Shown here: piece after piece, positions 1 through 64,000 of the stretch
Numbering within the stretch: position 1 is the first letter of the stretch
How the letters are laid out: the number at the start of each line of letters is the position of its first letter
Source: Pseudoalteromonas ulvae UL12
Lineage (GTDB): Bacteria > Pseudomonadota > Gammaproteobacteria > Enterobacterales > Alteromonadaceae
DNA length: 64,000 nucleotides
Assembly (NCBI RefSeq): GCF_014925405.1
Contig: NZ_AQHJ01000035.1
Span: forward strand, 62,001-126,000
Direction: 5' to 3'
Position numbers and translations under genes: made by a program
The notes under the pieces: generated by a model
Told to the model about the DNA's origin: nothing
What the model saw: the letters and a program-made list of their open reading frames with translations, nothing else
Database searches by the model: none

Positions 1-1
1 T

Positions 2-646
2 ATTCCAGCCGAGCAGGAACTTATCAAAGGGCAAGTTTTAAACGGGCTAAGTGGTTCTACTAATCAAGAGTCTTTTTATTACATCGACTTGCCTGATGGC
101 GCAAGGGATCTAAAAGTGAGTCTGTCAGGCGGCAGCGGTGATGCCGATTTATACGTTAAAAAAGGCAGCAAACCAACAAGTTCTGATTATGATTGCCGCC
201 CTTTTAAAAATGGTAACAATGAAAGCTGTACAGTCGATTTAGGTGCAGGGCGTTATTTTGCGATGCTAAAAGGTTACCGTGCTTATAGTGGGGTGAGTCT
301 TGTTGCTGACTACAGCACTCAAACTACGCCTCCACCAACTGATGGCGACAGCACTGAAATCATCGACCGTGCTTATGGCTTTCCTGGTTTTTGGAACCGC
401 TATAACTATACGGTTCCCGCGGGAAAAACCTCTATCACGGTAACGACGTCTGGTTCAATTGGCGATATAAGTCTATATGTCAAAGTAGATGGCAACGTAA
501 CAAATACACAGTTTGATTGTCAGTCGACCAATACAGGCAGCAATGAGAGTTGTACTGTGGCAGTTAGTGCAGGGCAAACGTTGCAAATAGGTTTGTTAGG
601 GGTGCTTTCATACGACTGGGTCAAAGTGGTGGCTACCGCTAATTAG
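2..646 (+). CDS. C-terminal part of a secreted protease carrying two PPC domains (gene begins before the window)
   Basis: The reading frame is open from base 2 to the stop at 644-646, so only the C-terminal end of a larger protein is present. It holds two similar beta-sandwich repeats of the bacterial pre-peptidase C-terminal (PPC) type. Each has a DADLYV- or DISLYV-like strand followed by a Cys pair in the context YDC...NNESC or FDC...SNESC, and a Thr/Pro-rich linker (TTPPPTDGD) separates them. Such tandem PPC domains end secreted subtilisin-like (S8) or thermolysin-like (M4) proteases of marine gammaproteobacteria and are often removed on maturation. The catalytic domain lies outside the window, so the peptidase family cannot be named. 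A strong terminator follows the stop. Confidence 0.8.
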   Translation: MPAEQELIKGQVLNGLSGSTNQESFYYIDLPDGARDLKVSLSGGSGDADLYVKKGSKPTSSDYDCRPFKNGNNESCTVDLGAGRYFAMLKGYRAYSGVSLVADYSTQTTPPPTDGDSTEIIDRAYGFPGFWNRYNYTVPAGKTSITVTTSGSIGDISLYVKVDGNVTNTQFDCQSTNTGSNESCTVAVSAGQTLQIGLLGVLSYDWVKVVATAN

Positions 647-671
647 GCTCAAGCGATGAGCACACAGTAAT

Positions 672-703
672 ATGCGCAGCGAGGTAAGACGCTGCGCATT
701 TTT
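672..703 (+). terminator. Rho-independent terminator of the PPC-domain protease gene
   Basis: A perfect 10-bp stem (ATGCGCAGCG at 672-681, CGCTGCGCAT at 690-699) with an 8-nt loop is followed by a run of T from 700. It lies 25 bases after the stop codon. Confidence 0.9.
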
Positions 704-870
704 AATATTTATTTAGGCCGTGTTTATTTGCGAGCTTATTTACACGTCTGAATGTTCGTTTCATCTTATTTATCGTACATTTTTGGTTCTTAATCGCAAA
801 CAGTGGTTTTGCATTTTTAGTTGCGTAAACTAGAGGGGATTACAACAAGAGAAGCCCTTTAGGTATAAAA

Positions 871-2925
871 ATGAAACTAATAAAATCAGCTATTGCGTTG
901 GCTGTCGGTTTAGCCAGTGCGCAGGTCGTTGCAAATGATACGATCACCATTGAAGACATTCCAAAAATTCAATCTGTTGTTCAATCTGTAGTGAGCCCAG
1001 ATGGTGAGCAGGTTGCGTTTACTCGCTCTGTACCACGAGAGTTATACGTTGATGAAAACGGCACTAATTTTACAGAATTATTTTTAGTTGATGAAGATGG
1101 CGTAGAGCGCCCTTTTATCACTGGAAAAGTCAATATTTCAAGTATTCAGTGGTCAGCAGATGGCGAGCATGTTTACTTTTTAACAAAAAAGAAAGATGAC
1201 AAGTTCCGTACACTTTATCGTATTGCGGTCAGTGGTGGTGAAGCGCAAGCAGTGTTATCACTCAAAGGCACTTCAATTTCAAGCTATCAGCTCAGCCCTA
1301 ACGGCGAGTCTGTGGCATTACTGGCAATGCCAGCACAAGAAAAGTCAGAAAAAGAGCTCAAAAAACTCGGTTTTATGGCTGAAGTATATGAGCTAGGTCT
1401 AAAAGATAAACAGTTATTTATTGTTGATTTAGTAGCATCTGATAAACCACTTTCACCAACCGAAATTGAGGTTGAAGGGTATGTGAGTGCGGTTAATTGG
1501 TCTGATGATGCTAAACAATTGTTAGTGAAAACTCAGCCGACAGCGTTGATTGATGATCAATACATGAAATCACAATGGCATGTGATGGATGTAGAAAGCA
1601 AAAAAATTACCACCAGTTTTAAAACCGAAGGCAAATTAGGCACCGCAGAATTCTCTCATGATGGCGAATATATTGCGATTTTAGGAGCTGAAGATAAGCA
1701 TGATCCGGCCACAGGCCGTCTGTATATCGCCAATGCTAAAACCGGAAAAATCGAAGAGTGGATCCCTAACTTTATGGGCCACATTAGCGATTTTGAGTGG
1801 TTGAACCGTAAAAATGTGCTCAATTTTATTGGTAATGTCGGTGCAGAAAGCTTTGTCGCGCAAATAAAAGTCGGCTCTGCAAAATACAAAAAGTTAATTA
1901 GCGAAGGTGAGCTAATTGCTTCTAACTTATCGGTCTCTGATTCAGATAAAACCATTGCGTTAAAAGCCAATACAGCGAAGCACCCAAATGAAGTGTTTAT
2001 GCTACGCGGCAAAAAATCGACCCGTCTTTCGGATTCAAACCCTTGGTTAAACGATAAGCGTTTTGCAAAACAAGAGAACATTACTTTCAAAGCCCGTGAC
2101 GGTGTTGAGATTGGTGGTGTGCTTGTTTACCCATTGGATTATAAAGAAGGCACCCGTTACCCATTGATCATGAGTGTGCATGGGGGCCCTGAAAGTCATG
2201 ACAAAGATGGTTGGGTGACTAATTATTCTCGCCCAGGACAAATGGGTGCAGCGCGCGGTTATGCAGTGTTTTACCCGAACTACCGTGGTTCAACGGGTAA
2301 AGGCGTTGATTATTCGAAACTGGGCCAAGGCGATTATGCCGGTAAAGAGTTTGATGATTTAGTCGACACTAAAAATCATTTAGTTGAAATGGGCCTTGTT
2401 GATACCAAGCGTGTGGGTATTACCGGTGGTTCATACGGTGGTTATGCGTCAGCTTGGGGGGCAACTAAGTTAACAGAGCATTTTGCTGCCAGCGTAATGT
2501 TTGTGGGGGTGACCAATCAATTATCGAAATTTGGTACGACCGATATTTCAAACGAAATGCATCTGGTACATGCGCGCTCATACCCGTGGGACAAATGGCA
2601 ATGGTACCTAGAGCGCAGCCCAATTTACTGGGCGGGTCAATCTAAGACGCCATTACTCATCATGCACGGTAAAGACGACCCACGTGTTCACCCTGCGCAA
2701 TCGATGGAACTATATCGTTATATGAAAGTACAAGGTAAAGAGGTACGTTTAGTGTATTACCCAGGCGAAGGACACGGTAATCGTAAAGTGGCAGCACAGT
2801 ACGATTACAGCCTACGTTTAATGCGTTGGATGGATAACTACCTGATTGAAGGTAAAAAAGACATGCCAGCATATGAAATCGATCATGCTGCTAAGCTCAA
2901 AGCAGTCAAAGATGCTGATAAATAA
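871..2925 (+). CDS. Secreted S9-family prolyl oligopeptidase (acylaminoacyl-peptidase/DPP-like)
   Basis: A 684-residue serine peptidase of the prolyl oligopeptidase clan that would cleave peptides in the periplasm or outside. The N-terminus MKLIKSAIALAVGLASAQVVA is a signal peptide. Residues about 30-390 carry the repeating SPDGE / WSADG / LSPNGE signatures of the WD40-like beta-propeller that gates access. The C-terminal alpha/beta-hydrolase domain has the nucleophile motif GGSYGGYA (Ser521), the acid in HGKDDPRVHP (Asp602/603) and the His in GEGHG (His635), so the triad is complete. Length is typical of the S9C group. It has its own upstream region and a strong hairpin behind it, so it is probably monocistronic. 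The substrate cannot be read from sequence. Confidence 0.93.
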   Translation: MKLIKSAIALAVGLASAQVVANDTITIEDIPKIQSVVQSVVSPDGEQVAFTRSVPRELYVDENGTNFTELFLVDEDGVERPFITGKVNISSIQWSADGEHVYFLTKKKDDKFRTLYRIAVSGGEAQAVLSLKGTSISSYQLSPNGESVALLAMPAQEKSEKELKKLGFMAEVYELGLKDKQLFIVDLVASDKPLSPTEIEVEGYVSAVNWSDDAKQLLVKTQPTALIDDQYMKSQWHVMDVESKKITTSFKTEGKLGTAEFSHDGEYIAILGAEDKHDPATGRLYIANAKTGKIEEWIPNFMGHISDFEWLNRKNVLNFIGNVGAESFVAQIKVGSAKYKKLISEGELIASNLSVSDSDKTIALKANTAKHPNEVFMLRGKKSTRLSDSNPWLNDKRFAKQENITFKARDGVEIGGVLVYPLDYKEGTRYPLIMSVHGGPESHDKDGWVTNYSRPGQMGAARGYAVFYPNYRGSTGKGVDYSKLGQGDYAGKEFDDLVDTKNHLVEMGLVDTKRVGITGGSYGGYASAWGATKLTEHFAASVMFVGVTNQLSKFGTTDISNEMHLVHARSYPWDKWQWYLERSPIYWAGQSKTPLLIMHGKDDPRVHPAQSMELYRYMKVQGKEVRLVYYPGEGHGNRKVAAQYDYSLRLMRWMDNYLIEGKKDMPAYEIDHAAKLKAVKDADK

Positions 2926-2959
2926 CGAATTAAATTCGGTTGAATAAGCCCTCTTTTGA

Positions 2960-2994
2960 GATAATGCAGTTCACTTAAGGTGAACTGCATTATC
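2960..2994. terminator. Long hairpin between convergent genes, likely a bidirectional terminator
   Basis: A perfect 15-bp inverted repeat (2960-2974 and 2980-2994, 5-nt loop TTAAG) lies between the S9 peptidase stop and the convergent alpha-E gene. No clean T tract touches it on either strand, although a T-rich stretch follows on the plus side, so termination is likely rather than certain. Confidence 0.6.
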
Positions 2995-3034
2995 TACTTG
3001 GCTTTCTTTTCATCTGGCTCGGTATGGATGCTAA

Positions 3035-3961
3035 CTAGAAATATTGACGTGATAGTGCATCATGGACTGAGTGGATCCCAAGTTGCAAGTCATCAATAAA
3101 TTCATGCAATGACTCTTGTTTGAGGGTTTTCAGTTGCGCATGCGCTAACTCTTCATATAACTGCGATAGTTCATGAGTAATTTGTTCACTATTGGGTAAA
3201 TCACTTAGGCAATATTCAACTTGCTTAAGTGTGTGTTTAAGAGCGCGAGGAAACTTTTCATCAAGCAATAAAAAGCTCAGCACATCTTTGCGGTTAATGC
3301 GCAAACGCATTTGTCTGCGATACATTTGATAGCCCGTGAGAGATTTCAATACACTCATCCATTGAATCGTTTCAAAGGGCGCGATGTCTTGATCTACATT
3401 GGGTAATAAAGTTGCCGTTCGGACATCAATGATCCGCGTGGTCATATCTGCGCGTTCTATGTTCCGTCCCATTCGTAGAAAGTCATACCCTTCATCATGA
3501 GTCATTGAACCTGCTAGTGTACCTGTAATGGCCTGGTTTGATTGAATTATTTTGTTTAGATTATCGTATCTATGCCTGTTGTTTTTTGGTTGAGATAGCT
3601 GTTCTTTGGCAACCAAATACAGGCTATTTATTTGCTCCCAAACTTCGCGGGGAATAATTTCGCGTATAGTACGAGCGTTTTCTCTGGCGGCCATCAATGA
3701 ACTCAAAATCGAACTCGGGTTATTAGGCTCAGCCATCAAGAAATAGCTGACATTGAGCTCATTAACCTCTGTGTACATGGCTTTAAACGAATCAGAAGTT
3801 GAAGTGATTTCCAGTAACGGCTGCCACCCCAGTTTGATATATTTGGGTAAATCAAGAAGTAAGTTAGTGTTTACATTAATGATACGGGCTGTATTTTCAG
3901 CACGTTCAAGGTAACGGCCTAACCAATAAATATTACTAGCAACACGTGAGAGCATACTCAT
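3035..3961 (-). CDS. Alpha-E domain protein (DUF403, COG2307)
   Basis: A helical protein of about 308 residues with the family opening MLSRVASNIYWLGRYLERAENTARI and the internal signatures ENARTIRE and GRNIERADMTTRIIDVR. I take the ATG at 3961, because it overlaps the stop of the upstream ATP-grasp gene as ATGA (3958-3961). An upstream ATG at 3985 in the same frame lies inside that gene and would add only eight residues. Alpha-E proteins nearly always travel with the circularly permuted ATP-grasp encoded just upstream. The pair was predicted by comparative genomics to form peptide-like amide bonds, and the biochemical product is unknown. Translational coupling here fits a complex. Confidence 0.88.
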   Translation of the reverse strand: MSMLSRVASNIYWLGRYLERAENTARIINVNTNLLLDLPKYIKLGWQPLLEITSTSDSFKAMYTEVNELNVSYFLMAEPNNPSSILSSLMAARENARTIREIIPREVWEQINSLYLVAKEQLSQPKNNRHRYDNLNKIIQSNQAITGTLAGSMTHDEGYDFLRMGRNIERADMTTRIIDVRTATLLPNVDQDIAPFETIQWMSVLKSLTGYQMYRRQMRLRINRKDVLSFLLLDEKFPRALKHTLKQVEYCLSDLPNSEQITHELSQLYEELAHAQLKTLKQESLHEFIDDLQLGIHSVHDALSRQYF

Positions 3962-5412
3962 ACCGACTCCATATCCACAATCCAAGTATCTTTACTACCT
4001 CCACCTTGTGATGAATTAACCACGGTTGAGCCTTTTATTAATGCAACCCGAGTCAAGCCTCCAGTTGTCACGGTAATATCTTTAGCGCTGAGAATAAAAG
4101 GGCGTAAATCAAGGTGGCGAGGCTCAACTTTTTGATCAACAAAGGTTGGGGCGGTCGATAAAATTAACATAGGCTGCGCGATATAATTCCGTGGGTCGGC
4201 TTGCACGAGTTTACGAAATTCAGCATGCTCTTTTGCTGTGGCATGAGGGCCAATTAACATTCCATAACCGCCAGATTCGTTTGCAGGTTTGACTACTAAT
4301 TTTTCAATATTATTGATGACATAATCCAAGTCATCCGGGTTAATGCATTTATAGGTAGGGACGTTTGGTAAAATAGCTTTTTCACCAAGATAATACTCTA
4401 TAATTTCAGGTACAAACGAATACACTACTTTATCATCTGCCACACCACATCCAGGGGCATTCGCTAAAGCCACATTGCCTGCTTGCCAAGCGCGCATCAG
4501 TCCAGGGACACCCAAAGTCGAGTCAGGCAAAAAAACCTCAGGGTCTAAATATAAATCATCAATGCGTCGGTAAATGACGTCAACCCTTGATAAACCTTCG
4601 ATGGTTCGCATATAGACACAGTTATCGTCTTGAACAACTAAATCATCACCGACTACGAGTTCAGCGCCCATTTGTTGGGCTAAATACGCGTGCTCAAAAT
4701 AAGCCGAGTTATAAATACCAGGGGTGAGTACCACGATTTCTGGTTCAGGGATATCACGCGGAGAAAGTGCGGCTAACATATCGTAAAGCTGTGAGGGGTA
4801 GTCATCTACCGGTAAAATATTATACTTTTCGAACATGTCAGGGAAAACACGCTTCATTACTTGCCGATTTTCAAGCATGTACGACACACCTGATGGGACA
4901 CGTAAATTGTCTTCTAAGACATAAAATGTGCCGTCATTGTCTCGGACTAAATCGGAGCCGCAAATATGAGCCCAAATCCCTAAAGGTGGCGAAAAACCTT
5001 TACATTTAGGTAAGAAATTTTTGGATTTTTCAAGTAAATGGCTAGGAAAAATGCCATCTTTAATTATTTTTTGCTCGTTGTAGAGATCGTCAATAAATAA
5101 ATTGAGCGCTTTGACGCGTTGCTTAAGGCCCAACTCAATAGTCTGCCATTGTTTTTTTTCAATTAAACGGGGAATAATATCAAAGGGCCAGGCTCTATCA
5201 ATTGAGCCTTCTTCATCATTGTAAACGCGAAAAGTAATGCCCATTGTTTGTATCGCCAAATCAGAGGCCGCTTTAAACTCTTTAATATCGGCATCCGATA
5301 ATAGAGATAAATAATCGGACAAATGTTGGGCGACAGGACGAGATTCATTGGGGGCTGAGATGAGCTCATCATAAAAATTTTCAACTTCATAATGGCTCCA
5401 ATTAATGGTCAT
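3958..5412 (-). CDS. Circularly permuted ATP-grasp type 2 protein (DUF404/DUF407, COG2308)
   Basis: A 484-residue protein matching the circularly permuted ATP-grasp family. It has the early FDIIPRLI motif, the LGIWAHICGSDLVR segment, the metal/ATP region FYVLEDNLRVPSGVSYMLENR, the VYRRIDDLYLDPE-like stretch, and the late VVKPANESGGYGMLIGP and ALIKGSTVVNSSQGGGSKDTW loops. The family is predicted to be an ATP-dependent amidoligase with an unidentified substrate. The gene is first in a tight pair with the alpha-E gene. A 70-base gap separates it from the upstream metallopeptidase on the same strand. In many genomes the set also includes a transglutaminase-like protease; none is visible nearby here. 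Confidence 0.9.
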   Translation of the reverse strand: MTINWSHYEVENFYDELISAPNESRPVAQHLSDYLSLLSDADIKEFKAASDLAIQTMGITFRVYNDEEGSIDRAWPFDIIPRLIEKKQWQTIELGLKQRVKALNLFIDDLYNEQKIIKDGIFPSHLLEKSKNFLPKCKGFSPPLGIWAHICGSDLVRDNDGTFYVLEDNLRVPSGVSYMLENRQVMKRVFPDMFEKYNILPVDDYPSQLYDMLAALSPRDIPEPEIVVLTPGIYNSAYFEHAYLAQQMGAELVVGDDLVVQDDNCVYMRTIEGLSRVDVIYRRIDDLYLDPEVFLPDSTLGVPGLMRAWQAGNVALANAPGCGVADDKVVYSFVPEIIEYYLGEKAILPNVPTYKCINPDDLDYVINNIEKLVVKPANESGGYGMLIGPHATAKEHAEFRKLVQADPRNYIAQPMLILSTAPTFVDQKVEPRHLDLRPFILSAKDITVTTGGLTRVALIKGSTVVNSSQGGGSKDTWIVDMESV

Positions 5413-5482
5413 TAGTTACTCCTTGTTTAAATTAACCCTTATTAAAAGTAGATTAAAATTATTTAAAATCAATTATTTGATT

Positions 5483-6562
5483 CTATTTTGCATGTTTTAT
5501 TATTTCATGAACAAAACGTAACTTGTTAAGCGCCGAAATAGAAATAACAAATGGGTAAGCTTCATCATGGCCCATACTTCGGTTAATTGCATTGAGAGTG
5601 CGCGTTAACTTGCACCAGTCATCAAAGAGTTGGGTGAAACTAATAGCCGTGTAAGCATCATCGACAATGGTACATTTTTGTAAGGGGTTTTTAATGTTTT
5701 GCTGAGCGATGCACATCTGAAAGTCATTTGCGGTTTCGAGGGTATCAACCATGTTTAAATAGTGGGCCCATGTCTCCGCCCAGTCTTCCCAAGGGTGCAT
5801 ACTAGCATAGGCACTAATCCAAACATTTTGCCATTGATCGGATGGTCCATTCTGATAATAACTATTAAGTGATTCGGTATAACACAGTCGCTCGTCGCCA
5901 AACAGTGCTCGGAATTCTTCGAGTTTTGGGGAGTTTTGAATAAGTCGATCCCAATAATAATGACCCGACTCGTGACGAAAGTGACCGATGAGAGTGCGAT
6001 ATTGTTCATTCATTTTTTCGCGCATTTCGACGCGGGAGCTATCTTGCGCTTCATTAAGGTTAAGAGTGATTAAACCTGCAGCATGACCTGTCACAACAAA
6101 ATCTTTTATAGTGAGTTCGTTACCATACTCATCTTGTATCTGATCTTCTAAAAATGAAAATCCTAACCCTGTGTGTGGATCCTCAGCTCTGCTTGTAATC
6201 GGTAAGTTAAGTTTCAATAGCGTAAATAATAAGCGTCGTTTTGCAACTTCCATGTTGTACCATAATTTAATGTTACCCAGCTTTTGTAAGTTTGGGATTT
6301 CGACGTTCAAGCGACAAGAAAGGCAGTAATCATTCGGATCCTCTTCATTGACGAGCCAGTTACATACATCGTGTTGCCAATAATTCTTACATTGTCGATA
6401 ACGTTGCTTGCTATTTGCGACAGTAAATAGTCCGTTTTTTTCAGGGGTAATTGCTTTGAGTTGCAACTCATCAGGCACAAACCCAAGTGCTGACGAACAC
6501 TTTACACATTGCGTATTTATAAAATGAAGGGTATTACCACATTGGCAACTGAACGTTTTCAT
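5483..6562 (-). CDS. Zinc-ribbon, zinc-dependent metallopeptidase (COG4307-like)
   Basis: A 359-residue cytoplasmic-looking protein. The N-terminus has paired cysteines (C6, C8, C19, C22) and a second set near 58-83 (QC, VC, YC, SC), which resemble zinc ribbons. The middle contains the zincin motif RHESGHYYW, with His197, Glu198 and His201 as metal and catalytic residues. Downstream, the WEDWAETWAHYLN segment has the acidic residues typical of the third-ligand region. Proteins of this type recur beside alpha-E/ATP-grasp pairs, and the gene lies 70 bases upstream of that pair on the same strand. It may process or degrade what the ligase makes. That role is inference. Confidence 0.82.
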   Translation of the reverse strand: MKTFSCQCGNTLHFINTQCVKCSSALGFVPDELQLKAITPEKNGLFTVANSKQRYRQCKNYWQHDVCNWLVNEEDPNDYCLSCRLNVEIPNLQKLGNIKLWYNMEVAKRRLLFTLLKLNLPITSRAEDPHTGLGFSFLEDQIQDEYGNELTIKDFVVTGHAAGLITLNLNEAQDSSRVEMREKMNEQYRTLIGHFRHESGHYYWDRLIQNSPKLEEFRALFGDERLCYTESLNSYYQNGPSDQWQNVWISAYASMHPWEDWAETWAHYLNMVDTLETANDFQMCIAQQNIKNPLQKCTIVDDAYTAISFTQLFDDWCKLTRTLNAINRSMGHDEAYPFVISISALNKLRFVHEIIKHAK

Positions 6563-6767
6563 TTGAGGCTCCTCATATAAAACGATGTTAAAGCACTGCT
6601 AAATGAGTGCGGCAACTCTTGCACATTCATATCATTATAGTGCTTGGGTAGATAGCTTTATCGCTAAGTTTTGTCATTCAACTCGTGATAAGCGGCATTG
6701 AATTGTTGGGTGATGGCATGTACTGTCTGCGTTAGGACTATTTTGATAAAGTTATTAAGGAAGAACG

Positions 6768-7166
6768 ATGATTAAGCAATTCATTTTTATAGGGGTGTTC
6801 ATCTCTTTTTCGACGCTTGCTGGTGAGAATGATGTCTTAAAAGTTGAGCGTGTGGTCACTGAAGATCTAAAGATCGCTTTTCCAAACGAGAAAAATACCC
6901 GCGCGCAAGCGAGTGATTTCGAAATTAAAAATTATGTCATGATGAGTAACGAAAAAGGCGAGCGTTGGGCGGTTTTGACCTTAACAAATGAATCAACGGG
7001 CACACGTACACTCGAACAGTACCACTTATTAGCGACATTCGCTGATGGTGAACGGCGCAGCCCCAATGAGTTTAAGCTTAATTTTCAAGGCAGAGAGACT
7101 CAATCAGTCACGGTTAATTTTGGGGAGAACAAATTTCCTATTTTAACAATTCAAACAGAGCAGTAA
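6768..7166 (+). CDS. Small exported protein of unknown function
   Basis: I do not recognise this 132-residue protein. The start MIKQFIFIGVFISFSTLAGE is a convincing signal peptide, preceded by a good ribosome site (aaggaag at about 6758). The mature part is hydrophilic, has no cysteine, and includes the stretch GERWAVLTLTNESTGTRTLEQYHLLATFADGE cut by short strands, which suggests a beta-sandwich of the kind seen in small periplasmic proteins. The next gene starts 51 bases later, so the two may be co-transcribed. Confidence 0.7.
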   Translation: MIKQFIFIGVFISFSTLAGENDVLKVERVVTEDLKIAFPNEKNTRAQASDFEIKNYVMMSNEKGERWAVLTLTNESTGTRTLEQYHLLATFADGERRSPNEFKLNFQGRETQSVTVNFGENKFPILTIQTEQ

Positions 7167-7217
7167 TACATTCACAGCAAACGTGCGATACACAGTGTTT
7201 ATCACGAGGAGCAAACT

Positions 7218-7535
7218 ATGATTTATACGACGACAGAGACGGTACCAGGGCGCGAGATCACGCAAATATTAGGTGTGGTCACTGGTAATGTGGTGCAAGC
7301 AAAACACATAGGTCGGGATATTATGGCGGGTTTAAAAAGCATTGTTGGTGGTGAAATTCGCGGTTATACCGAAATGCTGACTGAAGCGCGAAATATTGCT
7401 GTTGAGCGTTTAGTGCAAAATGCTCATGAAAAAGGCGCAGATGCGGTGGTGGGGATTCGTTTTACTACCAGTGCGATTATGGATGGTTCATCTGAAATTA
7501 TGGTGTTTGGCACTGCTGTAAGGCTCGCGCCTTAA
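7218..7535 (+). CDS. ybjQ: YbjQ/UPF0145 family protein
   Basis: A 105-residue protein that covers the whole YbjQ family: TTTETVPGREI at the start, then LGVVTGNVVQAKHIGRDI, AR..A..RL...A...GADAVVGIRF and the closing EIMVFGTAVRL. The family forms small oligomeric rings and is annotated as heavy-metal-binding on thin evidence. It has a strong ribosome site (cgaggagc). The function in the cell is not established. Confidence 0.9.
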   Translation: MIYTTTETVPGREITQILGVVTGNVVQAKHIGRDIMAGLKSIVGGEIRGYTEMLTEARNIAVERLVQNAHEKGADAVVGIRFTTSAIMDGSSEIMVFGTAVRLAP

Positions 7536-7619
7536 ACACACTATGTGCGAAAAGAGACTTTTTTGCACTTACTGGTCTAATCAGTTATAAAGGGAAGCGG
7601 AAAACGGAGCGCTTCCTAT

Positions 7620-8369
7620 ATGAAAATACATACCATAGATGGGTTTATTCAATCGATTTACTTGGTTGAATACCCTGATAAATTAATGCTTTTAGATGGT
7701 TGTAGTCGTGTCGATCATGATATCGTAATCGACTACATCGAGCATACCCTCAAACGTAGCCGTTTCGACTTAGCGCTGATTTTGGTCACCCATATGCATC
7801 CTGATCATGCCGGTGGAGCTTATTTATTAGCAAAAAATTGCAGCGCAAAAATTGCCACCAGTAATGCACCTGGCCAATGGTACAGCGGCTTTGACGGCAT
7901 GTTGATGCATTGGACTGATATGCTGTTGGCCGCGTATGTTGGCACTCGCAAAGGCAAGCGCTGGCAACTTCGTTACTACCCGCGTTATTTAAAGGCTGAT
8001 CACTATTTGGCTGATGGCATGGCTGTGCCTGATTTTGCTGAGTGGCAAATTATGCATACTCCTGGGCACACAGATCGTGATATTGCCGTGTTTCATTTGC
8101 CCTCACAACGAATTTATGTGGCGGATTTAATGGTAAAAGTAAAAGGTAAATTGATTGCCCCATTTCCGCTTTTTTATCCAAAACGTTACTGCCATTCTTT
8201 ATTGGCGATAAAATTACTTGCCCCTCGTTCGGTGCTGCTTGCCCATGAGGGTGAAATTCCATTTTCTGAGATTGATTTTGATGGCCTCATCGACAGTGCC
8301 CCCAAAGTTCCTGTCACTCATTGGCGCTCGATTAAGCATAAAGTCAAACACGTTATGGGTTTGCGTTGA
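7620..8369 (+). CDS. Metallo-beta-lactamase-fold hydrolase
   Basis: A 249-residue MBL-fold enzyme with the metal motif HMHPDH at residues 58-63, a second metal His in TPGHTDRD, and the bridging Asp in VADLMV, so the dinuclear site looks complete. There is no signal peptide. The C-terminal part is basic (HWRSIKHKVKHV). The active-site signature does not tell glyoxalase II, lactonase or other MBL activities apart, so the substrate is unknown. It begins directly after a short spacer following the YbjQ gene. Confidence 0.88.
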   Translation: MKIHTIDGFIQSIYLVEYPDKLMLLDGCSRVDHDIVIDYIEHTLKRSRFDLALILVTHMHPDHAGGAYLLAKNCSAKIATSNAPGQWYSGFDGMLMHWTDMLLAAYVGTRKGKRWQLRYYPRYLKADHYLADGMAVPDFAEWQIMHTPGHTDRDIAVFHLPSQRIYVADLMVKVKGKLIAPFPLFYPKRYCHSLLAIKLLAPRSVLLAHEGEIPFSEIDFDGLIDSAPKVPVTHWRSIKHKVKHVMGLR

Positions 8370-8415
8370 TTGAATCGATGCGCTCTTCAGTGATCCCCAT
8401 CATGCACTTGAGCGA

Positions 8416-8865
8416 TCATAGCTCTGGCCGATATTGCCATAACATCTCAAATTCATGCTCTGTTTCGCCCACTTTTTCAAAACCAAGATGTGAATATAAA
8501 CGTTGCGCGGGGTTGGATTTAAATACTGTTAAATATACATCGGCGTGATCTGCTGTGGCTTGTTCAAGTAATTGACTGACTAATGTGCGGCCAATGGAGC
8601 GGTTTTGAAAATCAGGGTGTACTTGAACTTGCACCAAAAACCACTGGTTTTTCTCTGGCAAAAAGCAGGTTTTAAATAGCCCCGCGGCTTGGTTATCGAC
8701 CATGATGATTTGTGCGCAATCAAAACGGTAGTTTACCCGATCAAGGTAGTCTTCTTCACTGGTTGGCAGGCCCATCGCTGCGATGTGCGGCCCCATGGTG
8801 AGTCCTCGCAATTGCAGTAAAAATGCCGTATCAGCGGGGGTTGCTTGTCTAAGCGTTATGTTCAT
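8416..8865 (-). CDS. GNAT-family N-acetyltransferase
   Basis: A 149-residue single-domain acetyltransferase. It opens with the usual ITLRQATPADTAFLLQLR strand-helix. The central strand VQVHPDFQNRSIGRTLVSQLL carries the acetyl-CoA pyrophosphate-binding loop (QNRSIG), and NPAQRLYSHLGFEKVGE is the characteristic C-terminal motif. It is convergent with the MBL gene. The acceptor substrate cannot be inferred. Confidence 0.9.
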   Translation of the reverse strand: MNITLRQATPADTAFLLQLRGLTMGPHIAAMGLPTSEEDYLDRVNYRFDCAQIIMVDNQAAGLFKTCFLPEKNQWFLVQVQVHPDFQNRSIGRTLVSQLLEQATADHADVYLTVFKSNPAQRLYSHLGFEKVGETEHEFEMLWQYRPEL

Positions 8866-9281
8866 TTTTGCCTCTGTTTGGGGGAATGATTATCTTGTTT
8901 TTCATCATATGGCTTTATACAACTTTACACTAAACCTTAACCTAGTCGTTTTAAAAGCGAGAATCACTTTCACATGGTTTGCCATCATGAACGCCACCCA
9001 TAAAACAAGTCAACGGAGCAACTCTAAGCAAGCTGTCAGTGTTTGGTTTTAAAGTTTAGTCTGTTTAAACGTTGCCCCAGTTTATAAAATGTTTACTAAC
9101 ATTATCAGCACCGTATTGTCCGAATATAACAGAAAGTATTAGTAAAACAGACAATTAGTTATTTACTCGAAATAGAATAGATGTGAATATTGTAGGTACG
9201 CTTTTACGCCATTTAGGGGCGTAAGCTCACCCCTTTATCGGATATAAGCAAATAGCTATGTGTTATTTAATGGAGTTATAA
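8866..9281. other. Intergenic region with one hairpin
   Basis: About 415 bases without a convincing gene. A hairpin (TTACGCC at 9204-9210, GGCGTAA at 9218-9224) lies 58 bases before the next gene. A plus-strand reading frame that runs through here from inside the GNAT gene looks spurious. I see no other structure. Confidence 0.5.
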
Positions 9282-9575
9282 ATGATTCACGAAAAAGATA
9301 TCGATCTTTATTTGAAGGCAAAACGGCAATTAAAAATAAGAAGAAATATTTTAATTATGTGTATTTTGATGTTAATTATTTGGATAGCCCTTAGGTTATT
9401 TGGCATCAATAACACAACTTTAGATATTGTCGCCGTTAGTATTTTCATGGGTGGGTTAGTTAACGCTGACGGCGGTTCATTTGTTCCTAAGTCTAAATTG
9501 CTAGAAATAATCGAGCGGCAAATAAATAGTGACCCAGAAGCGATAAAGTATGTCGGTAGCAAAACCCTACAATAA
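9282..9575 (+). CDS. Small membrane protein of unknown function
   Basis: I do not recognise this 97-residue protein. It has a basic N-terminus (KAKRQLKIRR), one strong hydrophobic segment at about residues 24-44 (ILIMCILMLIIWIALRLFG) and a weaker one at about 50-62, then a short soluble tail. The ribosome site is good (tggag, 8 bases before ATG). The next gene follows at about 100 bases on the same strand. Confidence 0.65.
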   Translation: MIHEKDIDLYLKAKRQLKIRRNILIMCILMLIIWIALRLFGINNTTLDIVAVSIFMGGLVNADGGSFVPKSKLLEIIERQINSDPEAIKYVGSKTLQ

Positions 9576-9675
9576 TTTAATTAAAAAATTATAAAACAGT
9601 GAGTTGTGATTGTTTTTGCTAATTTTAGTTGCTACCTTGCGATGGTTAGGTAAGCGTGCGAGGGAATTATTAATA

Positions 9676-10047
9676 ATGAGCAAATATGCTGATATAGCAA
9701 CTTTAGCAGTAGAGCTAGTACAGTTCAGAAAAGTTCGTAGCCCAGTCGAAGCTTGGCAAGAAAGCGCTTTTAAGTTTTACCCGAATAGTGAGTCAGCAAG
9801 AAACAAAGGGTGTCCTATATCAGCTTTTTTAGGGCTCTGCGAAGAAGGTAAAGTAAAAGGTATTGCAGCGGGGTCTTACACAAACTCAAAAGATAATAAA
9901 AAATATGCGCTAGAAGCATTGGAGTTAATTAAAGCCAATCCTCAGCTAAGTGAAACAGAGTTATGGAAGAGTATTTCAAGCAAAGCATATAATCAGCAAA
10001 TGCATGTTGTATTGGCACTTTATAAAAAGGGTTGGCTCAATTTTTAA
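9676..10047 (+). CDS. Conserved small protein, DUF6979-like
   Basis: A protein of 123 residues if the ATG at 9676 is used. An in-frame upstream TTG at 9610 would add a 22-residue hydrophobic extension that the family does not show. The sequence MSKYADIATLAVEL, the W of EAWQESA, NSESARNKGCPISAFLGLCEEG and YALEAL match what I remember of a widespread uncharacterised family (DUF6979). The function is unknown. A repeat module that also follows two other small genes in this window begins just after its stop. Confidence 0.65.
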   Translation: MSKYADIATLAVELVQFRKVRSPVEAWQESAFKFYPNSESARNKGCPISAFLGLCEEGKVKGIAAGSYTNSKDNKKYALEALELIKANPQLSETELWKSISSKAYNQQMHVVLALYKKGWLNF

Positions 10048-10073
10048 ATTTTTGCTGTGTAACACGACTCTGT

Positions 10074-10140
10074 AACACACATCAGTCTTAATTTTCATCA
10101 GTAGCCATTACTCATCTTGTTGGCCGCATAAGCGGTCAAA
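10074..10140 (+). repeat. Dispersed post-stop repeat, copy 1
   Basis: This stretch shares the core 'cattactcat...ttggccgc..aagcggtcaa' with 43594-43665 and 62426-62490. In each case it starts 10-30 bases after the stop of a small gene. The core can form a short GC hairpin (TTGGCCGC / GCGGTCAA), so it may act as a terminator. Confidence 0.55.
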
Positions 10141-10186
10141 TTTAAATCATTTAACACTCTTGTCTATTTGAAATAGTCGGGGGCAT

Positions 10187-10276
10187 GACGACTAAACAAT
10201 TGAATCAAAATAGGCACTCAGTTACCGTTTGTTAGTTAATAAATAAATTTTAAACGAGTCATTTTATAGGCTCGTG
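10187..10276 (+). repeat. Dispersed upstream repeat, copy 1 of 2
   Basis: It is homologous to 61433-61515. Both copies contain 'attgaatcaaaatagg', then 'actcagtta', 'ttaataa', an ACGAG / CTCGT inverted pair and 'ggctcgt', and both sit 20-35 bases before the start of a small gene. They may be a mobile promoter-like or attC-like module. Confidence 0.5.
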
Positions 10277-10295
10277 ATGTATAAAGGATTATCAC

Positions 10296-10595
10296 ATGTC
10301 TCAAGTAGTCAATAAAAAACAAGTTCATTGGCCAAGTTTGTTCTGGTTTATTATTGCAATAACTAGTTTTATTTCAGGAATTTATCAATCAATACCATCT
10401 AGTGTTTTATTCGGTATTGCTTTTGGTTGTATGGGTTATGCGAGTATCCGCTTTCTTCCATCAAACTTTTTTACCCAAAAAGTGTCTTTTGCTGCGCCAG
10501 CTGAAAAACAGCACCGTAAACTAGACTTAATTGTCCAAATTATTGGTTTTGTATTTATTGTAGCTGGACTCGTAGTCCAATATTTTTATACCTAA
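10296..10595 (+). CDS. Small membrane protein with two or three membrane segments
   Basis: I do not recognise this 99-residue protein. It has hydrophobic segments at about residues 13-28 and 32-50, a basic cytoplasmic loop (PAEKQHRKLD), and a last segment at about 77-97 (LIVQIIGFVFIVAGLVVQYF). A ribosome site (aaagga) lies about 10 bases before the ATG. Its upstream repeat also precedes the lipoprotein gene at 61548. Confidence 0.65.
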   Translation: MSQVVNKKQVHWPSLFWFIIAITSFISGIYQSIPSSVLFGIAFGCMGYASIRFLPSNFFTQKVSFAAPAEKQHRKLDLIVQIIGFVFIVAGLVVQYFYT

Positions 10596-10682
10596 CAAGT
10601 GACGACTCTCAGGGGCATAAAAAAGCGGTGTCTGCGGGTGTTGTTTGTCTAAGCATAAAAAAGCTATCTGAGTGTGAAAAGT

Positions 10683-10709
10683 TGACTGCTACAGGTGATG
10701 TAGCAGTCA
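10683..10709 (-). terminator. Terminator of the siderophore-type receptor gene
   Basis: A perfect 11-bp stem (TGACTGCTACA / TGTAGCAGTCA) lies just beyond the stop of the minus-strand receptor gene and, read on the minus strand, is followed by AACTTTTC. The plus strand also has an A run before the arm, as expected for a terminator read leftward. Confidence 0.75.
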
Positions 10710-10718
10710 AAAAAGCAG

Positions 10719-12857
10719 TTAGAATGTATAGCTCAGGGTGATATCAACTGAGCGAGGTTCGCCTGGTTGCACCCAGATTTGAGTGTATGAGTTGGGGAAG
10801 TATGTACGGTCAAATAAATTATGAACCTGTAGTTTTACTTCAAATTGCTGCGTGACATCATATTTAGCAAACATATTGGCCACTGTGTAGGCTGGTAAGT
10901 AAAAATCAGAACCGCGTTGGCCTAAACGTTCATCGACATAATTCGCGCCAACACCAACGGTGAGTGGGCGCTCAAACACGGGTAGTTGTTTGCTAATTTG
11001 TACGCTTGCGCTGTTTTGTGGGATATTGAGTAGTTCATCGCCTTTTTTTAATGCTACCCCAAGGCCGGTATCTCTTGCGTCTTTATCTACTTGAGCCTCA
11101 ATGTATGCATACGAGAACCACAGATCAAGGCCTCCCGGTAATTGCCCTGTTATATCAAGCTCAACCCCTGTGCTACTGGCTTGACCTATTGCAGTATGGA
11201 ACCCAGGGTTTGCGGCATCAGCGACAATAATATTTTTTTGCGTACTATCAAAATACGCAACCGTCACACCTAGGTTGTTATCGAGTAAATTAAATTTAGT
11301 GCCGATTTCTCCTGAAGTGGTTTCATTCGGTTTAAAACCTTGGCCAGTTGCATCCGTACCAAAATTTAAGCGATACCCTTCGCCGTAGCTTGAGTATAAA
11401 GACCAACTATCACTTAATTGATAGACCACACCTGCTTGTGGACTAAAATGGGATTCCGATTGTTCTGCTGAGACGTTTCGAATCTGATCATCGAGGGTTT
11501 GTTTCAAACGGTCAATACGCCCGCCGACACGAACATGCAAATTATCCGTTAAATGCATCTGATCTTGCAGGTATAAGCCAGTCGCAATTTGTTTTTGCAC
11601 TCGAACAATGGCTGGAACCGGAGTCGGTAATGCATGTTGGCCATAAACAGGTTGGTAAATATCAATCGCGTGCAACATTTCATTACTTGGATTAGTCGAC
11701 AACGCAGGCGCGCGATAGACACGGTAATCGCGATCATAATCAAATAAATCGTAATCAATCCCGACGATTAACTCGTGCGCAATGGTACCAGTATCAAATT
11801 TCCCAGCTAGTTCAGAGCGAATGACAAACTGATCGGTGTCGTAATCACGTTGACGTCTTTGACGAGTGAGCGTACGGCCATTGTAGTAGAGTTTTTGTCG
11901 CGAAGGTGAGACCTCTGCATCACTTGATGTACCGGTTAACTGTGTTGAGCGATAGCTTAAGCCTGAATTGACTGCCCAATCATTAGAAAGCTCATATTGC
12001 CATTGCAATTGATGACCCAGCACTTCGGTTGTCGTCGGGCCATCGCCAGGTTCACCCAAAAAGCGCTCAATGGGCATCATATCAAAATCGCCGCCCAGGG
12101 CGAGAATTCCGCGGTCGAATGGAATTTCTTGCCGGGCTGCTTCTAATTCATATTGCCATACCGAACGCGTGCTTTGCTCAAATAATACCGAGGCCATGAC
12201 GCCTTTTTTGTTGATGTCGATGGTATCGCGAAAGCTATCGCCCGTTTCGTAAAAACCAATCACACGTGCAGCTGTTTGTTCCGTTAAGCCACCGCTGAAG
12301 TCTGCCTCGAAACGGCGTTTATCGCGGCTACCCAATTCAAGGGCTATGCTACCTTGCTGCTCAAAGGTAGGTTGTTTGGTAATTAAGTTAATTGTGCCAC
12401 CAGGCTCACCTCGGCCATAGAGTGCTGCTTTTGGCCCTTTTAGTACTTCAACACGTTCAATGCCCGACAAATCTCTTGGCCCTGAAAACCCCCGACCAGC
12501 ATTAAAACCGTTAACTAAATAGCCGCTCGGGACATTTTCATCACCAAAAAAACCGCGTATCGCAAAGCTATCCCATAATCCGCCTAAACTGTTTTGGCGA
12601 GAGACGGAGGCCGATAAGTCAAGTGCTTGGGTTAAGCCAGTGACACCTGTATTAGCAATCAGCTGTTGGTTTATTTCTGATACGGCTTCAGGTGTTTTTA
12701 ATGCGTCAAAATTACCGCGATAAGCTTGGCGCTTTGCCGTTACTTCAATTGTTTCGATTGATGGATCATTTTGAGCATAGCTGCCAGTTGAACATAAACT
12801 CAGTGCAACTGCGAGGTGAATAGTGCAAAGTTGAAATGAGCGAAGAGAGACGTGCAT
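10719..12857 (-). CDS. TonB-dependent siderophore/metallophore receptor
   Basis: A 712-residue outer-membrane receptor. It has a signal peptide ending near SYAQND, the TonB box region TIEVTAKRQ, a plug domain with LIANTGVTGLTQALDLSASVS..., IERVEVLKGPKAALYGRGEPGGTINLITKQP (the classic siderophore-receptor plug), and a 22-strand barrel ending in ...SVDITLSYTF with terminal Phe. It lies 128 bases downstream of the operon encoding the nicotianamine-synthase-like enzyme, exporter and hotdog protein, and has a GTTAT-N3-ATAAC dyad just upstream (12897-12909). This position is like that of CntO in opine-metallophore clusters. The ligand is inferred to be the product of the neighbouring operon. Confidence 0.9.
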   Translation of the reverse strand: MHVSLRSFQLCTIHLAVALSLCSTGSYAQNDPSIETIEVTAKRQAYRGNFDALKTPEAVSEINQQLIANTGVTGLTQALDLSASVSRQNSLGGLWDSFAIRGFFGDENVPSGYLVNGFNAGRGFSGPRDLSGIERVEVLKGPKAALYGRGEPGGTINLITKQPTFEQQGSIALELGSRDKRRFEADFSGGLTEQTAARVIGFYETGDSFRDTIDINKKGVMASVLFEQSTRSVWQYELEAARQEIPFDRGILALGGDFDMMPIERFLGEPGDGPTTTEVLGHQLQWQYELSNDWAVNSGLSYRSTQLTGTSSDAEVSPSRQKLYYNGRTLTRQRRQRDYDTDQFVIRSELAGKFDTGTIAHELIVGIDYDLFDYDRDYRVYRAPALSTNPSNEMLHAIDIYQPVYGQHALPTPVPAIVRVQKQIATGLYLQDQMHLTDNLHVRVGGRIDRLKQTLDDQIRNVSAEQSESHFSPQAGVVYQLSDSWSLYSSYGEGYRLNFGTDATGQGFKPNETTSGEIGTKFNLLDNNLGVTVAYFDSTQKNIIVADAANPGFHTAIGQASSTGVELDITGQLPGGLDLWFSYAYIEAQVDKDARDTGLGVALKKGDELLNIPQNSASVQISKQLPVFERPLTVGVGANYVDERLGQRGSDFYLPAYTVANMFAKYDVTQQFEVKLQVHNLFDRTYFPNSYTQIWVQPGEPRSVDITLSYTF

Positions 12858-12896
12858 TGTAATTCCTTTAACAATATGAGGTTTTATTTTGGGTTT

Positions 12897-12909
12897 GTTA
12901 TATCATAAC
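12897..12909. promoter_or_regulatory. Zur-box-like dyad upstream of the receptor gene
   Basis: GTTATATCATAAC is a perfect GTTAT-N3-ATAAC palindrome, 40 bases upstream of the receptor start. It fits the core of the gammaproteobacterial Zur consensus (TGTTATANTATAACA). Matching sites occur at 15545 and 59895, and a one-mismatch site at 20122. Confidence 0.65.
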
Positions 12910-12985
12910 ACTTTGTTTGACTGTAATGTAAAGTGCTTATTGATAGGTTAGTTATTGAAATAACTAAAAATAGTGAGTTGGTTGC

Positions 12986-13438
12986 TCATTTCAACGGCAC
13001 CATAAAACTCGCGCGGCCAATAAAAGCACCGGATTCAACGATTATTTTGGCATTTTTGTAATAGACTAAATCGTCTGATAATTTCTTTTTACACTGTTTA
13101 GGAAAGTAGCCTTCAAAACTGACTTGCTCGGTTTTATTGATGGTGCGTTTAAACTTAAGATCAATATCTCTTAAATAGACTTCACCCGCTTTTGTCGCCA
13201 ATTGATTATCCCAACAGCCGTAAATGATCCCTAGTTGTGAAATCCAAATCATCGCGCTTTGTGCGCTAAAGTGGAACTCTCCATCGCCAGGCATTTGAAA
13301 ATGTTTTACATCGATTAGACCTTTTATATAGCCCGATTCGAGTTGGACTGATGAAAACTCCATGACTTCTTGTTTCCAGCCTGTTTGTAAATAATCAGAC
13401 ATCAGTGCCTGTTGCTGCTGTGTATTTAATTGTTGCAT
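12986..13438 (-). CDS. Hotdog-fold-like protein in the metallophore operon
   Basis: A 150-residue protein with no signal peptide. The segment PGDGEFHFSAQSAMIWISQLGIIYGCWDN reads like the long central helix of a hotdog fold, flanked by strands including EVYLRDIDLKFKRTI and VESGAFIGRASFMV. It recalls FabZ dehydratases and FcoT-type thioesterases, but I see no diagnostic catalytic signature. The ATG is 3 bases after the stop of the MFS gene, so it is translated in the same operon as the nicotianamine-synthase-like gene. A role in acyl modification of the metallophore is possible. I hold the fold assignment at moderate confidence and the function as speculation. Confidence 0.6.
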   Translation of the reverse strand: MQQLNTQQQQALMSDYLQTGWKQEVMEFSSVQLESGYIKGLIDVKHFQMPGDGEFHFSAQSAMIWISQLGIIYGCWDNQLATKAGEVYLRDIDLKFKRTINKTEQVSFEGYFPKQCKKKLSDDLVYYKNAKIIVESGAFIGRASFMVPLK

Positions 13439-13441
13439 CCG

Positions 13442-14671
13442 TTATCCTTTTAAATGTTGAGGGGAGGGAGTCTTTTCTGTGCTCATTGTTAAATATAAAA
13501 ATGCCAGCGCGCTGGTTGAGCCTATCGCCGCAAATAAATACCAAGTTAAGCCCGGAATTGTTTGCTCTAAATCTAAGGTATAACCAGCTAAAACACTGCC
13601 AATGATTAATCCAACACCAGCAAACAAATAGAAAAAACCATAGTGGGTTGAGACTGTTCCTGATGGGGCCGAGTTGGCAATGTATTTCATAATAAGTGGC
13701 AAACTCATCGCCGTAGCGACACTAAAAAATAACGCTAGTAGCCCCAATTGAATTAGTAGCTGCCACTGATTCTGCGCTTCAAATAACATCACTAAAAAGC
13801 CAATGCCCATTAACGCAAGGCCTGTACAAATAAACATCGGATCGTTATTAATGCGTTCACTAAGCGCCGTAATGGGCAGCTGTACAATGATTGAAATCAG
13901 TGCGCACGCACACAGTAACCACGTAATGCTGTGCAGCGGCATGGCGAACTGCCCCAAAAAAATAGGCATAGCAAACGATATTTGGTTTATCAGCATAAAG
14001 TAGCCCATCATCACGGCGCAAAGCTGTAAAAAGGGTCGATTGCTTAAAACGGTTTGAATTAAATTGTGGGTTGAAAGCTCACTGCTTTTGGGGGCTTTTT
14101 TGGGAGCGTGTAAACCAAACATAAACACAACGGCAAAACAGAAAAAAGGTAATGCAGCAACACTGCACAGCAATGCAAAGCTCATTGAAATCAGTGCCAA
14201 GCCACACACAGGGCCAAGTAGCTCACCGGCATTTCTTGCCATGCCGACTAGTGCAAACATCTGGGCTTTACTGATGCCGCTGGCATTGGAAAAATAAGCT
14301 TGCGCGGCGGGTGTAAACAGTGCTCCTGCAAAGCCAGTTAAAAAGGCTGCTAAAAATAACACCTCAACCTGCTCAGCCCATAAAAACAATAAAAAGCCCA
14401 CTGCACGTAACAGGCAGCCTGCAATGATTAATGGTTTAACGCCGAATTTATCAGCGAGCACGCCTCCGGCTAAAAACAAGCCTTGTTGGCAAAACGATCG
14501 CACTCCCATGACAACACCTATTAGTGTGGCGCTGAGCGCTAAGTGTTGAGCTAAATAATGACTGAGCAGCGGGATGAGCATGTAAAAACCTAAGTTAAAT
14601 ACAAAGGCAGCAAACAGCATCAATTTGTACTCAAAGGTTAAGCCTCGAAATGGTGCGAACATTTTCATCAT
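13442..14671 (-). CDS. MFS transporter, probable metallophore exporter
   Basis: A 409-residue 12-helix major facilitator protein. The first half has the MFS signature loop GGVLADKFGVKPLIIAG between helices 2 and 3, and the second half a parallel loop around ALSERINNDP. The start overlaps the stop of the nicotianamine-synthase-like gene as ATGA (14668-14671), so the two are translationally coupled. In the Cnt systems of Staphylococcus and Pseudomonas an inner-membrane exporter (CntE in the MFS, CntI in the EamA family) releases the nicotianamine-like product. By analogy this protein exports the product of the upstream enzyme; that is inference from position. Confidence 0.88.
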   Translation of the reverse strand: MMKMFAPFRGLTFEYKLMLFAAFVFNLGFYMLIPLLSHYLAQHLALSATLIGVVMGVRSFCQQGLFLAGGVLADKFGVKPLIIAGCLLRAVGFLLFLWAEQVEVLFLAAFLTGFAGALFTPAAQAYFSNASGISKAQMFALVGMARNAGELLGPVCGLALISMSFALLCSVAALPFFCFAVVFMFGLHAPKKAPKSSELSTHNLIQTVLSNRPFLQLCAVMMGYFMLINQISFAMPIFLGQFAMPLHSITWLLCACALISIIVQLPITALSERINNDPMFICTGLALMGIGFLVMLFEAQNQWQLLIQLGLLALFFSVATAMSLPLIMKYIANSAPSGTVSTHYGFFYLFAGVGLIIGSVLAGYTLDLEQTIPGLTWYLFAAIGSTSALAFLYLTMSTEKTPSPQHLKG

Positions 14672-15498
14672 TGCTCTGCAAGCGGCTTTTGCGCAATCAA
14701 AATAGAATGGAAGTTATCGCTATAGGTTTGAATCTTTAACTTAGGAATAAAGGGGGTTAGATCGCTAAATGTAATGCTTGGGTAAAGTAACTGACGTAAA
14801 TTAAATGCGGTTCTGACGACAACAAAGCTGCCAGGACGCATATGGGTAAATAAATGCCCGAGTATCTGTTTTTTCACATCACTTGATCCTGCTAATGCAG
14901 CCAGCCACACCACATCAAACTGATCAAAGTCTTCAAACTGACAAATATCAGCACACTTAAATGACTGCTTTTGCGAAGGATAAACCTGCTGTTGCACTTG
15001 CTGCCCCACAGACAATGCATCGGAATCGATATCGAGATTGCTGACCGTCATGCCTTGCAAGCCAAGCAGCAAAGAGGTGATAGGCAACGGCCCACTGCCC
15101 GCCATTAAAACAGTTAAATTTTGTTTACCTGATAGCGCATAAATCGCATTTGATTCTAACCCCACTGCTCGCTGGTAATGGTTAAACCACGGATAATCGG
15201 AGGTTAACGTTGCTAGAGGATCGGCAGATTGCAGTAACGTTTGTGCCCAATAATGCTCATAACGCCCCGACACCGATGCAAAGAGTGAGGTGATGTCACG
15301 TTTAATGTTACTTAGACAAGGCTCAGCCAACACTTGGTTGGCAAATGTTTCATCTTGTTGGTTCGATAATAAGTCCATAAAACGGGTGTACAGCGCCATG
15401 TTTGGAGCGGTAAAAGAATCATGGCTGATGTTTTTAATTGACTGAAATACATCACAAATTTGTGAGGCATATTGAGTGGGAGAGAATACAGGAATCAT
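14668..15498 (-). CDS. Nicotianamine-synthase-like enzyme (CntL/NAS family)
   Basis: A 276-residue protein of the nicotianamine synthase family, which transfers aminobutyrate groups from S-adenosylmethionine to build metallophores. The SAM-binding loop is MAGSGPLPITS (residues 132-142), followed by the strand VSNLDIDSDALSVG. The segment DVVWLAALAG, then HMRPGSFVVVRTAFNLRQLLYP and the final FHSILIAQK parallel the plant NAS order (FLAALVG, MAPGA.LMLRSAHALRAFLYP, NSVIIARK). In the N-terminal lid, Glu81 (GRYEHYW) and Tyr108 (WFNHYQ) are candidates for the catalytic Glu and Tyr described for archaeal NAS. It is the first gene of the operon and has a Zur-like dyad in its promoter. No opine dehydrogenase (CntM) gene is visible nearby, unlike staphylopine and pseudopaline loci. 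Confidence 0.85.
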   Translation of the reverse strand: MIPVFSPTQYASQICDVFQSIKNISHDSFTAPNMALYTRFMDLLSNQQDETFANQVLAEPCLSNIKRDITSLFASVSGRYEHYWAQTLLQSADPLATLTSDYPWFNHYQRAVGLESNAIYALSGKQNLTVLMAGSGPLPITSLLLGLQGMTVSNLDIDSDALSVGQQVQQQVYPSQKQSFKCADICQFEDFDQFDVVWLAALAGSSDVKKQILGHLFTHMRPGSFVVVRTAFNLRQLLYPSITFSDLTPFIPKLKIQTYSDNFHSILIAQKPLAEQ

Positions 15499-15544
15499 AT
15501 ATACCTAATTTAGGAAAAATTGTTACACTTTACATTTTGAAAAT

Positions 15545-15557
15545 GTTATAACATAAC
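15545..15557. promoter_or_regulatory. Zur-box-like dyad between the NAS-like operon and the RND operon
   Basis: GTTATAACATAAC is a perfect GTTAT-N3-ATAAC palindrome with the wider context AAATGTTATAACATAACG, close to the Zur consensus. It lies 47 bases upstream of the NAS-like start and 70 bases upstream of the divergent RND adaptor, so one site could control both. Confidence 0.7.
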
Positions 15558-15626
15558 GAAATTAGGCGGTGCAAGTGTTTTGTTTTTTATTTGGGTACTT
15601 TGTAATGTTAACAGGAAGTAATATGT

Positions 15627-16796
15627 ATGCTCGACAGGTTTGATGGCATCAAAGGGCGATGGTTTTTAACCCTCGCAATAGTTGGTTTAATGGTATTGGC
15701 GGGCTATTTTATCGTCCCTTCCGCCAAGGAGAAACATGGGAAAAGTAGTGATTTAATCAAGCCTTTACCTCTGATTAGCGTGACATCGGTGACGCCAACA
15801 GCCATGAATACGCAGCTGGAATTATCGGGCATTGTAAAGCCAATTGAAAACACCGATATCGCCTTTCAAGTGGCGGGTAAAGTGGCCTATTTACATCCTA
15901 GCTTTGTTGAAGGCGGCATAGTGCAAAAAGGCACAGTGCTGATCACATTGGACCCATTTGATTTAACGGCCGCAGTGACCCTTGCTAAGGCGAAAGTGGC
16001 CAAAGCAAACGCCGAATTAGAAGAAGAAAAAGCCAAAGCAAGTGTCGCCAAAGCAACACTCGCTTTGGCTAATACACCCTCAAGCAATCCACTTGCTAAG
16101 CGAGAGCCACAAGTGAATAGCGCGAACGCCTCGTTATTAGCCGCACAGACACAACTGCGCATTGCCCAAGAAAATCTTGCTCGAAGCCAATATCGCGCTC
16201 CATATGATGCACTGATTCAGCAGCGTAAAGTAGGTCTTGGGCAAGTGATTCATCAAGGGCAAACTCTTGGCCGTTTAGCTAACGTTGCTAAAGCTGATGT
16301 GCACGTTGCCATTGCTGATCATCAATTATCTTTGTTGCCAGAGTTACCAATCAGTAATGTCATCATTGATCATCATCAGGTTGTGCATACTGGGCGCTTA
16401 ACACGCAGTATTGGGACACGTTCAACCGCGACGCGCAATGCCACGTTTATTGTAGAAATTACGGATCCATATGGATTACGCAAGCAAGGAAAACGCATTG
16501 AATTTGGTGAGTTTGTACACGTATCCGTGCCGACAAAGAACTTTAAAAACGCAGCTTTAATTGCACACCACATGGTGACAGAGGGGCGTATTTGGACCTT
16601 ATCGGAGCAAAATACCTTGCGCTCGATGCCGGTTGAGATTGTGGGCAACCAAAAGCATGAGGTCATTATTGAGTTGCCGAGCCACCATCCAATTTTATTA
16701 GTCGATAAACGCCCAGAAATAGTGAGAGAAAACATGGCGGTCAATGTGGTTCAGTCGTCACTTGCACTCTCGCCTTTTGAAGGCCATTCATTATGA
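15627..16796 (+). CDS. RND efflux periplasmic adaptor (membrane fusion protein)
   Basis: A 389-residue adaptor with one N-terminal membrane anchor (WFLTLAIVGLMVLAGYFIV, about residues 12-30). The first lipoyl half (IENTDIAFQVAGKVAYLHPSFVEGGIVQKG) is followed by an Ala/Lys-rich coiled-coil hairpin at about residues 115-185 and the second lipoyl half (RAPYDALIQQRKVGLGQVIHQGQ). The start at 15627 has the ribosome site acaggaag 12-15 bases upstream. The stop overlaps the RND permease start (ATGA). No outer-membrane TolC-type gene is present, so it must use one encoded elsewhere. The shared, Zur-like control region suggests a link to metal or metallophore traffic. Confidence 0.87.
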   Translation: MLDRFDGIKGRWFLTLAIVGLMVLAGYFIVPSAKEKHGKSSDLIKPLPLISVTSVTPTAMNTQLELSGIVKPIENTDIAFQVAGKVAYLHPSFVEGGIVQKGTVLITLDPFDLTAAVTLAKAKVAKANAELEEEKAKASVAKATLALANTPSSNPLAKREPQVNSANASLLAAQTQLRIAQENLARSQYRAPYDALIQQRKVGLGQVIHQGQTLGRLANVAKADVHVAIADHQLSLLPELPISNVIIDHHQVVHTGRLTRSIGTRSTATRNATFIVEITDPYGLRKQGKRIEFGEFVHVSVPTKNFKNAALIAHHMVTEGRIWTLSEQNTLRSMPVEIVGNQKHEVIIELPSHHPILLVDKRPEIVRENMAVNVVQSSLALSPFEGHSL

Positions 16797-19700
16797 AGAC
16801 AGTGCCTGAGCAAAAACGCCCTTATCAAAACAGTGTCATTACATTTTTTTGCCACCGTCCTTTAATTGCTAACTTATTGATGATTTTTATTATTGTGATG
16901 GGGTTGTTGAGCTTTAATAGTATTCAACGGCAAATGTTCCCAATTGCTAAAAGCCCTGAGATCCACATTCAGGTTAAGTACTTTGGTGCATCAGCCAAAG
17001 AACTCGAAGAGCAAGTCGTTAAAAAAATTGAATTTGCATTGAATAGTCAAACGGGTATTAAACGCATAGAAAGCGTGGTCAAACAACATAGTGCCAGGAT
17101 AATAATTGCGTTAAATGCAGATGAATCGAGCGAGGAAAAACTTAATGAAATCAAATATAAACTCGATGCCATCGCTGATTTACCCAACGCCATGGAGCCG
17201 ATTATTTTACAAAACAAACCTCAGTTACAAAATGCAGTGAGTTTAGTCCTCACTGGGCCTGATGATAAGCTTGCGTTAAAACGGTTTGGCGAACACATTA
17301 AAAGCGAGTTATTAGCGCGAGATGTGATCAGTCATGTACAGGCGACAAACTTGCCCGATGTTGAGTTTTCTATCGAAGTATCGCGTCATGCATTGCAACG
17401 TTATGGTGTGTCACTCGAAGATATCGCAACACTCATTCGTCAGCAATCGCAAAATATCAGTGCCGGTCAAATCGCCACCGACAATGGCAGAATTAATCTG
17501 CAAGTACCGGCTCGAAAAGACACCATTGCCAGCTTAAACTCTTTGCCTTTATTGACCACAGAGCAAGGTGAATTACTGACTCTGGGTAGTATTGCCAATG
17601 TCAAACAAGCGCTTACAGAGCAGCTACATCTCGCACAGCTAAACGGAAAAAATGCATTTTATATGCGTATTTTAGCCGATGAGTCGCAATCTATTACCGC
17701 TGTAGCGCAAAGTGTGAAAGCTTATTTAGACTATAAAACGCCTCTGTTGCCTGCCGGGTATTCGCTCTATCAATTAGTCGATACCACGTATTATTTAGAA
17801 GGGCGACTGAATATGATGCTCAGCAATTTAGCCCAAGGTGCTTTGCTGGTCTTTATCGTATTAAGTGTGTTTTTACGAGTACGTTTAGCGATGTGGGTTA
17901 TGCTGGGTTTGCCAGTGAGCTTTTTAGGAGCGATTTGGTTAATGCCCTTTATTGGGGTCACACTCAATGTGGTCTCACTGTTTGCCTTTATTATGGTGTT
18001 AGGCATCGTTGTTGATGATGCAATAGTGATCAGTGAAAGTGCCGCCAATGAAGCTGCAAACAAAGGCCATAACGTTGAAAATATCATCATAGGGGCTAGT
18101 AAAGTGGTGGCTCCAGCCACATTTGGCGTGCTGACGACTATGGCTGTGTTTATGCCATTTATGTTTAGTACTGGCCCAAATTCCGGGCAGTTTATGGCGA
18201 TTGCGGGCGTTGCACTGCTGTGTTTGTTGTTTAGTTTACTTGAATCTAAAATGATTTTACCCGCCCATCTTGCTCATAGCCCAATCAAACCTCTGCCTTC
18301 AACTCACTGGCGGACACGATTTGACGCTGCCTTTGCTTGTTGGTTAGCTGAGCGCTTTTTACCCCAGCTCAAACAGGTTATACATTTTAGGTATCCAGTT
18401 TTAATGCTGTTTATTGGCTTTTTAGTTGGGGCAGTTTTATTGGTTAAAACGGGTGTCATTGGTTTTACTGCGGTGCCCAAAGTGCCCCATGACTTCCCAT
18501 CAATTCATATTCAAATGGATAACAATGCCTCTCATCAACAAACGATACAGGCGGTGAAACAGATTGAACAAATGGTGCTGCACGTTGAGCAACAAACCCA
18601 GCAAAGCACCGGTAAAAAGCTGGTAAAAGACACCTATATTTGGCTCGACAATGACACTGAAGGGGAGGTGCTGGCGCCGCTGGTTGATGAACAAAGTCGG
18701 CCATTTGATGCATTTGAATTGGCCCGGCGTTGGCAGGCCGCTATGCCGACGCTCCTTGGAGTGAAAGCCATCACCATTGAATCTGATGTGATTGATATTA
18801 ATCAAAAACCTGAACTGAGTTATCAGTTATACAGCGATAATTTAAACTCATTAACGGCCGCTACTCATGACTTGAGTTCCGTATTGGCCGAGCATGAAGC
18901 CATTGCGCAACTTATATCCAACCTCAATACCAATCAACAAGAATGGCAAATCGAACTCACACCCAAAGGCATTCATCTCGGGTTGAGTTCCAGTGACGTT
19001 GCAAAGCAGGTCTTTGCTTATTTTTATGGAATAGAAGTGCAAAGAGTGGTCACGCAGCAACAAACGGTACGATTTATGGTTCGCGCGCCAATGAATGAGC
19101 GTCAATCTCTCTCATCATTGGATGCGTTGCCGATTCGTATTAATCAACATTCTCAAGTGTTGTTTTCAGATATCGCAACGCTCACTACGACTAACAGCAG
19201 CCATGAAATCCATACCGAACAAGGCAAGCGCACTTTTACTGTTGCGGCGTTTATTGTGCCCAGTCAAAAAGCGCAAGCGATGGCCATTCGTGCCGCGATT
19301 GATACACAAATATTACCCACCATTAAGGCGCGCTATCCAGATGTGGCGTTTGATTTAGGTGCGCACTTAAAAGAGCAACAACAAGAGCAAAGCCAAGTCA
19401 CTGTATTTGCAATTATCGCGTTATTAACTGTGTATACTTTACTCGCCATTGCGCTTAAAAGTTACCGCCAACCGGTACTGGTCATTCTTGTCATCCCGTT
19501 TGCGACAGCGGGGGCTGTGTATGGCCATTTATTGTTAGGTTATCCATTAAGCATGATGTCGATTTTTGGCATGATTGCCGCCGCAGGTGTAGTGATTAAC
19601 GATGCATTGGTATTAATCAGTCGTGTCAATCAGTTACGTGATGTTATGCCGCTAAATGAAGCAATTTACCAAGGAACGACAGCGCGATTTAAGGCCATTT

Positions 19701-19933
19701 TAATCACTTCTCTGACCACTTTTATCGGTTTATTACCTTTGATGTTTGAAAGCAGTTTGCAAGCGCAGTTTGTCATCCCGATGGCGGTTTCCCTTAGTTT
19801 TGCGATATTGTTTTCGATGTTTATATCATTGATTTTATTGCCTTGTTTACTCTTTATTGCGTATGAGTGGAAGGCTATGCTCAGATCATTGGTCAATGTC
19901 TTAACTTTAACGCGCTTAAAAGCTTCCCCTTAA
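16793..19933 (+). CDS. RND efflux permease (AcrB/HAE family)
   Basis: A 1046-residue inner-membrane proton-driven pump. It has the first helix at about residues 22-40, a large periplasmic loop, the helix block from about 335 (MMLSNLAQGALLVFIVLSVFL) including the proton-relay helix GIVVDDAIVISESAANEA with Asp-Asp, a second periplasmic loop, and the C-terminal block from about 865 to 1030 (SMMSIFGMIAAAGVVINDALVLISRVNQL). It is of the hydrophobe/amphiphile type rather than the CusA/CzcA metal type, judging from general form; the metal-pump methionine pattern was not evident. It is translationally coupled to the adaptor. Export of a metallophore or a hydrophobic compound is possible. Confidence 0.9.
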   Translation: MKTVPEQKRPYQNSVITFFCHRPLIANLLMIFIIVMGLLSFNSIQRQMFPIAKSPEIHIQVKYFGASAKELEEQVVKKIEFALNSQTGIKRIESVVKQHSARIIIALNADESSEEKLNEIKYKLDAIADLPNAMEPIILQNKPQLQNAVSLVLTGPDDKLALKRFGEHIKSELLARDVISHVQATNLPDVEFSIEVSRHALQRYGVSLEDIATLIRQQSQNISAGQIATDNGRINLQVPARKDTIASLNSLPLLTTEQGELLTLGSIANVKQALTEQLHLAQLNGKNAFYMRILADESQSITAVAQSVKAYLDYKTPLLPAGYSLYQLVDTTYYLEGRLNMMLSNLAQGALLVFIVLSVFLRVRLAMWVMLGLPVSFLGAIWLMPFIGVTLNVVSLFAFIMVLGIVVDDAIVISESAANEAANKGHNVENIIIGASKVVAPATFGVLTTMAVFMPFMFSTGPNSGQFMAIAGVALLCLLFSLLESKMILPAHLAHSPIKPLPSTHWRTRFDAAFACWLAERFLPQLKQVIHFRYPVLMLFIGFLVGAVLLVKTGVIGFTAVPKVPHDFPSIHIQMDNNASHQQTIQAVKQIEQMVLHVEQQTQQSTGKKLVKDTYIWLDNDTEGEVLAPLVDEQSRPFDAFELARRWQAAMPTLLGVKAITIESDVIDINQKPELSYQLYSDNLNSLTAATHDLSSVLAEHEAIAQLISNLNTNQQEWQIELTPKGIHLGLSSSDVAKQVFAYFYGIEVQRVVTQQQTVRFMVRAPMNERQSLSSLDALPIRINQHSQVLFSDIATLTTTNSSHEIHTEQGKRTFTVAAFIVPSQKAQAMAIRAAIDTQILPTIKARYPDVAFDLGAHLKEQQQEQSQVTVFAIIALLTVYTLLAIALKSYRQPVLVILVIPFATAGAVYGHLLLGYPLSMMSIFGMIAAAGVVINDALVLISRVNQLRDVMPLNEAIYQGTTARFKAILITSLTTFIGLLPLMFESSLQAQFVIPMAVSLSFAILFSMFISLILLPCLLFIAYEWKAMLRSLVNVLTLTRLKASP

Positions 19934-20121
19934 AAAATAGCGCAGGCTTAGATATACATAATTAACGAACTCACACTTAAGAACATTGATGCAGGTTAGT
20001 GCGATTTTAGCCTAATAAACGTCCATTTATTTTATGTGGCGTATGTGTTTGCAGCAGGGTATCGCTCAGATGAACCGCTGCGAGGTGTTTTTTCACGCGA
20101 CTTCCACAAAACTCCTTAATT

Positions 20122-20134
20122 GTTATAGTATCAC
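20122..20134. promoter_or_regulatory. Zur-box-like dyad upstream of the ABC/receptor operon
   Basis: GTTATAGTATCAC matches GTTAT-N3-ATAAC with one mismatch (A to C). It resembles the Escherichia coli znu half-site TATCAC. It lies 61 bases before the ABC ATPase start. Confidence 0.5.
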
Positions 20135-20195
20135 ATTAAGTTATGTTATATTGTATTGATATTGTCATTGAGGAATAAAATGGAGGTGTGTTTTT

Positions 20196-20945
20196 ATGAT
20201 TGAAATGAATAACGTAAGCAAATCGTTTGGTGCTCATAAAGCGCTAGATGCATTGAGCTTAACAGTGCCAAGTGGTCAGGTGACGTGTTTACTTGGTGCT
20301 AATGGGGCGGGTAAAAGTACCACCTTAAATTTACTGCTTAATTTTATCGAACCAGATAGCGGCGAGATCATTATTGATGGGCTGAATGTACAAGAGGAGC
20401 CTGAGCGAAGTAAACAAGCGCTGTTTTATCTACCAGAGCAAGTCAATTTATATGAAGAGTTTAATGCGCTAGAAAACCTGAGTTATTTAGCCAAGCTCAG
20501 TGGCGATGCCGTTACAGAGCAAACAATTCGCGACGCCCTCAATGAAACGGGTTTACAGCAAAGCGCGTGGCTTGAACCATTAAGCAGTTATTCAAAAGGC
20601 ATGCGCCAAAAGGTCGGTATTGCCTTTGCTATTGTCCGTGGTGCAAAAGTCCTGCTGCTCGATGAACCGACTTCTGGGCTTGATCCTAGTGCGACACTTG
20701 AATTTATTCGTATTATCGAAACATTAGCCGCCCGCGGAGCCGCCATTTTAATGGTGACTCATGATCTTTATTGCGCCCATTGCTTATCAGATCAGATTGG
20801 CATTATGAAACAAGGCCAGCTCAAAGCGCTGCTTGTGAACCAAAATCTCAGCCTTGAGAACCTCGAAGCCCATTATCACCAACACATCAATGATCACGTC
20901 ACTGCAACAGCAGACTCAGTATCACTTGCTCCGCAACTCGTTTAA
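20196..20945 (+). CDS. ABC-2-type transporter ATPase (NosF-like)
   Basis: A 249-residue ABC ATPase with Walker A GANGAGKST, signature LSSYSKGMRQK, Walker B VLLLDEPTSGLDP and the switch His in VTHD. This subfamily pairs with ABC-2-type permeases such as those of the NosFY group. It is the first of four tightly spaced genes with a TonB receptor and two large permeases. The C-terminal 30 residues are Leu/His-rich and beyond the core fold. The upstream dyad suggests zinc-dependent control. Confidence 0.9.
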   Translation: MIEMNNVSKSFGAHKALDALSLTVPSGQVTCLLGANGAGKSTTLNLLLNFIEPDSGEIIIDGLNVQEEPERSKQALFYLPEQVNLYEEFNALENLSYLAKLSGDAVTEQTIRDALNETGLQQSAWLEPLSSYSKGMRQKVGIAFAIVRGAKVLLLDEPTSGLDPSATLEFIRIIETLAARGAAILMVTHDLYCAHCLSDQIGIMKQGQLKALLVNQNLSLENLEAHYHQHINDHVTATADSVSLAPQLV

Positions 20946-20965
20946 TTTAGGAAATTATCAGTAGT

Positions 20966-22966
20966 ATGTTTATGTTTTCGCTCAATCCCCTTCGTCTGGC
21001 CGTATTAAGTGCGTGTGTCATGAGTTCTGTCGTTGTTGCAGATGAACAACAAAGTCAAGATTCCACTTTATTTATTGGTGATGTGATTGAAGTAACGGCA
21101 GCTAAAAATAGCGCCGCAGAAGCCCAGCTTGTCGGCTCTGTCGATATTTTAGGCCGTGATCAAATTAAAAACGAGCATGTTGATGTCACCATGGATTTGC
21201 TAAAAAAAATCCCCGGAGTGTACTTTTCGCGCTTTAACCAAGGCATTATTTCGACCGATATAGCCATTCGTGGTTTTAATGCTGAGGGGTCAATGCCTCA
21301 TACCAAATTACTTATTGATGGCGTGCCGAGTAATTTGCATGTTGGTTTGAGTGAAATGGATGCGTTGTTTCCAATGGAACTAGATTGGGTTGAAGTCGTG
21401 AAAGGCAACCACGATGCACGTTATGGCCTGCACAACTTAGCGGGCAATATCAATATGCATAGCCGTCGTGATGAGGCAAAAGAAGTGGAAGTGTTGTTTG
21501 GCAGTTTTGATACGGTTGAAGCGCAAGGTTATTTTGGTGATGTGGATGATAACTTTTCACAGCACTATTTTGTCGGTGCGCGCACCACCAGTGGCTATCG
21601 TGATCATGGTGATTTAGACAAGCATACTTTTTCGGGTAAATGGTTTTATCAACCCAGTACTCAGACAGACATTGGTGTGATTGCGCGTTACTTTGACTAT
21701 GAAGCCGATGCGCCGGGTTATTTAACTGAGCAAGAAGCTCAGCGCAATCCGCGTCAATCGGCCAGTTATGCTCAAGATGACTCCGGCGATAAACAAACCC
21801 GTCATGTCAGTGTGCACCTCGATCGCAGTGTGAACCAAGCGTTGGCTCTGAGTGTTAAGAGTTATTGGCAGCAATACGATCGTCATCGTTTTGTTCGTTA
21901 TACCGCAGGCTCATCTCAACAAGAGCGGCTTGAAAAAGATCAGCAGTTTGGTGTGATAGCCACTATGAGTTATGTGCTGAGCCCTGATTGGTTATTGACC
22001 GCTGGCCTTGATTATCAAGGACAAGACAATAGCAACGAGCGCTTTGTCACCGAAGGCCAAAATCGATTAAAACAAAGCCGTTATTGGGATTTTGATTACA
22101 ACAATTACGGTGGATTCACCCAAGCACAATACCGCGGCGATAAATTACTGATCAGCGGCGGGTTGCGCGTTGATGGTTTTGATGGCGATTTTACCAATCA
22201 ATTATCTGGGCAACAAAAGCGCATTAACGATCCAGGACTCACCGTTCAGCCTAAATTCAATGTGCTGTATGAGCTGCAAGAGACACTCAATGTGTTTGCC
22301 AACTATGGTGTCAGCTTTCAGGCACCCACCGGCAGCGATGCGTATTTAGGTGACAATAACAACGACTACGATTTTTCTAAAAATTACGGCTACGAAGCGG
22401 GTATCAAATGGCAGCCTTTGGATTGGCTCGACACCCGTTTGTCTATTTGGCAACAAGAGGCCAAAGATGAGCTAACCCAAAAAACCGATGGCTCTGGCGA
22501 TTTTGAGAACCTAGGCAGCACAAAACGTGATGGCTGGGATGCGGGTTTTAGCGCTTACATTAATCAACAATGGTCAGGGTTTGGTGCATATACTCGTCAA
22601 GAGGCTAAGCTCGTCGAGCCGGGTGAGTCGCAAGTAGCCAGTAAAGGCAATTGGTTGCGTGGTGTGCCTGAATACACTGCCACGTTGGGGGTGATTTATC
22701 AGCCGATAGATGTGCTTAAAGTGTCGGTATTTGGGCATTTCCAAGGTGATTATTATGTCAGTAATGTGCTTCAGACTAAGCGTTACGGAGATTACAGCAT
22801 TATTGATTTGGCGTTCGATTATGACTTGGGCTGGGGTAATGCTGGCCTTCGCATTAACAATGTATTCGATAGTTATCACGAATATGTTTATTTAGTTGGC
22901 AGCGAAACCATTCATTCACCTAGCAGTGGCCGAGCAGTCAACTTGAGTGTGTCTTATCGTTTTTAA
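20966..22966 (+). CDS. TonB-dependent receptor, FecA-like, in an ABC-2 operon
   Basis: A 666-residue outer-membrane receptor. It has a signal peptide ending near VVADEQ, TonB box region DVIEVTAAKNS, plug with LKKIPGVYFSRFNQGI...IAIRGFN and VVKGNHDARYGLHNLAGNINMHSRR, and a barrel ending in NLSVSYRF. The plug lacks the Gly-rich YG..GxxGGxINxxTK form of siderophore receptors and has NLAGNINMHS instead. The gene sits between the ABC ATPase and its permeases, 20 and 12 bases apart. The substrate is unknown; a zinc complex is plausible if the Zur-like site is real. Confidence 0.88.
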   Translation: MFMFSLNPLRLAVLSACVMSSVVVADEQQSQDSTLFIGDVIEVTAAKNSAAEAQLVGSVDILGRDQIKNEHVDVTMDLLKKIPGVYFSRFNQGIISTDIAIRGFNAEGSMPHTKLLIDGVPSNLHVGLSEMDALFPMELDWVEVVKGNHDARYGLHNLAGNINMHSRRDEAKEVEVLFGSFDTVEAQGYFGDVDDNFSQHYFVGARTTSGYRDHGDLDKHTFSGKWFYQPSTQTDIGVIARYFDYEADAPGYLTEQEAQRNPRQSASYAQDDSGDKQTRHVSVHLDRSVNQALALSVKSYWQQYDRHRFVRYTAGSSQQERLEKDQQFGVIATMSYVLSPDWLLTAGLDYQGQDNSNERFVTEGQNRLKQSRYWDFDYNNYGGFTQAQYRGDKLLISGGLRVDGFDGDFTNQLSGQQKRINDPGLTVQPKFNVLYELQETLNVFANYGVSFQAPTGSDAYLGDNNNDYDFSKNYGYEAGIKWQPLDWLDTRLSIWQQEAKDELTQKTDGSGDFENLGSTKRDGWDAGFSAYINQQWSGFGAYTRQEAKLVEPGESQVASKGNWLRGVPEYTATLGVIYQPIDVLKVSVFGHFQGDYYVSNVLQTKRYGDYSIIDLAFDYDLGWGNAGLRINNVFDSYHEYVYLVGSETIHSPSSGRAVNLSVSYRF

Positions 22967-22978
22967 AAGGGATTCGTT

Positions 22979-24421
22979 ATGATTAATTCAGTGAGCTTTA
23001 ATGTCTGCCAGCATGAGCTGCGGTTAAAGCTAAAAAACAATAGCCTCTGGCTGTTGTTTGCGCTCATGCAACTGTTGCTCGCCGTGGCGCTGTGGACGAG
23101 CTGGCAGCAGTATCAACACAGTCAGCAATTGCAGCATACCTCGCAAGCGATGGTCGAAGAACAATGGAATGCCCAACCCGATCGTCACCCGCATCGGGTG
23201 GCGCATTTTGGTCATTTTGCATTTCGCCCGCCCAGTGCGTTGAGTTACTTTGATGTTGGCGTGAACAGTTGGGTTGGCCACAGTGTGTTTTTAGAAGCCC
23301 ATAAACAAAATAGTGCTAATTTTGCCAGTGACAGTCACGGTAGTACGCTGCTGCGGTTTTCTGAACTGAGCGTGGCTAATTTATTGCTATTGGTTTGGCC
23401 TTTGTTGCTGATTGTAATGGCGTTTTCTTCCATTAGTGGCGAGCGTCAGGCTGGTACTCTCAAACAGCTGATATCGATTGGCGTGCAGTTTAAGCATATT
23501 CTTATCGGCAAAGGCTTTGCGTATTGGCTGTTATCAATGGGGTTTTTAGTGCCGGTGTTTGTTGCCACCATTTTGGTCGCACTCGCTGGCGATACCGCCT
23601 TTACTAGCGATGTGCTAACTCGTATAGCCTTATTGTTTATGAGTTATGCATTGTACTGCCTGTTTTGGGTGGTGTTAATTTTAGTTTGCTCGTGTTTAAC
23701 CAGTGCACCAAAACAAAGCTTAAATGTGCTGATCACCATTTGGTTTGTATTGACCATTTTAACCCCTCGGGCGGTGGCCGATATTGCCGAGCACCTCTAT
23801 CCCCATAAAAATGCCAATGACTTAGCGCTAGCGGTTAAGTTAGATGTGCGCAAAGTGGGCAATAGCCATAACCCAGATGATCCGCATTTTAATTCGTTCA
23901 AACAATCGGTTTTGGCACAATATGGTGTGAGCGATGTGGCAGACTTACCTATCAATTACCGTGGTTTGGTGATGCAAGAAGGGGAGCGGATCACCGCTGA
24001 AATCTATCAGCGTCATGCCGACACACAACTGGCCCAATTTGCCGCTCAACAGGCGTTTGTAGCACGGTTTTATTGGTTGAATCCGTATTTAGCCATTCGC
24101 GATTTTTCAATGGCCGTCAGCGCCAGCGATCAGCGACACTTTTTTGATTTCGAACGTCAAGCTGAGCAGCATCGGTACGAGCGCACGCAGCAGTTAAATA
24201 AGTTACATACCGAAGAAGTGCATTTTCATAATGATCGTGATCAGCGGGTATCGGCCAGTTTTTGGCAGCAGTTTTCAGCATTTGAATACACAAACCCAAC
24301 GTTAGGGTGGTCTTTACAGGGATTATGGCTTGCTGTGTTAGCCCCTTTGTTATCGCTGATTGTGCTCATTTTTGTGCTGGCTCGTGGCCCATTACAACGT
24401 AAGGCGGTGGTGTATGCTTAA
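22979..24421 (+). CDS. ABC-2-type permease, DUF3526 family
   Basis: A 480-residue inner-membrane protein. The first helix (WLLFALMQLLLAVALWTSW) is followed by a long periplasmic loop of about 120 residues, a helix block at about 135-290 with the ABC-2 coupling sequence SISGERQAGTLKQLI, a second periplasmic stretch and a last helix near 445-470. The form matches DUF3526 permeases, which occur in pairs. The stop overlaps the next permease by 8 bases. Confidence 0.85.
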   Translation: MINSVSFNVCQHELRLKLKNNSLWLLFALMQLLLAVALWTSWQQYQHSQQLQHTSQAMVEEQWNAQPDRHPHRVAHFGHFAFRPPSALSYFDVGVNSWVGHSVFLEAHKQNSANFASDSHGSTLLRFSELSVANLLLLVWPLLLIVMAFSSISGERQAGTLKQLISIGVQFKHILIGKGFAYWLLSMGFLVPVFVATILVALAGDTAFTSDVLTRIALLFMSYALYCLFWVVLILVCSCLTSAPKQSLNVLITIWFVLTILTPRAVADIAEHLYPHKNANDLALAVKLDVRKVGNSHNPDDPHFNSFKQSVLAQYGVSDVADLPINYRGLVMQEGERITAEIYQRHADTQLAQFAAQQAFVARFYWLNPYLAIRDFSMAVSASDQRHFFDFERQAEQHRYERTQQLNKLHTEEVHFHNDRDQRVSASFWQQFSAFEYTNPTLGWSLQGLWLAVLAPLLSLIVLIFVLARGPLQRKAVVYA

Positions 24422-25769
24422 GTTTGAACTAAAACGATTATTTCAGGGAGCTGCAACCAAAATAAGTTTATTGGTTTTTATTCTCAGTGGTTTATTGGCC
24501 ATTTATTTAGGTGCAAACAGTTATAAATCGTTACGCATTGATCAGGTGAAATCGAGTATTGTGTTTGAAAAAGAGCGCGAATACATCAAAAGCAAAGAGT
24601 CCATTCCTGAAATGGGATCGCTGGCTTATTATGCTTATGCGCCAACGGCTTGGCAGTTGTCGCCTTGGGCAGCATTATTTAATGGTCAAAGCCAAAATAA
24701 TTTAGTGGCAATGAAAATCAATGCGCTGGCGCTACAAGGGCAAATTCACAATAAAGAGGCCATTAATCCAGCCAAACATCGTGCTGGCGGCTTTGATTTA
24801 GGCTTTGTCCTGGCTTATATGTTGCCAGTGCTCATTGGTGTGCTCAGTGTGAATTTACTCAGTGAAGAGCGTCAATCTGGACGCTGGCGAATGCTCAGTG
24901 CTTTTGCCAATCATACCGCTAAAAAATTGATCTTTAGGGCGATTTTATGGCGTTACATCTTGATCGTCTTGATGATAAGTGTGCTGTTTTTAGTCAGCGC
25001 GGTGTTGTTAAGCTTACCGTTAGATGGGCTGTTTTTTACTTTATATGGCCTCAGTTGTGCCTATGCCTTGCTGTGGTTTTTAATTGCCACAGTGATCATG
25101 AGTTTTAATCAGTCGTCACTGTTTAATAGTTTAGCGTTTATTAGCACCTGGTTGCTGTTTGCTGTGTTGGTTCCGGGTTTTATTCATCTGACGCTCAATA
25201 ATCAGTTTGATAACACTGCGCCACTCAAAGCGGCGACATCGCAACGCTTAATTTTAAACGATGGTTGGGATCAAGATAAGCAAGCTGCACTGGCCGAATT
25301 TACTCAGCAGTACCCTGAATATGCAGATAAAACTGAGTATGAAGGGCGCTTTCATTGGAAGTGGTATTACGCTATGCATCAATTGAGTGATTTATCGGTA
25401 CAAGATCAGTGGCAAGCGCATTTAGTGCAACAACAGCAAAGCCAACGTTGGTTAACGCAATTAAGCTTTTTGTCACCGACTTTGTTTTTTCAAAACCAGT
25501 TAAATCAACAAGCCGGTACAGATAATCAAGCTTATTGGCATTATTTAACCCAAGTGAGCGCTTATCATCAGCAGATAAGGGAGTTTATTTACCCGTATTT
25601 ATTCAATGATACGCCAGTCACGCATGCTGATGTGGATGCCTTTCCTGAGTTTACTTATACTGATGAGTTAAACGAGCAGGGAGCCCCTTCTGGCTGGTTA
25701 ATCTTGTTATTTATTATCGCGTTAGGGCTAGTGAGCCAAATACGATTTAAACAACATCAGTTTGTTTAG
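24414..25769 (+). CDS. Second ABC-2-type permease, DUF3526 family
   Basis: A protein of about 451 residues from the ATG at 24414, which gives the membrane-proximal start MLKFELKRLFQGAATKISLLVF. An earlier in-frame ATG at 24360 would lie within the upstream gene. It has the same plan as its neighbour: a first helix, a periplasmic loop, a helix block carrying LLSEERQSGRWRMLSAF, and a final helix at SGWLILLFIIALGLVSQ. The two permeases probably form a heterodimer driven by the ATPase at 20196. A strong terminator ends the operon 36 bases later. Confidence 0.85.
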   Translation: MLKFELKRLFQGAATKISLLVFILSGLLAIYLGANSYKSLRIDQVKSSIVFEKEREYIKSKESIPEMGSLAYYAYAPTAWQLSPWAALFNGQSQNNLVAMKINALALQGQIHNKEAINPAKHRAGGFDLGFVLAYMLPVLIGVLSVNLLSEERQSGRWRMLSAFANHTAKKLIFRAILWRYILIVLMISVLFLVSAVLLSLPLDGLFFTLYGLSCAYALLWFLIATVIMSFNQSSLFNSLAFISTWLLFAVLVPGFIHLTLNNQFDNTAPLKAATSQRLILNDGWDQDKQAALAEFTQQYPEYADKTEYEGRFHWKWYYAMHQLSDLSVQDQWQAHLVQQQQSQRWLTQLSFLSPTLFFQNQLNQQAGTDNQAYWHYLTQVSAYHQQIREFIYPYLFNDTPVTHADVDAFPEFTYTDELNEQGAPSGWLILLFIIALGLVSQIRFKQHQFV

Positions 25770-25805
25770 ATTTGTTTAATGCTTGTAATCATTACTAAAG
25801 CACTC

Positions 25806-25837
25806 AAGCCAGTCAGATTAATGACTGGCTTTTTTTG
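25806..25837 (+). terminator. Terminator of the ABC-2/receptor operon
   Basis: A perfect 10-bp stem (AAGCCAGTCA at 25806-25815, TGACTGGCTT at 25822-25831) with a 6-nt loop is followed directly by TTTTTT. Confidence 0.93.
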
Positions 25838-25838
25838 T

Positions 25839-25865
25839 GATTTCGATAATTGCTTTGTCGAAATC
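25839..25865. promoter_or_regulatory. Inverted repeat, candidate enhancer for the response regulator
   Basis: GATTTCGA (25839-25846) and TCGAAATC (25858-25865) form an 8-bp perfect dyad with an 11-base spacer. It lies about 70-90 bases before a candidate sigma-54 promoter, the usual distance for an NtrC-type activator site. Confidence 0.5.
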
Positions 25866-25931
25866 ATAAATTAAATTCGGAATATTGCGTTTGAAATAAA
25901 TTAAAAACCATATAAAACAGGTGTTTAACTA

Positions 25932-25948
25932 TTGGCATAACCTTTGAT
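25932..25948 (+). promoter_or_regulatory. Candidate sigma-54 promoter of the MacAB-like operon
   Basis: TTGGCATAACCTTTGAT has the -24 GG and is spaced like TTGGCAC-N5-TTGC, but the -12 element reads TTGA rather than TTGC. It ends 35 bases before the adaptor start. The presence of an NtrC-type regulator at the end of the locus supports it. Confidence 0.5.
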
Positions 25949-25983
25949 TGATAACATAGAGTCAATACAAAAAGAGATGCCCA

Positions 25984-27225
25984 ATGGATATTTTAATAAA
26001 CACTAAAAAGCGTCCTTCTTACTTTCTTATCGCAGGGAGTGTCACTGTGCTGATCATCGCTATCGTGTGGCTGATATTACAGCCCTCAGCACAACAACGA
26101 ATTACTTTAGATGATTTATGGTCTGGCGAAGTCCAGCAAGGGGATTTACAGCTGCAGGTATCAGGGTATGGGCGGTTGAAATCTCGCTCTCCGCGTTTGT
26201 TAACCGCACACAGTAATGCCACCGTAGAAGAAGTGCTGTTAAAACCGGGAGCGCTCGTTGAACCTGATAGTGTTATTTTACGTTTGTCTGATCCACAAGT
26301 GAGCCAAGCTTTGTATGCAGCAGAGCAAGCGCTGACACAACGCACCAATCAATATCGCCAACTCGAAATAAATCAACAGCGAGAGTTGTTGGCGCAGCAA
26401 GCCGAACTGGAAATTCTTCGCTCAGCTCTTGAAAGTGCACAATTACAAGTCAATGCACAAAACCAACTGATTGCCAAAGGGATTGTTTCTAATATTGATT
26501 ATCAGCGCTCAGTGTTGGAGTTGAGGCAACTGACTCGCCGCTTAGACATTGAGCAGCAACGCATTACACAATTGCGCCAACTGCACTTAGCTAATTTAGC
26601 CATTGCGCAATCAAACATAGATGCGCAAACCACCGCACTTGCACATGCCAAACACAGGTTCGACACATTAACGGTTACCGCGGGGATCACCGGTGTGGTG
26701 CAATCACTTGCTGTCGAGCTTGGTCAAAGCGTGAGTTTTGGCCAGCAATTAGCACTCGTTGGCAGTACGACCGATTTATACGCGTTGCTCAGTGTGCCGC
26801 AAGCCACCATGCAGCAAGTTGCACTGTCGCAATCTGTGCAAATCAATACCCGTAGTGGGTTTATTGCCGGCAAAGTGAGCCGAATTGATCCGATGATCAA
26901 TAACGGCAGCGTGCAAGTGGAAGTCGTATTAAATGGAGCGCTCACCAACAATGCACGACCAGAACTCAATATTGAGGGAGTGATCAACACAGGGATCCGC
27001 CGCAATGTCTTGTATATCGACAAACCGATTAACGCGAGCCCTTTTAGCGACGCCACTGTCTTTCAACTTAACCAAGCACGGGATCGTGCCACTGCCAAAC
27101 AATTACAGTTTGGTCATCAAACCAATGACAAAATCGAAATTGTTGCTGGTGCCAAGCTTGCCGAGCAGTTTATCCTATCGGATATGTCCCGCTGGCAAGC
27201 TTTTACAACACTGAATGTTATTTAA
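25984..27225 (+). CDS. Periplasmic adaptor of an ABC efflux pump (HlyD/MacA-like)
   Basis: A 413-residue membrane fusion protein with an N-terminal anchor (SYFLIAGSVTVLIIAIVWLIL, about residues 12-32). The split lipoyl domain (ATVEEVLLKPGALVEPDSVILRLSDP and TAGITGVVQSLAVELGQSVSFGQ) encloses a Gln-rich coiled coil at about residues 100-225. It is the first gene of a three-gene pump operon, with the ATPase 33 bases downstream. The likely task is to link the permease to an outer-membrane channel for export of peptides or small toxins. Confidence 0.87.
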   Translation: MDILINTKKRPSYFLIAGSVTVLIIAIVWLILQPSAQQRITLDDLWSGEVQQGDLQLQVSGYGRLKSRSPRLLTAHSNATVEEVLLKPGALVEPDSVILRLSDPQVSQALYAAEQALTQRTNQYRQLEINQQRELLAQQAELEILRSALESAQLQVNAQNQLIAKGIVSNIDYQRSVLELRQLTRRLDIEQQRITQLRQLHLANLAIAQSNIDAQTTALAHAKHRFDTLTVTAGITGVVQSLAVELGQSVSFGQQLALVGSTTDLYALLSVPQATMQQVALSQSVQINTRSGFIAGKVSRIDPMINNGSVQVEVVLNGALTNNARPELNIEGVINTGIRRNVLYIDKPINASPFSDATVFQLNQARDRATAKQLQFGHQTNDKIEIVAGAKLAEQFILSDMSRWQAFTTLNVI

Positions 27226-27258
27226 CTCGCTGGATACAATAAAAATTAAGGACACATT

Positions 27259-27966
27259 ATGAGCCATGTAAGCAAAATTAAACTGAGCAACATCACCAAA
27301 AAATTTGTCTCGTCTGAAATGGAAACCCATGCGTTACAAGGGGTTGACCTCGAAATTTTTTCGGGTGATTACGTCTCAATTTCGGGGCCTTCAGGCTGTG
27401 GTAAGTCAACCTTGCTGGCTATTTTAGGCTTGCTCGACACCGCAACGTCAGGTCAATACTTCATCGGCGAACGGGATGTGAGCCTGCTCAGTGTTAATCA
27501 GCGTGCTTCAGTCAGAAATGAACATCTTGGCTTTGTATTTCAATCGTTTAATTTAATCGATGAGCTGAGCGTGTTTGATAACGTTGCGTTGCCACTGCGT
27601 TATCGTCAGGTGCCTTTGTCTGATGCGCAAATAACGCAAAAAGTCAGCGCGTGCCTTGAAAAAGTGCAAATGAGCCACCGAGCTAATCACAAACCAAACC
27701 AGTTATCAGGCGGGCAGCAACAGCGCATTGCCATTGCTCGGGCGTTAGTGAACGACCCAGATGTGTTGTTAGTTGATGAGCCAACCGGCAACCTTGATTC
27801 GAAAAATGGCGATGCGGTGATGCAGATGCTGGGCGAGCTAAATAAACAAGGCACCGCCATTTGTATGGTGACTCACGATCCGCGTTATGCCGATATGGCC
27901 AAACGTAAGCTCTATTTACTCGACGGCGTGATGGCGGATGAGTTTAATTTGGAGCTTGCGGTATGA
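27259..27966 (+). CDS. ABC efflux ATPase (MacB/LolD-like)
   Basis: A 235-residue ATPase with Walker A GPSGCGKST, Q-loop FQSFNLID, signature LSGGQQQR, Walker B VLLVDEPTGNLD and switch His in VTHD. All match the MacB/LolD group that energises FtsX-fold permeases. Its stop overlaps the permease start (ATGA at 27963-27966). Confidence 0.93.
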   Translation: MSHVSKIKLSNITKKFVSSEMETHALQGVDLEIFSGDYVSISGPSGCGKSTLLAILGLLDTATSGQYFIGERDVSLLSVNQRASVRNEHLGFVFQSFNLIDELSVFDNVALPLRYRQVPLSDAQITQKVSACLEKVQMSHRANHKPNQLSGGQQQRIAIARALVNDPDVLLVDEPTGNLDSKNGDAVMQMLGELNKQGTAICMVTHDPRYADMAKRKLYLLDGVMADEFNLELAV

Positions 27967-30371
27967 AATGGTTGAAACACTTTTTTAAACAGGACATGAA
28001 ACTCGCGTGGGTGAATTTATCGACATTGCCCGGCTTTAGCATCACGGTGATCGCCACGCTTGCGGTCACGCTTGCTGCGTTGACTGTGGTACTCAATATT
28101 AACTATTTAGTACTTGGAAAATCATTACCTTATCCCAATGCTCAAACGCTTATCACCACAGATCAAAGCGAAACCATTAATGGCGAGACGCAGTATGGTT
28201 TTCAGATTATGTCGGCGCAATTTCATTTATACAATGACACCCGCTTTATCGACACCATGGCGATTATGAGCCTTTCGGGCGATCGCTTAAACGATTTAAA
28301 AGACAAGCCGTTTGTTGATGGAATGCGCGTGACTCCAGAGTATTTTAAATTACTTAATACGCCGATGCATTTAGGGCGGTATTTTAATGACGATGAAGGC
28401 ATTAACGATAAACAAAGAGTGATGATTTTGAGCTTTGCTTACTGGCAAAAACATTTTGCAGCCAATGAACAAGTGATTGGCCAGTACACACAATTTGGCC
28501 AAAACCGTTATCAAATAATTGGCGTGACGGCTGCCCATTTTGAGTCGCCCGAAATCTTTGGCAGTTTTGCAATTGATGCCTTTTTTAGTTTTGCTGAGGA
28601 GATTTCACTTACATCACATTGGGACGATATTACCGGAGGCACCAATGGAATCGCCCGTTTAAAGCCGGGTGTGACGCTTGAGCAAGTCAATCAGGTGCTC
28701 GGCGAGCAAATCAATACCCTTTATCAAGGGCGCGAAAGCGTGGCGGTCAATACGGCCATTGGCGCACGCTTTATGCCATTAAAGCAAAAAATTATTGGTA
28801 ACAGTACGGACATGGCTTTGCTGCTTTTAGCTGGGGTAAGCACTTTGTTATTGATTGCAATTACCAATATCACCAATCTATTTTTATCCCGTGCGGCGCA
28901 AAAACATCGTGAATTAGCCATTCAAGCCTCTCTTGGCGCCCATCCTAAGCACATTTTTATGAATTTGTTTGCAGAGAGTCTACTGCTTTGCTTAAGCGCT
29001 TGTGGATTGGGATTACTGATGGCTGGCTGGATCATGGTGTGGCTTGAGCAAGATTTACAATATTTATTTGCTCGCTTACAAAACTTAACGCTTGATCGTG
29101 TCACCGTCGGTGTCAGTGTGTTGATTAGTGTACTGATTGCTGCGGTCATGGCCGGAATATGCAGCCGAAAAATCAATTATGATCAGTTGATTATGCAGTT
29201 ACAAACCAGTGGTAAAGGCACGGGAGCGCAAATTTCGCAGCTGACGCGCAATATTCTGATAGCGAGTCAAATCAGCCTTGCGACATTGTTACTAATTGGC
29301 GCAACATCGGTGCTTAGCCCTGCACTTGAGCGGTTAAATAAACCGGTCGGGTTTAATACTGACTCTGTGCATTACTTGCGGGTAGATACTGGTACGCTTG
29401 AGCCAGCGCAGTATTTGTTGTTGTCGAGTCAAATAAAAGAGGCGCTTAAACCGCTGCCACAGATAAACGATGTAGCCAGAACAGCCGTTACACCACTGCA
29501 CATGGGCTGGGAAATTTATCTCTATGATGAGCTGAACACTATGCTTGGTATTGCCAGTGTTGGCTATTTTGATAGCAATAGTTTTGCATTGCTCGAGCAC
29601 GAGTTTGTCAGCGGTCGTAGTTTTACTGATTTCAATGGTGAGCAAGGTGGCAGCGCCGAAATAATCATTAGCGAATCACTCGCAAAACGGGTGTTTAAAG
29701 GTGAACCAGCAGTGGGAAAAGTGCTGCAAAGCCGCCCGAATACGCCGCTCACTGTGGTGGGGGTGGTCAAGGATATTTATGTACCCGATAGAGGCGACAC
29801 TTATGCTAAAGAGCGGTTTTACTTACCTTTTACGCCTGAACGACTGGGCTTTAAATTAAAACTAAATAGTCAACTCAGTAAAGCGCAGCTCAATGAGATC
29901 TTAAAAACAGTCGACCCTCAATTAACGGTGGCGCAGTATAATAGCTTAAATGAATTGATCAGCCTGCGCTTAAGAGAAACGCAGTTGGTTGCAGGGTTAA
30001 CTGTGAGCCTTATTTTACTGGCGCTCAGCTTAGCCGCGGCGGGGATTTACGGAGTACTCAGTTACAGTGTCCAGATGCGCCGTTATGAGCTGGGTATTCA
30101 TCTATCATTGGGGGCGCATACGCACACAGTGATTGCTTTGGTATTAAAGCAAAGTATGCGACCTGTGTTGTTGGGCTTGGTTGTGGGCTGTGTGTCGGCA
30201 GTGCTGTGTTACTTAATTGGCATGCGGGTATGGGATATGTCATTTACGGGCTCGTGGCTGAGTGTGTTACTGACGTTACCAGTGTTGTTAGTGATAGCAA
30301 TGCTTGCATGTTATTTACCTGTTCGTAAAGTTGTGGCGCGAGATCCATTGCAGGCCTTGCGGGTTGAATAA
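27963..30371 (+). CDS. Two-module FtsX-fold ABC permease
   Basis: An 802-residue permease with two tandem FtsX/MacB-type units. Each has a leading helix, a periplasmic domain and three helices: MacB-PCD at about residues 50-250 with helices at about 275-390, a second leading helix near 425, a second periplasmic domain to about 650, and helices at about 680-790 ending in LACYLPVRKVVARDPLQALRVE. This duplicated layout differs from the usual one-module MacB. A lone copy could therefore work as a pseudo-dimer with two ATPases. A terminator-like hairpin follows at 30400. Confidence 0.88.
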   Translation: MKWLKHFFKQDMKLAWVNLSTLPGFSITVIATLAVTLAALTVVLNINYLVLGKSLPYPNAQTLITTDQSETINGETQYGFQIMSAQFHLYNDTRFIDTMAIMSLSGDRLNDLKDKPFVDGMRVTPEYFKLLNTPMHLGRYFNDDEGINDKQRVMILSFAYWQKHFAANEQVIGQYTQFGQNRYQIIGVTAAHFESPEIFGSFAIDAFFSFAEEISLTSHWDDITGGTNGIARLKPGVTLEQVNQVLGEQINTLYQGRESVAVNTAIGARFMPLKQKIIGNSTDMALLLLAGVSTLLLIAITNITNLFLSRAAQKHRELAIQASLGAHPKHIFMNLFAESLLLCLSACGLGLLMAGWIMVWLEQDLQYLFARLQNLTLDRVTVGVSVLISVLIAAVMAGICSRKINYDQLIMQLQTSGKGTGAQISQLTRNILIASQISLATLLLIGATSVLSPALERLNKPVGFNTDSVHYLRVDTGTLEPAQYLLLSSQIKEALKPLPQINDVARTAVTPLHMGWEIYLYDELNTMLGIASVGYFDSNSFALLEHEFVSGRSFTDFNGEQGGSAEIIISESLAKRVFKGEPAVGKVLQSRPNTPLTVVGVVKDIYVPDRGDTYAKERFYLPFTPERLGFKLKLNSQLSKAQLNEILKTVDPQLTVAQYNSLNELISLRLRETQLVAGLTVSLILLALSLAAAGIYGVLSYSVQMRRYELGIHLSLGAHTHTVIALVLKQSMRPVLLGLVVGCVSAVLCYLIGMRVWDMSFTGSWLSVLLTLPVLLVIAMLACYLPVRKVVARDPLQALRVE

Positions 30372-30399
30372 GCAATCAAGCCAGTATTATCATCAACAT

Positions 30400-30426
30400 A
30401 GCGCAATCTGTTAGACTGCGCTTTTT
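30400..30426 (+). terminator. Terminator between the pump operon and the two-component genes
   Basis: AGCGCA (30400-30405) and TGCGCT (30417-30422) form a stem with an inner TCT/AGA pair and are followed by TTTT. The hairpin is short, so read-through into the regulatory genes is possible. Confidence 0.6.
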
Positions 30427-30495
30427 CGGTATTTTTTCAAGCCAAGAAATTCAAGCCAAGAAAACTGATGGATTCAAATAAGTAGGTAAATAGCG

Positions 30496-31863
30496 ATGCA
30501 AACACAGACCCTTTTAATCGTCGACGATAAAGCCGATATTCGCTTAAGCCTAAAATTTTTATTTAAAAATCATGGGTTTTTGGTGCAAGAAGCCAGCGAT
30601 TTAAACCAAGCGCGTGCGTTCCTCAACACACCTAATCACGCTATTGATTTAGTGCTGCTAGATATGAACTATGAATTTGATACCACTTCTGGTGAAGAAG
30701 GGCTTACTTTTTTAAAACAGATGCAGGGCACACAAGCACCGCCGATTATCGCCATGACGGCTTGGTCGAGTGTTAACTTGGCCGTAGAAGCCATGCAGGT
30801 GGGTGCGAAAGACTTTTTTGCCAAACCATGGGATAACCACGCTGTGTTAATGATGGTGAAAAAGCAGCTTGCGCTGGCAGATATTGAAAAAGCGTCGGCG
30901 ACTTCACCCACACCTGCGAGCATGCCTGTCATTGATGGTTTACTGTGGCATAGCAGCGCAATGCAACAGTTAAAGCGGCAAATCGATCGCATTGCCAAAA
31001 CCGATGCCACGGTTTTTTTACGGGGTGAAAACGGCACCGGTAAAACATGCATTGCGCAGTATCTTCATCAGCAGTCGTTGCGAAAAGGTGCCTTTGTAGG
31101 CGTAAATGTGGCGGCTATTCCGGAAAACTTATTTGAAAGTGAGCTATTTGGCCACAAAAAAGGCGCGTTTACCGATGCCAAACAAGACAGAGTCGGGCGC
31201 TTTGCCAAAGCTTCGGGCGGCACGTTATTTTTAGATGAAGTGGGCACACAGGGTTTAAACCAACAAGCCAAGTTACTGCGAGTGCTCGAATCTCAAGAAT
31301 ATGAATTAGTCGGAGACAACACCACTCAGGTGGCTGATTGCCGTGTGATCAGCGCCTCGAATGCGGACTTTGAGCAGCTAATGAGCACAGGTGCGTTTCG
31401 AACAGATTTGTATTTTCGTTTAAATACCATTGAGCTGGTGATCCCACCTTTGCGCGAACGCCTTGATGAAATTAACACCTTGGCAGAACACTTTTTAAAA
31501 CTGCACAGTCAAAAATACCAGCTCGAGGCCCCCACTTTAACTGAGGAAGCACTTGAGCTTATGCACGCATATCATTGGCCAGGTAATGTGCGCGAGCTTA
31601 GCCACATGATGGCCCGAAGCGTCTTAATGAACGAACACGGCGCTATCACGATTGAAGACTTGGCGTGTTTGCAGCCGACCTCAGCTGAGCAAGCGCCGTC
31701 AAGCCCTTTACCCTTGATGACACTTGAAGAAGCTGAGCTTAAATTACTTAAAATGGCGATGGCGCAAAGCAATAATCAAGTCGAAGACGCGGCACTGTTA
31801 TTGGGGATCAGTAAAAGTGCGATTTATCGCCGCCTCGATAAATTCAATATCAAAACGAAATAG
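30496..31863 (+). CDS. NtrC-type response regulator with GAFTDA instead of GAFTGA
   Basis: A 455-residue regulator. The receiver domain (1-125) has acidic DD at 10-11 and the phosphoryl acceptor Asp56 (LVLLDMNY). The AAA+ domain has Walker A GENGTGKT, Walker B GGTLFLDEVG and the arginine-finger region. The C-terminus is a Fis-type helix-turn-helix (VEDAALLLGISKSAIYRRLDKF). The sigma-54 contact loop reads KGAFTDA, so the second Gly of GAFTGA is Asp. The Phe and Thr needed for sigma-54 contact remain. It probably controls the pump operon upstream in response to the kinase that follows 9 bases later. Confidence 0.9.
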   Translation: MQTQTLLIVDDKADIRLSLKFLFKNHGFLVQEASDLNQARAFLNTPNHAIDLVLLDMNYEFDTTSGEEGLTFLKQMQGTQAPPIIAMTAWSSVNLAVEAMQVGAKDFFAKPWDNHAVLMMVKKQLALADIEKASATSPTPASMPVIDGLLWHSSAMQQLKRQIDRIAKTDATVFLRGENGTGKTCIAQYLHQQSLRKGAFVGVNVAAIPENLFESELFGHKKGAFTDAKQDRVGRFAKASGGTLFLDEVGTQGLNQQAKLLRVLESQEYELVGDNTTQVADCRVISASNADFEQLMSTGAFRTDLYFRLNTIELVIPPLRERLDEINTLAEHFLKLHSQKYQLEAPTLTEEALELMHAYHWPGNVRELSHMMARSVLMNEHGAITIEDLACLQPTSAEQAPSSPLPLMTLEEAELKLLKMAMAQSNNQVEDAALLLGISKSAIYRRLDKFNIKTK

Positions 31864-31872
31864 AGCCCTGAG

Positions 31873-33177
31873 ATGATGTTACCTAAGTCGCTTGAACATT
31901 TACTCGTGAGTTGTTTTGTTGGGTTTGCGCTGATTATAGGTGCGTTATTGGCGACCCTCTTTTATCTCACCGATACATCACTGTTGCTTATGTTAACCAT
32001 TGTCGTGGTGGTATTGATCCCCATGATCATTGCGGCAACTGTCTGTTTTCGAGCCATGACGAAGCCATTTTATAATTTATCAGCCATGTTAGAAGCCATT
32101 CGACATGAAGATTATAGCTTGCGGGCCAACCCAAAATTTACCCAAGGCGCAGTCAAAACCCTCTCAGACGAAGTCACCCTAATGGCACAAGATTTACAAG
32201 CACGAAAACAACACTATGACCAACAAGCTGTGCTGGTATTAGGATTAATCGAACAACTGGCCACGCCTATTGCCTTATTTGATCAAGATGGCCGTTTGCA
32301 ACATGCCAACGATGCGTTTTCGCTATGGTGTCATAAACCATGGCGAAACTTGAAATCGAGCCATGCGAGTCAACTCGGCCTCACATTTAACCAGCAATCG
32401 GCGCAGCTTGTTCACTGGACTTTTGCAGAGCCTTCTTTAGCTGCTAAGTGGCAACTAAGGCACAGTCAGCTGAGTATGCAAGGGTTACAGTATCAGCTCG
32501 TCGTGCTGACCAATATTGAACAAGTGGTGTATCAAACTGAGCAAACCGCTTGGCATAAAATGACCAAAGTGCTCAGTCATGAAATTAACAATTCGCTTGC
32601 GCCCATCAAGTCATTAGCGCAATCGCTCGAACAAATGCTCGCAGAGCACGAACCCGATGTGCTGGATGCGTTAAGTGTGATTGGAGCGCGCAGCGATGGC
32701 CTAATGAAATTCGTTAATCGTTATGCCAATTTAGCCACCGAATACGATGTGCACCTTACGCCTATCAATGTAGAGGAATGTGCCGAATCAGTGATGGGTT
32801 TATTTGATTACCCAATAGCAAAAGACATCAAAGTGGCATGGGTACTCGCAGATAAAGTATTACTCGAACAAGTGTTGGTGAATTTAGTTAAAAACGCGAT
32901 AGAAGCGAGTAAAGATCGGGCAACGATCTTAATTAACGCCCATCAACAAGGTGAACAAGTGGTGATCTCGGTAGTGGATTCGGGCTCAGGCATCGCCAAT
33001 CCTGATAACTTGTTTGTACCTTTTTACACCACTAAAATACAAGGTAAAGGGATTGGTTTAACCCTATGCCGTAATATGGTCGAACAGCAAGGCGGCAAAC
33101 TGAGTGTGACTAATCGCCTGAACACTCAAGGTGTGATTGCAAGCGTGGTACTGGCCGCGGCCAACCGAGATGAATGA
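31873..33177 (+). CDS. Sensor histidine kinase (NtrB-like)
   Basis: A 434-residue membrane kinase. Two helices at about residues 12-32 and 36-60 with almost no periplasmic loop suggest sensing within the membrane. A HAMP-like stretch (RAMTKPFYNLSAMLEAIRHEDYSLRA) follows, then a PAS-like domain, the phosphoacceptor region VLSHEINNSLAPIKSLAQSL, and the ATP domain with N-box NLVKNAIEAS, G1 DSGSGI, F-box FVPFYTTK and G2 GKGIGLTL. The minimal sensor plus neighbouring efflux pump is like systems that detect membrane-active peptides. The ligand is inferred, not seen. Confidence 0.9.
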   Translation: MMLPKSLEHLLVSCFVGFALIIGALLATLFYLTDTSLLLMLTIVVVVLIPMIIAATVCFRAMTKPFYNLSAMLEAIRHEDYSLRANPKFTQGAVKTLSDEVTLMAQDLQARKQHYDQQAVLVLGLIEQLATPIALFDQDGRLQHANDAFSLWCHKPWRNLKSSHASQLGLTFNQQSAQLVHWTFAEPSLAAKWQLRHSQLSMQGLQYQLVVLTNIEQVVYQTEQTAWHKMTKVLSHEINNSLAPIKSLAQSLEQMLAEHEPDVLDALSVIGARSDGLMKFVNRYANLATEYDVHLTPINVEECAESVMGLFDYPIAKDIKVAWVLADKVLLEQVLVNLVKNAIEASKDRATILINAHQQGEQVVISVVDSGSGIANPDNLFVPFYTTKIQGKGIGLTLCRNMVEQQGGKLSVTNRLNTQGVIASVVLAAANRDE

Positions 33178-33330
33178 CTATTTTGATATCCGTGCTTCTG
33201 AATTAAAAAGACACAAAAACAGTGATTATTGGATAAAATTTAAGTAAAACAAGATTTTAAATTGACCGAAAGCTTGTTTTTTTACGTCTTGATTGATCTC
33301 GCAACCAAAACGACTAAAGTTTAGTGGCCT

Positions 33331-33432
33331 CAGAACAAGTTAATAAATACGGTTCAACTAATTTGTCACTTTAATTGCAAACTGAGTAATCAAATTGCCA
33401 AATTGGTTTCACATATTATAGAAGCGTTAGCT
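33331..33432 (+). repeat. attC-like site A, before the SIR2-like gene
   Basis: The 3' end reads GAAGCGTTAGCT with GTTAGCT at 33426-33432. The 5' side contains CAGAACAAGT with the conserved AAC. The first 60 bases, and about 30 before it, are homologous to site C (37361). This resembles a degenerate integron recombination site. The next gene begins 46 bases later. Confidence 0.5.
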
Positions 33433-33477
33433 GTTTAATGATATTTCACAATATTCTTCCAATTTAAGAGTAATTTA

Positions 33478-34584
33478 ATGAAAACTGTTTACATCGTTGG
33501 AGCTGGATTTTCAGTCCAAGCTGGAGCACCTACACAAGCCAATTTATTGCCAGAAGCTATCCGCTTATATAGTGAAAATGCTGATAACTATAATATTCAG
33601 AGGTTTTCTATATTCAAAGATTTTTTAATTAATCAACTTGGCTATGCTGAAAATATGTTGGATCAAGTTGAGCTTGAAGATATTTTTACTCCACTCGATC
33701 GGTGCTTAACTGAGAGTTCTCAATTTAGAGGTATCGGATTGGATAAGATAATGGAAGTCCGCGAAGCGGTTTTTCATGTCGTAGGGCGTACAATTCAACT
33801 TGTTTTAAATGAGACTCAAAATTCCAAACAATACATCAATGATTTTGCTAATTACCTTACTAAGAAGTCATCGGTTAGAGCTAATAATAATTACAGGATT
33901 TCTGACCCTGTAAGTGTAATTAGTACGAACTGGGATATCCTATTAGATAATTCAATTCATAAATCGATTGTGCACAATAACCATGAGGCAGTTGTTGATT
34001 ATTGTTGTTACATAAGCTCAAGAGATGAGATAGATGAGTCAATAAAACCTGGTTTAGAAAAACTAGGGCAAGGTGGCTTTAATGTTAAGTTGCTAAAACT
34101 TCATGGCTCCCTAAATTGGCTTCAATGTCCTAGATGCATGAGACTATATGCACGGTTTTCTAGGAAGGATGGGGTTCTTGATTATGAAAATAGAGAATCG
34201 TGCAGGCACTGTGATAAGAACTTTCCCGAAGAACAAAACAATCATTTACTAACTTCAAACTTAATAATGCCCACTTACATCAAGGATCTATCCAATCCAC
34301 AATATAAAGTTATTTGGCAGAATGCAGGGATTGAAATAGCAGAAGCGGATAAACTAGTATTTATAGGTTATTCATTACCTAATGCTGACTTTGAAATGCG
34401 TCAATTGCTGTCTCGAATGACTCGGAAAACAGCTAAAATTGAAGTAGTTGATTACTGTAATAACTCTGATGATAAAAAGCTCGTTAAAAAGCACTGGTCG
34501 AAATTCTTTGGTGACAGAGAGTTATCATTCAGCTTTTCCGGTGCGCAAGGTTATATTGATGAACTTGTGCGAAACAACAGCTAG
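33478..34584 (+). CDS. SIR2-like domain protein with a zinc knuckle (candidate defence gene)
   Basis: A 368-residue protein of the SIR2-like (SIR2_2) type, NAD-binding by family. It has the Gly-rich start VGAGFSVQAGAP (residues 7-18), VISTNWDILLD (148-157), and KLHGSLNW with His209 at the catalytic position. A Cys4 knuckle (C217-C220 and C242-C245) follows at once, and the C-terminal FIGYSLPNADFEMRQLLSR closes the Rossmann fold. Stand-alone SIR2-like proteins of this kind occur in anti-phage NADase systems and as single cassette genes. No partner gene (TIR, Argonaute, HerA or similar) is next to it. It lies between two attC-like sites. NAD hydrolysis on infection is a hypothesis. Confidence 0.82.
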   Translation: MKTVYIVGAGFSVQAGAPTQANLLPEAIRLYSENADNYNIQRFSIFKDFLINQLGYAENMLDQVELEDIFTPLDRCLTESSQFRGIGLDKIMEVREAVFHVVGRTIQLVLNETQNSKQYINDFANYLTKKSSVRANNNYRISDPVSVISTNWDILLDNSIHKSIVHNNHEAVVDYCCYISSRDEIDESIKPGLEKLGQGGFNVKLLKLHGSLNWLQCPRCMRLYARFSRKDGVLDYENRESCRHCDKNFPEEQNNHLLTSNLIMPTYIKDLSNPQYKVIWQNAGIEIAEADKLVFIGYSLPNADFEMRQLLSRMTRKTAKIEVVDYCNNSDDKKLVKKHWSKFFGDRELSFSFSGAQGYIDELVRNNS

Positions 34585-34677
34585 CAAGATATTTTAATGT
34601 AACTAAAACAGTTGAGTTGGTTCCGTTTCGCTCCACATTATAACCAACTTTTTAGTTCGCTTAAGCAGTCGTTAGCT
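34579..34677 (+). repeat. attC-like site B, after the SIR2-like gene
   Basis: The left end AGCTAGC (34579-34585) pairs with the right end GTTAGCT (34671-34677) except for one base. The interior has AACTAAAA (34601-34608) and AGTTGGTT (34615-34622) pairing with AACCAACT (34642-34649) and TTTTAGTT (34650-34657), with a 6-base bulge on one arm. Such asymmetry is typical of attC hairpins. It overlaps the stop of the SIR2-like gene, as cassette sites often do. Confidence 0.68.
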
Positions 34678-34704
34678 ATTCAATTAATCTCACATGGAAG
34701 TATC

Positions 34705-36147
34705 ATGATTAAAGTACTATTACTCTCAATTTCTTTGTTTTCTTTTGCTTCATTAGCGGAAAATAAAGTTCTAATAGAAAATGTCACTATCGTTTCATCT
34801 CACTTGCAAGCCCCAAAAAGTCAGATGAATGTATTAATAAGTGATGGACGAATTACCGAAATAACGAGCAAAAAGATTACATCCTACGATCTTAAAATAA
34901 ATGGTTTCGGTAAATTTTTAACGCCAGGTCTTATGGATAGCCATGCACACGTATCGTCAATCCCAGGTATGGGGTTTGGTGTTGAGCCAGTGGCGATTAA
35001 AAATCCGAAACTCGCACAAGCTTACTTTGAACAGCAACCAAGAAGCTTTTTATTTTATGGGGTGACTCAAATACTTGATCCGAACCCGGGAGTGAGTTTC
35101 GATTATTTTACTTCAGCGCCTCAACACCCTGATTATTTTCGTTGTGAGGTCTTAACATCAAAGAATACCTTTCCATATGTAGAGAAAGCAGACGATTTAT
35201 CAAGATCAATGTTTACTTATTTAATTGATGAAAGTGCAGAAGCAACCGCAGAAAATTCAGTAGAAAGGTTAATTGGTAAAATTGCCGATTCAGGTGCTTC
35301 GTGTATAAAGCTTTATTTTGAAGACGGTTATGGTAATGCTAACCAATGGGAAACACTTTCAACTAACACTCTAAAACGAATTAAATTATCTGCTGAAAAG
35401 TATAATTTACTGATAGTCGCTCATGCTAATGCTTTAGATATGCAGCAATTAGCACTTGCCGCAGGTGTTGATGTAATTGCCCATGGTATGTGGAATTGGG
35501 GGCAATATAATCGCGAACAAAATATACCCAAAGAAATATCTAACACACTAGATAAAATGATCAATGACGAAGTCGCTTATATGCCAACACAAAGAGTGAT
35601 TGCTGGCTTAGGTGAAGTAATGATCCCAACTATTGGTAATTCTCCTGAGTTTACATCTATTACCCCTAAGCCACTTATTGATTGGTATAAAACCACTGAA
35701 GCGCAATGGTTCAAAGAAGAGCTTAGAGCTGGCTTTGATAGAATGCCTGACCAATCAATTTCAGATGCATTTTTATATGGGCGAATAAGAAAAGGTAATA
35801 AAGTTATTCAATACCTAAAAAGTGCTGACCATCCTGTTTTATTGGCTTCGGACTTCCCTGGAAGCCCGAGTTTTGCCAATCAACCAGGACTGACAACCTA
35901 CCAAGAAATGAAAGCTATGGTTACCGCAGGGCTATCGCTGGAAGAAGTACTGGCGGCGGCCACCATTAATAATGCTAAACAATTCAAAATTGAAAATGAT
36001 TACGGTACGGTAGAAGTTGGTAAAGTTGCTAACCTTCTGCTGCTTAAAACTAATCCTTTAGACTTTATAGAATCGTGGAACCGTATAGAAACGATAATCC
36101 TGCATGGAGACCCCATAGCTAGAGAAAGTTTGGTAGTCAATAAATAG
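34705..36147 (+). CDS. Exported amidohydrolase-family enzyme
   Basis: A protein of about 480 residues from the ATG at 34705. That start gives the signal peptide MIKVLLLSISLFSFASLA and has a ribosome site (ggaag) 5 bases upstream. An earlier in-frame ATG at 34612 falls inside attC-like site B. The beta-barrel metal site is visible as MDSHAH, the bridging-Lys region CIKLYFEDG, VAHAN, IAHGMW and LASDFPG. It resembles imidazolonepropionase- or prolidase-like exported amidohydrolases. The substrate is unknown. Its position between integron-like sites suggests horizontal acquisition. Confidence 0.85.
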   Translation: MIKVLLLSISLFSFASLAENKVLIENVTIVSSHLQAPKSQMNVLISDGRITEITSKKITSYDLKINGFGKFLTPGLMDSHAHVSSIPGMGFGVEPVAIKNPKLAQAYFEQQPRSFLFYGVTQILDPNPGVSFDYFTSAPQHPDYFRCEVLTSKNTFPYVEKADDLSRSMFTYLIDESAEATAENSVERLIGKIADSGASCIKLYFEDGYGNANQWETLSTNTLKRIKLSAEKYNLLIVAHANALDMQQLALAAGVDVIAHGMWNWGQYNREQNIPKEISNTLDKMINDEVAYMPTQRVIAGLGEVMIPTIGNSPEFTSITPKPLIDWYKTTEAQWFKEELRAGFDRMPDQSISDAFLYGRIRKGNKVIQYLKSADHPVLLASDFPGSPSFANQPGLTTYQEMKAMVTAGLSLEEVLAAATINNAKQFKIENDYGTVEVGKVANLLLLKTNPLDFIESWNRIETIILHGDPIARESLVVNK

Positions 36148-36186
36148 GAAAATATGAGGCAGCCATCAATATCTCCTTTTTAAATT

Positions 36187-36420
36187 AGCATCGTTGTTGC
36201 GCTGGCGACGGCAGCCCCTTCTCTGGACTCACCCAGCGCCCCAACATCACGCTGTATCCTGCAAATAATCAATTGATGTGAACGCAAGCGGTGAAGATAG
36301 GCCATCCATGGCCAAGCTTCACCTTGCATTTCATCCATGAAATGCCTGACTCATCAATTGTTTATTTTTAGGGCGTGTTCACGGGGGAAATTGGCAGCGG
36401 TGTGAGTTTTGAGAAAAGCT
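36187..36420 (+). repeat. REP-like element, copy 1
   Basis: A compound repeat with two palindromes: GGTGAAG / CTTCACC enclosing GGCCA / TGGCC (36290-36323), and GCATTTCAT / ATGAAATGC (36326-36345). It ends with 'catcaattgtttattttt.gggcgtg.tcacggggg'. A second copy is at 36571. The end motif reappears, reversed, at the RAYT duplication junction (41011-41059), which ties the element to that transposase. Confidence 0.75.
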
Positions 36421-36570
36421 GATATGTGCGAGCTGTAGCAAGGATCTTATGTCGCGACTTGATTGATGTGTAAATTGTAGGTCGGGCTTTAGCCCGACAG
36501 CTTTATCAAAGCATTTGTTGTTATTAAATCAACACTCCCCTTAATCTTCATAAACCTGCTTTTCAAATTA

Positions 36571-36740
36571 ACTCCGTTGTCGCACCGGCGACGGCAGCCA
36601 AAGAAGGGCTGGCGCTGAAGATAGGCCCTCCATGGCCAAGCTTCACCTTGCATTTCACCCATGAAATGCCTGACTCATCAATTACTTATTTTTCGGGCGT
36701 GATCACGGGGGAAATTGGCAGCGGTGTGAGTGTTGGTAGG
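36571..36740 (+). repeat. REP-like element, copy 2
   Basis: It is homologous to copy 1 from 'gttgtcgcaccggcgacggcagcc' segments onward but lacks part of the middle. It carries GCTGAAG...CTTCACC (36614-36647) and GCATTTCA / TGAAATGC (36651-36670), then 'tttttcgggcgtgatcac'. A plus-strand reading frame through it (36648-36980) is not protein-like and I do not call it. Confidence 0.75.
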
Positions 36741-37211
36741 TGTAGCTTGCTTGCGAAGGCGAGCGAAGCTCTGCAAAAAAGCCAAACCAAATTAGAGTGG
36801 ATGTCTCTGTTATTTGCGTTATTTAAAAATGGCGATTGCGTTTTCATCAGTCTCCTCAAAAAAACAATTGTATATATGTATAACTATTACTTGAGTGCCC
36901 CTATAGTCAAGAAATCGACCCAATGGGTCGTTTTTGTCGGTTCATTAGTAAAATGTCAATTAGTTATCTATTTGATATAGAATAATAAAAGATATTTTGT
37001 TATTAATATGGGTAAGATACTATAGACCCAATATTGGGTAGAAAAACGACCCGTAGGGTCGATATTAAATTGTTCTGATGGAATTGGAAACCCTAGATAT
37101 TATAGCGTACACAGGATTTTTTACTGTATATTTAATCAGTATAAAATGGCTTGTTTTAAGTGCTATAAAATCTAACAAAGAAACTTGACGGGACTATACT
37201 TTATTTCAATC
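36741..37211. other. Non-coding stretch with three GACCC palindromes
   Basis: No gene is seen. Three short palindromes share a GACCC/GGGTC theme: CGACCCAATGGGTCG (36916-36930, followed by TTTTTG), ACCCAATATTGGGT (37026-37039) and CGACCCGTAGGGTCG (37047-37061). The first could terminate plus-strand transcription. The rest is AT-rich. Confidence 0.6.
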
Positions 37212-37281
37212 CCTAAAGCTTAGCACTAATGCTGTTGAAACCAGCGGGGTTTACAAACAGACATTAGTGCTAAGCTTTAGG
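37212..37281. repeat. Perfect 20-bp inverted repeat, large hairpin
   Basis: CCTAAAGCTTAGCACTAATG (37212-37231) is repeated exactly as its reverse complement at 37262-37281. The 30-base loop can pair further (CTGTT / AACAG and AAACC / GGTTT). It has no adjacent T tract, so it is unlikely to be an ordinary terminator. It lies 80 bases before attC-like site C. Confidence 0.85.
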
Positions 37282-37360
37282 ATATGAAGTCTCGCTCAAG
37301 TGCCATTTTCCTTCGAGTTTTCCAATCTACGCAGCCAAAACGACTAAAGTCTGGCTGCCA

Positions 37361-37464
37361 CAGAACAAGTCAATGAAATACGACTCCGCAAGTTTTTCAT
37401 TTTCTTTTGCAAACAACGCAAAGAAACTGCCAAACTTGCTGCACGTATTATTGAAGCGTTAGTG
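37361..37464 (+). repeat. attC-like site C
   Basis: The arms TCAAT..AATACG (to 37382) and GCAAGTTT (37388-37395) pair with AAACTTGC (37432-37439) and CGTATT.ATTGA (37444-37454). The site starts CAGAACAAG and ends GAAGCGTTAGTG. It shares about 60 bases plus upstream flank with site A. It precedes a two-helix membrane protein by 30 bases. Confidence 0.6.
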
Positions 37465-37494
37465 TGTTCATCAAGGATCGAGTGTTAAATTTAT

Positions 37495-37941
37495 ATGATT
37501 GAATCAATTGAGAAAGACGTTAAGTCATACGAAGCGAAAGCTGGTGCTATGCTTGGCGCGATTAATACCTCAATATTTTTTATCGTCTTGTTCTCTATCT
37601 ATGTTTTAATGCCCGATTTTTTTCAATCAATTTGTGAGATTTTGTCTCGAACAATGTTGTCGTTGATTGATGAAGGATCGACCGAGCCGAATTCAGGTAA
37701 TGGTTTGCGTGGTGCTTCAGAGATATTTCTTTCTCTATCAAAATCTCGTGATACGGTTGGTGATTTAAAAGGCGTTCTTACTACTATTCCTGTTTTATTT
37801 GCAGCAATATTTGCTGGTAGTTACGTAAATTACAGACTTATTTTTAATAAGCTGCATGAGCTTAATATGTTAAAGCATAAAGAAAATATTAAAAAAAATG
37901 AGCAGGAACACACTAACAAGTCAATTCAACAGGACAAATAA
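37495..37941 (+). CDS. Membrane protein of unknown function, cassette-borne
   Basis: I do not recognise this 148-residue protein. It has a charged N-terminus, helix 1 at about 19-42 (LGAINTSIFFIVLFSIYVLM), a loop of about 50 residues, helix 2 at about 95-112 (VLTTIPVLFAAIFAGSYVNY), and a Lys/Glu-rich, probably coiled C-terminus. It is flanked by attC-like sites C and E, as expected of a single-gene cassette. It has no clear ribosome site, which is also common in cassettes. Confidence 0.6.
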   Translation: MIESIEKDVKSYEAKAGAMLGAINTSIFFIVLFSIYVLMPDFFQSICEILSRTMLSLIDEGSTEPNSGNGLRGASEIFLSLSKSRDTVGDLKGVLTTIPVLFAAIFAGSYVNYRLIFNKLHELNMLKHKENIKKNEQEHTNKSIQQDK

Positions 37942-38009
37942 CCGTTGGTTTTGCTCCTGCGTCGCTAATTTTAACCAACTATTATTTGCCTCTGATTGAG
38001 GCGTTGGTA
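37935..38009 (+). repeat. attC-like site E
   Basis: GTTGGTT (37944-37950) pairs with AACCAAC (37973-37979) around 'ttgctcctgcgtcgctaatt', a loop typical of Vibrio/Pseudoalteromonas cassette sites. A GCCTC/GAGGC mini-hairpin lies before GCGTTGGTA (38001-38009). It begins within the end of the preceding gene. Confidence 0.55.
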
Positions 38010-38305
38010 TTTTTTAACTTGGTCAGTTTATGAAAAATTTTCTAGTCATTATTGGAATGGCGACAGTTTTTATTTCGCTTTATATTGTTGTATCAAGTAA
38101 AAATTTTGAGGTGCTTTTAATTACTATTATTGGGGTTATTTTAAGTTTCATTAAAAGCATCGCTGCTTATTTGGGTGGAACAGAAGTTTTGGAAAGTATA
38201 TCTGAAGAAGCTGCTAATGGAGCACTTGATATTATTATAAATGGACTTCCCAGACTTTGCTAGACACTTTTAACAGTTACAATGTAACTTCAAATAGAGG
38301 TGTTT

Positions 38306-38584
38306 ATGAGCAAAGGCAAACGGTATACCGAAGAGTTTAAGATAGAAGCAGTCAAGCAAATTACTGAGCGTGGTTATTCAGTTCAGGAAGTTGCTGATCG
38401 GCTTGGTATTTCAACTAAATCCCTCTATCACTGGCGAAGCCAGTTAAGTGGCAATAAAGCCGTTCGCCAGTCATCTGATGATTCGGTTCGAATTGCTAAG
38501 TTAGAGGCAGAGTTGAAGCGGGTCACGGAGGAAAGGGACATCTTAAAAAAGGCCGCAAGGTACTTTGCAAGCCAGCTAGAGTAA
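38306..38584 (+). CDS. IS3-family transposase OrfA (helix-turn-helix part)
   Basis: A 92-residue DNA-binding protein from ATG 38306, preceded by AGAGG. It contains YTEEFKIEAVKQITERGYSVQEVADRLGISTKSLYHW, the usual HTH, then a leucine-zipper-like segment (KLEAELKRVTEERDILKKAARYF). The A6G heptamer at 38545-38551 is the standard -1 frameshift site that fuses it to OrfB. Confidence 0.95.
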   Translation: MSKGKRYTEEFKIEAVKQITERGYSVQEVADRLGISTKSLYHWRSQLSGNKAVRQSSDDSVRIAKLEAELKRVTEERDILKKAARYFASQLE

Positions 38585-38622
38585 AGTACGCCTTTATCCG
38601 AGATCACCAGAAGCAGTTCTCT

Positions 38623-39453
38623 GTGTTATCCATGTGCCGTGTATTAAAAATCAATCGCAGTGGCTTTTATGCATGGCTTAAACAGCCGTTGAGCACGAGA
38701 GCGATTGAAGATAATCGCCTGCTCAAGCGGATAAAAGAGTTCTATATTGCCAGCGGCGGAACATATGGTAGCCCTTGGATACATCGTGATCTTCGTGAAG
38801 CGGGCGAGTCTTGTAGCGTGCACCGTGTTGCTAAAATTATGCGACTGAACAACCTTAGAGCGCAGATTGGTTACAAGCGCAAATACATCAAAGGCGTTAA
38901 GCCATCACGGATTGCAGATAACGTATTGGAGCGTGATTTTGCCCCAGACTCACCTAATACTGCGTGGGTGAGTGACATCACGTATGTGCGAACGTATGAG
39001 GGTTTTCTGTACTTAGCGACAGTTATCGACTTGTTCTCACGACGCGTTGTCGGTTGGTCGATGGATAAAAACATGGATAAGCATTTGGTTATCCGGGCAT
39101 TATTAATGGCCGTTTACCAACGTCGGCCAGAACAATCTGTGTTGGTACATAGCGATCAAGGCAGTCAGTATGGCAGTGCAGATTATTTAGCGTTTATGAA
39201 AGAGCATAATCTTATTCCTTCCATGAGCCGCAGAGGAAACTGTCATGATAATGCGGTTGCTGAGAGCTTTTTTGCTACGTTTAAAAAGCGCGTGATCAGA
39301 AAGAAGATATATTCGACCAGAGTCGAAGCGAAGACAGAGATATTTAACTTTATAGAAATGTTTTACAATCCAAAAAAACGCCACTCGCATACAGGCGGTA
39401 TATCACCTGCTAAATTCGAAGAAGCGTATTTTTTGAAACAACAGACTGTCTAG
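38623..39453 (+). CDS. IS3-family transposase OrfB (DDE catalytic part)
   Basis: The catalytic subunit, read in the -1 phase relative to OrfA. The frame is open upstream of the GTG at 38623 through VKYAFIRDHQKQFSVLSMCRVL, so it is normally made as an OrfAB fusion. It has an HTH_21-like segment, the rve integrase core, and the acidic residues in WVSDITYV, VLVHSDQGSQY and NAVAESFFATFK. All appear intact. Confidence 0.94.
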   Translation: MLSMCRVLKINRSGFYAWLKQPLSTRAIEDNRLLKRIKEFYIASGGTYGSPWIHRDLREAGESCSVHRVAKIMRLNNLRAQIGYKRKYIKGVKPSRIADNVLERDFAPDSPNTAWVSDITYVRTYEGFLYLATVIDLFSRRVVGWSMDKNMDKHLVIRALLMAVYQRRPEQSVLVHSDQGSQYGSADYLAFMKEHNLIPSMSRRGNCHDNAVAESFFATFKKRVIRKKIYSTRVEAKTEIFNFIEMFYNPKKRHSHTGGISPAKFEEAYFLKQQTV

Positions 39454-39620
39454 TGAGAGCTGGGAAGTCCAAAAAGAAGATTTAAAGATTGCCGCAGAGT
39501 TAAATAAATTAGAGAACGAAAGCAAACTATTAAATCCAATAAAAGAACCAGTTAGTTTAAATCTATCTTCAAATACTGAAAGTGTGGGAGTCAATAAGAC
39601 TTAAATTCCAAAGTATCATA

Positions 39621-39630
39621 AGCTAACAAG
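39621..39630 (+). repeat. attC-like half-site remnant
   Basis: AGCTAACAAG lies 17 bases after the stop of the IS-split gene. AGCTAAC is the exact reverse complement of the GTTAGCT ends of sites A and B. The rest of the site is not recognisable. Confidence 0.45.
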
Positions 39631-39656
39631 ATGATTGGACTCCCAACCTCTAGATA

Positions 39657-40205
39657 ATGTTGAACACCCTCAATATGACAGAATTAACTCGTGCCTTTTT
39701 ACTATCGGTTTATACGCTCGGCGTATTACTCTTTCTTTGCAGTTTGAACGCGTTTGCTGAACAAACAAAGCCCATTCATATTCCTGCTGGCTTGTATCAA
39801 GGGATACAGGGCGAAACAGCCCGTTATACGCTGCTTGAATTTAAAGACAATGGCCAACACAGCTTAATAAACTTACACATAGCGACAAGTTTTCGTAAAG
39901 GAGAAATTCATCAGTTTACTAATGAGCAAGTGAACTGCTCGCCATTGCTGTGTCTGATAAATGTAGCCACCCAACAGGGGGAGCAGATAAATCTACATCT
40001 TGCGCCATATTTAGAAACAGGTTTTAACGTACTTGAAGTCATCGCAGGTAATAACGGTAAGGTACTGTTATCGAGTCATTACACATTGGTGCATAGGCAG
40101 GGCCAATCAACACCGCGTTCTTTTATGGAAAAATATAGTCAACAGTTGATGGCGCAAACACCGTTGGCAAGTAACTCGGTCTATGGTTTTTGGTTAGAAG
40201 GATAA
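39657..40205 (+). CDS. Exported protein of unknown function, 3' end amplified
   Basis: I do not recognise this 182-residue protein. A hydrophobic segment at about residues 12-33 (FLLSVYTLGVLLFLCSLNAFAE) is a probable signal peptide. An internal ATG at 39675 is an alternative start and neither has a good ribosome site. The mature part is beta-rich with a single Cys pair (NCSPLLC). The last 46 codons and the downstream flank are repeated three more times in perfect tandem (40065-40720), outside the reading frame of this gene. Confidence 0.65.
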   Translation: MLNTLNMTELTRAFLLSVYTLGVLLFLCSLNAFAEQTKPIHIPAGLYQGIQGETARYTLLEFKDNGQHSLINLHIATSFRKGEIHQFTNEQVNCSPLLCLINVATQQGEQINLHLAPYLETGFNVLEVIAGNNGKVLLSSHYTLVHRQGQSTPRSFMEKYSQQLMAQTPLASNSVYGFWLEG

Positions 40206-40720
40206 ACTAGACACCCATAAATATCTCACTGTTATCGAGTCATTACACATTGGTGCATAGGCAGGGCCAATCAACACCGCGTTCTTTTATGGAAAAATAT
40301 AGTCAACAGTTGATGGCGCAAACACCGTTGGCAAGTAACTCGGTCTATGGTTTTTGGTTAGAAGGATAAACTAGACACCCATAAATATCTCACTGTTATC
40401 GAGTCATTACACATTGGTGCATAGGCAGGGCCAATCAACACCGCGTTCTTTTATGGAAAAATATAGTCAACAGTTGATGGCGCAAACACCGTTGGCAAGT
40501 AACTCGGTCTATGGTTTTTGGTTAGAAGGATAAACTAGACACCCATAAATATCTCACTGTTATCGAGTCATTACACATTGGTGCATAGGCAGGGCCAATC
40601 AACACCGCGTTCTTTTATGGAAAAATATAGTCAACAGTTGATGGCGCAAACACCGTTGGCAAGTAACTCGGTCTATGGTTTTTGGTTAGAAGGATAAACT
40701 AGACACCCATAAATATCTCA
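40065..40720 (+). repeat. Perfect tandem repeat, 4 x 164 bp
   Basis: Copies start at 40065, 40229, 40393 and 40557. I see no difference between them. Each holds the last 46 codons of the exported-protein gene with its stop and about 23 bases of flank ending 'acacccataaatatctca'. The unit is not a multiple of three, but because each copy carries a stop the repeat does not change the protein. Perfect identity points to very recent expansion or active homogenisation. An assembly artefact is not excluded. Confidence 0.95.
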
Positions 40721-40766
40721 TTGAAAAATCACAATAGAGGGTCTAATTTTAATTAATCACTTCATG

Positions 40767-41010
40767 TTTTGGTGGCTCACATGGCACAAGCAAGACGGTC
40801 GTTAATTGATTTAGACTCCACTCCTTACTATCACTGTATTAGTCGATGTGTTCGCAGGGCTTTTTTAGCGGGATTTGATAAGTATTCAGGTCAAAACTTT
40901 GAACACCGACGTGCGTGGTTAGTCGAGCGATTTAAGCGGCTATCGCAAGTGTTTGCCATTGATATTGCGGCCTATGCGGTGATGTCGAATCACTACCATT
41001 TGGTGCTGAA
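40767..41010 (+). pseudogene. Truncated 5' duplicate of the RAYT transposase gene
   Basis: Bases 40767-41010 are identical to 41060-41303. They encode residues 1 to about 76 of the transposase, including the HYH motif, and then run into REP-like sequence and a stop. The copy lacks the tyrosine nucleophile domain. The two copies are separated by 49 bases. Confidence 0.9.
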
Positions 41011-41059
41011 CCCCCCGTGATCACGCCCGAAAAATAAACAATTGATGGCAGTTACACGA
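41011..41059 (-). repeat. REP-element end between the RAYT copies
   Basis: Read on the minus strand it contains 'caattgtttatttttcgggc' and 'gtgatcacgggggg', nearly the same as the right ends of the REP-like copies at 36187 and 36571. It marks the junction of the tandem duplication. Confidence 0.75.
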
Positions 41060-41073
41060 TTTTGGTGGCTCAC

Positions 41074-42048
41074 ATGGCACAAGCAAGACGGTCGTTAATT
41101 GATTTAGACTCCACTCCTTACTATCACTGTATTAGTCGATGTGTTCGCAGGGCTTTTTTAGCGGGATTTGATAAGTATTCAGGTCAAAACTTTGAACACC
41201 GACGTGCGTGGTTAGTCGAGCGATTTAAGCGGCTATCGCAAGTGTTTGCCATTGATATTGCGGCCTATGCGGTGATGTCGAATCACTACCATTTGGTGCT
41301 GAAAGTGGATAGAAGTCGGGCATTAAATTGGTCAAAAGACGAGGTGATTGAACGCTGGTATCAACTGTATCACGGCACAATTTTGGTTGACCGCTACCGC
41401 AAGGGTGAGCAGCTAGATAAAGCCTATATGTACAGCGTTGATAAAACGATAGAAGTGTGGCGAAATCGACTTTACGACATCAGTTGGTACATGCGCAACT
41501 TGAATGAATTTATAGCCAGAGAAGCGAATAAAGAAGACCGCTGCACTGGCCGATTCTGGGAAGGACGTTTCAAATCTCAAGCGCTATTAGACGAGCAAGC
41601 TGTACTCAGTTGCATGATGTACGTCGATTTGAATCCCATCAGAGCCAAAATGGCGAAAAACCTGCAAGACAGCGACTTTACGTCAATTCAAGAGCGCATT
41701 CAGCATTACAAAAAGCAGTCCACGTTAGAAAAAACCGAACAAGTTACTCTGCAACCAAAGCAGCTTATGGCGTTTGGCAGTAACGCAAACAATCAAACCA
41801 TTCCATTTAAGTTACTGGATTACCTGGAACTCGCTGATTGGAGTGGCCGACATTTTGACCCCAAAAAGCGCGGCGCTATCAGCAAAACCCAACCCAAGAT
41901 ATTAGTGGAATTGGGGATTGAAACTGCTGTGTGGCTTGAAGCAGTACAAAACTTCAGGCGGCAATATAGCAATTTCGCAGGCCAACCAAACACGCTCAGA
42001 CAATGTGCCCATCAGCATCAGCAAAGCTGGTATCGCGGAGTCGGTTAA
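41074..42048 (+). CDS. REP-associated tyrosine transposase (RAYT, Y1 family)
   Basis: A protein of 324 residues from ATG 41074. A TTG at 41062 is in frame but less likely. It has the Y1-transposase core: YYHCISRCVRRAFL at the start, the metal-binding HUH as NHYHLVL (His71, His73), and the helix with the candidate nucleophile Tyr in MMYVDLNPIRAK. The C-terminal extension (to residue 324) is typical of long RAYTs. RAYTs are single-copy relatives of IS200/IS605 that spread REP sequences. The REP-like palindromes at 36.2-36.7 kb and the junction at 41011 are probably its substrates. Confidence 0.9.
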   Translation: MAQARRSLIDLDSTPYYHCISRCVRRAFLAGFDKYSGQNFEHRRAWLVERFKRLSQVFAIDIAAYAVMSNHYHLVLKVDRSRALNWSKDEVIERWYQLYHGTILVDRYRKGEQLDKAYMYSVDKTIEVWRNRLYDISWYMRNLNEFIAREANKEDRCTGRFWEGRFKSQALLDEQAVLSCMMYVDLNPIRAKMAKNLQDSDFTSIQERIQHYKKQSTLEKTEQVTLQPKQLMAFGSNANNQTIPFKLLDYLELADWSGRHFDPKKRGAISKTQPKILVELGIETAVWLEAVQNFRRQYSNFAGQPNTLRQCAHQHQQSWYRGVG

Positions 42049-42352
42049 GTTTTAACAACCCTATTTTTATTTCACTTATAGGCAACGGCCTAGCTTTGTC
42101 ATAACTGAAATTGTGATTATCAACCAATTTTTTATTGATATACCTCCATTAACCTTGTGAGTTACCAACATTAGCAAAGTCTAATCATTTCTACGTGCCG
42201 TGATGCACCCAAATGTCCTATTTCTCTTAGAAATTCTTTATTGTATTTTTATTTGTATTAATTAAAATCAATGAGATATTTATGAGTGTCACGTATCACG
42301 CGTATCACGTATTTGTTTACGTATTTGTTTTTTGTTCTGATAGGAGAGCTCG
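42049..42352. other. Intergenic region with short tandem repeats and a dispersed motif
   Basis: No gene is seen. The motif 'aaaatcaatgagatatttatgag' at about 42265-42287 recurs at 61336-61358 and, reversed, as 'cataaatatctca' in the 164-bp repeat. Near the end, 'cgtatcacg' and 'acgtatttgttt' are each present twice in tandem (about 42294-42330). The last 16 bases belong to a leader shared with the GST gene. Confidence 0.6.
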
Positions 42353-42820
42353 TTGTATCGAAATTTGTTAAAGATAATCGTAGTTTTGTTTTGCCTTTCA
42401 GGTTGCGCTGAGAGAGTCATAAATATTACTGATAACGAAGGAAAAATTGTGGGAGGCTGTAATGCTGGTTTTGATTGGCATTTTTATGGTCTTCAAGATT
42501 CTATTGATTATCTGCTTTATGAGTGTGCCAAAGATTCAATAGCAAAGGGGTTCACAATATCAGATGAAAGGCTTCTTACCCTTGATTTTACGTTACCACA
42601 ACCACCTGAAGGTAAGTCGTGGAATAAAAAATTAGCGATGCATTACTTCCATAAAGGAAGTATCACAGAAAGAAAGCTCGGTTATATTCTTGCCGCTATA
42701 GAATACGAATATCAAAAGGTTATTTGGCAAGCTGAAGATGATTTAGCGAACGGCAAAATCACTCAAGTAGAATTTAATAAAATAATCAAAGATGCCAAAT
42801 TTAAATGGCTTGGCAAATAA
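42353..42820 (+). CDS. Lipoprotein of unknown function, TTG start
   Basis: A 155-residue protein with a lipoprotein signal, MYRNLLKIIVVLFCLSGC, where LSGC is the lipobox and Cys18 the lipid site. I choose the TTG at 42353 because it follows a strong ribosome site (taggagag) and no ATG lies near. The mature part has several Trp and Tyr and a Lys-rich C-terminus (VEFNKIIKDAKFKWLGK). I do not recognise the family. The leader and TTG are identical to those of the following GST gene. An attC-like site lies behind it. Confidence 0.7.
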   Translation: MYRNLLKIIVVLFCLSGCAERVINITDNEGKIVGGCNAGFDWHFYGLQDSIDYLLYECAKDSIAKGFTISDERLLTLDFTLPQPPEGKSWNKKLAMHYFHKGSITERKLGYILAAIEYEYQKVIWQAEDDLANGKITQVEFNKIIKDAKFKWLGK

Positions 42821-42828
42821 AATAGATT

Positions 42829-42925
42829 ACAACAATTTAAAGCGGGACTGCTAGCAGTTTGCTCTGTTTCGCTCCGTCGCACAATTTAGCGAAAAAATTT
42901 TTAATCCCTCAACGTGGGCGCTGCA
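42829..42925 (+). repeat. attC-like site G
   Basis: It begins ACAACAATTTAAAGCGGGA and ends TTAATCCCTCAACGTGGGCG (to 42920). This is very like the ends of Vibrio- and Shewanella-type integron sites (AACAATTTAA...GGGA / TCCC...GGGCGTTA), with 'gctctgtttcgctccgtcgcac' as loop. The final GTT is altered to CTG, so the site may be inactive. Confidence 0.65.
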
Positions 42926-42944
42926 ATACTGATAGGAGAGCTCG

Positions 42945-43583
42945 TTGTACCAATTATATTATTTCCCATTGAATGCCAGTATGGCTCCCCACTTCATGCT
43001 CGAAGAGCTAAAAGTAGATTTCGAATTAATAGCTGTAGATCGAAAAAGTAATGCACAAAAATCAGCCGAGTATCTAGCTTTAAACCCTGCAGGTCGGATT
43101 CCCACTTTGGTCGATAATGGTTTTGCTATTTTTGAGAGTCCCGCTATTTGTGTACATTTAGCTGAATCGCATCCATCTTCGAATTTAATCCCAAAAATTG
43201 GAGATAAAAATCGAGCATTATTCTTTCAATGGCTGATGTACTTAACAAATACAGTCCAAGCGGAACTGATGATCTACTTTTATCCTCAGAAACATACAAC
43301 AGATGCTAGTAATGCTGAATACATTATTGAAGCACAAGAAAGCAGAATAACTGAGATGTTTGAACTTCTAGATCGTGAGCTTGAAAATAAAGACTTTCTT
43401 ATTGGTAACTCTATCAGTGCCTGTGATTATTTTTTATTTATGCTGGCTGTTTGGGCTGATGAATTTAAAAAACCACCGTTATCGTTTAGTAACTTATCTA
43501 GGTATCTGCGTAAATTAGCTCAACGTGACGCAATCATTAATGTTTGCAAAAAAGAAAACTTGAGCCTTACAGATTATCAGTAA
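42945..43583 (+). CDS. Glutathione S-transferase family protein, TTG start
   Basis: A 212-residue GST. The thioredoxin-fold N-terminal domain has YQLYYFPLNASMAPHFMLEEL, the cis-Pro region GRIPTLVDNG and the glutathione gamma-Glu site FESPAICVHLAE. The helical C-terminal domain has the usual ISACDYFLFMLAVW. The TTG start shares the 21-base leader of the previous gene exactly. Its activity may be detoxification or thiol transfer; the family is too broad to say more. The gene probably arrived as a cassette. Confidence 0.88.
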   Translation: MYQLYYFPLNASMAPHFMLEELKVDFELIAVDRKSNAQKSAEYLALNPAGRIPTLVDNGFAIFESPAICVHLAESHPSSNLIPKIGDKNRALFFQWLMYLTNTVQAELMIYFYPQKHTTDASNAEYIIEAQESRITEMFELLDRELENKDFLIGNSISACDYFLFMLAVWADEFKKPPLSFSNLSRYLRKLAQRDAIINVCKKENLSLTDYQ

Positions 43584-43593
43584 GTTGCTTACA

Positions 43594-43665
43594 ACACATA
43601 TGAGCCGAACTCTCGTCACTAGGCATTACTTATCTTTTTGGCCGCGTAAATGGCCAAAAAGATAA
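43594..43665 (+). repeat. Dispersed post-stop repeat, copy 2
   Basis: It begins 'acacatatgagccgaactct' 10 bases after the GST stop and contains 'aggcattacttatctttttggccgc'. It is the closest relative of the copy at 62426. GGCC / GGCC and CTTTTTGGCC / GGCCAAAAAG (43633-43660) form a strong hairpin here, which could terminate transcription. Confidence 0.65.
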
Positions 43666-43762
43666 GACATTCTTCGATTGAGCAAATTTTGGCGCTATTC
43701 AAGAGTGCAGGTTTTATCATTGCGCAGGCCCATGTCACGACAATATCGCAATTTTCAGGCTA

Positions 43763-43797
43763 GCCCTATGCCCTATGCCCTATGCCCTATGCCCTAT
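43763..43797 (+). repeat. Heptanucleotide repeat, GCCCTAT x 5
   Basis: Five perfect tandem copies of GCCCTAT lie in a non-coding stretch between the GST gene and a small membrane-protein gene. A plus-strand frame of 98 codons through it has no protein-like features, so I read the repeat as non-coding. Confidence 0.9.
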
Positions 43798-43873
43798 GCA
43801 ATATGCACTATGGTAATACTATTTGAGATATTTATGACTGTTATGTATTTTTCCTACGCCAACAGGGAGTATC

Positions 43874-44167
43874 ATGAAAGATTCAATATTCTTTACAATT
43901 TTGGCTGGGGTTGCAGTCTTTGTAACAGGTCAATTTATTCTAAAGCTTATTTTAGAGCCAATTGTTTCACTTAAAGAAAGTTTGGGTGAATTGTCTGCTT
44001 TTTGCCTAAGAAATAGAGCAAAAATAACGAATGCAAATGCAAATGCAAATGCAACGCTAGAAATGCAGCTGGAGTTTAAATTTTTAGGTTCGAAACTTAT
44101 ATCAAAAAGGCCGCTAGGTAAGAGTTGTCTTTTTGGAGGTATACATGTCAATTCCAAAACATTCTGA
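43874..44167 (+). CDS. Small membrane protein of integron-cassette type
   Basis: A 97-residue protein, MKDSIFFTILAGVAVFVTGQFILKLILEPIV..., with one N-terminal membrane helix and then LKESLGELSAFCLRNRAKITNANA. This form is familiar from small conserved proteins common in cassette arrays and genomic islands of Vibrio and relatives; the function is unknown. A perfect ATGCAA x 4 repeat (44031-44054) encodes NANANANA. The ribosome site (cagggag) is good. The 3' end overlaps the next gene by 23 bases. Confidence 0.7.
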   Translation: MKDSIFFTILAGVAVFVTGQFILKLILEPIVSLKESLGELSAFCLRNRAKITNANANANATLEMQLEFKFLGSKLISKRPLGKSCLFGGIHVNSKTF

Positions 44168-44642
44168 GTTGTTTGATTATGCCAAAGGGGCTTATTTCGC
44201 CGATAGTTTTTTACGCGAAATTCCTAACAATAATCAGACCGCACTTGATATCTATCTTGAAATTGTGAGACAAACGCCTGCGTGGGTTTCATTCTTAATG
44301 GCAACGAGAAATCGTATGGTATCAATGCTTGGTTTGAAGCACTTAGGCCGACTTCAGGATGCTATGTCAGCGGAAAATGCCGCAAGTATTCGCGTTGGTG
44401 AGAGAATCGGTATTTTCACGTTACACAGTAATCGTGATAATGAAATTGTCTTAGAGGACAGTGACAAACATCTGGATGTAAGAGTATCGTTTTTATTGGA
44501 TGTAGTGGGCGATAAAATTACAGTGCATGCAACCACGGTGGTGCATGTACATAACATGTTTGGCAAGGTGTATATGTTTTTTGTTGCTCCAGTCCACAAG
44601 CTCATCGTTCCTAGTTCTTTGAAAACGTTGCCACAGGCATAA
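44145..44642 (+). CDS. DUF2867 family protein
   Basis: A protein of 165 residues from ATG 44145, which follows a strong ribosome site (ggaggtat). An upstream ATG at 44133 is in frame but lies before that site's proper spacing. It contains WVSFLMATRNRMVSMLGLKHLG, IGIFTLHSNRDNEIVLEDSDKHLDVRVSFLL and a closing MFFVAPVHKLIVPSSL, as in DUF2867 proteins. The fold is thought to be SRPBCC-like. The function is unknown. Confidence 0.82.
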   Translation: MSIPKHSELFDYAKGAYFADSFLREIPNNNQTALDIYLEIVRQTPAWVSFLMATRNRMVSMLGLKHLGRLQDAMSAENAASIRVGERIGIFTLHSNRDNEIVLEDSDKHLDVRVSFLLDVVGDKITVHATTVVHVHNMFGKVYMFFVAPVHKLIVPSSLKTLPQA

Positions 44643-44767
44643 CAATTAAGAATAGGTGTCGCGAAGCATAAAACTAATTTTATGTACTTGGTTTTTTCGA
44701 TGAATTAAAAACACAAAAAAGGTACATATAAATTGTTTATTCACAGATTAAGTGTTAGCTTACTGCT

Positions 44768-44818
44768 ATGAAAATATTATTTTTTATCTCTCAAATTTGT
44801 TGGTGGCGCTCTATTTAG
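44768..44818 (+). CDS. trp-type leader peptide MKILFFISQICWWRSI
   Basis: A 16-codon frame with two adjacent TGG (Trp) codons at 44801-44806 and a stop 3 codons later. It lies 98 bases before the TrpRS gene. Trp is rare, so a WW pair in so short a frame just before a tryptophan gene is the classic signature of a ribosome-mediated attenuator. The ribosome site is weak. The following bases form the alternative hairpins described in the next entry. Confidence 0.8.
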   Translation: MKILFFISQICWWRSI

Positions 44819-44899
44819 AGCGGCACTTGAATCTATTTGTTCAATGGCTGCCGAAAGGTAACAGTTGAATGTCATACTATTTCTTTCGGTCGCTGTTTT
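44808..44899 (+). promoter_or_regulatory. Trp attenuator of the TrpRS gene
   Basis: Three mutually exclusive hairpins can be drawn. 1:2 (pause) is GCTCT 44808-44812 with AGAGC 44817-44821. 2:3 (antiterminator) is CGGCA 44821-44825 plus TTGAA 44827-44831 with TTCAA 44840-44844 plus TGCCG 44849-44853. 3:4 (terminator) is CCGAAAG 44851-44857 with CTTTCGG 44883-44889, extended by outer pairs, then TGTTTTAA. A ribosome stalled at the Trp codons would cover arm 1 and free 2:3, so the TrpRS would be made when charged tRNA-Trp is short. Confidence 0.78.
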
Positions 44900-44916
44900 A
44901 ATTGAAGGAAATACAC

Positions 44917-45915
44917 ATGAACCACAAAATTTTAACCGGCGATAGACCTACAGGGCCACTGCATTTAGGTCATTATGTTGGCTCACTAAAAAACAGAATC
45001 GAATTACAAAATCAATATTCGCAAACGATATTAATAGCTGATCTGCAAGCTTTAACTGACAACAGCCATAATCCGAAAAAGGTGTCGGGTAATATTTTAA
45101 ATGTATTAGCTGACTATCTTGCTGTCGGGATCTGTCCAACTAAAACGACAATTTGTTTGCAGTCTGCTTTACCTGCTTTATCCGAACTTTCTATGTTTTA
45201 TGCCAACTTAGTCTCAGTGTCTCGTTTGGAGCGCAATCCAACCGTTAAGGCGGAAATTGAGAGTAAAGAGTTTGGTAGCTCAATTCCTGCTGGCTTTTTT
45301 AGCTACCCAATCAGTCAGGCTGCTGATATTACTGCATTTGATGCGACCTTAGTGCCAGTAGGCGATGACCAACTTCCTATGATAGAAATTACTAATGAAA
45401 TTGTTAGAAAATTAAATAACATTGCGCAAAAAAACATTCTAACTCAAGCGAAACCATTATTAAGTGATACACCGAGGTTACCTGGCGTTGATGGGAAAGC
45501 TAAAATGTCAAAATCCTTAGGTAATGTTATTACTTTTGGTAGTACTGACGACATGATTGTAAAGGCTGTTCGAGCCATGTATACCGATCCAAATCATTTG
45601 AGAGTGGATGATCCTGGGCAAGTTGAAGGTAATGTCGTCTTTACGTATCTAGATGCCTTTTATGATGACAAAGCGTTTGTTACGCAATTGAAAAATCATT
45701 ATTCAGGAGGTGGGTTGGGGGATAGTAAACTTAAAGGCATTCTGGCTGATTGTTTAATTAACTTGATTACGCCGATAAGGGCTAGACGAGAGCGTTTTTT
45801 AGCCGATCAAGGTGAGCTGATCGCAATTTTAAAATCAGGTACTGAGGTGGCAAATCAACAAACTCAAGCTGTAGCGCAGCGTGTTAAGTCATCTTTTGGA
45901 TTAAATTTATTTTGA
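44917..45915 (+). CDS. trpS: Tryptophanyl-tRNA synthetase, auxiliary (TrpRS II-like) type
   Basis: A 332-residue class I aminoacyl-tRNA synthetase that charges tRNA-Trp. The HIGH motif is HLGH (16-19) in GDRPTGPLHLGHYVGSLKNR, and KMSKS is at 196-200. The start ATG 44917 has GAAGGA 8 bases upstream. The sequence (RPTG.LHLGH, LADLQALTD, LVPVGDDQLPM, LPGVDGKAKMSKSLGN) is closer to the second-type TrpRS known from Deinococcus than to Escherichia coli TrpS. Such second enzymes are often resistant to tryptophan analogues or linked to specialised metabolism. It is controlled by the upstream attenuator and converges on the violacein operon. A housekeeping TrpRS is expected elsewhere. Confidence 0.92.
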   Translation: MNHKILTGDRPTGPLHLGHYVGSLKNRIELQNQYSQTILIADLQALTDNSHNPKKVSGNILNVLADYLAVGICPTKTTICLQSALPALSELSMFYANLVSVSRLERNPTVKAEIESKEFGSSIPAGFFSYPISQAADITAFDATLVPVGDDQLPMIEITNEIVRKLNNIAQKNILTQAKPLLSDTPRLPGVDGKAKMSKSLGNVITFGSTDDMIVKAVRAMYTDPNHLRVDDPGQVEGNVVFTYLDAFYDDKAFVTQLKNHYSGGGLGDSKLKGILADCLINLITPIRARRERFLADQGELIAILKSGTEVANQQTQAVAQRVKSSFGLNLF

Positions 45916-45933
45916 ACGAGTTGTTTGGTAAAA

Positions 45934-45970
45934 AACAGCCATTAGAAGTATTTTACTTTTAATGGCTGTT
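45934..45970 (-). terminator. Terminator of the violacein operon
   Basis: An 11-bp perfect stem (AACAGCCATTA 45934-45944, TAATGGCTGTT 45960-45970) is followed on the minus strand by TTTTTACC. It lies 24 bases beyond the vioE stop. It also sits after the convergent trpS and may work both ways. Confidence 0.85.
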
Positions 45971-45993
45971 AGCCCTCATTCCCACACAGAGTG

Positions 45994-46593
45994 TTATTGA
46001 TTTAACAGCTCTGGTTTGAATATTTCTTTATCTATCTTAAAGGTATTAAAATTAGGAAAGTCTCTAACGGATGCACATATGTTTGGATCTCCGGTGATCA
46101 TACGTACCAGATGATTGGTTTCTTTTATAAAATAATATGTAGCAGGACCTTTGTTATCAGGCCGTTGGAAACACCATTTTTCAGCTTGATGCCCTAACAC
46201 TGTTTCAATGCCCATATATTGTGCATTACATGTAATTAAAACATCTTGAGTGAGTATTAATTCATGGCATGGATCGATTTCATCAGTTAAAACTTGGGCT
46301 GAAAATTCTGAGGTACTTTTCATATCGTCACGTGTATAAGCGACTTTTGATTTAAACGATTCGTCCGTATTTGGATGCATAATTTCTGACATCCATAATC
46401 TGTTACCCATCTTTATCTCTGACCAAGGATTGAATATTCCGTCAATACGGCATACATTTTTTGTGTAATCGAACCAACAATAACCTGAAGTAATGTCATC
46501 ATCAGGCTGCATTGGCATCCAATATGAGATATAGCTACTGCTCCATTGCTCAGGTAATAAAGGCGGTGTTTTTGTTAGTTGACCCAGTTGCAT
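45994..46593 (-). CDS. vioE: VioE, violacein biosynthesis enzyme
   Basis: A 199-residue protein. VioE converts the VioB imine dimer to prodeoxyviolacein through a 1,2-indole shift and uses no cofactor. The sequence shows the family features PEQWSSSYISYWMPMQPDDDITSGYCWFDY, VCRIDGIFNPW and the C-terminal WCFQRPDNKGPATYYF. It is slightly longer than the Chromobacterium protein (about 191). It is last in the operon: the ATG at 46593 follows the vioD stop with no gap. A terminator follows. Confidence 0.95.
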   Translation of the reverse strand: MQLGQLTKTPPLLPEQWSSSYISYWMPMQPDDDITSGYCWFDYTKNVCRIDGIFNPWSEIKMGNRLWMSEIMHPNTDESFKSKVAYTRDDMKSTSEFSAQVLTDEIDPCHELILTQDVLITCNAQYMGIETVLGHQAEKWCFQRPDNKGPATYYFIKETNHLVRMITGDPNICASVRDFPNFNTFKIDKEIFKPELLNQ

Positions 46594-47727
46594 TTATTGC
46601 ACTCCTCTCGATAAAGCTTTTTCGAGAGCTTGTCCAAGTGCTGGCGGCAAAGGTGGCAATTGATCTCTACGTGTAGCAAAACTCTTTGCTAACTCTGTAG
46701 TAGATAAATGCATGCGATCTTCCACACTTTCAAACCATAACCGACTGGTACTTGCGTGCTGATCAAACAATTGCATAATTGGCATGACATTTTGGTTGAA
46801 GTCTTCTAACGCCTTAGTAATGTTTTTTGCATGGTCATGCACTGATTTAACCAACAGTTGAGCACCAACTACAGCCATGGTTGTGCCATGCCCTATAGAA
46901 AAGTGTCCAGATTGTAATGCATCACCAATCAGTACTATGTTATCGCTATAGGCTTTTTCATGACTCAATGTCATAAAATTACGCCATTTTAATCCTTGAG
47001 GAGTAATAACGTTATGGCCATCGAGCTCATCCTGAAAGACTGATGCAATAAAGGCTTCTGCATCTTGAGTCGACATTTCATCTAAACCCGATTTTTGATA
47101 GGTTTCATCACTGCATTCAACAACAAAAGTACTCATATTGCTGGAGTATTTATAACTGTGAGCAACAAAAATACCATTCGCTTTGGTTTTGAAAATTAAG
47201 TTCATCTCATCAAACTTTTTAGTTGTTCCATACCACATATAGCGATTTTTACCGAATTCAACCGTCGGTTTTAATGTGTCTTTATAGTAGGTCGATGTTT
47301 GATTAATGCCGTTTGATACCACGACTAAATCATATTTATCGCATTCTAAATCATTCAGCTCTAATGCAGGCTTTTCATATTGGATGTGTATGCCTAAACC
47401 AATACATAATTGTCTGAGTTCACGCACCATTGATTTTCGTTCTGCACCACATAATGTAACGCCCGTTTTTGTTAAGGCGGAATCATTTTGGTGAGTGAGT
47501 TTAAATTGCTCTAAATATTGTGCATCTAATGACTCATGATTTGATAAATATGACAGAGGATTTGCAGGATGCTGCTGCGCTCTCCCTGGTAGCACAACCC
47601 CCCAACCAACACTTTCTTCTTGGTGGTTTTTTTCAATAATATTGATGTTCCAATCCGGGTTTAATTTTTTTATTTGACTAGAAAACATCAATCCTGCCGG
47701 TCCAGCTCCGATCACAAGAATATTCAT
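46594..47727 (-). CDS. vioD: VioD, FAD-dependent hydroxylase of violacein synthesis
   Basis: A protein of about 377 residues, close to Chromobacterium VioD (373). VioD hydroxylates the indole C5 of protodeoxyviolaceinic acid with FAD and NADPH. FAD motifs are MNILVIGAGPAGLMF at the N-terminus and IVLIGDALQSGHFSIGHGTTMAV near residue 275. I take the ATG at 47727, which overlaps the vioC stop as TAATG. An ATG nine codons upstream would lie inside vioC. Translation is coupled to vioC. Confidence 0.95.
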   Translation of the reverse strand: MNILVIGAGPAGLMFSSQIKKLNPDWNINIIEKNHQEESVGWGVVLPGRAQQHPANPLSYLSNHESLDAQYLEQFKLTHQNDSALTKTGVTLCGAERKSMVRELRQLCIGLGIHIQYEKPALELNDLECDKYDLVVVSNGINQTSTYYKDTLKPTVEFGKNRYMWYGTTKKFDEMNLIFKTKANGIFVAHSYKYSSNMSTFVVECSDETYQKSGLDEMSTQDAEAFIASVFQDELDGHNVITPQGLKWRNFMTLSHEKAYSDNIVLIGDALQSGHFSIGHGTTMAVVGAQLLVKSVHDHAKNITKALEDFNQNVMPIMQLFDQHASTSRLWFESVEDRMHLSTTELAKSFATRRDQLPPLPPALGQALEKALSRGVQ

Positions 47728-49016
47728 TAATTTAATCTTCCTATTTTGTACCAAACATTTTGTTTTTGTTGAAAGTGTCTAATTTGGCTGTATTTCATTG
47801 AGGTGAAATATAATTTTTCAGCCATATCAGGAGGGTAAAGTGTGGGGAACTTTTTCCCCATATAACGCAAATACCTGGCTCGTAAAAAGAAAATGGGATT
47901 TGAGCAACTTAATACTTGATAGTTAGCGCGTGCCATATCTTGCATTGCATCGGCTTCTACTTTTCGTAAGCTTGTAAACTCAGGTAAAATATCCGTTAAA
48001 TTGCAATCGTATTTATCAAATAATTCAGCTAGAACGTAGGCATCTTCTAATGCCATATTCATACCTTGGCCTAAAAATGGCGCGGTAGCGTGCGCAGAGT
48101 CGCCTATCAATAAGGCTTTATCTTTGTAGTGGAAGGTTGAAGATCTGACATTGATTAAATCGTTACTCGGTTTCACCATAAATTGTTCAAGTAATTCAGT
48201 GCGTATCTCTGGAGGGAGCATGGCGTAATAACGCTCAAAAAACTCACGCATTGCTTCTTTATCATCTGTATGCAAACTGACTTTGCCGGTAAATGGTAAA
48301 CACACAGCAAAACTGATGCTGCCATCAGGGATCGTCGCTGCTCTTCCTGCAAATTGACCATTCGAGTCCATGCCGAAAAAGTGTAATAAATCAGGTGCTA
48401 GCCCAACGGTTTTTGCATCAGGGATCACTAACGTTTTATAACCATGTTTGAAAAATGATTGCTCAAATTCAAAGCGACGACAATGGGATTGCATGGCCTC
48501 TCTCACACTCGAACGCGCACCATCAGCACCAATTAATAAGTCACCTTGGTGCTCAATAAACTGGTTATGCTCATCTTTGGTTAATAAATGACATTTATCT
48601 AAATTAACTTCTATGCAGCGTTGGTGGAAATGGTAATTCACACCGGCTTTTTCGGCATATTTGTTGAGTAATAACTGGAAATCACTGCGACTTAGGGAAA
48701 GTGGTTTTAATTTATCTAATGGAGGCAACTCGCGTATTTTATTTTTTCCAGCAACAAATAAAGACATGCCAGAGACTTCAACACCGCAATCTTGCAGCTC
48801 ATTGAGGGGAATGCCAGCTTCAACAACAGCCTTTATACCACGCACTGTCATGCTGACACCTATCGCTCTTGAGCTGACTTGATCGATATAATCATTTTGA
48901 TCGAGTAATGGGTTACCTCGTTTTTCAATGACATGTACTTCAAGTCCTTTATTTGCCAAAAAAATTGCTGTTAGGCTGCCTGCTAGGCCACCACCAACAA
49001 TGATTACTTTTTTCAT
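47727..49016 (-). CDS. vioC: VioC, FAD-dependent monooxygenase of violacein synthesis
   Basis: A 429-residue flavoprotein, the same length as Chromobacterium VioC. It oxygenates the second indole C2 in the last steps to violacein and deoxyviolacein. FAD motifs are MKKVIIVGGGLAGSLTAIFLA, LLIGADGARSSVRE and LLIGDSAHATAPFLGQGMNMALEDA. It begins 2 bases after the vioB stop. Confidence 0.96.
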   Translation of the reverse strand: MKKVIIVGGGLAGSLTAIFLANKGLEVHVIEKRGNPLLDQNDYIDQVSSRAIGVSMTVRGIKAVVEAGIPLNELQDCGVEVSGMSLFVAGKNKIRELPPLDKLKPLSLSRSDFQLLLNKYAEKAGVNYHFHQRCIEVNLDKCHLLTKDEHNQFIEHQGDLLIGADGARSSVREAMQSHCRRFEFEQSFFKHGYKTLVIPDAKTVGLAPDLLHFFGMDSNGQFAGRAATIPDGSISFAVCLPFTGKVSLHTDDKEAMREFFERYYAMLPPEIRTELLEQFMVKPSNDLINVRSSTFHYKDKALLIGDSAHATAPFLGQGMNMALEDAYVLAELFDKYDCNLTDILPEFTSLRKVEADAMQDMARANYQVLSCSNPIFFLRARYLRYMGKKFPTLYPPDMAEKLYFTSMKYSQIRHFQQKQNVWYKIGRLN

Positions 49017-49018
49017 TA

Positions 49019-52000
49019 TTAACCCTCCCTTGATAATTGATTGGTTGCGAGCTCGATCATTTGGTTATGATAAAAATCGAGAAGTTCTATTTGCGTTTCT
49101 GGCGGTGTCCCTGAGACTGTTCTGGCCATGTGTGCGAGGTGTTTACATTCTTGTGCGAGTGCAAAACAACCTTTGTGATAATCATCGATCGCTTTAAAGT
49201 TAATAGCTCGCGGTAAAGGTGGCCCGGCATTTCTACCAGCAATACCTGAAGGTAAAGTCATTAAATGCACCGATAGTGGTCTTAAAATACCCGTCATTAA
49301 ATCAATGGCGGCATTCATTAAGCGAGATCGCCTCATGCTTCCTTGTGTTGTTTGGGCAAAATGTTGCATCATCATTTTGAACATAAGTTCATGACACCCT
49401 TGATATAAGGCCATTAACGCTTTGCTATGCGGATCTGTGACGACATTACAGCCCGTGCGTTCGCTCATCACTGGGTTTTTCAAAACCGGATATGCTGGCT
49501 CAAAAGGAATATCACTCAATGTGAGTTTTTTAGATATTGACCTTAAACGATTGAAATGACTTAATTCGAATTGAGGTGAGTCTGCACTGGCGCCTTCACC
49601 CTGTTCTGTTACAAAATCGATAGCAAACAGTGCTGTTTCTTTATCGTACACTTCAAATTGATAATTTGGATAAGCACGATTTATGAGCTCATTTAAAAAC
49701 AAATGATGCTCGCCGCCTCTTTTGCTTATTTCACTGGTGTATAAATTAGGAATTTCATTGATTGCGATACGAATTTCAGAATAAAAGTCAGCAATTGATT
49801 GACCTACTGAAGCAAAAAAATGCGGCCATTCAAAACGGACAAACTTAGCGATAATATGTTCTGAAAATGGTTCAAAAGAAAACTCCGTATCTAACCCAAA
49901 TTTATCTTTTGCTGCTTGGCCAAAAATAGGTTCACCAGGGTAAAAAGGTTCGCCTAAAGACATTAAAATATTATTAACTACTAAGTAATGAATCATTTCT
50001 TCATGCGCGATTTCTAAAATTGCACCTCGCCAACCGCTATCTCTGCGCCTGTCTTTAGTTCCATTCACTAAAGCTAATTGCTCTTGAGTCCAGCGGCCTG
50101 AATCGACCAATTGCTCTGCGGCTGCATAGGTTGGCAAAGAATAGGCGCTGTATAGATATTGCAGCATAATTGAAAGTTCGAGATCGACAGCATCACGAAG
50201 CTTTGCGATTAGTTGTGCTTTATTTTTAATGTCACCTTTTACTTTTATGGGCTGATGCAAATCTGGCAGGAGTTTTGGAATGGCCGATTGTTCAACATTA
50301 CTTAAGTATTTAAGAAAGAGGTGTGATTTAACAGACGACATTTCTCTAGTGCTGGGCATGTAATAACTTTTATTGCGATTCTTTGGGTCACACATTTGCC
50401 ACATCAAGCGGGCGTAAGTTTCACATTTACATTTATCGGCCATGCTAAACACTTTGTCAGCCATAAATGGGTAAAGCAATTCGTAATATCCCATCACATT
50501 GTGATAAAGAAAATCATAATCGACATATTCGTCTGGCACATTGAGTAAGTGCCAATCATCACTGAGAATACGCACTTGAATGGGGCTCGCTTGCTCGCCT
50601 AAAAAGAGCTCTCCACTTCCTGCTGCTAAACTCTCAATGGTTAGTTTTCCTTTTCCTTGATGGTCAGTTTCAATAAATGCATCACAATTAATGGTTTTCG
50701 GTGTTGCTATAAAAGGCACTAGACGGTTAATCGAACTGGGTTTGCCGCGCAAATAACTGAAAATCTCAATTTCGTTAGTACTTTTACTCTCCTCGTTAGG
50801 GTTGGACGATTCGATCGCGATAATGTTTTGTTCTGCTTGTATCTGCCAATCGGATTCGTGCCAAGTATGCTGGTTGGACGCTAAGCTAAGAGACAGTTCA
50901 TCCAATGCCGTATTGCTTATTTTTAATGGGATATCAAAAACATGATTGTTATCTGAATGTTGATAAAGTGACTCAGGTAAAATCGCAATAACTTCACCAT
51001 TACTTGATTTTAGAACTAAATCTCCTAACGAGACTTTATTCGCTAGCTTGGGAGGCATGCCATTTTTTACAGGTAGCGACTCTAAATACGCTTGATGTGG
51101 AATGCTAATAGGCATATTCAAACTTGCCCAACCATCCTGAATTTTAACTGTAATAGGTGAATACTGAGCGGGGTTATCTGGTTGTAAAATTCGGCCTGTT
51201 GGGTTAGTAGCCATTTCATGCTTACGCCATAGACCGATTGTTCCATGCAGGTCACAAAAAACAGGTGTATCGGGTTGTTGAGGAGGAGAAAGATTCGATA
51301 CACAATATTGTACTGTTAAGCCAAGTACATCGGGGTCTTCAAGTGCGGCTTTTAGTTGCGCTAAAAAGGGAGAATCGATATTTAACTGGTTAAATAAAAA
51401 GTTCTGATTCTTTTTACAAACAGAAAATTGAAATAACCGAGCTTCTGCCATTTCACTGCATAAAAAATGGTTGGGCTGTTCGACTATGTATCCAGGGTTT
51501 AGCCAACGAACACCATGTGTGCAATCTATATCGGAAGAAAATATATGTGCTGTATTTGCCGACGCATTTGCATCACTAATTGTCAGTTGACCAGCATATA
51601 TTAAAGCTGAGTCTCGCCTTGTTGGATCATTATCAACCCAGCGAGCGCGATTAAAGGATGTTCTTAAATATTCGTTATAATGCCCCCATAAACCCAATTT
51701 ACTGCCGACTAAGGGATCGGTCGTTTGATTGTGTCCAGGATGCAGTTGCACTGATGTAATGTAGGTATTTTCCCAAGAAAAATGGTTATTCCCTATCATG
51801 TTATATCCCGCTACATGATTAAAATCGCCCTTTGGATCTTCTTGACCTAAATGATTAAATTTGGGTGTAAAAGACTTTAAATATTCATGGTATTTACTGG
51901 GATGTTGTTTTAAGTCAAATTCAGAACCATGTTGGAAGACTGTATTAGTCGCGATATCAAGCGTATTTTTGATATTTCTGTTTGCTGTGGGCACGTTAAC

Positions 52001-52048
52001 ACGCGCCGCACCCTTAAAATGAACTCGGGGAAAATCGAGAATACTCAT
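49019..52048 (-). CDS. vioB: VioB, iminophenyl-pyruvate dimer synthase-type enzyme
   Basis: A 1009-residue protein (Chromobacterium VioB is about 998). It couples two molecules of the indole-3-pyruvate imine made by VioA into the short-lived dimer that VioE rearranges. The N-terminal half opens with MSILDFPRVHFKGAARVNVPTANR as in VioB/StaD/RebD homologues. The C-terminal half has the ferritin-like segment ILEIAHEEMIHYLVVNNILMSLG and FYPGEP. It is 41 bases downstream of vioA. Size and order are standard, so a working enzyme is expected. Confidence 0.96.
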   Translation of the reverse strand: MSILDFPRVHFKGAARVNVPTANRNIKNTLDIATNTVFQHGSEFDLKQHPSKYHEYLKSFTPKFNHLGQEDPKGDFNHVAGYNMIGNNHFSWENTYITSVQLHPGHNQTTDPLVGSKLGLWGHYNEYLRTSFNRARWVDNDPTRRDSALIYAGQLTISDANASANTAHIFSSDIDCTHGVRWLNPGYIVEQPNHFLCSEMAEARLFQFSVCKKNQNFLFNQLNIDSPFLAQLKAALEDPDVLGLTVQYCVSNLSPPQQPDTPVFCDLHGTIGLWRKHEMATNPTGRILQPDNPAQYSPITVKIQDGWASLNMPISIPHQAYLESLPVKNGMPPKLANKVSLGDLVLKSSNGEVIAILPESLYQHSDNNHVFDIPLKISNTALDELSLSLASNQHTWHESDWQIQAEQNIIAIESSNPNEESKSTNEIEIFSYLRGKPSSINRLVPFIATPKTINCDAFIETDHQGKGKLTIESLAAGSGELFLGEQASPIQVRILSDDWHLLNVPDEYVDYDFLYHNVMGYYELLYPFMADKVFSMADKCKCETYARLMWQMCDPKNRNKSYYMPSTREMSSVKSHLFLKYLSNVEQSAIPKLLPDLHQPIKVKGDIKNKAQLIAKLRDAVDLELSIMLQYLYSAYSLPTYAAAEQLVDSGRWTQEQLALVNGTKDRRRDSGWRGAILEIAHEEMIHYLVVNNILMSLGEPFYPGEPIFGQAAKDKFGLDTEFSFEPFSEHIIAKFVRFEWPHFFASVGQSIADFYSEIRIAINEIPNLYTSEISKRGGEHHLFLNELINRAYPNYQFEVYDKETALFAIDFVTEQGEGASADSPQFELSHFNRLRSISKKLTLSDIPFEPAYPVLKNPVMSERTGCNVVTDPHSKALMALYQGCHELMFKMMMQHFAQTTQGSMRRSRLMNAAIDLMTGILRPLSVHLMTLPSGIAGRNAGPPLPRAINFKAIDDYHKGCFALAQECKHLAHMARTVSGTPPETQIELLDFYHNQMIELATNQLSREG

Positions 52049-52089
52049 TTTATGTCATTTCCTATATTGATCATTGCTTGATATTTTTA

Positions 52090-53373
52090 TTAAAGGTTAT
52101 CTGTTTGATGCTCTTCTTCAGCCTCAATGCGTTTGAGCAACTTAAGTGCTGCGCTTTTTCCTGCCATCACACCGCCTTCCATCCAGCCACAGTGGGGGGT
52201 ATAAGCATCCGAGGCTGAGATGATTTGACTTTTCTTATGGACAAAACTAAGTGGGTGACTAGGGCTACATTCTTTTGAAAACTCAACGCCATGAATCCAA
52301 TATTTATGTGTTTGTTCAATCGGATCGGGTATTTGATCTACATCGCATTGAATGGCATCAGCCATAAGTTCTTTGACTGTTTTCAAATAATGGGCTTCAC
52401 CATGTTGACTCGTTTCTTGCCAGAAATTAGCGAAATCACTATCTGTGTAAAAAAAGATATAGCGATTATCTTTAAAGTAGAGTTTTCTGATCGGGTTATT
52501 GGTAATAATCACATGATCTGTCAAAGATAAGTTTTGCCACCAAGGGTTATCATAAAAAAGAAAACCTTTAAAAAGTGGGATTGAGCCATAGGTATAATGC
52601 GTCCAATCTTGTGGAAAATTACAATTGAGTCTGCTCATGGCTGAAGGAGGTAATGTGACGATCATGTCCCCTTGAGTGATGCGCACAATATCGTCATTAC
52701 TGTTTTTTAAGGTTAAGGCAGGTGTTTTTGCATGGTTATCAATTGTTATGAGTTCATAATCGAAATGAAATTCAACACCTAATTCGACTGCACGGTCATA
52801 TAATATTTGTGGAAGTGTGCAAAACCCTTCTTTTAGGTTGCGCCAGGTATAGCCTGCATTGTCAGAAAAACCTTGGATCTCTGGGTGTTTTTCTATTATG
52901 TCGTATGCAATGTTAGGGGTAATAAAGGGAAGTGATAAAGAGTCATATCCAAGCGCGTTAATGATGTCCTTACTTTTATCTTCACCTAAATAAGCAGTTA
53001 GAAAGTTTAAGAATGAGTCATTTTTATGCTCATCACACATAGGCTTTAATTTGTTTAAGATTTCTTTTAACTGACTATGCAGCTCTTGTGGCCTAGTCAA
53101 TTGGGTAAAGGGAAAACTTTCATTTTCAATATTAAAGTGTGCAACCAGTTCATTAATATTTTTATGAAGCTGTGGTGAAAACCGGCCAGCGCCAAGATCA
53201 ATAAATTGTTCTTGAATTTTTATTGCATGGGCTCTGCCACCAACACGTTTTTTATGCTCAAAAACACGAATTGTTTTTTTGCTACCTAAATGAAAATTAG
53301 CGAGCGTCAGTGCACACATAATTCCCGACACTCCAGCCCCTACAATGGATATAATATTTTCTTGATTCGACAT
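52090..53373 (-). CDS. vioA: VioA, L-tryptophan oxidase of violacein synthesis
   Basis: A 427-residue flavoenzyme that oxidises L-tryptophan to the indole-3-pyruvate imine, the entry step. The N-terminal FAD motif ISIVGAGVSGIMCALTLA is followed by VFEHKKRVGGRAHAI and DLGAGRFSP, typical of flavin amine oxidases, and the C-terminal YTPHCGWMEGGVMAGKSAA closes the FAD site. It is first in the vioABCDE operon. The upstream 380 bases hold an inverted repeat and a 12-bp palindrome but no evident lux box. Confidence 0.96.
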   Translation of the reverse strand: MSNQENIISIVGAGVSGIMCALTLANFHLGSKKTIRVFEHKKRVGGRAHAIKIQEQFIDLGAGRFSPQLHKNINELVAHFNIENESFPFTQLTRPQELHSQLKEILNKLKPMCDEHKNDSFLNFLTAYLGEDKSKDIINALGYDSLSLPFITPNIAYDIIEKHPEIQGFSDNAGYTWRNLKEGFCTLPQILYDRAVELGVEFHFDYELITIDNHAKTPALTLKNSNDDIVRITQGDMIVTLPPSAMSRLNCNFPQDWTHYTYGSIPLFKGFLFYDNPWWQNLSLTDHVIITNNPIRKLYFKDNRYIFFYTDSDFANFWQETSQHGEAHYLKTVKELMADAIQCDVDQIPDPIEQTHKYWIHGVEFSKECSPSHPLSFVHKKSQIISASDAYTPHCGWMEGGVMAGKSAALKLLKRIEAEEEHQTDNL

Positions 53374-53757
53374 CTGTCATATTCCCTGAAAGATAATAAA
53401 TGGCCTAACGTTCACTCGTCACACCCAAAATAGGTACTTGTGTAAACGAATGTAAATTACCATATGTTCCTCAAATAGGGAATAGCGAATAGGTATTTAG
53501 TCTTAGTTGTGTATTTTGAAGTGGGTATTTTTTTATAATTATTAAAAAAGATCGTTATAAAAACAGGTTTTTTTAAAGAGAGTTCTTTGACGTTCACTTA
53601 TCGGGACTTGATAATTATCAGTTTGCAACTCTCTGTTTTTTTGGTCTTTTTTATGCTTTGTTATTGTTGTAGATAAAAAACCAATAACGTAATTTCACTC
53701 ATTAAATAGTTTGATCCATTACGTTATTGTTATTAATCATCGAATATGAATATTTTA
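53374..53757. other. Upstream region of vioA
   Basis: This AT-rich region is expected to hold the vio promoter. TGATAATTATCA (53609-53620) is a 12-bp perfect palindrome and could be an operator. AGAGAGTT (53577-53584) and AACTCTCT (53627-53634) form a long-loop stem around it, and on the plus strand this is followed by GTTTTTTTT, so it could also end plus-strand transcripts. I did not find a lux-box-like sequence. Confidence 0.5.
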
Positions 53758-55146
53758 TTAATTTTCGTGTTTGATTAATCTATTGAGGTGAATAAGAGAA
53801 TAAGTGAATGCAAACAATCCACCGCTGATATCAGCGATAGGAAATGCAAACCACAATCCTGTGGGCCCAATCAGGCTGGGTAAAAAGTACATGAGTGGTA
53901 AAAGTAAAACATACGTTCTTGCTGCATCTAATAAGGTAGCAGGCAATGCTTTTCCTAAGCCTTGAAATAATCCGCTGGACATCATACAAAAGCTCGCTGT
54001 TATGAAGCCTGAAAAGCAAATAGGTGCAAAGCTCGCTCCGAGATTTATGATGTTCGTATCACTTGTAAACATCGCTAATAATATATCTGAATAGAAACAC
54101 AGTATGATTGAAACCACGATCCCCCAAGTTGCACTTATGGCAATGGCAACAAGGTAGGCTTGTTTGACTCTTTGATATTTTTTTGCGCCGTAGTTATAGC
54201 CAGATAAGGTTTGTAACGCGACCATCATGCCTATAATAGGTAAAAATAAAAACATGAAACACCTGACTAATATGCCATGAGCTGCGATTAACGGCTCTGA
54301 TACATCCAGATAGACGGTCGAAATTGAATAAACGGTCACAGCTAGGGTAATAGAAAAACCACCATGAGAAAGTAAAACAGGTAAACCAAGACTTAAAATT
54401 TTAAAGTGGAGTTTTATTGGGCTAATCAAGTGATTGAATGAAAACGAAACAGCACTTTCTCCTTTTTTTTGTAACCCAATAGCCATCATTAGACCTAAAC
54501 TTACCGCAATGATTGTGGCCCAAGCTGCACCGGCAACACCCCATTCAAATACAAATATAAAAAGTGCATCTAAAATGATGTTTAAAATTGAAGCAGTCGA
54601 AAGCACTTGCATCATCGCTTTTGGATTGCCTGATGCCCTAAACCCTTCTGTCAGTTGATTACTAATAAAGCCTATTATCCAAAAAATGATGATTGGCGTA
54701 ATGTAACTACTCGCTTGGTCGCGCAATGTTAATGGGACAGCGAGTAATTCATAGATATGATCTAAAGCTAAAAAGGTGAAAAGGCAAAATATAAATGCAC
54801 AAATGATTGATAATAAAAATGAAGTTGAAAATACAATATCAGCATCGAGTTGCCTTTTTGCGCCAAGGTAACGTGCAACCAGTGAAGCCATGCCACTGCC
54901 GAGCATGGTACTGATTGAAATTAAAAACATTTGAATAGGAAAGACGGCTGACACCGCAGCCATCGCATTGGCGCCGATGCCTTGGGATATAAATAATGCA
55001 TCTACAAAGCTGTACATACCGTTTATTAGCATGCCTAAAATAGCTGGTAATGCTAGAAATCCGAATTGTTTGAAAATAGAGCTGGTTATTAAAGGCGAGT
55101 GTGTATCTTCTGGTGATACTTCTAACTCGAGTGTATTTGTGGTCAC
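53758..55146 (-). CDS. MATE-family multidrug/metabolite exporter
   Basis: A 462-residue 12-helix transporter of the DinF/MepA type. It starts with FGFLALPAILGMLINGMYSFVDALFIS and has the MATE repeats AAVSAVFPIQM and PAILGM. The central loop is at about 230-250 and the second half starts with LSLGLPVLLSHGGFSITLAV. It lies directly upstream of vioA in the same direction with a 384-base gap, so it may have its own transcript. Export of violacein or of a toxic precursor is the natural guess from position. The protein itself does not reveal its substrate. Confidence 0.92.
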   Translation of the reverse strand: MTTNTLELEVSPEDTHSPLITSSIFKQFGFLALPAILGMLINGMYSFVDALFISQGIGANAMAAVSAVFPIQMFLISISTMLGSGMASLVARYLGAKRQLDADIVFSTSFLLSIICAFIFCLFTFLALDHIYELLAVPLTLRDQASSYITPIIIFWIIGFISNQLTEGFRASGNPKAMMQVLSTASILNIILDALFIFVFEWGVAGAAWATIIAVSLGLMMAIGLQKKGESAVSFSFNHLISPIKLHFKILSLGLPVLLSHGGFSITLAVTVYSISTVYLDVSEPLIAAHGILVRCFMFLFLPIIGMMVALQTLSGYNYGAKKYQRVKQAYLVAIAISATWGIVVSIILCFYSDILLAMFTSDTNIINLGASFAPICFSGFITASFCMMSSGLFQGLGKALPATLLDAARTYVLLLPLMYFLPSLIGPTGLWFAFPIADISGGLFAFTYSLIHLNRLIKHEN

Positions 55147-55293
55147 GCCCTGTACCTAATATGAGTAATTTTAGTTAGTGTACTCATAAAATTTTATTGT
55201 GTAAAATTCAAAATCGCTCAATATACACATCAGTTCGCGATTCGTTTGTTAAAGGGTATAGGTATGGGCCAAAAAGTCTAATGGGTTCGCCCA

Positions 55294-55497
55294 TTGGAAA
55301 GTTTCGGTCAAGTAGACAGCTGTGTTTTCTTGTTAAGCCAAACTCTTGCCAATAGGTATTACTCATCTTTATTGTCGGGTATTGGTCTAGGGTATGGCTT
55401 TAATAAAACGGTTGCAATCTCTCTCGACCTTGAAAAAACTGAAATAGCAGATATATCAACTCAAAGCCTCGGATTAACTGTTTTTTTGCGGTTTTAA
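55294..55497 (+). pseudogene. Remnant of an outer-membrane beta-barrel protein
   Basis: The last 50 codons, NRYYSSLLSGIGLGYGFNKTVAISLDLEKTEI... and ...SLGLTVFLRF, have alternating strands and a terminal Phe like OmpA-type barrels. There is no signal peptide and no N-terminal barrel, so this seems to be the 3' end of a lost gene. The terminator at 55523 is still present. The 5' boundary is approximate. Confidence 0.5.
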
Positions 55498-55522
55498 TGT
55501 AAACGCAAAAAATTAGACACAA

Positions 55523-55558
55523 CCAGACAGATCCGATTTGTAAGCGGAGTCTGTCTGG
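55523..55558 (+). terminator. Terminator-like hairpin after the barrel remnant
   Basis: CCAGACAGA.CCG (55523-55535) pairs with CGG.GTCTGTCTGG (55545-55558) in an almost perfect stem. The T tract after it is weak (ATATTTC). Confidence 0.65.
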
Positions 55559-55671
55559 ATATTTCAATCTGCGCGGATTTATCCCAACACCTCACTTTTC
55601 GAGATGTGTTATTTAATGTTTTCATTTAAAATCAGATGGATACTCTTAACATCAAATATCTCAGGCCATTG

Positions 55672-57324
55672 TTAGCTTGGCGCTAATTTCTGTTTTTTTT
55701 GTTGATACATCTTTTTATCGGCGATTGATAAACAGTCAGAAGGGCTTTGGCCATCCTCGTTGCTAACGATACCAAAACTTATCCCCGCTTCTTGCCATGT
55801 CTGTTTAATCTGTGCGTTTACTTTGTTGAGGGATTCAGAATAGGTTTGTTTTAGTTGATTAATATTGTCGGTTGATTCATCTGTAATAATACAAATGAAT
55901 TCATCGCCACCCACACGAAAAACCTTACCGAAAGGGGTCACTGATTTTTCGATAAGTTTGGCGCCAGATCGAATTAATTTATCACCTTCGTTATGCCCAA
56001 ACTTGTCATTGATTATTTTTAACCCATCAAAATCTAAATAAATAAAAATGTATTGTTTGCAAAGATGACTGATTGTGTCATCGAGTGCATAGCGATTGCC
56101 TAGCTGGGTTAATGGATCGATGCGTGACATATAAAAGTGATGGTTGTATTCATTTTGTTTTAATTTAAACCATTCAGAGAGTGACAAAACGATGCAAATA
56201 CAATCAATTGATAGCGCCATGACCACCATTAGCTCTGGGTACTCCAGCTGACCAAATTGTTTACTGTGTGAGGCCATATAATAAATTAATGAGGCGCTAT
56301 AGAGCAGGTTGCCGACGAGGAAATATTTAGCCCGAAAATCATTTTCTTTTAGCATGTAAATACCAACAAACAAGGTTAATGCTATCCAAGTCATGGCTAA
56401 GAGGTGAGAGCTGTAAAACGCCAACTTAAATGGTAAAAACAACATGGTTACACCTAAGAAAAGACCAACAAGCGTAACCGTATTTAATGTTTGGCATAAC
56501 TTTTTGAATTTCGACTTACACTGAAATAAATCAGCCACAAACTGACTTGCGCAGGCTATCGCAAAAGGAAAGATATAAATAGCGCTGTAGCTTAAATTGA
56601 CCTCGGGGGAAATCGAAAAATCTTCTACTAAACCTGCGGCCATTGCCCAACCGATACCATGTAAACCCACATAACCTGCACAGGTAATGGCGATCCGTTC
56701 ACCAGTGCGGGTATAGATTAAAAAGGTGAGAACGCTTAATAACAACATGGTGCTAATTGCTGCCAAAGAGATGGAATTATTTATGCTTTGGAAACGGTAA
56801 AAGCTCAATTCATCATAAATTGTTAAAGAAAGCGGGCTTGCAAAATGTTTGGCTGAAATATATAGCCAGAGTGTGCCACTTTCAGCAGGCTTGAATTGTA
56901 ATGGAACAGACTGAAAATGAAGCAACTGAGGTGTGAGTGTGGCGGTTGGCTGCGAAAAATCCCTTACTTTTATTGCATCGTGATTTATCGGTTGCCAATA
57001 AGCCAACCCTAAATCAACGAAATTAGCATTGGGTACCAAAAACCAGGTTTTTCGATCATGGTTGTTTATTGCCAATTTGGTGATAAACACGCCAGACTGA
57101 CCAACAAGGGTTGCAGATGGTTGTGATGAACTTTGCCAAATCTGTAGCGGATTATGAAAATCATTGCGAGTGTCTGGTACTTTTCGCCACAAATATTCAT
57201 CTTTAATAAAAAGTGAGGACTGATTTTTGAGCTCTAAAGAGTGATTTGCTAATAATTGCGAAGAAAAAAGCATGAATAAAAATGGGACTAGCAATTGATA
57301 CACTGACAAGTATTTAGCGTTCAA
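55672..57324 (-). CDS. 7TMR-DISM sensor diguanylate cyclase
   Basis: A 550-residue membrane enzyme that makes cyclic di-GMP. A signal peptide (MNAKYLSVYQLLVPFLFMLFSSQLLA) is followed by a periplasmic jelly-roll DISM domain (about 40-180), seven helices (about 190-390), and a GGDEF domain. That domain has DPLTQLGNRYALDD, IYLDFDGLKIINDKFGHNEGDKLI and the intact active motif RVGGDEF. No RxxD inhibitory site is visible before GGDEF at the usual place. No EAL domain is present. It may respond to a carbohydrate-like ligand, as the family does. Links to pigment or biofilm are only positional. Confidence 0.92.
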   Translation of the reverse strand: MNAKYLSVYQLLVPFLFMLFSSQLLANHSLELKNQSSLFIKDEYLWRKVPDTRNDFHNPLQIWQSSSQPSATLVGQSGVFITKLAINNHDRKTWFLVPNANFVDLGLAYWQPINHDAIKVRDFSQPTATLTPQLLHFQSVPLQFKPAESGTLWLYISAKHFASPLSLTIYDELSFYRFQSINNSISLAAISTMLLLSVLTFLIYTRTGERIAITCAGYVGLHGIGWAMAAGLVEDFSISPEVNLSYSAIYIFPFAIACASQFVADLFQCKSKFKKLCQTLNTVTLVGLFLGVTMLFLPFKLAFYSSHLLAMTWIALTLFVGIYMLKENDFRAKYFLVGNLLYSASLIYYMASHSKQFGQLEYPELMVVMALSIDCICIVLSLSEWFKLKQNEYNHHFYMSRIDPLTQLGNRYALDDTISHLCKQYIFIYLDFDGLKIINDKFGHNEGDKLIRSGAKLIEKSVTPFGKVFRVGGDEFICIITDESTDNINQLKQTYSESLNKVNAQIKQTWQEAGISFGIVSNEDGQSPSDCLSIADKKMYQQKKQKLAPS

Positions 57325-57823
57325 ATTGCATACCTTTATTTAACCTTTGAGCATAAAACAAACAACTTCATTTTAAACATGCCTTTATCACATACCTTAT
57401 GGATAATGGTAGTCATCAGATATGTTATTGCCAAAGCGGGGGTATAAAAATACCCCATTATTTTCTAAATTTTATCTGCATTCAGTGTGGTGCTTTTAGT
57501 TTCGCGAGTTTCTTTTTGTCGCTTACGTGCAAATATGACTATTTTGGCTTGCTCACTTTCATAGCAAGTTATTGATTTTATTAATAGCTATAATGCTCGT
57601 TACTCTAGGTTAATTCTTTACATGCTTTATTAAAGCGACCAAAGTCAATTTGTGTTTTTATTTAACTAAAGGTGAATTTTCGCACCTATTGAGGCCATGA
57701 CTAAGTGCATAGTCATTGTTTAATTGAGCTAAAAAATAGCATCATCTGGTTTTTAGAATAAAAAGGTCAAGAAAACACTGCGGCCTGCTTGAGCGGAATG
57801 TTCTCTGGGTGACCCTTTTACTT
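57325..57823. other. Intergenic region between the cyclase and a TonB receptor
   Basis: About 500 bases without a gene. GGGGTA (57439-57444) and TACCCC (57451-57456) form a hairpin in the likely control region of the cyclase. AGGTG / CACCT pairs around 57670-57690. No repeat shared with other parts of the window was noticed. Confidence 0.5.
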
Positions 57824-59875
57824 TTAAAAGTTTAACGAGATACCGATTGAAGGCAGCGGCATGTCAGGAAATTGGTAATCTTTTTCAAAATCAGTGTAAT
57901 CTACGTTGTATTCAAGTTCTTGCACTGTTTTTGAACCGTAGACGTTAAGTATTTCGATATAAATCGTTGAATCGAGGCCAAATAATTGGGTTTGATAATC
58001 TGCTCGTATATCAAGCCTGTGATAGTTCCCCCACTGTTCAGCATTAAACTCGCCGTATTTTGGGATATAAAACAGTGGTTGATTACCCGTTTCAATGTAG
58101 GGGGTCGCAGATTGCACCTGAGTATAACGTCGCCCGCTTTGAAAACGCCATTTGGCACCCAATTGCCAATTTTCGCTCCATTTATAATCCAGCACTAAGT
58201 TTGCAACCCAAGGTAAATCAAACTCGGAGTTAAACTGCTGATTGGTTAATGGGTTATCCCGCTCTGTTTTGCTGTAGGCTATGCTTGCCCAGCCATACCA
58301 ATCTTCAGTTAACTGCTTATTGAGCAGCAACTCTATCCCGTATGATTTTCCACTGGCGACATCATCAAACGTTGGGATCCCCGTCACATGTTGTGTTAAG
58401 CGTCGCTTTTGTGCCTCCGGGTTAGCAACGATTAAATTATCGAGCGTTTTGTAAAATAGCTCCGTTTTTAATCCGAGTCCTTTGCCAAGGTTTGAATCTA
58501 AGCTCAAGGTATAATGAGTCGATTCACTGGCTTCAAGTGTGGATTCGCCATATTGAGGGATTAAATATTGGTAATCATCAATAAACGTATGGTGGACACC
58601 GTAGTTAAGGCTTAATTTTTGTGTATCTGTCACATCAAAGCCAATGCGTACTCTGGGCTCTAAATAATGTTGTGAATTGTTATCTGTTCCGACGTACGCG
58701 AGGCCAAAATTGTAATCCCAGCTAGCTGAAATGTTCCCAATGAGCGATACATAAGCATGATAATCGTTCACGCTAAGTGAGCCTTGTTGTGAAAATGTAG
58801 GGCTAAAATAGCTGGGTGGGCACACTTCAAACTCAGTATTACAGGGCAACAACCGGCCACTACTTAGGTAATCAACATCACTTTGCTTAAGTTGAATACC
58901 AAAATCAAGCGTGAACGAATCTGCAATATATTGATTATCTGATCGTACAATTAATTTGCTGATATCTGCATCCCATCGAAAGATATCACCTTCTCGTTCT
59001 TGCTGATTTTGCGTTAACACGTTAACACTGGTCATTGACTCGAGGTCATCACCGCTGTATTGCCAACTGATTGCTTGGCTATGAAAATAACTTTGGTAAC
59101 GTTCGCCAGACGCCAAATCAGGGTTTTTACCAATGTCTCGGCCATCTTCATCAAATTCAATTTCAATGTAATCTTTTGCTCCACTTGCCGTCACCCTGAT
59201 CACATTCTTGTTATCAATATCCCAGATTAATTTCGCTTGATAATCACGGTTACGCGGAGGCACAGAAAATGAAAAATCTTCGTCTTCGATAAAGTTATCA
59301 ACGTAGGTGTGTACTAAGCTCTCTCTAAATGAAATGTAAAACGCGGCATCTTGCGAAATCGCTTGTTCGTATAAAAAGCCGCTGCGAAAAAAGCTCAAAT
59401 CAACCACATTAGTTGGTGTGTCAGGGTTAGGATCTCGTAATTGCGTTAATATGACCCCGCCATTTGCATTGGCATATTTGCTTGACCATGCACCTGTTTT
59501 TAACTCAAAGCTTTCAATGAGATGTGGGTTATAAATGCTTAAACCATCGTTGTGAAAAATATACCCCATTTCTAACCCATCTGTTAGGTAAAGGTTGTCG
59601 TTAGTAGAACTGCCGCGAATCGCTGGTTGTGCAACTGGGCCACCGGTATTGGGGGTTGCTAAAACAACCCCTGGAAGCGCTTCTAAGCCTTTGAGTGGAT
59701 CGTTACCAGTACCCGGAAGAGTCAATAATTTATTCGAACTAATTTTAATACCGTCAGGCTGGGGAGCGACCACGGTAATACTTTCAATCTCGTTTTTACT
59801 GTTATCTGTTTGAGCCCAAGATGGTGCGCATATTGCGCTTACAATCACTGCGATTATCGATTTAGAAAATGTCAT
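57824..59875 (-). CDS. TonB-dependent receptor with a Zur-like site upstream
   Basis: A protein of about 683 residues from the ATG at 59875. This start gives the signal peptide MTFSKSIIAVIVSAICAPSWAQ and follows AAAGGATG. A TTG- or ATG-type start further up would place 24 non-signal residues first. The plug has ESITVVAPQPDG, GLEALPGVVLATPNTGGPVAQPAIRGSS and SKYANANGGVILTQLRDP, and the barrel ends in PSIGISLNF. The plug is not of the siderophore type. A perfect GTTAT-N3-ATAAC dyad (59895-59907) lies 20 bases upstream, so zinc control is likely. Zinc or another metal complex is therefore the leading ligand guess. Confidence 0.88.
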   Translation of the reverse strand: MTFSKSIIAVIVSAICAPSWAQTDNSKNEIESITVVAPQPDGIKISSNKLLTLPGTGNDPLKGLEALPGVVLATPNTGGPVAQPAIRGSSTNDNLYLTDGLEMGYIFHNDGLSIYNPHLIESFELKTGAWSSKYANANGGVILTQLRDPNPDTPTNVVDLSFFRSGFLYEQAISQDAAFYISFRESLVHTYVDNFIEDEDFSFSVPPRNRDYQAKLIWDIDNKNVIRVTASGAKDYIEIEFDEDGRDIGKNPDLASGERYQSYFHSQAISWQYSGDDLESMTSVNVLTQNQQEREGDIFRWDADISKLIVRSDNQYIADSFTLDFGIQLKQSDVDYLSSGRLLPCNTEFEVCPPSYFSPTFSQQGSLSVNDYHAYVSLIGNISASWDYNFGLAYVGTDNNSQHYLEPRVRIGFDVTDTQKLSLNYGVHHTFIDDYQYLIPQYGESTLEASESTHYTLSLDSNLGKGLGLKTELFYKTLDNLIVANPEAQKRRLTQHVTGIPTFDDVASGKSYGIELLLNKQLTEDWYGWASIAYSKTERDNPLTNQQFNSEFDLPWVANLVLDYKWSENWQLGAKWRFQSGRRYTQVQSATPYIETGNQPLFYIPKYGEFNAEQWGNYHRLDIRADYQTQLFGLDSTIYIEILNVYGSKTVQELEYNVDYTDFEKDYQFPDMPLPSIGISLNF

Positions 59876-59894
59876 TTTAGCATCCTTTATATGC

Positions 59895-59907
59895 GTTATT
59901 TCATAAC
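59895..59907. promoter_or_regulatory. Zur-box-like dyad between a TonB receptor and a LytTR gene
   Basis: GTTATTTCATAAC is a perfect GTTAT-N3-ATAAC palindrome, 20 bases from the receptor start and about 57 from the divergent regulator. It repeats the site type of the metallophore locus 44 kb away. Confidence 0.6.
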
Positions 59908-59957
59908 AATAATTTACGGATGAAATGAATTCTGGTCTAATTAACACATTGATTTAT

Positions 59958-59994
59958 GTATGAATGGGCAGTTTTTTGTATGAATGGGCAGTTT
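59958..59994 (+). repeat. 20-bp tandem duplication at the LytTR start codon
   Basis: GTATGAATGGGCAGTTT occurs at 59958-59974 and again at 59978-59994. Because 20 is not a multiple of three, the first ATG (59956) is now out of frame with the gene. Confidence 0.9.
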
Positions 59995-60923
59995 CAGATT
60001 GGTTCTATCAGTCCATGGCGCTACTTCCTGTGTATTGCTTTTTTTTAGCGTGTATTTTGAGTGTCACAGATGATGACAAGGTACTGCCTTTTTGGTTAAA
60101 TTTTATTGTTTGGCAAGGGCAGGTTTTCTTAGCGCTTGGTTTTTTTATTGCGACACATACGTTAATGAGAGGGGTACTCAGCAAACAAAATAACCTCGTT
60201 AAGCTGGTGATTAGCGCATTTATTGCAGTGACACTTTATGTACCAATCTCACTACTTTTTGATGTGTATATAGAGCAAGAAACAAATTACAGCGTTGCCG
60301 CCTTAATTGATGAGTGGCAAAACATGGTTCCCCCTGCACTGATATCATGGATTGCGATTAATTTACCTTGGGTGTTTGGGTTTAAAATTGAGTCGAGCAC
60401 AAAACAACCTGAAGTGATACAACAACAAAACACGCCAAATACGACTATCGTGATGCAGCAGCCTGAAACAATAGGGTCACATCAAGAAAAACACCGCGCC
60501 AATACTGATGAAATGACACAACCACTGGCCACCGATTTAATAAATGACGATGCCATTAACCTATCAACAGATGAAGGCACACAAAGCCGAGCCCAACAAT
60601 TTTTACAATTGGCAAACATAAGCGCCATTTCTGAGCTTATCTACCTGAAAGCTGAATTACATTATCTCAAAGTGGTGATGGTGTCAGGAAATCACTTAAT
60701 TTTATATAACCTCAAAGATGCGATAGACGATATTCGCTCACTTTCGCCAGAGCTTGCAGGTGGACAGACTCACCGAAGCTATTGGGTAAACACAACGCAT
60801 ATTCAATCCTTGGAAAAAAAGAACAGGGAAGGGGCATTGAAAATGTCGAATCAAGAGTTCGTGCCAGTCAGTCGCGCGCAAATGAGCAAAGCCAGATCGT
60901 GGCTTGAAAAACCCAAAAACTAA
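59964..60923 (+). CDS. Membrane-bound LytTR-family transcription regulator
   Basis: A 319-residue protein with four helices in the first 130 residues (about 15-34, 45-66, 80-98, 120-138), a variable linker rich in Gln/Asn/Thr, and a C-terminal LytTR DNA-binding domain (about 215-312). That domain has ISELIYLKAELHYLKVVMVSG, THRSYWVNTTHIQSLEKKN and FVPVSRAQMSKARSWL. It is divergent to the TonB receptor, which it may regulate. The start is uncertain: a 20-bp duplication displaced the older ATG, and the ATG at 59964 gives MGSFLYEWAVSDW. Confidence 0.85.
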   Translation: MGSFLYEWAVSDWFYQSMALLPVYCFFLACILSVTDDDKVLPFWLNFIVWQGQVFLALGFFIATHTLMRGVLSKQNNLVKLVISAFIAVTLYVPISLLFDVYIEQETNYSVAALIDEWQNMVPPALISWIAINLPWVFGFKIESSTKQPEVIQQQNTPNTTIVMQQPETIGSHQEKHRANTDEMTQPLATDLINDDAINLSTDEGTQSRAQQFLQLANISAISELIYLKAELHYLKVVMVSGNHLILYNLKDAIDDIRSLSPELAGGQTHRSYWVNTTHIQSLEKKNREGALKMSNQEFVPVSRAQMSKARSWLEKPKN

Positions 60924-60991
60924 ACCTGTTTAAAAGCCTGGCTTGTTTTCAAATTAGCCATAGTGTTTAGTTTAATAATTGCTTTGTGAAT

Positions 60992-61110
60992 GAGCATTGT
61001 TGTCGAGCTGGCGACAGCAGCCAAAGAGGGGCTGGCGCTGACCCCTCTTTGGACTCACCCAGCGTACCCTCAATCAAACTGATCTTCAAAAATATATTTG
61101 ATGTGAACAT
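60992..61110 (+). repeat. Dispersed element related to the REP-like copies
   Basis: It shares 'cattgttgtcgagctggcga', 'cagcag', 'ggactcacccagcg' and 'ttgatgtgaac' with the elements at 36187 and 36571 but lacks their palindromes. It has its own perfect 11-bp inverted repeat, CCAAAGAGGGG (61021-61031) and CCCCTCTTTGG (61042-61052). The rest of 60924-61547 has no gene. Confidence 0.7.
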
Positions 61111-61432
61111 AACCGGCATGGTTCGGCTCGCTAATACCTTCTTGTACGCTTTGTAGTTCGGCCGTCCAAGGCCTCTCGTTTAAAGCGGTGTTTTTCACCC
61201 ATGCCTCAGTATGGCTAGCTCGACTTCCTGTCGCGACAGAGTTTATTTGTGATTTTTACAATCAACGGTTTATAAATAGAAGTTATTCAGTCCATCACTA
61301 ACCTTGATGCTGAGTTTGTACTTTTTAATACACACTATTTAAAATCAATGAGATATTGATGAGCTTCATGCTTTCCCTCAAAAAAATAAACTAAAACATA
61401 GGTTTAAAATATCAACTCGAAACTGACGAAAC

Positions 61433-61515
61433 GATTGAATCAAAATAGGAACTCAGTTATAGTTCGTTGTTTAATAAGAACAAATTAAAAACGAGTAAAT
61501 CTACAGGCTCGTTAG
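61433..61515 (+). repeat. Dispersed upstream repeat, copy 2 of 2
   Basis: It is homologous to 10187-10276, with 'attgaatcaaaatagg', 'actcagtta' and the ACGAG (61491) / CTCGT (61508) pair, and ends in CTCGTTAGTG. It lies 33 bases before a lipoprotein gene. Confidence 0.5.
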
Positions 61516-61547
61516 TGTAGTCGTTACAATAAAATATGGGGTAGTAA

Positions 61548-62411
61548 ATGAAGTTTAAGGCATTAGTATTAGGTATAATTTCTATTGGAATGTCTGCGTG
61601 TGTTTCAATACCTCAAAGCACAATACCAGATAAAGAATTGATATCTAATAATGAATTAAAAATAAATAATAAAATATTGGATAAAAAAATAGTTCCTACG
61701 CATTCGTATCCAGTTGCAGATACAGGCTTTCAGCTAGTGCAAACTAAAGGAGGAAGCGTTTTCTTAGGTCCAATTCTTGGTTCAATGAATATATCGAAGA
61801 ATTCTAAAGAAATGGCTAGTAAAAGTGAGTCAGACTTTTTCAATATTGTTCCATACGATCTATCAAAAATCGCTCTTTTAGATAATGGGTATAAAGAGAG
61901 GTCAAGCGCTAGGCTGGAAGTAACACCATTTTCCTTTCTGCAAAAGTGTGATGACAACTCTTATCGCTTATCTTTGGTATACCACGTAGAAGATAAAAAA
62001 AGTAAATGGTTTGGAAGATACACTTATCATATTGAAAAGCCAATAAAAATAAAAGAATTCCCTTCAGCTTTAAATAGTAAATACTATCAACAAGAGTTTA
62101 CTTTAGGTGCTGACAAACTAGCGAAAATAATGAAACGTGATTTTTCCGGGGAGTTACCAATGGACGGAAAAAAGTATAACGTTGGTAGTTTAAATTTAGT
62201 TGGTGAAAAAATGGGTGGAATGGGCATATATACTCAGCCAGAAGAGTTGTTTTTTGCAAATGTACCTGTTATTGAAGAAACAGACTCATCTGTAATACTA
62301 CGAATACAAGGGCATTTGCAAGCAGATCCTGCGTTTGGGGGGCTGGCTTTTGGTGTGCACTATTTTAAAAAATCGCTCCTTCATAAATTTGAGCTAACAG
62401 ATAAATCTTAA
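61548..62411 (+). CDS. Lipoprotein of unknown function
   Basis: A 287-residue protein with a lipoprotein signal, MKFKALVLGIISIGMSAC, where MSAC is the lipobox and Cys18 the lipid site. A Ser/Asn/Lys-rich linker follows, then a mixed alpha/beta mature part with two Gly-rich stretches (GGSVFLGPILGSM and EKMGGMGIY). I do not recognise the family. The gene is more AT-rich than its neighbours and is flanked by dispersed repeats on both sides, which suggests acquisition. Confidence 0.7.
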   Translation: MKFKALVLGIISIGMSACVSIPQSTIPDKELISNNELKINNKILDKKIVPTHSYPVADTGFQLVQTKGGSVFLGPILGSMNISKNSKEMASKSESDFFNIVPYDLSKIALLDNGYKERSSARLEVTPFSFLQKCDDNSYRLSLVYHVEDKKSKWFGRYTYHIEKPIKIKEFPSALNSKYYQQEFTLGADKLAKIMKRDFSGELPMDGKKYNVGSLNLVGEKMGGMGIYTQPEELFFANVPVIEETDSSVILRIQGHLQADPAFGGLAFGVHYFKKSLLHKFELTDKS

Positions 62412-62860
62412 CTTAAAATATAATTACACATATGAACCAAACTCTGGTCAATAGACATTACTCATATTTTTGGCCGCGCAAGCGGTCAAAGTCAAATTAA
62501 TCAACAAATTCAACAAATTCATCTTCTCCGTCTACTTAGTCTGTCGGTTAGCAGTAAAATCGTCGTGCTTTTTTAATAACAGCATACAAACACATATAGG
62601 GGCTTTTTTAGTACGATCTTATCGCTGCCTGACGCTTTTCTTTCTTTTGAAATATCAGAGGCATTACCACTGAATAAATTTCGGGCTTATATCATGCTGC
62701 GCACCACCTAAAACTTTAAAACCTGTTAATCGCAGTTTAAGCATCTCAGAGCGTGAATAGCCTGACTTCGATAATTTATTTTGTGTTTTTTGTATGTGGT
62801 GCACATTATTTGCACATTTGTGGTTCATCTTCAGGGTAAGGTTACTGTTGGAGAACGACG
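62412..62860. other. Intergenic region holding post-stop repeat copy 3
   Basis: The repeat at 62426-62490 ('acacatatgaaccaaactct', 'gacattactcat', then TTGGCCGC / GCGGTCAA) belongs to the family at 10074 and 43594. The remaining 370 bases carry no gene I trust. The short plus-strand frame at 62470-62673 overlaps the repeat and is not protein-like. Confidence 0.55.
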
Positions 62861-64000
62861 ATGAGCATGATGAATCAACTTGGTATGGTAGGGTTAGTGT
62901 CTACTTTACTGATCAGTGGGCACAGTGTAGGTAAAGAGAGCCACACGGCAACCAAGCCACCCCCTCCCGTTTTAGCGCCGCCGCCCCCTTTGCTGAGTCA
63001 GCTTGACGTTCAGCTGGATGAGGTTATTCGCAATTTTGGGCTCACAGGTGTGGTAGTAGAGGCGCAGCAACAACCGGATATTCACGATCCGCTGGCGCAA
63101 TTGGGCATGAAACTATTTTTCACCAAAGGGTTAGGGGGCGAACAATCTGTTGCGTGTGCCAGTTGTCATCACCCTAGTTTAGGCGGTGCAGATGGCTTAT
63201 CGCTTGCGGTAGGGGTGAATGCTGAGCGAGAAAATGTAATTGGCCCAGGGCGGGTTCCCGCTGACAATGTAATTGATATCCCAAGAAACTCACCGACTAT
63301 TTTTAATACTGGTTTGGCTAATAACGCTTTGTTTTGGGATGGTCGCATTCAGCGCGTGAATGCTGTGCAACCTGATGGTTCTATCATTGAAGGTGTCAGT
63401 ACCCCGGATTCTGGCTTTGGGGTGATTGATAACGCCGTGCCGAATAACTTAGTCGATGCATTGGCTCGTTTTCCGGTGACATCCACAGAAGAAATGCGTG
63501 GCGAAGGATTTGTCACAGCGACCAATAACCGTGAAATACGCCATCATATTGCCCAGCGCATTGGTGATTATGGTGATGAAGAAGGCAATTTGGCGACCAA
63601 TGACTGGCTTGAGGAGTTTAGAGCTGCTTTTAATTCAACAGAGGATGCCTCGTCGCTGATCACCTTTGACAGTATTGCGATGGCCCTTGGGGTGTATCAG
63701 CAATCAGTGACCTTGGTAGATACCAATTGGCATCGTTATGTGCGAGGTGATAAACGTTCGCTCAGTGATGAGCAAAAGCGTGGTGCGATTTTATTTTTTA
63801 CACCACAAGATCAGGGCGGTGCAGGGTGTGTGGGGTGTCACAGTGGTGAACGTTTTACCAATGAAGGATTTTTCAATTTGGCGTTTCCACAGTTAGGTCC
63901 AGGTAAGCTCTCTGATCACAGCGATCCGGGGCGTGGTGCTGTAACAGGCGATCCGCGCGAGCAATTTGCGTTTAAAATACCTAGTTTAATTAATGTTTCG
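62861..64000 (+). CDS. Di-haem cytochrome c peroxidase/MauG-like protein (runs past the window)
   Basis: 380 codons are present, from ATG 62861 (ribosome site tggag, 8 bases upstream) to the window edge. A signal peptide (MNQLGMVGLVSTLLISGHSVG) is followed by a Pro-rich linker. The first haem motif is CASCH (C99, C102, H103) and the second CVGCH (C323, C326, H327). It then reads SGERFTNEGFFNL and FKIPSLINVS, as in the family. Such enzymes reduce peroxide or oxidise protein or organic substrates in the periplasm. The longer interval between the haem motifs (about 220 residues) is within the MauG/CCP range. The C-terminal end is not in the window. Confidence 0.92.
   Translation, partial: MSMMNQLGMVGLVSTLLISGHSVGKESHTATKPPPPVLAPPPPLLSQLDVQLDEVIRNFGLTGVVVEAQQQPDIHDPLAQLGMKLFFTKGLGGEQSVACASCHHPSLGGADGLSLAVGVNAERENVIGPGRVPADNVIDIPRNSPTIFNTGLANNALFWDGRIQRVNAVQPDGSIIEGVSTPDSGFGVIDNAVPNNLVDALARFPVTSTEEMRGEGFVTATNNREIRHHIAQRIGDYGDEEGNLATNDWLEEFRAAFNSTEDASSLITFDSIAMALGVYQQSVTLVDTNWHRYVRGDKRSLSDEQKRGAILFFTPQDQGGAGCVGCHSGERFTNEGFFNLAFPQLGPGKLSDHSDPGRGAVTGDPREQFAFKIPSLINVS

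Follow-up and report, generated by a model that had tools for sequence, protein, structure and literature searches.

The DNA analysed here, a 64,000-nucleotide stretch of Pseudoalteromonas ulvae UL12 (the window), carries a gene for an auxiliary tryptophanyl-tRNA synthetase (TrpRS II) behind a short leader ORF in which two Trp codons stand in tandem, and thereby raises the question of how, and at which level, such a leader could control the synthetase. In the sequence-only reading that preceded this analysis, 44768-44899 was proposed to be a ribosome-mediated Trp attenuator ending in a 3:4 hairpin with a T-rich tail. The Trp-codon leader, its conserved frame and the 1:2 and 2:3 pairings of that proposal were retained, but its terminator end was not, and sequestration of the trpS Shine-Dalgarno (SD) region is read in its place. 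The leader is probably a ribosome-mediated translational attenuator that senses tRNA-Trp charging and controls the auxiliary TrpRS II. Loci, genomes and families are referred to below by L, G and f numbers where they have to be told apart.

The trpS gene and its leader ORF

The features at the 5' end of the locus and its surroundings were as follows:

44733..44761, + strand: promoter-like element, consisting of TTGTTT (44733-44738), a 17-nt spacer and TG-n-TAGCTT (hexamer 44756-44761), 6 nt before the leader ATG
44768..44818, + strand: leader ORF MKILFFISQICWWRSI followed by TAG (ATG at 44768, TAG at 44816-44818, Trp codons TGG TGG at 44801-44806)
44917..45915, + strand: gene for the auxiliary tryptophanyl-tRNA synthetase (TrpRS II, 332 aa), assigned by family model and closest PDB relatives
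45994..53373, - strand: vioE, vioD, vioC, vioB and vioA, convergent with trpS; neighbours, outside the switch

In the family model scan the trpS product scored 223.1 bits against TIGR00233 (cut-off 176.75), its closest PDB chains were 2a4m ('Tryptophanyl-tRNA synthetase II', the top match) and 1yi8 ('tryptophanyl-tRNA synthetase'), and HLGH and KMSKS motifs were present in its sequence; its nearest named relatives were from Pseudoalteromonas. The enzyme was taken as auxiliary because the same genome carries a second TrpRS (31% identity to TrpRS II of the window), and the earlier identification of the regulated gene as an auxiliary trpS was borne out by the TIGR00233 and 2a4m matches together with this second enzyme. 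Elsewhere in the window, a TwoAYGGAY RNA (RF01731; 52.3 bits, cut-off 43) was found by Rfam scan at 36249-36381 on the minus strand, and two ORFs about 3-6 kb 5' of the leader (38623-39453 and 41062-42048) presumably resemble an IS3-type transposase and a REP-associated transposase.

The 16-codon leader with tandem Trp codons that had been described was recovered as MKILFFISQICWWRSI and its frame is conserved, a short ORF with TGGTGG lying upstream of 94 of the 105 distinct TrpRS II loci; because the search was for TGGTGG, the tandem Trp codons in this count are given by construction, and their position within the ORF and the conserved surroundings are independent of the criterion. The 103 rows read corresponded to 102 loci (L103 is the same as L074), with a leader in 94 loci (95 rows). 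Eight loci had no leader call (L077, one Trp codon; L095, L107 and L134-L137, none; L102, unread because its anchor motif was missing), and L012 (the same as L004), L031 and L032 had been left out beforehand as leaderless, hence the total of 105. Removal of rows with identical sequences (L023, L076, L078 and L103) left 91 unique leaders. At L077, a Celerinatantimonas-type locus, the leader-like stretch holds just the one Trp codon, together with a GC hairpin that has a T tail. The first Trp codon was codon 11-16 in 91 of the 95 rows and the stop codon followed 4-6 codons later in 93 of 95 (one locus counted twice); in L010 the leader stop was located further downstream (WWRSILSGT). Beyond WW the leader peptide varied (WWRS, WWHS, WWCS, WWCCS, WWLPS, WWQPS).

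The promoter-like element of the window matched just 6 of 12 consensus positions and was unlisted in a stricter promoter scan, the single match of which (44619-44646) was at chance level. In the relatives, a TTGnnn-17-TAnnnT-like element (best match in each) ended 6-9 nt 5' of the leader ATG in 73 of 91, and this class scored highest among the 4-nt distance classes, with at least 7 of 12 positions matched in 49 of 91, compared to 30 for the next class. An SD-like motif was found before the leader ORF in only 4 of 91 sequences and before trpS in 86 of 91. Because of the putative promoter 6-9 nt upstream and the rarity of SD-like motifs, the leader ORF may be read from the very 5' end of the transcript, that is, translated as a leaderless ORF. 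The ATG of the leader ORF is also the transcript 5' end in S. meliloti trpL, according to PMC7298713, and this likeness would favour a leader whose main action is in trans, through an rnTrpL/peTrpL-type small RNA or peptide, or one that sets mRNA stability. Such a role is extremely improbable here, since the peptide beyond WW is not conserved and the pairings in cis, that of the trpS SD among them, covary (see below).

Competing pairings and their covariation

The folding check that had been proposed for 44768-44916 gave -39.6 kcal/mol, compared to -26.2 +/- 3.2 kcal/mol for shuffled sequences (z -4.2; 0 of 200 as low), the region being more stable than its shuffles. The following arms, all on the + strand, were distinguished:

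44802..44812, + strand: arm a (1), GGTG and CGCTCT, over the Trp codons; in 1:2 (a:b), 44802-44805/44807-44812 pair with 44817-44822/44824-44827
44817..44832, + strand: arm b (2), partner of a or c in conserved alternative helices; in 2:3 (b:c), 44820-44824 pair with 44847-44851, and 44827-44832 with 44839-44844
44839..44852, + strand: arm c (3), 5' half of the c:d hairpin (GAAA loop 44853-44856)
44851..44858, + strand: segment X, CCGAAAGG, comprising the end of c, the loop and the start of d; an SD look-alike forming 8 bp with e at 44882-44889
44857..44870, + strand: arm d, 3' half of the c:d hairpin, pairs with c
44878..44890, + strand: arm e, anti-SD TATTTCTTTCGGT, pairs with f or X
44901..44913, + strand: arm f, trpS Shine-Dalgarno region ATTGAAGGAAATA, 13 bp with e
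44845..44903, + strand: extended X:e (the 3:4 of the earlier reading), 44845-44857 with 44883-44895, tail GTTTTAATT at 44895-44903

The competing 1:2 and 2:3 hairpins claimed previously were both found to be conserved and mutually exclusive, with pair-preserving changes. The extent given to the element (44768-44899) was right as to the leader and its hairpins, which are real, but too short, as the element reaches 44913, where e pairs with the trpS SD region; the c:d hairpin (44839-44870) had been overlooked. Segment X resembles f because both are complementary to e. By prediction and covariation, the SD of trpS is paired in the default fold (a:b, c:d and e:f) and an alternative pairing of the anti-SD arm e that would free the SD is present; none of 100 shuffled upstream regions equalled the e:f helix of the window. 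The conserved element is a predicted six-arm switch.

Covariation across relatives, a check also proposed earlier, was assessed in a sequence-only alignment (A1). It held the window among 47 leaders, drawn from the 61 unique ones that belong to neither f18 nor f25 and are not L115. For the default helices, 83.4% of the cells were paired, compared to 31.6-48.3% when the helices were slid by 1-3 columns, and the covariation score was 0.270 (at most 0.107 slid); 17 of 32 pairs were changed on both sides, against a shuffled mean of 13.4, with 10 of 500 shuffles as high (kinship ignored). Helix a:b was paired in 97.3% of cells and the two b:c helices in 99.6% and 95.2%. The alternative fold of b:c with the upper X:e had 95.0% paired cells (31.1-53.1% slid; 7 of 17 pairs changed on both sides), and the full X:e had 93.5% (26.5-65.8% slid; 9 of 13 pairs). 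'Further pair types' were not above shuffles in the A1 tests (308, 467 and 467 of 500 as high). The lower X:e, in which GCTGC pairs with the tail of e, covaries although b:c uses the same bases, and a state with full X:e and without b:c must therefore matter.

An alignment-free swap test comprised 91 sequences in 12 groups, with foreign pairs taken from the first eight members per group (L115, which belongs to family f6, was labelled as f25 in this test, a label with no effect on the totals over 91). Own X:e partners had a mean of -16.5 kcal/mol compared to -11.0 for foreign partners, and own e:f partners -12.4 compared to -8.7, with 0 of 5000 label permutations as good in either case (kinship ignored); the own partner was the single best in 4 of 12 groups for X:e and in 8 of 12 for e:f. 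In L115 the c:d loop is ATAA, not of the GNRA type, and e has followed with compensating changes across 11 bp. In 33 of the 91 sequences, contiguous e:f was equalled by no more than one shuffle in 100. A strict split into two classes, with f18 and f25 lacking SD pairing, had been considered from contiguous helices only and was rejected when a search tolerating bulges and mismatches found e:f there too, in interrupted form. Relative to shuffles, b:c was weak in f11, f18a, f18b, L033 and the Moritella-type group (median p 0.08-0.15), and a:b in the Moritella-type group (0.15). Altogether, both the default and the alternative fold are supported by pair-preserving changes in the aligned leaders, in which the frame and the 1:2 and 2:3 pairings are conserved; the ORF, the arms, the covarying pairings and the link to TrpRS II can all be read from the sequence comparison.

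Level and direction of control

From these pairings we infer a switch with ribosome stalling as its trigger and trpS translation as its output. With ample Trp-tRNA the leader ribosome would reach the stop codon, and in this state, or with no ribosome at all, a:b (or the ribosome over b) together with c:d and e:f would hide the trpS SD, leaving the gene off. A ribosome stalled at either Trp codon would cover a and leave b free to pair with the foot of c, which would prevent c:d from closing; the exposed SD look-alike X could then capture the anti-SD e as e is transcribed, f would be released, and TrpRS II would be translated (on). Once seeded, X:e would probably extend and displace b:c, as the covariation of the lower X:e suggests. 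A simple chain from 2:3 to e:f was rejected for its wrong sign, a conflict that was resolved once X was recognised as a partner of e.

In classical transcription attenuation, 44845-44857/44883-44895 would instead be an intrinsic terminator, 2:3 the antiterminator and the SD pairing incidental, and the 3:4 hairpin with its T tail had indeed been claimed as the off-switch. This pairing belongs to the minimum-energy fold of 44768-44916, TTTTAATT comes after it, and at least four T follow X:e in 27 of the 91 unique relatives, including two of the three members of the window's group and all five of f21a. The T run is absent in the remaining 64, among them all 11 members of the P. luteoviolacea-type group and all 30 of f18, f25 and L115; L010, the TrpRS of which is 93% identical to that of the window, has CTACTTAAATTG in its place. 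In the window the tail after X:e consists of only four T, the hairpin has a 25-nt loop, no compact terminator was found in a scan of 44600-44960, and the final alternative is not the intrinsic terminator by which a trp-type transcription attenuator is recognised. X:e does keep its base pairs, and once paired in it, e would leave the SD free. The covarying e:f helix would, moreover, be left without a role. The 3:4 hairpin was accordingly rejected as the main transcription terminator on the absent T runs (L010 included), the loop and the negative scan, and classical attenuation is an unlikely explanation of the leader.

Under translational control by SD sequestration, termination could still contribute in some lineages through the middle hairpin. 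No T run follows c:d in the window's group (three members), and one was found in 19 of 22 members of f25 and f18a (L115 taken out of f25) and in 1 of 7 of f18b. With its T run, c:d looks like an off-state hairpin in f25 and f18a, which argues that opening c:d turns the gene on, and transcription termination at c:d may reinforce the same logic in f25 and part of f18.

The direction of the response was modelled in two ways. Ribosome-blocked equilibrium folding gave an SD openness for the window of 0.30 free, 0.33 with the ribosome at the stop codon and 0.65-0.66 stalled; the corresponding values were 0.03, 0.18 and 0.57-0.68 for L010, and 0.00, 0.01 and 0.31 for L011. Outside the window group there was little change at equilibrium, the mean over the 91 leaders being 0.15 free, 0.17 stalled and 0.15 at stop, and some P. 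luteoviolacea-type leaders behaved oppositely (L014, 0.44 at stop and 0.02 stalled; L013, 0.20 and 0.01; L017, 0.33 and 0.13; L022, from 0.62 free to 0.03 stalled). In a crude sketch of co-transcriptional folding, with a 7 kcal/mol barrier and a footprint of 14 nt, all three leaders of the window group were closed at stop and open at stall, and over the 91 leaders the SD was more open at stall than at stop in 59, less open in 4 and equal in 28; without any ribosome it was open (at least 0.8) in 7 of 47. With a barrier of 5 the window leader was closed in 7 of 8 stall settings and L010 and L011 were mostly open; the window group was nearly clean at 9 and mixed at 3 and 12. For the other 88 leaders the outcome was 40 up, 16 down and 32 equal at barrier 5, and 30, 4 and 54, respectively, at 10. 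The co-transcriptional model thus supports, without proving, SD opening on stall; over both models the support is uneven.

A translational switch of the opposite sign would form X:e and turn trpS on without a stall, and would turn it off through b:c and e:f on stalling. It would draw on the mutual exclusion of b:c and full X:e, on the covarying lower X:e and on the ability of a freed e to form e:f, and L013, L014, L017 and L022 fold in this way at equilibrium. The co-transcriptional counts at barriers 7, 5 and 10 all lean towards opening on stall, however. In f25 and f18a, where c:d is T-tailed and must be opened by b:c, the opposite sign would have a stall let transcription through while shutting translation off. 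Less TrpRS while tRNA-Trp is uncharged would also make little sense, and the opposite sign is consequently very unlikely.

Distribution, neighbourhoods and relation to known systems

TrpRS II was found in 22 of 108 Pseudoalteromonas genomes (E <= 1e-60), in 21 of 395 genomes sampled from the family and 65 of 394 from the order (E <= 1e-90), and in 2 of 369 sampled from the class (E <= 1e-80), the window genome being included in each count. A leader covariance model built from A1, run with strict filters and few candidates scored per genome, matched 21 of the 108 Pseudoalteromonas genomes at E <= 0.01, every one of them a TrpRS II genome (22 in total), and gave no match at this threshold in the other 86; the TrpRS II genome left unmatched, G071, has lost the leader. 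In the order sample, 31 of 394 genomes were matched at E <= 0.001, with 30 matches directly before TrpRS II and one chance match. The model thereby recovered 30 of the 65 TrpRS II genomes of this sample, missing f25 and most of f18, whose leaders differ from those in A1. L139 (E 4.8e-4) was rejected as a leader, being a chance hairpin that no TrpRS follows. The predicted leader parts are conserved well beyond the window genome, in several families of the order.

Remnants and losses were also seen. A decayed leader copy with a weak model match lies at L138:1431-1524 on the minus strand (G103, P. tunicata-like), with TAG in the place of the first Trp codon and no TrpRS downstream. In L012/L036 (G071) and L004 (Pseudoalteromonas sp. 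NBT06-2), TrpRS II is 89% identical to that of the window, foreign sequence replaces the leader with a breakpoint near arm e, and there is no vioB match.

The placement of the leader beside violacein genes, to which attention had been drawn earlier, is correct for the window, but the leader is not tied to violacein, as six vioB-less genomes keep it and it occurs in several families. The vio genes adjoin the leader-bearing TrpRS II copy in 15 of the 22 Pseudoalteromonas TrpRS II genomes (the window, 13 others and G093); the other seven had no vioB match, six of them keeping the leader (L025-L030) and one (G071) having lost it. Conversely, 4 of 19 vioB genomes had no TrpRS II match (G002, G011, G028 and G077). 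A violacein-specific leader was rejected on these counts. Violacein and the leader are associated in Pseudoalteromonas (Fisher p 5.6e-10 for vioB and TrpRS II, kinship ignored), yet the leader is independent of violacein. In two genomes a leaderless second TrpRS II copy (L031/L032, 69% identical; L054, L055) was noted beside ORFs that by eye were aminotransferase- and methyltransferase-like, a predicted neighbourhood resembling the published indolmycin cluster, which is reported with a TrpRS in P. luteoviolacea in PMC5069768.

The chances seem to us about even that these leaders form an old switch family of one order, in which a leaderless Trp-codon ORF and a six-arm SD-mimic translational attenuator are dedicated to TrpRS II and read tRNA-Trp charging, with a terminator gained or kept at the middle hairpin in some families and the switch recruited afterwards into antibiotic and pigment loci that consume Trp. 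If so, induction of a spare TrpRS in many marine gammaproteobacteria would be explained, and a Trp drain or a TrpRS inhibitor could have a route to trigger the backup enzyme in bacteria with violacein genes. One leader design would appear at both ends of attenuation, with SD hiding in most lineages and an added T-tailed hairpin in others, a natural series in which it could be tested how transcriptional and translational attenuation replace one another; TrpRS II genes could also gain a new annotation in this leader.

At gathering score, no Rfam family was matched in the leader of the window or of 13 related loci scanned. The gathering score of RF00513 (Trp_leader) was reached in neither the window nor the 13 loci (best, L099 with 29.7 bits against 41), and no T-box was seen, the window scan at gathering score giving one other family only and the 13 TrpRS II loci giving only Trp_leader at E <= 1. 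The leader shares with the proteobacterial trp operon leaders of RF00513 the tandem-Trp ORF over arm 1 and the competition of 1:2 with 2:3, and differs from them in that a tRNA synthetase is controlled and that SD sequestration is predicted at the end.

Among other regulators, ermA has a six-segment topology, the pheST attenuator uses Phe codons and transcription termination, T-boxes bind tRNA directly, and the Trp leader before the auxiliary trpS of S. coelicolor (TrpRS1) has reportedly been studied experimentally. PMC1262725 gives a predicted Trp-leader attenuator before trpS2 of S. avermitilis, mentions the pheST attenuator of gammaproteobacteria, and describes a translational T-box before ileS in Actinobacteria that is thought to act by SD sequestration. 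As far as these descriptions go, the Streptomyces leaders share a Trp-codon leader before an auxiliary TrpRS and are described as classical attenuators; in gammaproteobacteria pheST is likewise an aminoacyl-tRNA synthetase locus governed through a leader peptide; and the ileS T-box shares a synthetase gene under supposed SD sequestration, whereas the window leader has no T-box match. S. meliloti trpL, which controls trpE(G) by transcription attenuation (PMC7298713), is alike in having a trp leader ORF at the transcript 5' end, the leaderless start being a prediction here. In the ermC and ermB translational attenuators, as outlined in PMC5118997, a stalled leader ribosome rearranges the mRNA and frees a hidden SD; the same stall-driven SD release is proposed here, but the erm trigger is a drug-bound ribosome and the trigger here presumably an empty Trp codon.

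No description of such a leader before trpS in gammaproteobacteria was found in the open-licence literature, and trpS had no occurrences in PMC2965389. Because the Streptomyces and pheST precedents exist and this search returned no earlier description, the leader is placed as a variant of known attenuators. As judged from the sequences and folding models, it would work as erm-type translational attenuators do, with Trp codons as the driver, and it lies outside Rfam Trp_leader at gathering score. Within the literature covered, predicted Trp leaders before trpS in Streptomyces and the pheST precedent for a synthetase are already known, and the proposed Trp-codon translational variant before TrpRS II would be new.
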